Origin: a virus
IMG/VR virus record: IMGVR_UViG_3300047300_000367
Span: 1-23,917 of that record
Reading direction: 5' to 3' (one strand)
Length of the DNA: 23,917 nt
Positions within the stretch are counted from its first letter, which is position 1. Each line of letters opens with the position of its first letter. Positions 1-23,917 of this stretch are shown in pieces. The notes beneath the pieces are model-generated. The model did not search any database. It was not told the DNA's origin and saw nothing but the letters and a program-made list of their open reading frames with translations. Made by a program: the position numbers and the translations under genes.

Positions 1-2
1 TG

Positions 3-92
3 CGTCGTCAGTCCACGCTGATGCTGGCTAAGTATGCCGTGGGTCACGGTATCCTGCGCCCCGAAGCTGCCTTCGAACTGAAGGTCGCTTAA
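3..92 (+). CDS. Major capsid protein, C-terminal end (T7 gp10A-like), partial
   Basis: Only the last 29 codons are in the window, in the frame that begins at base 3 and stops with TAA at 90-92. The visible tail, with LAKYAVGHGILRPEAA near the end, closely matches the C-terminus of T7 gp10A (known from memory as IIAKYAMGHGGLRPEAA). The protein would be the HK97-fold shell subunit. The position supports this: a strong terminator follows directly, as T-phi follows gene 10 in T7, and the tail tube genes come next. The gene is cut by the window edge, not broken. A gp10B-type frameshift extension cannot be judged from this fragment. Confidence 0.88.
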   Translation, partial: RRQSTLMLAKYAVGHGILRPEAAFELKVA

Positions 93-106
93 TCTTCTCT
101 CCCTAC

Positions 107-144
107 GCCGGGGGCTGCCTTCGGGTGGCCCTCGGCTTTTTTTT
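107..144 (+). terminator. Intrinsic terminator after the capsid gene
   Basis: Bases 107-119 pair with 124-136 in a stem of up to 13 bp that includes G-T pairs. A TTCG tetraloop at 120-123 is closed by C-G, and eight T residues follow at 137-144. It lies 15 bases after the capsid stop and before tail tube A, the same place as T-phi in T7. Partial termination here would lower transcription of the tail genes relative to the capsid gene. Confidence 0.9.
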
Positions 145-156
145 CATAGGTACCAG

Positions 157-741
157 ATGGACGCCATCACCAGAACCACGGAACTCGAAGCGATCAATGA
201 GATGCTTCGGGCTATCGGAGAAGCCCCTGTGTCCACCATCGACACTGGTAACTCCGATGTTACGACCGCACTCGACTTGCTTCGCAGTCACTCCCGACGT
301 GTTCAGGCGTTGGGTTGGCACTTCAATACGGAGCGCGAAACTATCATCATCCCCGACGGGAACGGTTACCTGAACGTCCCCTCCAACGCACTTAAGATCG
401 ACGCCAGTGGCTACACGGCCTACCAAGACGTGATCCAGCGTGGAACCAAACTCTACGACAAAGAGAACAAGACGTTTGTCTTCACAGAGTCCATCACGGT
501 GGACATTGTGGTGGGCCTTGATTGGGATGAACTTCCCGAGAGTGCCCGCGCACACATCATCGCCCTCGCTGGCCTTGAGTTTGTGGACACCGACATTGGC
601 TCTGACATTCGCCACCAGTTCACGGCATCCCGCGTACAGCAGTCGCGGCTCCTCCTCGAATCTGAGGAGACTGAGAACGGTGATTACAACATGCTTCGTG
701 ACTCCCGGTCGGGCGCGGAGATCAGCAACCGGAGACTCTAA
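157..741 (+). CDS. Tail tubular protein A (T7 gp11-like)
   Basis: The 194-residue product has the length and pattern of T7 gp11 (196 aa). An N-terminal ELEAINEMLRAIGEAPVST is followed by the region containing RVQALGWHFNTE, matching the T7 pattern INRQIQSRGWTFNIEE. In T7, gp11 forms the dodecameric ring that connects the portal to the gp12 nozzle. The start at 157 lies just after a weak AGG at 148-150. The preceding terminator suggests that transcription arrives by read-through. The stop TAA (739-741) overlaps the ATG of tail tube B by one base, so translation of the two is probably coupled. The assignment is firm. Confidence 0.92.
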   Translation: MDAITRTTELEAINEMLRAIGEAPVSTIDTGNSDVTTALDLLRSHSRRVQALGWHFNTERETIIIPDGNGYLNVPSNALKIDASGYTAYQDVIQRGTKLYDKENKTFVFTESITVDIVVGLDWDELPESARAHIIALAGLEFVDTDIGSDIRHQFTASRVQQSRLLLESEETENGDYNMLRDSRSGAEISNRRL

Positions 742-3170
742 TGTCCGCAGTAACGGGTACCATCCCCAACCTGTTGAATGGTGTTTCGTCTCAGGCTGTG
801 GCGCTTCGCCTCCCCACTCAGGGTGAGGAACAGATCAATGGTTACTCCACGCTCACCCGTGGTTTGATCAAGCGCCCGCCGACGAAAGTCCTTAAGAACC
901 TCGGAGCAATCTCGGGGGCCACCACAGCATACGTCCACACCATCACCAGAGATGCAACTGAACGGTACATCGTAGTGATCACTAATGGTGACCTGCGAGT
1001 GTTCGATCTGGATGGGAACGAGAAGACGGTGAGCTTCCCCGATGGGAAGGCATACCTGTCCTCGGGTGGCATCAACGCAGTCAATGGGTTCTCGGCGGTG
1101 TCCGTTGCGGACTACACCTTCATCGCTAACAAGACGAAGGTCACTGCACTCGACGCAGCCAACAAGACCCCCACTCGGAACCCTGAGGCTCTCATTACGG
1201 TGAACGCGGGGAACTACGATAGGGTCTATCAGATCAGGGTGAATGGCGTTCAGTATGCCAGATACCGTACCCCTGACGGATCAAACCGTTCCCACTACCA
1301 TGCCATTGATACCTCCATCATCGCCGCCCACCTGAACCGGGCGCTGAACTATAACGGCAGTTGGAACCCGAGAGCGTACTTCATGGACGTTGCCGCTGAC
1401 TATGGTAATCAGTGGGAATACGCCGAAGTCAACGGGTCTGCTGGAATGGCGGGGGCTAACTGGGACACTACCCTTCTGTCCCCCACGATCCATGTTGAGA
1501 ACAACACGGGTACTGACTTCGACATCACCGTTGAAGATGGCGCGAACAACACCGCCATGAAGCTGGTGAAGGACAAGGTTCAGAAGTTCTCTGACCTCCC
1601 CATCGTTGCACCTGACGGGTTCGTGGTGGAGATTGCTGGTGACGAAGGCAATGGCTTCGATAACTACTGGGTCCGCTACGACGCTAACTCGCGGACGTGG
1701 GTGGAATCCATGAAGCAGAACACGGTCAAGGGTTTCGATGCCTCGACCATGCCTCATGTCCTTGTGCGTAACTCCGACGGTACCTTCACCTTCAAGAAGG
1801 CAACGTGGAATGAGCGCCTTGTTGGTTCGGATGACAAGCCCGAAGCCCCGAGCTTCATCGGCAGCAAGATCAACGGTGTGTTCTTCCACCGCAATCGCCT
1901 TGGGTTCCTCTCGGATGACAACATCATCCTCTCGGAAGCTGGCGAGTACTTCAACTTCTGGCCCAGTACACTCACCACGGTTCTCGACAGTGACCCCATT
2001 GATGTGGGTTCATCGCATACCGGGGTGACGATCTTCCGGTCGGCCATTGGTTTCGGTGGTGACCTTGCAGTGTTCTCTGATGCTGCGAACTTCCGACTTA
2101 CTGGTGGCGATCTACTGACCCCCAAGTCGGCAGCCTTGAAGCCTTATGGGAACTTCAACATCTACTCGGCCAACAAACCCGAGACTGTCGGTACTGTCCT
2201 CCTATGGACTGCCAATGACGGTGATCGGTCGGTGGTGCGGGAGATGTGGCTCGACGAGCAGGGCATCCCTCAGACGCCTAACGAAGCCAACAGCCATTGC
2301 CCCGCGTATGTCCCGGCAAACGTCAAGACCATCACGGCTAACGCTGACCTGAACGTGGCTATGTTCTTGTCGGCCAATGACCCAACCAACCTGTACGTCT
2401 ACAAGTACTATTGGTCCGGGCAGGAGAAGCCTCAGGCATCTTGGTCGAAGTGGACGTTCCCCTTCACGATCCTCTCCATGAAGTTCATCGACACCACTCT
2501 GTATATGGTGGTGAGCGATGGTGGCAACATCACCATCTTGAGCATGGACTGTCAGGTTGACAAGCGCGAGACGGGGCAGCAGTTCGCTATCCATCTGGAT
2601 AAGCGGGCCACGGTCACTGGAACCTACAACTCCACCACCGATCTGACGACCTACACCCTCCCCTACACGGTACCCTCGAACATCGAAGCGTGGACCTCTG
2701 ATGGGCATAAGGCAATTGTGGCCTCCTATAGCGGAGCGTCAATTAGCTTGTCCGGTAACACCACCTCAGAGGTTATGGTCTTCGGTGTCCCTTACCAGTT
2801 CCTCTACAAGTTCTCGAAGCTGATCCTTAAGCAGCCTTCGCAGAGTGGTGGGACAATCGCCGTGATGGATGGGCGTCTCCAGATCATCCGCATGTCTGTT
2901 CAATACAACAATGCCGCTGAGTTCCAGACGAGGGTGACCTCGACCAACGGCAACACCAGAGTGAACTCTCAGTCCGCTTCTGGTTTCAGCCTTGATGACC
3001 CGCTGTTCCTCACTGAGGACGTTAAGCTGGCTCAGGGTAAGTTCTCCTTCCCCGTGAAGCACGAGAACTGGTCTGTTGACATTGAACTCCTGAACGACAG
3101 CGCCCTCCCCGCCGACTTCATCGGCGTGGATTGGACCGCGCTCTACACCCCCAAGACCCGGAGAGTATGA
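741..3170 (+). CDS. Tail tubular protein B (T7 gp12-like nozzle)
   Basis: The 809-residue product is close to T7 gp12 (794 aa). The N-terminus has the family pattern: residues 6-11 GTIPNL, SSQAVALRLPTQGEEQINGYST, then LIKRPPTKVLKNLG, which parallels T7 ISQQPDILRYPDQGSRQVNGWSS and LQKRPP. The protein forms the hexameric nozzle of the short tail. No signal peptide or membrane segment is apparent. It starts in a TAATG overlap with tail tube A, and its TGA (3168-3170) overlaps the next ATG (3167). The cluster is therefore a translationally coupled virion operon. Confidence 0.93.
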   Translation: MSAVTGTIPNLLNGVSSQAVALRLPTQGEEQINGYSTLTRGLIKRPPTKVLKNLGAISGATTAYVHTITRDATERYIVVITNGDLRVFDLDGNEKTVSFPDGKAYLSSGGINAVNGFSAVSVADYTFIANKTKVTALDAANKTPTRNPEALITVNAGNYDRVYQIRVNGVQYARYRTPDGSNRSHYHAIDTSIIAAHLNRALNYNGSWNPRAYFMDVAADYGNQWEYAEVNGSAGMAGANWDTTLLSPTIHVENNTGTDFDITVEDGANNTAMKLVKDKVQKFSDLPIVAPDGFVVEIAGDEGNGFDNYWVRYDANSRTWVESMKQNTVKGFDASTMPHVLVRNSDGTFTFKKATWNERLVGSDDKPEAPSFIGSKINGVFFHRNRLGFLSDDNIILSEAGEYFNFWPSTLTTVLDSDPIDVGSSHTGVTIFRSAIGFGGDLAVFSDAANFRLTGGDLLTPKSAALKPYGNFNIYSANKPETVGTVLLWTANDGDRSVVREMWLDEQGIPQTPNEANSHCPAYVPANVKTITANADLNVAMFLSANDPTNLYVYKYYWSGQEKPQASWSKWTFPFTILSMKFIDTTLYMVVSDGGNITILSMDCQVDKRETGQQFAIHLDKRATVTGTYNSTTDLTTYTLPYTVPSNIEAWTSDGHKAIVASYSGASISLSGNTTSEVMVFGVPYQFLYKFSKLILKQPSQSGGTIAVMDGRLQIIRMSVQYNNAAEFQTRVTSTNGNTRVNSQSASGFSLDDPLFLTEDVKLAQGKFSFPVKHENWSVDIELLNDSALPADFIGVDWTALYTPKTRRV

Positions 3171-3655
3171 ACTACTACTTGACGCCAGCCGTAGAGGCTG
3201 ATGCTTCCACCTTCGCTGAGAACCTCCGTGAAGAAGACAAGGCTGAGATCAAAGCTGCAAGCGGCTGGCTTCCTGTAGACGGTATCCTGTACGGAGTAAG
3301 GCACTCAAAGAGTGTCTTCTCCGCATGGACCCCAGATCACCAACCGATCTGCATCTTCGGTGTCAGCGAACTCGAAAACAACCCACATGTCGGTGTCCCT
3401 TGGATGTTGGGTACTCCCCTAATCCAGCGATACTTCGTCCCATTCCTTCGAGATGGGAAGTCAACCCTCATGCCTCTGATCACTCAGGGGTATGACATGC
3501 TGTACAACCTCGCGGATTCCAGAAACACCACGCATCTGCGTTGGTTGAACTGGATGGGGTTTAAGATCGACCAAGACAACCCGGTCTACCTCAACGACCC
3601 CGAGGTGCCATTCTACATGTTCACTTACCAAATCAAGGAACAACCCAATGTGTGA
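3167..3655 (+). CDS. Gp13-like protein (acetyltransferase-like fold)
   Basis: Translation from the ATG at 3167, in an ATGA overlap with the stop of tail tube B, gives 162 residues. An upstream in-frame ATG at 3131 lies inside tail tube B and is less likely. Position and pattern match T7 gp13 (138 aa): a central PICIFGVSEL, then YNLADSRNTTHLRWLNWMGFKID, which parallels T7 LWNYVWVGNTSHIRFLKTIGAVF. T7 gp13 is needed for virion morphogenesis. The layout resembles GNAT acetyltransferases, but no activity can be claimed. It overlaps the gp14-like gene by eight bases. Confidence 0.8.
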   Translation: MNYYLTPAVEADASTFAENLREEDKAEIKAASGWLPVDGILYGVRHSKSVFSAWTPDHQPICIFGVSELENNPHVGVPWMLGTPLIQRYFVPFLRDGKSTLMPLITQGYDMLYNLADSRNTTHLRWLNWMGFKIDQDNPVYLNDPEVPFYMFTYQIKEQPNV

Positions 3656-4205
3656 TCCCGTCACCCTTGGCTCTATCACGGCGGTACAAATGGCCACGGC
3701 ACAGCTTGCCATTGGGGCTGCCTCTGCTGTGGTAGGGTATGTAGGGCAACAACAGGCTGCCAACGCTCAGGAAGCAGCCAATAAAGAAGCCACCAAGAAC
3801 GCTGTATTCGCAGCCAACCAGAACTATGAGGCCACTCAGCGCCGCATGTATCAGGAAGCTGCTGCTGCATCCGTCGAGAAGACCAACGCCAACATCGCTT
3901 CTGCCGAAGCCCGCGCTACCGCCTCTACCGCTGCTGGTGAAGCTGGTGTTCAGGGCTACAGCATCGACAGCATCATCGGTTCCTACTACGCAAAGCAGGG
4001 CCGCTACAACGAAGCCATCGACACGAACTTCCAGATGAGCCGACAGGCTCTCGCTGATGGCATGGATCAGACGCACAACGCGACTGTCTCCACGATCAAT
4101 TCCCTCCCTGTCCCTCAGAAGCCATCCTTCCTCGACGCCGCTATCCGTGTCGCTGGGTCTGGTCTGTCGGCCTCCAAAGATTACTATGGAATGACCAATG
4201 GTTGA
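3648..4205 (+). CDS. Internal virion protein (T7 gp14-like)
   Basis: This 185-residue alanine-rich protein matches T7 gp14 (196 aa) in size, position and layout. A short N-terminus with MCDPVTLG leads into a hydrophobic segment at about residues 16-32, followed by a long Ala/Gln/Glu-rich region likely to form helices and coiled coils. In T7, gp14 inserts into the outer membrane as part of the ejected DNA channel. The start at 3648 overlaps the previous gene by eight bases, and the stop (4203-4205) overlaps the next start by eight. The call rests mainly on gene order and composition. Confidence 0.82.
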   Translation: MCDPVTLGSITAVQMATAQLAIGAASAVVGYVGQQQAANAQEAANKEATKNAVFAANQNYEATQRRMYQEAAAASVEKTNANIASAEARATASTAAGEAGVQGYSIDSIIGSYYAKQGRYNEAIDTNFQMSRQALADGMDQTHNATVSTINSLPVPQKPSFLDAAIRVAGSGLSASKDYYGMTNG

Positions 4206-6372
4206 TATGACTACCGCTGGTCGGGTCCAAGGTCCGGGCCTCGACCTCACCCCTCACCTGTCCCCTGCTCCCGTCGTCAACGCCATCACGGTGGCACCCC
4301 GGAACACTCAGGGTACTGGATCGAACCTTCTCCAGATCGCTGACAGCCTACAGTCTCTCGGCGCTCCTCTGTCCCAGTTTGGGCAGATGATCAATCAGAA
4401 CAAGATTGACGAGCAGATGAAAACGGCAGACCTCCATGTCGCCCGTATTCAGGCTGGCTTCGGCACTCAAGCCACCGCAGCAGACATCGCTGATGTGACT
4501 TCCGCGCTGCACCCCAAGGTTCGCCAGCGTGTCACTGAGGACTACATGTTCTCGGTCGGTAACGATTGGGTCAAGGGGCAGCTTGAGAACATGCCATTCG
4601 ATACCGTCATGTCCCCCGAGGCAGAGCAAGCGTTCTACGACAATCTCCGTCGGGAAGCCTTGAAGGCCGCTGGCAATGATCCGCTCAAGGCCGCAGGGTT
4701 CATGAAGGCTGTCCAAGCTGAGATCAACAATCGGTCGCAGCAGACTTCCGCCCAGCGCACCGCAGCGTGGGGTAAGGTTCAGTCGGACGCCTTCGGTAAC
4801 TCGCTGATGCTTGAAGCTGATGCGGTTGCTGGTTCAGCCGTTCTGCCGCAGCTCTCCACCGCGATCAGCGAAGTTGCTGCGAAGTATCCCCAGTACCCGT
4901 GGCTGGCTGCTTACCTGAACCGATCTGCACAGATTGAGAGTGCTGGTGGCCGTAAGCTCTCCAACGGTTCAATGCTCGGTCCCTTCCAGTTCTCTCCGAC
5001 CACTGGCGCACAGTATGGGCTGAACGATGACGCATCCCGCATGGACTTCAATCTCTCCACCGACGGGGCTGCACGTCTCGCCATTGATGGTTACAATGCC
5101 CTCAAGGGGAAACTTGGGCGTGAGCCTACTCCCGGTGAGATTTACCTCTATCACCAGCAAGGTGCTGGCGGTGGTCCTGCTCTCCTGAGCAACCCTGACG
5201 CTTCTGCTTTGGAAGTCCTCACGGGCATCTATGGCAACGAGGCTACGGCTAAGAAGGCCATCCTCGACAACGGCGGTTCCACCGACATGACCGCTGGTCA
5301 GTTCGCGCGTGTGTGGACCTCCAAGTTCGGTGAAGTCTCTTACGACCCGTCGAACCCCACCCTGCCCGCAGAAGCACTGACACTCCGTCAGACCTTCTTC
5401 GGTAAGGATCAGGAGTACAAGCTGACGGGTTCTCTGGCTAACGCAGAGCGTCGTGACATCGCTGCACAGGCGTTCATGCAGAAGGCCCTTGAGTACCGCG
5501 ACGAGCGTTTCCTTCTGGCAATGCCCCCGGAACTGATGACCCCTGAGATCAGGGATCAGTACTCCAAGGTTCGGGAGCAGATCGGCAACATGAGGGTGAC
5601 CGACCTTCGGGATGCTGAGTTCATGCGCGACCTCAAAGAGAAGCAGACTGTCCGCGACGTGACCTTCGAAGTCATCAATCGTCGGGCTGCTGGTGAACAA
5701 GTGAACCCCTATCAGTTGGCCATTGGTCCTGATGGTAAGATCGACCCGATCAGGATGCAGGCCGCACAGGCAGCAGTCGCTTCGGGCGGTGCGTTCATCT
5801 CGGACGTTGAGAGCAAGCGTCAAGCTGCGTCTTTCAAGGACAAGATGAAGGATGCGTTCCTCAAGGGTGACTTCTCGGCCATCCCGTTGTTGAGCTTCAA
5901 CGGTAACGCACCGACTGCCGACGATCTTCGCACGGCGATCATGATGAACCCGATGATGAACGATCAGGAAAAGATCGCTCTCTACAACGCAGTCGAGTCT
6001 GACCTTGGTGTCGTCTCGTTCCTCCAAAGCCCGCAAGTCGAGAAGTGGTATGACACGTCGCTGTCCTCCACCATCGAAGGCATGGCCCGTGATCCAATCC
6101 TGAGCATCCAACTGTCGCAGTTCCCTGACATTCGGGACCGTGTTCGTGACGCCTTTGAACTGTCCCTTATGGCACAGGTGGAGGCCAACGGCGGTCTTCC
6201 TGTGGACATGCGGGGGATGCTCAAGGAAGCAACGAGTGATGCACGGGAAGTTCTCAACAACCTAATCGGATCGAGTCCATCCGCCTCAACTGCTCCTTCC
6301 GCTACGCCTCGCGCCACTGCGGGACACTTTGAGGAGAAGGACGGGAAGAAGGTATGGGTTCCCGCTAACTAA
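4198..6372 (+). CDS. Internal virion protein at gp15 position with lytic transglycosylase domain
   Basis: The 724-residue product occupies the gp15 slot (T7 gp15 is 747 aa). Residues from about 235 to 390 look like an SLT-type lytic transglycosylase: QIESAGG with candidate catalytic Glu247, then GPFQFSPTTGAQYGL, then EIYLYHQQGAGGGPALL, which resembles the third SLT motif. Such a domain would cleave peptidoglycan during DNA ejection. In T7 the transglycosylase is at the N-terminus of gp16, so this is a domain relocation. The rest is helical and Ala/Gln-rich, with a low-complexity Ser/Ala/Thr/Pro tail near residues 695-712. A second possible start is the ATG at 4207. Confidence 0.85.
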   Translation: MVDMTTAGRVQGPGLDLTPHLSPAPVVNAITVAPRNTQGTGSNLLQIADSLQSLGAPLSQFGQMINQNKIDEQMKTADLHVARIQAGFGTQATAADIADVTSALHPKVRQRVTEDYMFSVGNDWVKGQLENMPFDTVMSPEAEQAFYDNLRREALKAAGNDPLKAAGFMKAVQAEINNRSQQTSAQRTAAWGKVQSDAFGNSLMLEADAVAGSAVLPQLSTAISEVAAKYPQYPWLAAYLNRSAQIESAGGRKLSNGSMLGPFQFSPTTGAQYGLNDDASRMDFNLSTDGAARLAIDGYNALKGKLGREPTPGEIYLYHQQGAGGGPALLSNPDASALEVLTGIYGNEATAKKAILDNGGSTDMTAGQFARVWTSKFGEVSYDPSNPTLPAEALTLRQTFFGKDQEYKLTGSLANAERRDIAAQAFMQKALEYRDERFLLAMPPELMTPEIRDQYSKVREQIGNMRVTDLRDAEFMRDLKEKQTVRDVTFEVINRRAAGEQVNPYQLAIGPDGKIDPIRMQAAQAAVASGGAFISDVESKRQAASFKDKMKDAFLKGDFSAIPLLSFNGNAPTADDLRTAIMMNPMMNDQEKIALYNAVESDLGVVSFLQSPQVEKWYDTSLSSTIEGMARDPILSIQLSQFPDIRDRVRDAFELSLMAQVEANGGLPVDMRGMLKEATSDAREVLNNLIGSSPSASTAPSATPRATAGHFEEKDGKKVWVPAN

Positions 6373-6381
6373 GAGATACCA

Positions 6382-9300
6382 ATGATCTACGAACTGAATG
6401 GGAAGACCTATGAGTTTCCCGAGGGGATGTCTGACGACGAAGCCCTTAGCTTGATGCAACAAGATCAAGCAGAAGTGAGTAATCCGGCAACGGGAGGGGG
6501 GATGACCCCCTTCCAGCCCCCGGCTGAAAGCATTGACCCTTCGACCCTAGCGTCGAACAAGGATTGGCTTGCGGCCTCCAAGATTCTGTTCGAGTACAAC
6601 GAAGGCCGCAAATGGGGTGAGCAACTCCCCGACCGGAAGATGGGCGGTGGTAAGGGTGGCGCAGTCAATGTGTCCGACCCCTACGCTGGCTTCTCCGATC
6701 AACAGCTTGCAGACTATGGCCTCGAAGCTATGGGCTGGTTCAACTACAACCTGATCCAGATGGGCGTCGATGCCGCTCAGGTCCAGTACGCCCCCGACGA
6801 TTTCAAGCAGTCCTTCCTCTACCTCATGGACTCCTACGACAATCTTGAAATGTCCTTGGGTGGAACTTGGCGTCTGATCAAGGGTGCTGCCGCTGACCCC
6901 ACGACCTACGCTGGTCTTAGTTCATTCGGTATCGGCACGGCTGCCTCGCAGGGTGGTAAGGTGGCCACCAAGGAGGGCCTCAAGGAACTCCTCAAGCAGG
7001 GCGTCAAGCGTTCTGTCACGTTGGGTATTGAGGGCATGGCCTATGGTTCTGCCACTTCGGTAGCCCGTCAGTCAGTCGAAGTGTCGGCTGGTGCCAAGGA
7101 TGCCATTAGCGGGACGGAAGTCCTGACCGATGCTGCCATTGGTGGTGCTGCTGCTGTCGGTCTTGGTACCGCAGCTCACGTTGGTGGCGCTTACCTCGGC
7201 AAGGCGGTCAACAAGGTTCTCGGTAAAGATGTCCTACCTACTGCACCAGCGGCCTCTCCAGAGCTTCCTCCTTCGGCTGAACCTAACCCTCAAGCCGTGA
7301 CGCCTAACGCCTCTACGGTGGCTCCCAACGCCTCTACGGTGGCACCTACGCCCAGCGCAGAGCCTTCCCTTCCGGGGAACCTCGCAGGAGCCAAGCCCCG
7401 GTACAACTACGGGCAGAAGGGTTTCGGGCTGACGTTTGAAAGCGACATTGAGAAGGCGCTGTTCATCACCTCTCAGGCCAAGAAGTCGGCCCGTGACGCT
7501 GACTACCGCAACTGGCTCAAGTCCACCGGGCTGACCGATGCGGAGATTGATGCTCACGGCAAGGCGATCAGGGATCACATCAAGGGTCTGGCAAAGGACT
7601 CCACCGATCCTCAACTGAACATTGGCAAGCTGGCTCCCCGCAAGGAAGTCACACCCTCGGCTCCCGTTGAGCCAACCATTCGGCAGACCCCCGCTCGTCC
7701 TGAGATGACCAATGTGGACTCCAAGGTTCCGACGACTGCACAGGATGTGGTCGCTGCGATCAAGGATGCTGCCCCTGACATGCACGTCGGGAACGTCCCA
7801 TCGAAGCGGGAAGACCTCTTTAAGGCTGCTGAGAACACCTACAATGCACTTCGCAACATGGGTGTTCGGTCGGCACAGGATGCTCTTGATCTGTTCACCA
7901 AGGTCGGCCTCTCGCAGGATCAACAGACCATCATCAAGGTGGCCGTGCAGCAAGCTGCTGAACACGCGACGGTTGCACGTTCTGAGTTCCTGAAAGTCAA
8001 GAACGCTGTGTCGTCCACGGCTGATGAAGTGGCTCAGGCTACCAAGGCTCTTGAGAAGGTTGGTCCCGTTCAGGCTATCCTGTCGGAACTGGACAAGTCG
8101 ATCTCGTCCCCGTCTGGACGTGATCTCGGCTCCCGTGTTGGCGGTATGCTGACCAATGAGCGCCGTGGGCTGTCCGTCGAGTCGATCCTCAAAGAGAGCA
8201 AGATCGACATCAATGACGCTACGGTCGAAGAACTGACTGCGGCTGAGAACGAGCTGATCCGTAGGGTTGATGGTTTCATCGAGAAGGCCCGCGCCGACCG
8301 TGAGATCATCGCCATTGAGCAGAAGGCACAGGCTGCCCATGCCGCTGGCAACATCACCGAGGCTGCCAATCTGTTGGCTGAACGTGACGCCCTGCTGACC
8401 GTTAAGGCACAGAAGGAAGCAGCACAGGCTGGTACCGCGAAGAACGCCTACGACGCCATCAACAATGGGGTCATCGCCAAGCTGAACGAGTTCATCATTT
8501 CCACGGTGTTCACCCCGGCCACTCTGGTGGTCAACGGTGTCCCAGCGATTGTGAAGACGATTGCCTATCCGGCTGTTCGGTCGGTGGTCCGTGGGATTGG
8601 TAGTGGCGCTCGGGCAGAAGCCTTCCACACTTACAGCACCATGTTGTCCCACTCAGGGGCAGCTTTCAGGGCAGCCCGTCTGGCCTTCAAGTATGAGCAA
8701 GCCCTTCTCACGGGTGAGTTCGACAAGGTACTTGAACGCGCCCCGGCGATCAAAGGGATGAAGGGCCGTGTGCTTCGGACATTCCCAAGACTGCTCAATG
8801 CCACCGACGAGTTCTTTAGCCAGATTCACTACCGTGGGTTCTTGGCTGGTGAGAGTGCCTTCCAAGCCACTGAACGTGGCACGGCAAAGGGACTTAAGGG
8901 TGATGCACTCCATGCCTTTGTGAAGGCAGAGGTCGATAAGACGGTGAAGCAAGCGTATGAGATTGCGCCCAACACTGTTGACGTGATCGACATGCTCCGC
9001 ATCAAGGGGACTGAACGTGGACTGAAAGGTGACGCTCTCGGGTTCTGGATCAAGTCCGAGTTGGACAAGAACGGTGACCTGTTTAAGCGGGCTACCAATC
9101 AGGCCGGGAAGAACTACGCCAATGACGTACTGTTCAAGCGGGAGTTCTCGAAGACCAACGTCGCCTCGCGGGTTGCTGCTCACTACGAACACTTCGTCAA
9201 CAGCAATCCGATCATGCGTCTTGTCGGTCAGCTTTTCTTCCGTACTCCGGTGCGGGTCTTTGAGGAAGGCATCCGTCTGACTCCGGGCTTCCAGTATCTT

Positions 9301-10455
9301 GCACCTAAGTTCATCGGTGACCTCCGGGGTAAGAATGGTATGACCGCTCAGATCAGGGCGCAGGGTGAAGCTATGCTCTCCTACGGGATCACCGCAGGGG
9401 TCATCGGCATGTACTCGACGGGTATGATCACTGGCTCTGGTCCTTCGGACTATAAGCAGCGGCGTATGCTCGAAGATACTGGCTGGCAGCCCTACTCCAT
9501 CCGCATGAGCGATGGGTCGTGGTGGTCGTATCGGAACATGGACCCCTTCGCTACCCCGATCAAGATCATGGTGAACCTCATGGATCGCATGAACGAGCTT
9601 GAGTATCGGCGGTCGCAGGGTGAGAAGACCGAGGGCCACACCGCGCATCTCCAGCAATACTTCGGTGTTGCCACGGGGTCGATGGTTCAGGCTATTCGGG
9701 ACGCATCGCTCACCACTGGTTTCGATCAGGCGATGGATATTGCCGATGCGCTGATGCAGGACGACGATGCCACAATGGGTGATCAGCTTGCACAGTGGTT
9801 CGGTAAGAAAGCGCAGATGCTCGTTCCGGCCATGTACAGCAAGACCAAGAACATCCTCAACCCCACTATGCGCGATCCTCTGTCCCTTGATCAATACATC
9901 ATGGCCAAGATCGACGGTGAGGTGGGCAAGGTTCCGGCGATGTATGATGTACTTGGGCGTCCTCGGACTTCCCCTAACCCGTACTCATCGTTCCTGTTCC
10001 CGGTCCCCACGTCAAAGGAAATGATGAACGATGGCGCTTCTGAACAGGAGCAAGTCGTTCTTCAAGGTCTGTCTGATCTGGCTATCGCCAACGACACGAA
10101 CTTCACGTTCCCCTACAAGATGCCGGGGTTTGACTTCGACATGCGTAAGCGGATGACGAGTGATGGACAGGAGACTGTCTATGACCGAGTTGTTCGTCGC
10201 TATCGGGAACTCAACCCAACCCAAGGTCTTTATCCGCTGTTCGCAGAAGGTGGCCTCGGTGGGATGGGTACCAAGGGGAGCAATGGTTCGCGGCTGATCG
10301 CTGCCAACAAGATCATCAACGCCTACCGCAAAGCAGCCTTTGCAAAGATTCTGTCGGAAGAACTGAACCTCAAAGAGGAGTTCATCCAGAACAAGATGGA
10401 CGCGGCAGAGGCACAAGCAGGAACTCGGGACTCAGCATTGATCCCGTTTCGTTGA
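6382..10455 (+). CDS. Internal virion / DNA ejection protein (T7 gp16-like)
   Basis: At 1357 residues this is the largest gene in the window and fits the gp16 slot (T7 gp16 is 1318 aa), which builds the periplasmic and inner-membrane part of the ejection channel. No transglycosylase motifs are visible near the N-terminus, in agreement with their presence in the preceding protein. A Pro/Ala/Ser-rich linker lies at about residues 284-340 and includes a doubled NASTVAP. Coiled-coil-like sequence follows to about residue 700. A hydrophobic stretch with YGITAGVIGMYSTGMI lies near residues 997-1015. A motif with GLKGDAL occurs twice, near residues 835 and 878. The start has AGAGA nine bases upstream. 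Confidence 0.88.
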   Translation: MIYELNGKTYEFPEGMSDDEALSLMQQDQAEVSNPATGGGMTPFQPPAESIDPSTLASNKDWLAASKILFEYNEGRKWGEQLPDRKMGGGKGGAVNVSDPYAGFSDQQLADYGLEAMGWFNYNLIQMGVDAAQVQYAPDDFKQSFLYLMDSYDNLEMSLGGTWRLIKGAAADPTTYAGLSSFGIGTAASQGGKVATKEGLKELLKQGVKRSVTLGIEGMAYGSATSVARQSVEVSAGAKDAISGTEVLTDAAIGGAAAVGLGTAAHVGGAYLGKAVNKVLGKDVLPTAPAASPELPPSAEPNPQAVTPNASTVAPNASTVAPTPSAEPSLPGNLAGAKPRYNYGQKGFGLTFESDIEKALFITSQAKKSARDADYRNWLKSTGLTDAEIDAHGKAIRDHIKGLAKDSTDPQLNIGKLAPRKEVTPSAPVEPTIRQTPARPEMTNVDSKVPTTAQDVVAAIKDAAPDMHVGNVPSKREDLFKAAENTYNALRNMGVRSAQDALDLFTKVGLSQDQQTIIKVAVQQAAEHATVARSEFLKVKNAVSSTADEVAQATKALEKVGPVQAILSELDKSISSPSGRDLGSRVGGMLTNERRGLSVESILKESKIDINDATVEELTAAENELIRRVDGFIEKARADREIIAIEQKAQAAHAAGNITEAANLLAERDALLTVKAQKEAAQAGTAKNAYDAINNGVIAKLNEFIISTVFTPATLVVNGVPAIVKTIAYPAVRSVVRGIGSGARAEAFHTYSTMLSHSGAAFRAARLAFKYEQALLTGEFDKVLERAPAIKGMKGRVLRTFPRLLNATDEFFSQIHYRGFLAGESAFQATERGTAKGLKGDALHAFVKAEVDKTVKQAYEIAPNTVDVIDMLRIKGTERGLKGDALGFWIKSELDKNGDLFKRATNQAGKNYANDVLFKREFSKTNVASRVAAHYEHFVNSNPIMRLVGQLFFRTPVRVFEEGIRLTPGFQYLAPKFIGDLRGKNGMTAQIRAQGEAMLSYGITAGVIGMYSTGMITGSGPSDYKQRRMLEDTGWQPYSIRMSDGSWWSYRNMDPFATPIKIMVNLMDRMNELEYRRSQGEKTEGHTAHLQQYFGVATGSMVQAIRDASLTTGFDQAMDIADALMQDDDATMGDQLAQWFGKKAQMLVPAMYSKTKNILNPTMRDPLSLDQYIMAKIDGEVGKVPAMYDVLGRPRTSPNPYSSFLFPVPTSKEMMNDGASEQEQVVLQGLSDLAIANDTNFTFPYKMPGFDFDMRKRMTSDGQETVYDRVVRRYRELNPTQGLYPLFAEGGLGGMGTKGSNGSRLIAANKIINAYRKAAFAKILSEELNLKEEFIQNKMDAAEAQAGTRDSALIPFR

Positions 10456-10462
10456 ACACTGA

Positions 10463-10490
10463 GGGGGGCTTCGGCCCCCTTCCTTCTTTC
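10463..10490 (+). terminator. Intrinsic terminator before the tail fibre gene
   Basis: Bases 64-69 of the 10400s (GGGGGC) pair with 10474-10479 (GCCCCC) around a TTCG tetraloop, and a T-rich tract, TTCCTTCTTTCT, follows. It separates the ejection genes from the tail fibre gene. A promoter for the fibre and lysis genes may lie nearby, but none can be recognised. Confidence 0.8.
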
Positions 10491-10501
10491 TAGGGACACA
10501 C

Positions 10502-12559
10502 ATGGCTCAGAGCTTCGTCAAGTCTACCGGGAACGGTACGACGACGACCTTCACCGTGCCTTTCGAATACATCGACAAGACGCACGTCAAGGTCTACCTC
10601 AACGGTGTTCTCAACACCGCCTACACTTGGCCCTCTGCGGGTCAGATCACTTTCACCACGGCACCCGCTAACGGTGTCTCTATCCTCATTCGTCGGGAAA
10701 CCCCTAACACCTCGCTGGTTGACTTCACGTCCCGCGCACGGTGGCAGACGGGTGACCTCAACACTGCAAACAAACAAGCCCTGTTCCGTGCTGTCGAGGC
10801 CATTGAGGCAACGACCAAGTGGACCTCTGGTACAACCGCACCGACTGTGGCTGCTACGGACAATGAAGATGACCACTACCTCAATGCCACCAACGGTGAC
10901 GTATACCGTCGCACGATCTCGGCATGGGTGCTGGTAGGCAACATCAAGGGGGCCACTGGCCCAACCGGAGCTACTGGTCCTACTGGTCCTACTGGTGCCA
11001 CGGGTCCGACCGGGGCCGCTGGTGCTGCTGGTTCGGTCTGGTACACGGGTGGCGGTATTCCCGTCTCAGCACTGGGGGCGGATAACGACTACTACCTGAA
11101 CCAACTCTCGGGTGACATCTACGGTAAGTACGGTGGCAACTGGTCCATCCTCACGAACATCAAGGGTCCGAAGGGTGATACCGGGGCGCAGGGTTTGCAG
11201 GGTATCCAAGGCCCACAGGGCGCTCAGGGTGTGCAGGGTAACAAGGGGGACACTGGCTCTCAAGGTATCCAAGGTGTCAAGGGTGAAAAGGGCGACACCG
11301 GTGCGGGCGTACCGTCCGGTGGGGTTACTGGTCAGTTCCTTGCCAAGAGTTCCAACGCGAACTTCGATTACACTTGGGTTACCCCAACGGGTGCGGGGGA
11401 CATGCTTGCAGCCATCTACGATACCGATAATGATGGGATCATTGATGTAGCTGAACTGGCTATCTCGGTTCCTTGGACAGGCGTCACGGGCAAGCCTTCC
11501 ACCTTTACACCATCGACACACACCCATCTGTGGTCTGAGATCAGCGGTATCCCCACCTCGTTTGCTCCATCAGCGCACACTCATGTGATCTCTGATGTGA
11601 CGAACCTACAGACTACACTGGATGGTAAGGCGGCATCTTCGCATACCCACGCGATCTCGGACGTGACCAACCTCCAGACCGTGCTTGACGGGAAGGCCCC
11701 CGCGTCTACTACAGCAACTATACTAGCAAGTCTCCAAACCCAAGTGGATGGCAAGGCTGCCACGGCCCACACCCATGCGATTGCGGATGTGACGAACTTA
11801 CAGACTACACTGGATGGTAAGGCGGCTGCAACCCACACCCACGCTATTGCAGATGTCACTGGCCTACAGACCGCTCTCGACGGGAAAGCTGCTGCAACCC
11901 ACACCCACGCAATTGCGGATGTGACGGGTCTACAGACTGCACTCGACGGCCTCGTTGGTATCTCCAAGGTGACTGTACTTACGTCGGGTACCGGAGCCAC
12001 TTTCACGTTTAACAATCGCACTCGCTACTGGCGCGTCCGACTTGTTGGCGGAGGAGGAGGAGGCGGTGGAACCTTATCAACATCTGGTTTCCAAGGCGGA
12101 GCTGGTGGTGGTGCCGCATACGCGGAGCGGTTTGGTGCAATCGCAACCCCCGGACCCGGAAATACTGCTGTGTATACAGTTGGGGCTGGAGGGATTGGTG
12201 GTATCACTGGCTTGGCAGGGTCGACAGGCGGCTCCACATCCTTTGGAAGTATAACCGCCGCTGGTGGTCCCGGAGGTCTAGGCGGGCAAAACAGTACCGC
12301 TAAGTATACCTTGGGGGCCGCTGCACCAACAGTCGGTGACGTTAAGATTGCAGGCACACACGGCACCTCAAACGGCACTGCTACATTTGGTGGAAACACC
12401 CCGCTCGGGACTGGTGGGTTCCAAGCCACTCTGAGTACGGCAGGTGTTGATGGAACCGGGTATGGTTCTGGTGGCTCATCGGCAATCAACAATACCGCAG
12501 TAGTACGAAACGGAGGGGCTGGTGCGCCCGGAGTTATCATTGTCGAGGAGTACTTCTAA
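10502..12559 (+). CDS. Tail fibre protein (T7 gp17-like N-terminus, glycine-rich tip)
   Basis: This 685-residue modular fibre begins with the T7 gp17-type anchor (VPFEYIDKTHVKVYLNGV, then ITFTTAPANG and TSRARWQTGDLNTANKQ, residues 17-95), which attaches to the tail. Next come two copies of a D/E-D-Y-L-N...G-D-Y module (about 110-150 and 185-220), each leading into collagen-like Gly-X-Y repeats (about 148-176 and 222-270). An EF-hand-like loop, DTDNDGIIDVAE, lies at residues 307-318. Five clear HTH-ISDVT-LQT-LDGKA repeats and one degenerate unit follow. From about residue 515 the sequence is very Gly-rich, like receptor-binding tips built on polyglycine helices. AGGG lies at 10492-10495. Confidence 0.92.
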   Translation: MAQSFVKSTGNGTTTTFTVPFEYIDKTHVKVYLNGVLNTAYTWPSAGQITFTTAPANGVSILIRRETPNTSLVDFTSRARWQTGDLNTANKQALFRAVEAIEATTKWTSGTTAPTVAATDNEDDHYLNATNGDVYRRTISAWVLVGNIKGATGPTGATGPTGPTGATGPTGAAGAAGSVWYTGGGIPVSALGADNDYYLNQLSGDIYGKYGGNWSILTNIKGPKGDTGAQGLQGIQGPQGAQGVQGNKGDTGSQGIQGVKGEKGDTGAGVPSGGVTGQFLAKSSNANFDYTWVTPTGAGDMLAAIYDTDNDGIIDVAELAISVPWTGVTGKPSTFTPSTHTHLWSEISGIPTSFAPSAHTHVISDVTNLQTTLDGKAASSHTHAISDVTNLQTVLDGKAPASTTATILASLQTQVDGKAATAHTHAIADVTNLQTTLDGKAAATHTHAIADVTGLQTALDGKAAATHTHAIADVTGLQTALDGLVGISKVTVLTSGTGATFTFNNRTRYWRVRLVGGGGGGGGTLSTSGFQGGAGGGAAYAERFGAIATPGPGNTAVYTVGAGGIGGITGLAGSTGGSTSFGSITAAGGPGGLGGQNSTAKYTLGAAAPTVGDVKIAGTHGTSNGTATFGGNTPLGTGGFQATLSTAGVDGTGYGSGGSSAINNTAVVRNGGAGAPGVIIVEEYF
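11577..11951 (+). repeat. 66-bp tandem repeats encoding HTH...LQTxLDGKA units
   Basis: Five good 66-bp units and one degenerate unit (11704-11763) encode about 22 residues each, with the pattern HTHxIxDVTxLQTxLDGKA. The last two units are almost identical in DNA, which suggests recent unequal recombination. Such units form trimeric shaft segments in phage fibres, and copy number change alters shaft length. Confidence 0.8.
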
Positions 12560-12747
12560 TGAAGGCTGCAATCATCAATCCTAATTCCAACACCGTTGTG
12601 AACGTGGGGGTATGGGGCGAAGGCTCTACCGCCCCCTCAGGGTTCACCGTGGTTATCGTTGAGGACGACTTCTACGTCGGCCCCGGCTTCACCTACAATG
12701 GCACCGCGTTCATTCCCCCTTCTGAAACCCAATCTATTACGGAGTAA
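12559..12747 (+). CDS. Small tail-fibre-linked protein, function unknown
   Basis: A 62-residue protein whose ATG overlaps the tail fibre stop (TAATG at 12557-12561), so it is probably translated by reinitiation. It reads like the short proteins often found next to phage fibre genes: a beta-rich N-terminus with NVVNVGVW-like spacing, then VEDDFYVGPGFTYNGTAFIPP. The pattern 'GxxYNGxxFxPP' resembles the N-terminal part of tail fibre assembly proteins, but the chaperone part is absent. A role in fibre folding or decoration is an inference from position. No membrane segment is seen. Confidence 0.72.
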   Translation: MKAAIINPNSNTVVNVGVWGEGSTAPSGFTVVIVEDDFYVGPGFTYNGTAFIPPSETQSITE

Positions 12748-12750
12748 TCC

Positions 12751-13359
12751 ATGAAACTGACTGAAGCTGGCCTTGACATTCTCAAGGTCAGCGAAGGTCT
12801 TCGTCTCGACGCTTACCTCTGTCCTGCTAAGGTGCTGACCATTGGTTATGGTCACACCTCACAGGCAGGCAAGCCCGAGGTGAAGGCAGGCATGAAGATC
12901 ACCAAAGAAGAAGCTAACGCTATCCTTCTCCGTGATCTGGTGAAGTACGAAGATGCTGTGAAGCGTCTCGTTAAAGTTCCTCTCAACGACAACCAGTACT
13001 CAGCCCTCGTCTCACTCTGCTACAACATCGGTGAAGGCAACCTCGCCAAGTCCACCGTGCTGGACCGAGTGAACGCTAAGGACTTCACTGGCGCAGCTAA
13101 GGCTTTCGCCATGTGGAACAGAGGTGGAGGTAAAGTCCTCCCCGGATTGACCAAGCGTCGTCAAGCCGAGGCCAATCTGTTCCTCACCCCGGTTGTCATT
13201 CCTTCCCATCCCCCGATCCCCGAGAAACCTATGGGTCTTCTTGCTGTGATCTTCAACGTCTCTGACTTGGTGGGGTTCGGTTGTTCCGCTTCTGGCGGGT
13301 CTGATCTCTGCCGCTTCTGCTTCTGTCCCCGCCCTCGAACCCGCCAAGGTGGTCATTGA
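12751..13359 (+). CDS. Endolysin, GH24 (T4/P22-type) lysozyme, with anomalous C-terminus
   Basis: The GH24 signature Glu-8aa-(Asp/Cys)-5aa-Thr is intact: E15, C24 and T30 within KVSEGLRLDAYLCPAKV, followed by TIGYGHT. Residues 1-150 cover the usual domain, ending at RRQAEANLFL. The enzyme cleaves peptidoglycan at host lysis. T7 uses an amidase (gp3.5) instead. The start has GGAG at 12740-12743. After about residue 160 the reading frame becomes implausible, with SDLCRFCFCPRPRTRQGGH rich in Cys and Arg. A different frame carries phage-like codons there until 13444. A one-base shift near 13250-13290, real or due to sequencing, is likely (see the following entry). Confidence 0.88.
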   Translation: MKLTEAGLDILKVSEGLRLDAYLCPAKVLTIGYGHTSQAGKPEVKAGMKITKEEANAILLRDLVKYEDAVKRLVKVPLNDNQYSALVSLCYNIGEGNLAKSTVLDRVNAKDFTGAAKAFAMWNRGGGKVLPGLTKRRQAEANLFLTPVVIPSHPPIPEKPMGLLAVIFNVSDLVGFGCSASGGSDLCRFCFCPRPRTRQGGH

Positions 13360-13444
13360 TGCAGCTTCGGGGGGTCTGACCCCTGCCGTGCTGATCAACG
13401 CTGGTCTGGTTGGTATCGGGGTCCGTGCTTCCATCTCGGGGTAA
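13250..13444 (+). pseudogene. Frame-shifted 3' segment of the lysis gene (holin-like or lysozyme tail)
   Basis: This reading frame is open from after a TGA at 13247-13249 to the TAA at 13442-13444, and it has no ATG, GTG or TTG. It encodes a hydrophobic, Ala/Gly/Val-rich segment beginning TWWGSVVPLLAGLISAASAS and ending AGLVGIGVRASISG, with two short membrane-like stretches. Codon choice matches the neighbours. It must be entered from the lysozyme frame, where MGLLAVIFNV lies just upstream at 13231, by a +1 shift. It could be a lysozyme-membrane-anchor fusion, a small holin starting at 13231, or the product of a sequencing indel. Confidence 0.6.
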
Positions 13445-13447
13445 GAG

Positions 13448-13663
13448 ATGGGCGACGACACCGAACTGTACCGCGTCCTCGGTCGCATCGAAGGGAAGAT
13501 TGATTCCATCCATATCCGGCAAGAGACGCAGGATAAGGCCGTGGACGAACTGAGCAAGCGGGTCACCTCCCTTGAGCGTAACATGGCTTGGTGGGCTGGT
13601 GGTGCTGCTGCTCTAGGTGCAGTTGCGGGTTACCTCATCCAGATCGTGAAGGTCATCCAGTGA
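13448..13663 (+). CDS. Holin-like small membrane protein (XhlA-like layout)
   Basis: The 71-residue product has a charged heptad-like N-terminal half (LGRIEGKIDSIHIRQETQD, then LSKRVTSLERN) and one C-terminal membrane segment at about residues 47-68 (WWAGGAAALGAVAGYLIQIV). This layout resembles haemolysin XhlA-type phage lysis proteins. It lies between the lysozyme and the small terminase, where T7 has its holin gp17.5. GGGGTAAGAG precedes the ATG. Its stop (13661-13663) overlaps the next GTG start. An accessory lysis protein is the alternative. Confidence 0.72.
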   Translation: MGDDTELYRVLGRIEGKIDSIHIRQETQDKAVDELSKRVTSLERNMAWWAGGAAALGAVAGYLIQIVKVIQ

Positions 13664-13926
13664 GCCGCAATAAGAACCTCGACGCCATCTTCGATCTCCT
13701 CGCTGACGAGATGAAGAAGATGCTAGTTGATGGTAAGGTAGCCATCGACAAGGAAAGTGGGGAAGCTCTCCACGTTTCCCCCGATGCTGCCACCCTCAAC
13801 GTCATCCGCCAGTTCCTCAAGGACAATGGCATTACCGCAGCTTCGGAAGGCCAAGGTGCCGAGAAGCTACACTCCATCGGTCAGTCGCTACCGTTCCCGC
13901 ATACCGAGAACGCATACGCAAACTGA
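13660..13926 (+). CDS. Small terminase subunit (T7 gp18-like)
   Basis: The gene starts at GTG 13660, overlapping the holin stop in a GTGA arrangement, and encodes 88 residues (T7 gp18 is 89 aa). An acidic N-terminal helix (LDAIFDLLADEMKKML) is followed by VSPDAATLNVIRQFLKDNGI, a pattern typical of T7-group small terminases, where Ala-Thr-Leu-Asn-Val-Ile-Arg-Phe-Leu-Lys recurs. The protein would recognise the DNA and activate the large subunit during packaging of concatemers. No ATG is available at the right place, so the GTG start is preferred. Confidence 0.87.
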   Translation: MSRNKNLDAIFDLLADEMKKMLVDGKVAIDKESGEALHVSPDAATLNVIRQFLKDNGITAASEGQGAEKLHSIGQSLPFPHTENAYAN

Positions 13927-13928
13927 TC

Positions 13929-14011
13929 AGGAGAAGGCCGTACAGGGGCTTTAGGTACGCGCGGCTACCCTTATCAGGGTCCGTTCCCTAATCCCTCTGT
14001 ACGGCTCTCCT
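13929..14011 (+). repeat. Long imperfect inverted repeat filling the TerS-TerL gap
   Basis: The arm 13929-13955 (AGGAGAAGGCCGTACAGGGG, then CTTTAGG) is almost the reverse complement of 13987-14011 (CCTAATCCCTC, then TGTACGGCTCTCCT). A second hairpin, ACCCT-TATC-AGGGT, sits inside at 13967-13980. The structure begins two bases after the TerS stop and ends on the base before the TerL ATG. If formed in RNA it would bring the TerS stop and an AGGAG sequence next to the TerL start, which has no Shine-Dalgarno of its own. It could be a processing site, a translational coupling device or a small inserted element. Confidence 0.75.
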
Positions 14012-15739
14012 ATGAAGCCTACGGGGCAAATGAATCCTAAGAACTCCACGCACCTCACTCCGGTGCAGAAAGACCCCCTCAAGGCGGACTTCAGGAACTT
14101 CCTCTACATCGTTTGGAAACACCTGAACCTCCCTGATCCGACCCCCATCCAGTATGACATTGCCGACTACCTACAGAACGGTCCTGCCCGTAGGGTGGTC
14201 GAAGCCTTCCGAGGTGTTGGTAAGTCATGGGTCACCTCGGCCTTCGTCTGCTGGCGTCTGTACTGCAACCCTGATCGCAAGATTCTGGTGGTGTCTGCAT
14301 CTAAGCAGCGGGCTGACGACTTCTCAACATTCACCCTGCGTCTCATCTTTGAGATGCCTATCCTCGCCCATCTGAAACCCAAAGATGGTCAACGCTTCTC
14401 CAAGGTATCATTCGATGTTGGCCCTTCTCGTGCCTCTCACGCTCCTTCGGTCAAGTCTCTCGGCATTACGTCGCAGCTTGCGGGTTCTCGCGCTCACGAC
14501 ATTATTGCTGACGACATCGAAGTCCCGAATAACTCGGACACACAGACCAAGCGAGACAAACTAAAAGAACAGATCAAAGAGTTTGACGCGATCCTGTCCC
14601 CCGGCGCTGAGAGTACCATCACCTACCTCGGCACGCCTCAGACCGAACAGTCGATCTACAACGAACTCCCTAACCGTGGCTATACGGTACGGGTCTGGCC
14701 CGCTCGGTTCCCCAATCAGAAGGCCCGAGAGAAATATGGCAACCAGCTTGCACCTATGATCTCCAATGCTCTGGACGACGATCCTGAGCTTGAAGGCAAA
14801 CCCACGGACAAGAAGCGGTTCTCCAATGAGGACTTGCTGGAACGTGAGCTGTCCTATGGTCGCTCAGGGTTCTCCTTGCAGTTCATGTTGGATACCAGCC
14901 TCAGTGATGCTGACAAGTATCCCCTCAAGCTCTCTGACCTTGTGGTCATGGACCTTGATCCTGAGAAGGCTCCTATCGACTTGGCCTACGGTTCCTCCCC
15001 GGAACTGAGCTACACCGATCTACCCAACGTGGGGATGGCCGGAGACAGGCTCTACAGGCCCTTCATGGTGTCCTCTGAGTGGTCACCCTACAATGGCATC
15101 ATCATGGCTGTAGACCCCTCTGGACGAGGCTCTGACGAAACTGCCTACGCCATCGTGGCTATGCTGTACTCAAGGCTGTTCATCTTGGACGCTGGGGGTC
15201 TTCCGGGTGGCTACGATATGCCAACCCTCGAAGGCATCGCCAAGCTGGCCAAGAAGTACAAGGTCAACAAGGTTGTGGTCGAACCGAACTTTGGTGACGG
15301 TATGTTCAACCGATTGCTGTCCCCAGTGATGCAGAGGTTCCACCCCTGTACCATTGAGGATACCGCTCGGTCTGTCTCTCAGAAGGAACGTAGGATCATC
15401 GACAGCCTTGAGCCTGTGATGAACCAACACAGACTTGTGGTGGACAAGAGACTGATCCAGAAGGACTTCGATAGCACTGCTGATCTTCGTCCCGAACTGA
15501 TCAACAGGTATCGGCTGTTCTACCAGATGACCCGCCTAACGGCAGACAAGGGTTCACTGGCGAAGGATGACCGTATCGACGCTCTGGCCTTGGCAGTCCA
15601 TTACTGGACCGACCTCATGGAGCAGGACACTCAGAAGGCAGCTATGCTGCACCGAGAGGAACTGCTGCAAGCGGAGCTTGACGACTTCATGGAAGGGGTC
15701 GGCTTCGGGAGGATGACCACCAAGCTGTCGTGGTTCTAG
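14012..15739 (+). CDS. Large terminase subunit (T7 gp19-like)
   Basis: The 575-residue product aligns by eye with T7 gp19 (586 aa) throughout. Walker A is RGVGKS at residues 67-72, Walker B is IIADD at 164-168, and VSASKQRAD and YLGTPQTE are shared. The C-terminal RNase H-like nuclease has AVDPSGRGSDE with D368 and DDRIDALALA with D520 and D523. It packages DNA into the prohead with ATP and cuts concatemers at the terminal repeats. The first ATG at 14012 abuts a hairpin and lacks a ribosome site. The ATG at 14030 has GGGG close upstream and is an alternative. No Rz/Rz1 spanin lies between TerS and TerL, unlike T7 18.5. Confidence 0.95.
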   Translation: MKPTGQMNPKNSTHLTPVQKDPLKADFRNFLYIVWKHLNLPDPTPIQYDIADYLQNGPARRVVEAFRGVGKSWVTSAFVCWRLYCNPDRKILVVSASKQRADDFSTFTLRLIFEMPILAHLKPKDGQRFSKVSFDVGPSRASHAPSVKSLGITSQLAGSRAHDIIADDIEVPNNSDTQTKRDKLKEQIKEFDAILSPGAESTITYLGTPQTEQSIYNELPNRGYTVRVWPARFPNQKAREKYGNQLAPMISNALDDDPELEGKPTDKKRFSNEDLLERELSYGRSGFSLQFMLDTSLSDADKYPLKLSDLVVMDLDPEKAPIDLAYGSSPELSYTDLPNVGMAGDRLYRPFMVSSEWSPYNGIIMAVDPSGRGSDETAYAIVAMLYSRLFILDAGGLPGGYDMPTLEGIAKLAKKYKVNKVVVEPNFGDGMFNRLLSPVMQRFHPCTIEDTARSVSQKERRIIDSLEPVMNQHRLVVDKRLIQKDFDSTADLRPELINRYRLFYQMTRLTADKGSLAKDDRIDALALAVHYWTDLMEQDTQKAAMLHREELLQAELDDFMEGVGFGRMTTKLSWF

Positions 15740-15768
15740 GTAGAACCTAAGACACAATATCTGGTATG

Positions 15769-15797
15769 AGGAGGCTCTGATTTATTTAGGGCCTCCT
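15769..15797 (+). terminator. Hairpin after the large terminase, possible terminator
   Basis: AGGAGGC at 15769-15775 pairs perfectly with GCCTCCT at 15791-15797 around a 15-base AT-rich loop. There is no T tract, so it is a weak intrinsic terminator at best. A smaller hairpin, GGTTCT-AGGT-AGAACC (15732-15747), overlaps the terminase stop. Confidence 0.45.
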
Positions 15798-15806
15798 TAA
15801 CCGGGG

Positions 15807-15853
15807 GGATCAACCAATCTAGTGTGATAGAGGATAACTATCTCTAGTGATCC
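15807..15853. repeat. Nested inverted repeat
   Basis: GGATCA at 15807-15812 is complementary to TGATCC at 15848-15853, and inside it GATAG (15826-15830) is complementary to CTATC (15838-15842). CTAGTG also occurs twice as a direct repeat. This is one member of the chain of palindromes after gene 19. Confidence 0.6.
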
Positions 15854-15862
15854 ATAGATGTG

Positions 15863-15881
15863 GGGAGGGAGAGTCCCTCCC
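15863..15881. repeat. Perfect 8-bp palindrome
   Basis: GGGAGGGA (15863-15870) and TCCCTCCC (15874-15881) form a perfect hairpin with a three-base loop. The same purine-rich tract is also largely complementary to 15978-15995 on the far side of the central palindrome, so a larger nested fold is possible. Confidence 0.75.
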
Positions 15882-15896
15882 ATAAGAGAAAGCTAT

Positions 15897-15972
15897 AGAG
15901 ACACTTAAGTACACAAGTAGAGAAACATGAAGTGAACTAGAGTGTTCACTACTTGTGTACTTAGCTGTCTCT
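15897..15972. repeat. Central long palindrome of the end region
   Basis: A perfect 14-bp inverted repeat (AAGTACACAAGTAG at 15907-15920 with 15949-15962) is extended by AGAGACA (15897-15903) pairing with TGTCTCT (15966-15972) across a 3-by-3 internal loop. Within the loop, GTGAAC (15932-15937) pairs with GTTCAC (15944-15949), sharing a base with the larger stem. Such a DNA palindrome can extrude as a cruciform. In T7, hairpin-ended intermediates are known in concatemer processing, and a similar role here is an inference from position. Confidence 0.85.
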
Positions 15973-16306
15973 CTCCTGAGGGAGTCCCCTCCCCCATAGC
16001 CTATAGCCTACTCACGATACCTACTGGTTATCGTCTGTAGGGGATACTGGGGTTCACTACTGAGTATCGGGAGTGAGCTGCTGGTGGACTTTGGGGGAAC
16101 TACAGGTGAACCGCGAGTGGACTTGAGGGGTACTTGAGGGGGTCGGAGGTTTTGGTAGAAAAATGTGAAGTCCTATATCGCTAGGCCCTGCTCGGTCCGT
16201 CCCCCCTCTGGGGCTGCCACCGCCCACCGTAGGGCCACCCGGCCCACCTCTAGGCCACCCCATGGCACAAGCTACGACACAAGGGCGGGCTAACCTCTTG
16301 ATATGT

Positions 16307-16343
16307 AAGGGGTCGCAGAGGTTCTCATATCCTCTAGCCCCTT
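16307..16343. repeat. Two-tier hairpin
   Basis: AAGGGG (16307-16312) pairs with CCCCTT (16338-16343), and inside it AGAGG (16317-16321) pairs with CCTCT (16331-16335). It resembles a terminator or a processing site, but only TTT follows. Confidence 0.55.
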
Positions 16344-16355
16344 TAACATTGGAAT

Positions 16356-16374
16356 AGGTCAGTATTGTTGACCT
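16356..16374. promoter_or_regulatory. Operator-like dyad AGGTCA-N7-TGACCT
   Basis: A perfect six-base dyad with a seven-base spacer, the geometry of a binding site for a dimeric repressor. An MarR-like regulator is encoded at 20357. Whether it binds here is unknown. Confidence 0.4.
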
Positions 16375-16424
16375 GTTATACCTTGGTGCTTGTGCTTTGG
16401 TGGCTGTTGTTTTCGTGTTCATAA

Positions 16425-16464
16425 ATGCACAACAGTCCACCTAACATGCGCCTATGCACAACAG
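16425..16464. repeat. 11-bp direct repeat ATGCACAACAG
   Basis: Two exact copies at 16425-16435 and 16454-16464 stand 29 bases apart, just before the iteron array. Confidence 0.7.
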
Positions 16465-16466
16465 GG

Positions 16467-16560
16467 GATCACCGACAGATCACCGACAGATCACCGACAG
16501 ATCACCAGAGGCGAGAAGCCCCTAGTAGCTCACCGACAGATCACCGACAGATCACCAGAG
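16467..16560. repeat. Iteron array, 11-bp unit GATCACCGACA
   Basis: Unit copies begin at 16467, 16478, 16489, 16500 (variant ending AGAG), 16528 (one mismatch), 16539 and 16550 (variant ending AGAG). Units 3-4 and 6-7 repeat at a 50-base distance, and CCCCTAGTAGCTCAC occurs at 16519 and again at 16579, so a higher-order duplication is present. The 11-bp period is about one DNA turn. T7 has short CCTAAAG arrays (SRL and SRR) beside its terminal repeats, and this array lies in the equivalent region. A replication or packaging protein site is the likely function. Confidence 0.85.
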
Positions 16561-16721
16561 GGGCAGGCTAAGGGGCTTCCCCTAGTAGCTCACTATTCGG
16601 GCTTAAGTGATAGACAAGATGAGAAGCCCCGCGCGTCTTTGCACCTCACCAAAGCAAGGCACTAAATCACGACCAAGTTAGTCGCTGATTCGTTTTCAGG
16701 GATTCCGGGGACAGGAAAGGA

Positions 16722-16734
16722 CCCATTAGTGGGG
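16722..16734. promoter_or_regulatory. Quasi-palindrome, copy 1 (CCCATTAGTGGGG)
   Basis: First of six intergenic copies of a motif with consensus CCCGCTAGTGGGG in the early region. GGGGACA follows and recurs nearby. Confidence 0.45.
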
Positions 16735-16770
16735 ACATAAGGGACACTTTGGAGGGGATTTTCCCTGCGG

Positions 16771-16801
16771 TTTTCGATGTCTTTTCAAAGACTTATAAAA
16801 T
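16771..16801 (+). promoter_or_regulatory. Candidate early promoter in AT-rich patch
   Basis: TATAAA at 16794-16799 (or TAAAAT at 16796-16801) is a good -10 box in an otherwise GC-rich region. The -35 at 17-base spacing is only TTTTCG (16771-16776). A hairpin, GTCTTT-TC-AAAGAC, lies between. It would transcribe the leader and early genes from host RNA polymerase. The case is weak because of the -35. Confidence 0.3.
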
Positions 16802-16836
16802 AATCGCAGAGGATTGTGTTTTTTCTGTTGTATCAT

Positions 16837-16848
16837 CCCGCTAGTGGG
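16837..16848. promoter_or_regulatory. Quasi-palindrome, copy 2 (CCCGCTAGTGGG)
   Basis: Second copy, just after the AT-rich patch, so a protein bound here could block a promoter at about 16771-16801. Like copy 1, CATAAG follows within a few bases. Confidence 0.5.
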
Positions 16849-16861
16849 CATAAGTCTAGGG

Positions 16862-17224
16862 TATCGAAAGACGGGACGGACCACCCGGCGCAAGCTAGAA
16901 ACGGTCTCGGTCGCAAGGTGGTAAAGACCGGAACACTTAAGCCACCGACGGGAAGCCACCCGTTGCCGCTAGACGGATGAGACCCTAAGGGGAAACCAAA
17001 GGCTAGGGCCGCCGGGCGATGACCGCCTAAAGGTCCGATAGACTACCAAGGCGGGACGAACCCGCGACACAATAGGACGGGCAGGGTTCACCTGTAGCTA
17101 ACTAAGCCCCTCGGGGACATGTGACAATGGAACGGTGCGTCGAAAGACACCTGACCTAGCGGGGCGACATACCCGTCCGACTACCGCTCTTTGACAATCT
17201 GGCAATGACCTGTCCCGCAAGGGA
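16862..17224 (+). ncRNA. Candidate structured RNA segment (no family recognised)
   Basis: The segment has no plausible gene but many short perfect stems on the + strand: CGGTCT/AGACCG (16902-16907 with 16925-16930), ACGGG/CCCGT (16948-16952 with 16959-16963), CCCTA/TAGGG (16983-16987 with 17004-17008), GGCG/CGCC (17015-17018 with 17024-17027), GCGGG/CCCGC (17051-17055 with 17061-17065), GTC-GAAA-GAC at about 17139-17148, and TCCC-GCAA-GGGA (17213-17224). The last two have GNRA loops. AAAC and GAA runs lie between the stems. It would be a leader of the early transcript or a separate RNA. I cannot fold it or search for homologues, so confidence is low. Confidence 0.3.
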
Positions 17225-17289
17225 TAGCCTAGGGTTCATCCCCGATGATGGCACAAGGTCAAATGATACCCAAGGCGGGGCTTGATTGT

Positions 17290-17302
17290 CCCGCTAGTGG
17301 GG
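17290..17302. promoter_or_regulatory. Quasi-palindrome, copy 3 (CCCGCTAGTGGGG)
   Basis: Exact consensus copy, placed directly at the base of the hairpin before the GP88-like gene and sharing its GGGG. Confidence 0.5.
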
Positions 17303-17340
17303 ATGCAAGAGGGGCTTAGGTTAGCCCCTGCTGCATCCCC
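17299..17340 (+). promoter_or_regulatory. Strong two-tier hairpin before the first early gene
   Basis: GGGGATGC (17299-17306) pairs with GCATCCCC (17333-17340), and inside it AGGGGCT (17310-17316) pairs with AGCCCCT (17323-17329) around a six-base loop. The total is 15 bp with a 3-by-3 internal loop. It ends 20 bases before the ATG at 17361, leaving GGAAAGGG free as ribosome site. T7 early mRNA is cut by RNase III at stems of this kind, and a similar processing or 5'-protection role is possible. There is no T tract, so it is not a standard terminator. Confidence 0.6.
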
Positions 17341-17360
17341 AATATGGAAAGGGCTTCCCA

Positions 17361-18038
17361 ATGTTTTACGACGTGAAATTGACCGTTAAGGCCGCGCAAG
17401 AGCTTGCGGGGAAGGTTAGCGAAGGCAATGGCAAAATGCCGGGTTCAACCTTCGCTATCAGCGCAAAAGAGTGCAAGGTGGGCGGCAAGCTGGCCACGGT
17501 AAAGGGTTCGGTCTGTGACCGCTGCTATGCCCTCAAGCTGCAAAAGCTGCGTCCCTCTGTGGATCAAGGGTGGACGGCTAACTATCTCAAGGCCAGCCAC
17601 GCAATCGACACAAACCCGCAAGCGTGGGCCAATGCCGCCGCTTTCCAGATCAAGCGGATTGCCGCTAAGTCTGGCCAGCCCTTCCACCGTTGGTTCGATA
17701 GCGGTGATCTGCAATCCGTGGCCATGCTGTCGGCAATTTGCCTTGCCGCGACCATGACGCCAGAGGTCAAACATTGGCTGCCCACGCGGGAAGCCAAGAT
17801 CGTTAAGGACTATCAGGCGCAAGGCGGGGTGATCCCTGCTAACCTGATTATTCGGATTAGTGCCACCATGATTGGCGACAGGCCCGTGTCTGGCCATGCC
17901 AATACTTCCACGGTCCATCGCAAGGGGCAAGAGGTTACAGGCCACGCTTGCCCCGCGTCCACCCAAGGCAATCAATGCGGGGATTGCCGCGCCTGCTGGT
18001 CGCATACCGTGGCCAATGTGAGCTATCCGCTTCACTAA
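17361..18038 (+). CDS. GP88-family phage protein, cysteine-rich, function unknown
   Basis: The 225-residue product has the pattern I know from the phage 'gene product 88' family: KMPGSTFAISAKECKVGGKL, then VKGSVCDRCYALK. Cysteines at 38, 52 and 55 in the N-terminal third, and at 197, 206, 209 and 212 near the end (NQCGDCRACW), suggest a metal or iron-sulphur site. The biochemical role of the family is not established to my knowledge. It is the first gene after the end region, so it is probably made early. GGAAAGGG precedes the start and a strong hairpin lies before that. Confidence 0.8.
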   Translation: MFYDVKLTVKAAQELAGKVSEGNGKMPGSTFAISAKECKVGGKLATVKGSVCDRCYALKLQKLRPSVDQGWTANYLKASHAIDTNPQAWANAAAFQIKRIAAKSGQPFHRWFDSGDLQSVAMLSAICLAATMTPEVKHWLPTREAKIVKDYQAQGGVIPANLIIRISATMIGDRPVSGHANTSTVHRKGQEVTGHACPASTQGNQCGDCRACWSHTVANVSYPLH

Positions 18039-18043
18039 TCCAT

Positions 18044-18056
18044 CCCGCTTGTGGGG
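18044..18056. promoter_or_regulatory. Quasi-palindrome, copy 4 (CCCGCTTGTGGGG)
   Basis: Lies six bases after the GP88-like stop and before the first copy of the two-hairpin leader. Confidence 0.45.
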
Positions 18057-18066
18057 AAGGCTTATA

Positions 18067-18110
18067 GGTGACCAGCCTTAAGGGGCTGGCATCCCATGCG
18101 CCTTTGCATG
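18067..18110 (+). promoter_or_regulatory. Two-hairpin leader element, copy 1
   Basis: GGTGACCAGCC opens the element. Hairpin A is CCAGCC (18072-18077) with GGCTGG (18084-18089). A fixed CATCCC linker follows. Hairpin B is CATGC-GCCTTT-GCATG (18095-18110). The ATG of the next gene is 20 bases downstream, after AGAGGAAA. In hairpin B the second pair is A-T here and G-C in the other copies. Confidence 0.75.
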
Positions 18111-18130
18111 TTCACAAGAGGAAACCCACC

Positions 18131-18223
18131 ATGTTTGAAGCTCTGGAAATTGCCCTTGGGGGCTTGGCGGTCTTCGCCTTGCCTATCGCCCTGCTGTTCC
18201 TTGGGTATGGGGCTGGCCTATGA
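18131..18223 (+). CDS. 30-residue single-pass membrane peptide
   Basis: The product is MFEALEIALGG followed by LAVFALPIALLFLGYGAGL: a short acidic start and one hydrophobic segment over residues 8-28. AGAGGAAA lies eight bases before the ATG, and a copy of the repeated leader lies upstream. The stop TGA overlaps the next ATG (ATGA at 18220-18223), the hallmark of a coupled pair. A tiny early membrane protein could act on the host envelope, block superinfection or serve as a leader peptide for the next gene. No function can be assigned. Confidence 0.7.
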   Translation: MFEALEIALGGLAVFALPIALLFLGYGAGL

Positions 18224-18471
18224 CCGCTTTCGCCCATGTGACCGACGAAAAGACGCGGGCTATTCTGCAATCGCCCGACCCTTCCCGCCGTGAGCTGGAA
18301 TATGCCCTGAACCATGCCACGGCCTGCCAGAGCGCAGACCTTGACGATGAAGACGTGAGCTTTGCCCTCTGGAATAACCGCGCCGTGGCCTTGGATCAAT
18401 CAAGGCGGGCTTGGCGTGAAGGTCAATTCATGGCCTGCCGCGACCTTCTAGGCCGCTTCTGGAATACCTAA
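18220..18471 (+). CDS. Small early protein, function unknown
   Basis: This 83-residue acidic soluble protein is rich in predicted helix (DEKTRAILQSPDPSRRELEY, then SFALWNNRAVALDQSRRAWR). Two short arginine and tryptophan patches suggest a binding surface, perhaps helical hairpins. It begins in an ATGA overlap with the 30-residue membrane peptide, so the two are probably co-translated. I do not recognise the family. Position in the early block between leader elements suggests a host-takeover role, which is inference. Confidence 0.75.
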   Translation: MTAFAHVTDEKTRAILQSPDPSRRELEYALNHATACQSADLDDEDVSFALWNNRAVALDQSRRAWREGQFMACRDLLGRFWNT

Positions 18472-18479
18472 GGCACATC

Positions 18480-18527
18480 GGTGACCAGCCTTGCTTGCGT
18501 GGCTGGCATCCCGTGCGCCTTTGCACG
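18480..18527 (+). promoter_or_regulatory. Two-hairpin leader element, copy 2
   Basis: Starts nine bases after the preceding stop. Hairpin A is CCAGCC (18485-18490) with GGCTGG (18501-18506) and a ten-base loop that differs in sequence and length from copy 1. Hairpin B is CGTGC-GCCTTT-GCACG (18512-18527). GAGG and the ATG at 18548 follow. Confidence 0.75.
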
Positions 18528-18547
18528 TCAACCTGAGGATTTCCAGA

Positions 18548-18727
18548 ATGATGGCCCGTTATTGGATCAACGCACCTTCGACCCTACAGCCATGTCACCA
18601 ATTCCACGGCCTGAATGTCTTGGCGGATGAAAGCCCGCCTGAGATTGTCACGGTCTACCCTGTTAGTGGTGACACCGTGTCTCTACGCATCCCGCGCCGC
18701 TTTCTATCCCGAGGCTGGCGCGTTTAG
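18548..18727 (+). CDS. Small early protein, function unknown
   Basis: This 59-residue basic protein starts with MMARYWINAP (a second ATG follows at 18551). The middle contains PEIVTVYPVSGDTVSLRIPR, which looks beta-rich, like a small barrel. No family is recognised. A copy of the two-hairpin leader lies directly upstream, and TGAGGAT at 18533-18540 could be the ribosome site at somewhat long spacing. A third copy follows its stop, so the gene sits as a separate cassette between leader elements. Confidence 0.68.
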   Translation: MMARYWINAPSTLQPCHQFHGLNVLADESPPEIVTVYPVSGDTVSLRIPRRFLSRGWRV

Positions 18728-18734
18728 GCCCATC

Positions 18735-18783
18735 GGTGTCCAGCTTTGCCTGTCAAGGCTGGCATCCCGTGCGCCTTTGCACG
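18735..18783 (+). promoter_or_regulatory. Two-hairpin leader element, copy 3
   Basis: Hairpin A is CCAGCTTT (18740-18747) with AAGGCTGG (18755-18762), including one G-T pair, longer than in the other copies. Hairpin B is CGTGC-GCCTTT-GCACG (18768-18783), here followed by TTTTT, so this copy alone could also act as a terminator. A strong TTGGAGGAAA ribosome site and the ATG at 18805 follow. Confidence 0.75.
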
Positions 18784-18804
18784 TTTTTCCTTGGAGGAAA
18801 CATC

Positions 18805-19068
18805 ATGACCACCATCGCCACCCGTCGCGCTATTGTCCGTGCCACCCTGACCGCTGCCGAGGGCCGCTTCATCGGCCTGTCGTTCATTAAGCAGAACGGC
18901 AAGCGTGACAGCATGAATATCCATCCGGACGCTACCGCCAAGCTCAAGGCGAACCATTCCAAGCCCAACCTAATCCCCGTCTATGAAATGAATCGGGGCA
19001 TCCGCACGGTGAACCTTGATACCGTCACATCGGTGCGGATTGACGGGCAAGAGCTTCGCTTTTCCTGA
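18805..19068 (+). CDS. Small beta-rich early protein (SH3-barrel-like phage family)
   Basis: The 87-residue product has the pattern 'xFIKQNGKRDSMN...NLIPVYEMNRGIRTVNLDTVTSVRIDG', which resembles small phage proteins with an SH3-like barrel (a pattern of the form F-K-K-x-G-x-x-R...VYDM...YRxxNLDTI). The role is unknown. Related proteins are widespread in phage accessory blocks. GGAGG at 18793-18797 lies seven bases before the ATG, and leader copy 3 lies above it. Similarity is judged from the motif only. Confidence 0.75.
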   Translation: MTTIATRRAIVRATLTAAEGRFIGLSFIKQNGKRDSMNIHPDATAKLKANHSKPNLIPVYEMNRGIRTVNLDTVTSVRIDGQELRFS

Positions 19069-19078
19069 CCCCATACCA

Positions 19079-19091
19079 CCCCACAAGTGGG
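19079..19091. promoter_or_regulatory. Quasi-palindrome, copy 5 (CCCCACAAGTGGG)
   Basis: Reverse-orientation copy: its complement reads CCCACTTGTGGGG, closest to copy 4. It lies between the stop at 19068 and the kinase gene. Confidence 0.5.
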
Positions 19092-19099
19092 TTTTGTCA

Positions 19100-19123
19100 G
19101 ACAGGCTGCTAGTCCGGCCTGTC
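19100..19123 (+). promoter_or_regulatory. Hairpin upstream of the kinase gene
   Basis: GACAGGC (19100-19106) pairs with GCCTGTC (19117-19123) around a ten-base loop. It occupies the place of the two-hairpin leader seen before the three previous cassettes, but its sequence differs and no clear second hairpin is seen. Confidence 0.5.
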
Positions 19124-19161
19124 CCCAAAGATCACTTGCAGCGCATCAAGGGGGTGCATCA

Positions 19162-19911
19162 ATGCTCAATCAGAATACGCTTGGCACCTTCATGACCAAG
19201 CCCGACACCTTTACCGGGCCAGGGCTTGGCGAGGGCTGTTTCGGCTCCGTGACCGAGGCCACCATTCCGGGCTTTGTCGTGAAGACCGTGGAAAACTTTT
19301 GGTTTGATGGCTGGTTCCCGTGGGCGCTGTATTGCATGGCGCATCAGGGTGAGGTGGGCATCCCCAACATTCTGGCGCTGCGCCTTGACTTCACCAAGGG
19401 TAAGCTGTGGGCGCTGATGGAAAAGCTCGAACCTGTGCCGTTCGATCAGCGCCCGCCTTGCATCCAGACTGACGCCGAGGGCTTCAAGTATCGCGTAGAA
19501 AGCGTCTTTGGTCGCCTCAAGTCCATGCCGGGTCACCTCAATTCCTTGATGGCTGCCCTGCCTGACCAGGCGTTCCGCGTCGATCTGCACCACTACAATT
19601 ACATGATGCGGGGTAAGAAAATGCTCATGACCGATCCCCTGATCCTGATGAATGAAGGGGGAAATAGCTGGCTCAAGGAAAGTGGCCCCAAAGGGAAGCT
19701 GCTGGCCCTGCAATGGGCGCGTCAGACCCTCGACCACTTCAACGCAGCTAATGACCCCCGCGTGGTCGTGGAGGGGTCACCAGAGGACCGCATGGCTGCG
19801 GTTCGGCTGGTGATTGAGGAAGACGAGGCGGAGAAGAAACGCCGCGATGATCTCCACAAGCGTGTCACCACAGACCTTCTTCGCAAACTTTTCTCGGAGC
19901 TTCGGAAATGA
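19162..19911 (+). CDS. Protein kinase, T7 gp0.7-like
   Basis: Translation from ATG 19162, preceded by AAGGGGG, gives 249 residues. Kinase landmarks in order: a Gly-rich loop GLGEGCFGSV, lysine in PGFVVKTV, then YCMAHQGEVGIPNIL, which parallels T7 0.7 FCRMYQGRPGIPNVY. RVDLHHYNYMM occupies the catalytic-loop place (T7: SFDMHSGNIMF), and MLMTDPL parallels T7 YITDPV as the metal-binding Asp. T7 0.7 phosphorylates host RNA polymerase and other proteins and shuts off host transcription. The C-terminal 60 residues are charged and helical. It is shorter than T7 0.7 (359 aa), lacking the long basic tail. Confidence 0.88.
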   Translation: MLNQNTLGTFMTKPDTFTGPGLGEGCFGSVTEATIPGFVVKTVENFWFDGWFPWALYCMAHQGEVGIPNILALRLDFTKGKLWALMEKLEPVPFDQRPPCIQTDAEGFKYRVESVFGRLKSMPGHLNSLMAALPDQAFRVDLHHYNYMMRGKKMLMTDPLILMNEGGNSWLKESGPKGKLLALQWARQTLDHFNAANDPRVVVEGSPEDRMAAVRLVIEEDEAEKKRRDDLHKRVTTDLLRKLFSELRK

Positions 19912-20027
19912 CCCCCGAACAAATCATCGACCTGTTCGACAGGAACCCCAACCTCACCCTAACCCGCCTTGCCCGCCTCTCGGGTTGGTCTTTGCGTGAC
20001 CTTAAGTCACTCCTGCTGGACTGCTAA
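19908..20027 (+). CDS. 39-residue helix-turn-helix-like protein
   Basis: This short reading frame starts in an ATGA overlap with the kinase stop (19908-19911). It encodes MTPEQIIDLFDRNPNLTLTR followed by LARLSGWSLRDLKSLLLDC. The second half has the spacing of a helix-turn-helix: LTRLARLSGWSLRDLKSLL, with Ala and Gly at expected places. The coupling and codon use support a real gene. It might bind DNA or be a fragment of a regulator. Too short for a firm call. Confidence 0.55.
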   Translation: MTPEQIIDLFDRNPNLTLTRLARLSGWSLRDLKSLLLDC

Positions 20028-20040
20028 GGCCCACCGTTAA

Positions 20041-20084
20041 CACTAGTGGGGAATCTTTGTTCACTTCGGTGAATCTCCCCTAGC
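20041..20084 (+). promoter_or_regulatory. Quasi-palindrome copy 6 and TTCG hairpin
   Basis: CACTAGTGGGG at 20041-20051 is the last copy of the early-region motif. TTCAC-TTCG-GTGAA (20060-20073) forms a UUCG hairpin. The flanking CTAG-T-GGGG can also pair with CCCCTAG at 20077-20083 with bulges, giving a longer rod. There is no T tract. It marks the boundary between the kinase operon and the regulator-integrase block. Confidence 0.5.
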
Positions 20085-20104
20085 CTGTCATAATTGGATG
20101 GGCT

Positions 20105-20156
20105 AGGCACACCTCTAAGGCGAGCCTCCTTTAATCTCGCCTAGTTAGAGGTGCCT
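20105..20156 (+). promoter_or_regulatory. Long hairpin that would mask the next ribosome site
   Basis: AGGCACACCTCTAA then GGCGAG (20105-20124) pairs with CTCGCC (20136-20141) and TTAGAGGTGCCT (20145-20156), about 18 bp with small bulges. The Shine-Dalgarno-like AGAGG at 20147-20151 lies in the 3' arm, so folding would hide the start at 20160. TAGCC/GGCTA (20081-20085 with 20101-20105) is a competing stem just upstream. The arrangement fits translation control or an attenuator. Confidence 0.65.
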
Positions 20157-20159
20157 ATA

Positions 20160-20396
20160 ATGACCAACCTTCTGTCAATCCTTACCTATCTATCGTCCCA
20201 TGACCGGGAACTGTCGGACTTGTGTGATGATCCTCTGCGTGTTATGACGCAGGAGGAACCCATTCTTGACAGGCATGTTGATCGGTTCAACTGCCCGGTC
20301 GGAGTGGATAATGAAGGTCACAAGACGTATCCCTTTGGGAAGATAGGGTTACTAGTATGGGCAATAAGCCTCGCTCCGTTGGACGTGCCATTCTGA
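20160..20396 (+). CDS. Small protein of unknown function
   Basis: The ATG at 20160 has AGAGG eight bases upstream. GTG 20151 in frame is an alternative. The 78-residue product begins MTNLLSILTYLSSHDRELSD and ends with a short hydrophobic stretch, KIGLLVWAISLAPLDVPF. No family is recognised. Its last 40 bases overlap the start of the MarR-like gene in another frame, an unusual extent for this genome. It might be a small regulator or leader whose translation influences the next gene. A hairpin covers its ribosome site. Confidence 0.55.
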   Translation: MTNLLSILTYLSSHDRELSDLCDDPLRVMTQEEPILDRHVDRFNCPVGVDNEGHKTYPFGKIGLLVWAISLAPLDVPF

Positions 20397-20704
20397 CACT
20401 GGAAAAGATCAGGGAACTGAACCCGCACATGCCATCGGCAACAGCCCTGATCTTCCTCTATGTGGCAAGCAAGCCGGGAATACAAGTGCGTGAGTTGGAA
20501 GACCTCACTGGTATGACCAACAGCGCCACCTCCCGGCATGTCTTGGTGCTGACCGAGCGGGGCGATGTGGCCAGAGGGCAGCCGGGGCTTGGCGTGGTCG
20601 AGCAGTTCCCTGACTACGACGATCTTCGGATCAAGAGACTAAGGCTGACAGCTAAGGGTGAGGCACTGGCTGACAGTATTGAGAAGATCAACAGCCTCAA
20701 GTGA
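20357..20704 (+). CDS. MarR-like winged-helix regulator
   Basis: The 115-residue product has a winged-helix pattern: PSATALIFLYVASKPGIQVR, then ELEDLTGMTNSATSRHVLVLTERG as recognition helix region, a wing around VARGQPGLGVVEQFPDYDDL and RIKRLRLTAKGEALADSI as the C-terminal helix. It would bind DNA as a dimer. It stands 13 bases before the integrase, so it may control lysogeny or the early transcripts. Candidate sites are the CCCGCTAGTGGGG motifs, the AGGTCA dyad and the TGTGACA cluster, but none is shown. Start chosen at 20357 after AGGGTTACTAGT. Confidence 0.75.
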   Translation: MGNKPRSVGRAILTLEKIRELNPHMPSATALIFLYVASKPGIQVRELEDLTGMTNSATSRHVLVLTERGDVARGQPGLGVVEQFPDYDDLRIKRLRLTAKGEALADSIEKINSLK

Positions 20705-20717
20705 TGGAAGGTGAAGC

Positions 20718-21668
20718 ATGAGCGTCAAGAGGCGCGGCGATAGTTGGCAGGTCGATGTGGTGGGTCCAGATGGGCAGCGCCACCGCAAGTCATTCAAGGT
20801 GAAGGCTGACGCCCTTTCCTTTGAATTTGAGGCGAAGGCAGGGCGTGTCGAGCCAGCCACTAAATCCCCCACAAGTAGGATTACCATGAAAGATGTGCAG
20901 CATCTTGCTGAACAGAAGGCATGGGCTGGCACCAAGGATGCACACAACTCCATCCGGCGTGGCCAAGAGGCTGTTGACTTCTTCGGTGAGGATACACCCG
21001 TGTCCAGCGTGAGCTACGCAAGGGTGGAGGCTTACATATCCACGATGCAAGCCGAGAAACTTGCCGGGGCTACCATCAACAGGAAGCTGGCTGCCCTCTC
21101 GGTGCTGTTCAAGATGGCCCGGAGGCTGGACCCTTCGATCATCAAGCCGGAACTCACGAAGCAGCGTGAGGGCAAGCCGCGTGAGCGGGTGCTGACCGCT
21201 GAGGAACGTGAGCGGATGCTTGCATGGGATGGGTGGACCGTTGCCTATCAGGCATTGACCACCTTCCTCGACCAGACGGGGGCGCGTCTTGCCGAAGCCA
21301 TGAACACCACCAAAGTGAAGGTGGTGGGCAACTCCTGCACCTTCTTCGACACCAAGAACGGTGACGATAGGACCATCACCCTCACGCCTAAGGCACTGGC
21401 TGCGTGGCAGAGCTACCACAAGAAGCTCAAGCCCGACGACGAGTGGAAATATCGTCGTGCCTTTGAGAAGATGCGGGGTGCATTGAAGCTCGGGGATGAT
21501 GTGGTGATCCACACCCTGCGCCACACCTGCCTGACCACCCTCGCAGAGAAGACCGACAACGCCCTACTGATCCAGAAGTGGGCGGGTCACAAGAGCATCG
21601 CCACCACACAGCGATACGTCAAAGCAACCAAGAAGGGCATGGACGCCCTTGCACAACTGTTGGAGTGA
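20718..21668 (+). CDS. Tyrosine recombinase (phage integrase)
   Basis: The 316-residue product has the complete catalytic set of tyrosine recombinases: R190 in TGARLAE, K213 in DTKNGD, H265 and R268 in HTLRHT, H291 in WAGHKS, and Y300 in TQRYVK. The N-terminal part (residues about 50-140) is the SAM-like core-binding domain with the pattern INRKLAALSVLFKMARR. It would insert the phage at attB. Strictly lytic T7 lacks such a gene, but integrases occur in some T7-like phages, typically upstream of the polymerase as here. The start has GGAAGGTG nine to ten bases upstream. No excisionase is evident. The MarR-like gene could serve. Confidence 0.93.
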   Translation: MSVKRRGDSWQVDVVGPDGQRHRKSFKVKADALSFEFEAKAGRVEPATKSPTSRITMKDVQHLAEQKAWAGTKDAHNSIRRGQEAVDFFGEDTPVSSVSYARVEAYISTMQAEKLAGATINRKLAALSVLFKMARRLDPSIIKPELTKQREGKPRERVLTAEERERMLAWDGWTVAYQALTTFLDQTGARLAEAMNTTKVKVVGNSCTFFDTKNGDDRTITLTPKALAAWQSYHKKLKPDDEWKYRRAFEKMRGALKLGDDVVIHTLRHTCLTTLAEKTDNALLIQKWAGHKSIATTQRYVKATKKGMDALAQLLE

Positions 21669-21670
21669 AC

Positions 21671-22108
21671 ATGAACGAACAACTGACCGCCCTGAAATTC
21701 ACGGGCCAAGCTCTCTTTGAGGAAACCTATGGCTGGTATGAGTTCCGCCAGAACAACAGCGGTGGGTCATTCGTCATGGATGATGACGTGTCCATCTACG
21801 TCCTGATCCAAGCGGCCAGCAACTACGAGGCCAACGCCAAGGCCCAAGACATCGGCATCTACTTCGATGGGTGCAGCGATGGGCGGGACTGCGATTGCTG
21901 TGGTGACCGCTGGTATGAAGCATACCATGCGGTGGATAGCTTCCGTGTCTACGGTTTCAGGAATCCTTCCGAACATTCCAACGTCCGCGACTACGCCCAA
22001 GCGTTGGCCGACGATAGCATGTGGGCCAAGGACGACAAGCCCTCGGTGATCCTCTACTACGCTGACGGGACCGTCGAGCGTTTCTTCCACACCAAGAAAG
22101 GCAACTGA
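21671..22108 (+). CDS. Conserved phage protein with CxCC motif, function unknown
   Basis: From ATG 21671, with GGAG at 21662-21665, the gene encodes 145 residues. The pattern WYEFRQNNSGGSFVMDDDVS, then a helix with SNYEANAKAQDIGIYFDG, then DCDCCGDRWY, is one I associate with a widespread phage family of unknown function. The cysteines could bind a metal. The C-terminal half ends with SVILYYADGTVERFFH. It lies in a tight run int - this gene - thyX, two bases apart from the latter. Longer in-frame starts upstream lie inside the integrase and are unlikely. Confidence 0.78.
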   Translation: MNEQLTALKFTGQALFEETYGWYEFRQNNSGGSFVMDDDVSIYVLIQAASNYEANAKAQDIGIYFDGCSDGRDCDCCGDRWYEAYHAVDSFRVYGFRNPSEHSNVRDYAQALADDSMWAKDDKPSVILYYADGTVERFFHTKKGN

Positions 22109-22109
22109 A

Positions 22110-22832
22110 TTGAAAGTAGAACTGATCGACCACATGGGGTCTGACCTGAGTGTGGTGAACGCCGCACGGGTGAGCTTCGACAAGGTGAGTGAGACTGAAC
22201 TGGTGGACGAGTTTGGTCGGGTTGTTGACCCACGGGACTTGGCGCAGGGTGAGGAATACAAACTCGCCTACTGCAAGAACCGACTGAAGGCCGATGACGC
22301 CAAGCTGATCCGCTACCTCGCCAAGCATGACCACTGGACACCCTTCGCGCACACCAGCATCAGCCTGCGTATGTCTGCGCCTGTCCCGATCAGGACGCAG
22401 TGCTTCAAGCACAAGCAAGGGCTGGTCGAGAACGAGGAGTCCCGGCGCTACATCAGTAGCACCCCGAACCTGTTCGTGCCTGACGAGTTCCGCATGGCTC
22501 CGACCAATGGGGCCAAGCAGGGCAGCGGTGGGGTTCACCCCTTGAGCCATGTCTGGAAGGCTGAATACGAGCAAATCTGCGAAGCAGCCATTGACCAGTA
22601 TGAATACATGATCCGGGAGGGCGTCTGCCCCGAACAGGCCCGCTTCGTTCTTCCTCAAGGCTGTGAGGTCAACTGGATTTGGACGGGCAACCTCTATGCC
22701 TTCGCCAACTTCTACCTCAAGCGCACTGAGGCTCACGCTCAAAAGGAAATCCGTGATCTGGCAGAGGAGGTAGGCAAGATCGTCGAGCCTCTGTTCCCCG
22801 TGTCGTGGGCTGCGCTGACCACAAAGGATTGA
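22110..22832 (+). CDS. thyX: Flavin-dependent thymidylate synthase (ThyX)
   Basis: The product of 240 residues makes dTMP from dUMP using FAD, NADPH and methylene-tetrahydrofolate. Visible motifs are VVNAARVSFDK near the N-terminus, DHWTPFAHTSISLRMSAP, the ThyX signature region RTQCFKHKQGLVENEESRRY (a phage version of RHRxxSxNExSxRY), and LPQGCEVNWIWTGNLYAFANF with AEEVGKIVEPLFP at the end. It starts with TTG at 22110, two bases after the previous stop, since no ATG is present before the conserved N-terminus. Several phages carry thyX to raise the dTMP supply for replication. Confidence 0.93.
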   Translation: MKVELIDHMGSDLSVVNAARVSFDKVSETELVDEFGRVVDPRDLAQGEEYKLAYCKNRLKADDAKLIRYLAKHDHWTPFAHTSISLRMSAPVPIRTQCFKHKQGLVENEESRRYISSTPNLFVPDEFRMAPTNGAKQGSGGVHPLSHVWKAEYEQICEAAIDQYEYMIREGVCPEQARFVLPQGCEVNWIWTGNLYAFANFYLKRTEAHAQKEIRDLAEEVGKIVEPLFPVSWAALTTKD

Positions 22833-22851
22833 CTCGACTTTGCGCTCACCG

Positions 22852-22870
22852 TGTGACACAAGCTGTGACA
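22852..22870. promoter_or_regulatory. TGTGACA pair, proximal to thyX
   Basis: TGTGACA occurs at 22852-22858 and 22864-22870, twelve bases apart in the same orientation, with GGTGACG directly after. More copies stand before the polymerase gene. It could be a binding site for a regulator. Confidence 0.4.
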
Positions 22871-22928
22871 TTGGTGACGAAATTAGGAACGCCTTCCTGT
22901 TAGCGGATGCGGTAACTAATTGAAATCA

Positions 22929-22958
22929 TTGACTGGCCTCGTGGTAGAGTGGTTATAC
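22929..22958 (+). promoter_or_regulatory. Candidate sigma70-type promoter
   Basis: TTGACT (22929-22934) and TTATAC (22953-22958) stand 18 bases apart, a fair match to host promoters. The elements overlap the tRNA-like structure, so the match may be fortuitous. It would drive the polymerase gene. Confidence 0.3.
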
Positions 22959-23004
22959 AAGGGACTGCAAATCCGATGCGGTCCTCCCACTGGCGGGGCC
23001 AGTC
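22931..23004 (+). tRNA. Degenerate tRNA-Cys(GCA)-like structure
   Basis: Acceptor pairs GGCCTCG (22935-22941) with CGGGGCC (22994-23000); T8; a 3-bp D stem GTA/TAC with a nine-base loop GAGTGGTTA, as in E. coli tRNA-Cys; anticodon loop CTGCAAA (22965-22971) with anticodon GCA at 22967-22969. However, the anticodon stem has only three good pairs, the T arm is about four bases too short and lacks TTCGA, and the discriminator position is A, not the T expected for Cys. The stem also continues outward (GACT/AGTC), giving 11 bp. It is a tRNA remnant, a tRNA mimic or part of an attachment site, not an ordinary tRNA. Confidence 0.5.
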
Positions 23005-23077
23005 TCCCTAAATCCCTAGAAAATATCAGGAAATTCCAAGTTCACATTGCACTGCACAGTGGGACGATAGGTCCGCG

Positions 23078-23117
23078 TGTGACGTGACATGTGACATGGA
23101 GTGGGAGACTTGTGACA
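23078..23117. promoter_or_regulatory. TGTGACR cluster at the polymerase start
   Basis: TGTGACG (23078-23084), CGTGACA (23083-23089), TGTGACA (23090-23096) and TGTGACA (23111-23117) crowd the 40 bases before the RNA polymerase ATG. The spacings of 6, 6-7 and 21 bases look regular. A bound protein would block transcription or translation of the polymerase gene, a natural switch point between lysogeny and lysis. Confidence 0.45.
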
Positions 23118-23917
23118 TGGAACTCAACACTCACCCCCTTTGGGAAACCCAACTGGCCCTTGAAGGGGACATGATTGACCTCGGTGTTCACCGCTACCGG
23201 GCAGCCCAACAGTTCAACGCCAACCGTGAGCAGCCTGCATCTGGAGGTGGTGCTGGTGCGCTGGCTACCAACTGCATCGAAGGGCTGACCCAACGCATCA
23301 CCGAGTGGGTCGCTGAGATCAGGGACAAGGGCCGGGGCCGGAAGGCTCGGGCCTACGATCTGATCAAGGACGTGGACCCGACCATGCTGTCATTCTTCAC
23401 GGTGCGCCTGACGCTGGACCAAGTGCTGTCCCGTGGTGGGGCTACGCTGTCCATGACAGCCACTCGTCTTGGCCTCTGGATTGAGACTGAGCTTCGGGTT
23501 CAACTGTTCGAGAAGGACAACGCCGGGTTGATCTTCGAGTTCCTTCGGGACATTGACAAGCAGACACAGAACGTGATCCAGCGCCGCCGTATTCTGGTGG
23601 CCATGATGAACCGTATCGGTGACCAATGGGAACCGTGGGGTGTCGAGCGTCAGTTTCAGGTGGGTTCCCTGCTGATCGAACTGCTGACAAAGACGTGGCC
23701 TGTCGTGGAAATCTACACGGGCTATGGCAAGGGTGGCACCACCGAGTATCGGATCAGGGCCACCGAGACTGCCCTCAACTGGATCAACGAGGATGATGAG
23801 CGCCGCGCCCTGCTGCGTCCTGTCACCCTCCCCTGCGTGATCCCGCCGATGCCTTGGGTGTCACCCACAGAGGGCGGCTACTGGACTGACGAGGTTCGCA
23901 AGGCCAACCCCATCCTC
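23117..23917 (+). CDS. T7-type single-subunit RNA polymerase, N-terminal part (partial)
   Basis: The frame is open from ATG 23117 through the window edge (267 codons). It begins ELNTHPLWETQLALEGDMID, followed by LGVHRYRAAQQ, like T7 gp1 with its ELEEEMFNGGIRRFEADQQ. RFQVGSLLIELL matches the T7 TQLQIGTTLLEIL segment. Near the end, LPCVIPPMPWVSPTEGGYW matches T7 YAPCVIPPRPWRTPFNGGF, so the visible part is the N-terminal domain up to the thumb/palm entry. GGGAG at 23103-23107 lies nine bases upstream. The ATG at 23096 in frame would add seven residues. The enzyme transcribes the middle and late genes. The catalytic palm is outside the window. Confidence 0.93.
   Translation, partial: MELNTHPLWETQLALEGDMIDLGVHRYRAAQQFNANREQPASGGGAGALATNCIEGLTQRITEWVAEIRDKGRGRKARAYDLIKDVDPTMLSFFTVRLTLDQVLSRGGATLSMTATRLGLWIETELRVQLFEKDNAGLIFEFLRDIDKQTQNVIQRRRILVAMMNRIGDQWEPWGVERQFQVGSLLIELLTKTWPVVEIYTGYGKGGTTEYRIRATETALNWINEDDERRALLRPVTLPCVIPPMPWVSPTEGGYWTDEVRKANPIL

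Follow-up and report, generated by a model that had tools for sequence, protein, structure and literature searches.

The window, by which we mean the whole 23.9-kb stretch of DNA that was analysed, is a fragment of a T7-like phage whose large terminase is related to autographivirus terminases. After the terminase come a leader region, then a GP88-family gene, a set of small early genes and an ORF resembling the T7 gp0.7 kinase, and the window also encodes a MarR-like regulator, an integrase and ThyX (Table 1). The kinase-like ORF, whose likely start is ATG 19162, lies directly 3′ of three small cassettes; its similarity to T7 gp0.7 is weak, and the PHROG annotation of T7 gp0.7 mentions RNase III. 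Just 3′ of the terminase, at 15897-15972, is a 28-nt inverted repeat with 89% complementarity and a 20-nt spacer, while short tandem repeats of GATCACCGACA, at 16455-16572 and so ahead of the first early gene, possibly lie near a genome end.

Table 1. Coordinates of the element copies, their parts and the neighbouring features in the window
Feature	Coordinates	Strand	Basis or remark
Interrupted hairpin of unrelated sequence, 5′ of GP88 gene	17298..17341	+	10 bp, 2x2 loop, 7 bp; fold -40.9 kcal/mol, z -4.2
GP88-family gene, 225 aa, 5′ of copy 1	17361..18038	+	PF17338, E 1.1e-17
Copy 1	18058..18110	+	sequence; covariance-model score 61.8 bits; predicted MFE fold is P1 form
Copy 1: P1 5′ strand; GGTGA; P2	18058-18065; 18067-18071; 18072-18078 with 18083-18089
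Copy 1, 3′ side: CATCCC (core 3′); P1′	18090-18095; 18096-18103
Copy 1 hairpin B (CATGC / GCATG), 5′ arm common to P1′	18095..18110	+	sequence; register and enrichment
30-aa ORF 3′ of copy 1, overlaps next gene (ATGA)	18131..18223	+	no family match
83-aa ORF, ends at copy 2	18220..18471	+	no family match
Copy 2	18471..18527	+	covariance-model score 57.3 bits; predicted MFE fold is B form
Copy 2: P1 5′ strand; GGTGA; P2	18471-18478; 18480-18484; 18485-18490 with 18501-18506
Copy 2, 3′ side: CATCCC; P1′	18507-18512; 18513-18520
Copy 2 hairpin B (CGTGC / GCACG)	18512..18527	+	sequence; register and enrichment; predicted fold
59-aa ORF between copies 2 and 3, ends at copy 3	18548..18727	+	no family match
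Copy 3	18726..18783	+	covariance-model score 53.3 bits; predicted MFE fold is P1 form
Copy 3: P1 5′ strand; GGTGT; P2	18726-18733; 18735-18739; 18740-18748 with 18754-18762
Copy 3, 3′ side: CATCCC; P1′	18763-18768; 18769-18776
Copy 3 hairpin B (CGTGC / GCACG)	18768..18783	+	sequence; register and enrichment
87-aa ORF 3′ of copy 3	18805..19068	+	phrog_2267 (function unknown), E 1.3e-9
Interrupted hairpin of unrelated sequence, 5′ of kinase-like ORF	19084..19138	+	7+5+9 bp; fold z -2.1
ORF weakly similar to T7 gp0.7 protein kinase family	19087..19911	+	phrog_15752, E 2.9e-7

The gaps 5′ of ATG 18131, ATG 18548 and ATG 18805 hold the same element, as a sequence-only reading of this DNA had proposed. 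The window contains exactly three copies of a 28-nt core (18084-18111, 18501-18528 and 18757-18784), against none in 100 shuffles of it, a repeat search recovers the same family, and G000 holds no further copy beyond the three. The genes between the copies, which that reading had called unrelated, show no mutual relation in family searches. The same reading had described two independent hairpins, A and B, on either side of a fixed CATCCC linker. The details it gave are present, in that the second pair of hairpin B is A-T in copy 1 and G-C in copies 2 and 3, and the loop of hairpin A varies in length. The architecture must be redrawn: CATCCC is the 3′ side of a core, paired opposite GGTG, and a further helix that had been missed, P1, has a strand in common with hairpin B, so that the two cannot coexist.

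A covariance-model search, a check that the earlier reading had recommended, finds the element in related and unrelated phages, and the changes in these further copies keep the stems; the outcome that would have refuted that reading did not occur. A 21-nt pattern led to L001, a contig of a related phage, in which three copies are laid out as in the window and one of them has an entirely different inner stem. A looser pattern, GGTGNCCAGC...GCTGGNATCCC, matched 64 viral contigs, the majority of them true, and a second pattern with another inner stem added about a dozen carriers. Anchoring on the downstream gene yielded 4 loci only, which exposed variants of the core. In total, the covariance model assigns copies to some 55 viral contigs and to six named phages: the Roseobacter autographiviruses CRP-114, CRP-227 and CRP-361, the Paracoccus siphophage Pben1, and phages Mae-JY02 and Mel-JY03, which are listed under Microcystis. 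Accepted copies under model R1 all score at least 38 bits and the remaining matches at most 28 bits, the latter being mostly partial or diverged copies (e.g., L194:2504, L233:2350 and L238:7839). In one of these, at 2504-2548 on the minus strand of L194, the 5′ strand of P1 and GGTG are seemingly lost, with P2 and the 3′ side kept. Whole-record searches give 1-7 copies per contig, and many phages have a single copy; the densest array found is in a 4.8-kb contig (L117, 1853-4774), where each of seven copies lies 5′ of a small gene. No element was found by the model in the GP88-carrying relatives L006, L007, L008 and L084. Pattern matches without a flanking stem or start-site context, L088, L098, L107, L126 and L129 among them, were dismissed as chance.

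The element does not appear to be a host repeat or a prophage-wide sequence, as the CCAGC pattern has only 3 matches, judged chance-like, in 398 Pseudomonadota genomes. Bacterial genome contigs gave 4 bare pattern matches, and in three of those genomes the model found nothing among 150 candidates scored per genome, a weak negative. A plasmid origin was likewise rejected, the matches being partial only and one of them falling within a traI gene. Two recorded Microcystis phages (L152 and L154) carry the element and have proteins in common with other carriers; a relative of a Paracoccus prophage fragment also matches both, so their listed cyanobacterial hosts may merit a check.

Among 72 distinct copies, an ORF stop lies no more than about 35 nt upstream in 94%, and a start with a Shine-Dalgarno motif lies downstream in 88%. 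Both are present in 85%, as compared with 2% of random same-strand positions and 0% of antisense positions, which bears out the earlier placement of the element on the sense strand before gene starts. Median distances are 10 nt from stop to element and 33 nt from element to start, with the stop codon as far as 31 nt off in some copies. The earlier statement that the element begins soon after a stop needs extending rather than discarding, since P1 reaches at least 8 nt upstream of GGTG and thus places the start of the element at or near the preceding stop. Its end had been put about 20 nt before the next start, a figure that is correct from the end of hairpin B and incorrect from the last C of CATCCC, which lies ~35 nt from the ATG. 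Sense-strand bias and the frequency of G-U pairs together place the function of the element in RNA.

The element is one long hairpin, made up of an outer helix P1, a C·C mismatch, a near-invariant core (GGUGN / YAUCC) and an inner helix P2. Bases 5′ of GGTG are complementary to bases 3′ of ATCCC, as in UGACCUUC-C-GGUG...AUCCC-GAAGGCCA and many other versions, and because the search that assembled the collection did not require flank pairing, this complementarity is independent evidence for P1. The consensus structure obtained with RNAalifold from 41 diverse copies runs, from outer to inner, through P1, a 1x1 mismatch, G13-C59, G14-C58, a bulged U57, U15-A56, G16-C55 and a bulged N17 into P2, which is closed by a mostly 4-nt loop. 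The 1x1 mismatch next to P1 is C·C in 64/72 copies. Pairing in P1 stands at 94% at position 8 and at 53%, 36% and 43% at positions 9-11, near background, while P2 is 7 bp long in 51/72 copies and the distance from the mismatch to the P2 loop is 11 bp in 51/72 copies. The drop after position 8 and the 7-bp P2 imply a helix of nearly constant length, with ~20 stacked positions.

Selection on RNA pairing, which the sequence-only reading had claimed, is borne out by the wider collection. With the structure held fixed over the 41 rows, two-sided changes are seen at 15/15 stem pairs, and the covariation score is 0.687 against 0.226 in shuffled and at most 0.161 in slid alignments, with 0/500 shuffles reaching it. 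Paired cells amount to 92.2% of the 41-row alignment against 66.7% in shuffles, a percentage biased upward because most of the rows were picked by a stem-requiring descriptor. P1 lay outside that descriptor, and the descriptor leaves the number and variety of two-sided changes unexplained. Compensatory changes over independent copies therefore exceed both the shuffled and the slid controls, and the element is under selection as RNA. The three window copies had been offered as direct evidence of this on their own; it is the wider set of about 70 distinct copies that makes the evidence strong.

GGUG and AUCC do not vary over the 41 aligned rows, and rare natural variants elsewhere show what this core is. 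In L213 it reads UGUG/AUCA (G-C to U-A), in CRP-361, L049/L191 and L192 it reads C-GC...A-GC-C (G-C to C-G), and in L238 it is C-GC-UUA/CUU-GC-C (G-C to C-G), with pairing kept in all three types. These compensated changes show the core to be a helix, and the C·C mismatch beside P1 is retained in the variants. The same variants bear on a docking model in which GGUG and AUCC, with P2 looped out, pair with GGAUCACC at the 3′ end of 16S rRNA. All 8 of the 8 invariant bases fit the complement and the element lies 5′ of start codons, yet the cores of L213, CRP-361, L049, L192 and L238 break the complementarity and keep the stems, and little room is left for docking when P1 and P2 are both closed, so that we regard this model as very improbable. 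Core types have also been exchanged, as the CRP-361-type core sits at the same gene site as the common core of CRP-114 and L190, and L190 has the same P1 start, GGTTTGCAT, as CRP-361. Such a swap at one gene site is what could be expected if the element acted purely as DNA, as a cassette boundary or as the recombination hinge that the earlier reading had floated. The compensatory changes and the G-U pairs run counter to this, as do the sense-strand bias and the fixed spacing; nothing favours it over an RNA role, and we give it almost no credence.

Hairpin B adds a second conformation. The bases RTGCGCCT serve both as the downstream strand of P1 and as the 5′ arm of hairpin B, making the two helices mutually exclusive. 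Both in the window and in many copies elsewhere, the 4-6 bases that directly follow the core can pair downstream rather than upstream. Among 57 copies with distinct downstream sequence, 65% have a helix of 4 bp or more that starts exactly at base +1 after the core, against 18% in the control, and 42% have one of 5 bp or more, against 7%. These percentages are approximate, as 3 of the 57 copies were subsequently discounted as doubtful and some of the rows are related to one another. There is no clear excess over control in these copies for a start at offset 2 or beyond, and about one third of copies have no convincing hairpin B. The change of A-T to G-C in hairpin B yields a G-U pair when read in P1. 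An intrinsic terminator was considered and rejected, hairpin B having 4-6 bp and a T run following only copy 3 among the window copies. In a further copy, at 746-774 on the minus strand of L001, the hairpin B loop is enlarged by a self-complementary-looking insert (AGGGC...GCCCT), and the GTGC/GCAC closing stem is retained.

The exclusivity of P1 and B is the foundation of the main rival to the reading that we prefer, a translation-coupled switch in which a ribosome finishing the upstream gene would cover the 5′ strand of P1 and so favour B, the long hairpin forming otherwise, with initiation at the next gene altered as a result. In the window copies the two folds are close in predicted energy, either one being the minimum depending on the copy (Table 1), and the stop codon lies a median 10 nt before GGTG. 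However, the Shine-Dalgarno site of the window copies is left free in both states, copies without B occur and some stops are up to 31 nt away; we consider this switch unlikely, though worth keeping in view. The position of hairpin B would also be compatible with a cut near the core by the RNA itself, that is, with a small self-cleaving ribozyme in which two variable helices surround an invariant core where protein-free cleavage takes place. Two covarying stems about such a core fit this description and no partner protein would be needed, but no Rfam ribozyme matched, the core is mostly paired with two single-base bulges, and the variants replace it, leaving a ribozyme with very little probability.

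The carriers divide into several groups whose protein contents overlap little. BLASTP revealed no protein family common to all of them at E 1e-4, a search that could miss a fast-evolving protein and in which some records are fragments; the widest families, an integrase for example, reach 7/29 records. Because the carriers have no common protein, the acting factor is probably host-derived. A protein-binding site is nonetheless a live alternative, in which a host RNA-binding protein or a fast-evolving phage protein would read the core and control translation or stability of the early genes. Identity of GGUG and AUCC throughout the aligned rows goes beyond the generic need of a nuclease site and, with the strand-specific position, suits such a protein, whereas the lack of a common phage protein and the replacement of the core in rare variants do not, and the idea strikes us as improbable to much the same degree as the translation-coupled switch.

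Our preferred reading, put forward tentatively and at somewhat less than an even chance, is that the element is a cis-acting site where a host endonuclease specific for double-stranded RNA, most likely RNase III, cuts the early multi-gene transcript; processing, one of several roles named at the outset, thus stands as a serious candidate. Before cleavage, the ~8-bp P1, the mismatch, the core and the 7-bp P2 would stack into an imperfect hairpin of about two helical turns. The nuclease would cut its 3′ side close to the C·C mismatch, at a distance of ~11 bp from the P2 loop, which would leave the P2 stem-loop to protect the new 3′ end of the upstream mRNA. The downstream mRNA would start with P1′, which, where hairpin B exists, would refold into it, freeing the two pieces and capping the new 5′ end ~35 nt before the next ATG. 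A hairpin B in register with the first base after the core is what would be expected of a 5′-terminal stem-loop produced by a cut there, and such a stem-loop is an established means of stabilising bacterial mRNA (Emory et al. 1992, cited in PMC3997798). Long interrupted hairpins in two other early gaps, at 17298-17341 and 19084-19138, would be expected if all early gaps were processed.

Covariation in two stems, compensated core pairs, a near-constant helix, the register of hairpin B and a sense-strand position between stop and start all point, if tentatively, to processing, as do, with the same reserve, the lack of a common carrier protein, the T7 R-site plan, the other gap hairpins and the gp0.7-like ORF. 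Against it stand a core (GGUG / AUCC) whose conservation goes far beyond the known requirements of RNase III, the roughly one third of copies without a convincing hairpin B and the single copy in many phages. A broader account, which could hold but which we think somewhat less probable than its opposite, is of a portable, uncatalogued, bistable RNA device in unrelated phages, including those of Rhodobacterales. One strand would serve two exclusive helices, P1 before and hairpin B after some event, so as either to split the early message into separately capped units or to sense upstream translation, and in both cases the device would depend solely on a host factor reading a new internal-loop motif. 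The function is directly testable, as some carriers have been isolated and their hosts are known (Roseobacter CRP-114, CRP-227 and CRP-361; Paracoccus Pben1), and the covariance model is itself a tool to locate early-gene cassettes in phage genomes whose genes are unrecognisable.

Among catalogued RNAs the element has no counterpart. Rfam yields 0 matches when its gathering thresholds are applied, and a search of six loci up to E 1 is likewise negative; one sub-threshold match, to ASpks (24.3 of 52 bits), overlaps copy 1. The element is thus a new, well-supported structured RNA family that is absent from Rfam. Like the SAS and ESAS of cluster K mycobacteriophages, with which it had first been likened, it is a repeat tied to the starts of non-structural genes, and about half of the cluster K SAS carry an upstream inverted repeat (PMC3203893). 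It differs in that the SAS has an invariable 13-bp sequence and sits at the start site itself, while the element ends ~33 nt earlier and keeps structure more than sequence; the SAS sequence GGGATAGGAGCCC has 0 matches with up to 2 mismatches allowed, and the element is not an SAS.

The put antiterminator RNA of HK022 is likewise structured, found in early phage operons and independent of a phage protein. A put-like RNA acting on host RNA polymerase would account for an element in the early operons of unrelated phages that have no common protein. However, put is ~70 nt long, has two stem-loops and occurs once per operon, 0 to about 270 nt from the promoter (PMC9378689), whereas the element is one interrupted hairpin with an alternative fold, present in 1-7 copies per contig, each just 5′ of a gene. 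The Pben1 copy, moreover, is ~3 kb downstream of the repressor gene. Copy number and position thus disfavour antitermination, to which we assign only a very small chance.

The closest resemblance to the processing that we favour is found in the early RNase III sites of T7 (R0.3, R0.5, R1, R1.1 and R1.3), which are repeated hairpins between autographivirus early genes with a lower stem, an internal loop and an upper stem. Several of these sites lie 25-40 nt 5′ of an ATG, and R0.5 has a stop codon in its lower stem. The element shares their structural plan, being a two-helix hairpin with an internal loop or mismatch between the cistrons of an early operon. It is not a member by sequence, as the R-site sequence (AAGGTC...GTGGCCTTTATGA) has no match in the window and model R1 detects no R site in the T7 early region. 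In contrast to the T7 sites, its lower stem has an exclusive alternative hairpin, its core is conserved and unrelated phages carry it. R1.1, with its 4/5-nt internal loop, is cleaved by the RNase III of both E. coli, an enterobacterium, and Sinorhizobium, the latter enzyme reported to favour longer duplexes than the former (PMC6121014). This preference for length, together with the difference in sequence and the negative model result, counts against processing. The element may nevertheless work like the T7 R sites, a functional parallel that we hold with the same caution as processing itself; if it does, T7-style cutting of early messages would have arisen in, or passed between, unrelated phages beyond those of enterobacteria, with a means to cap both new ends built in.
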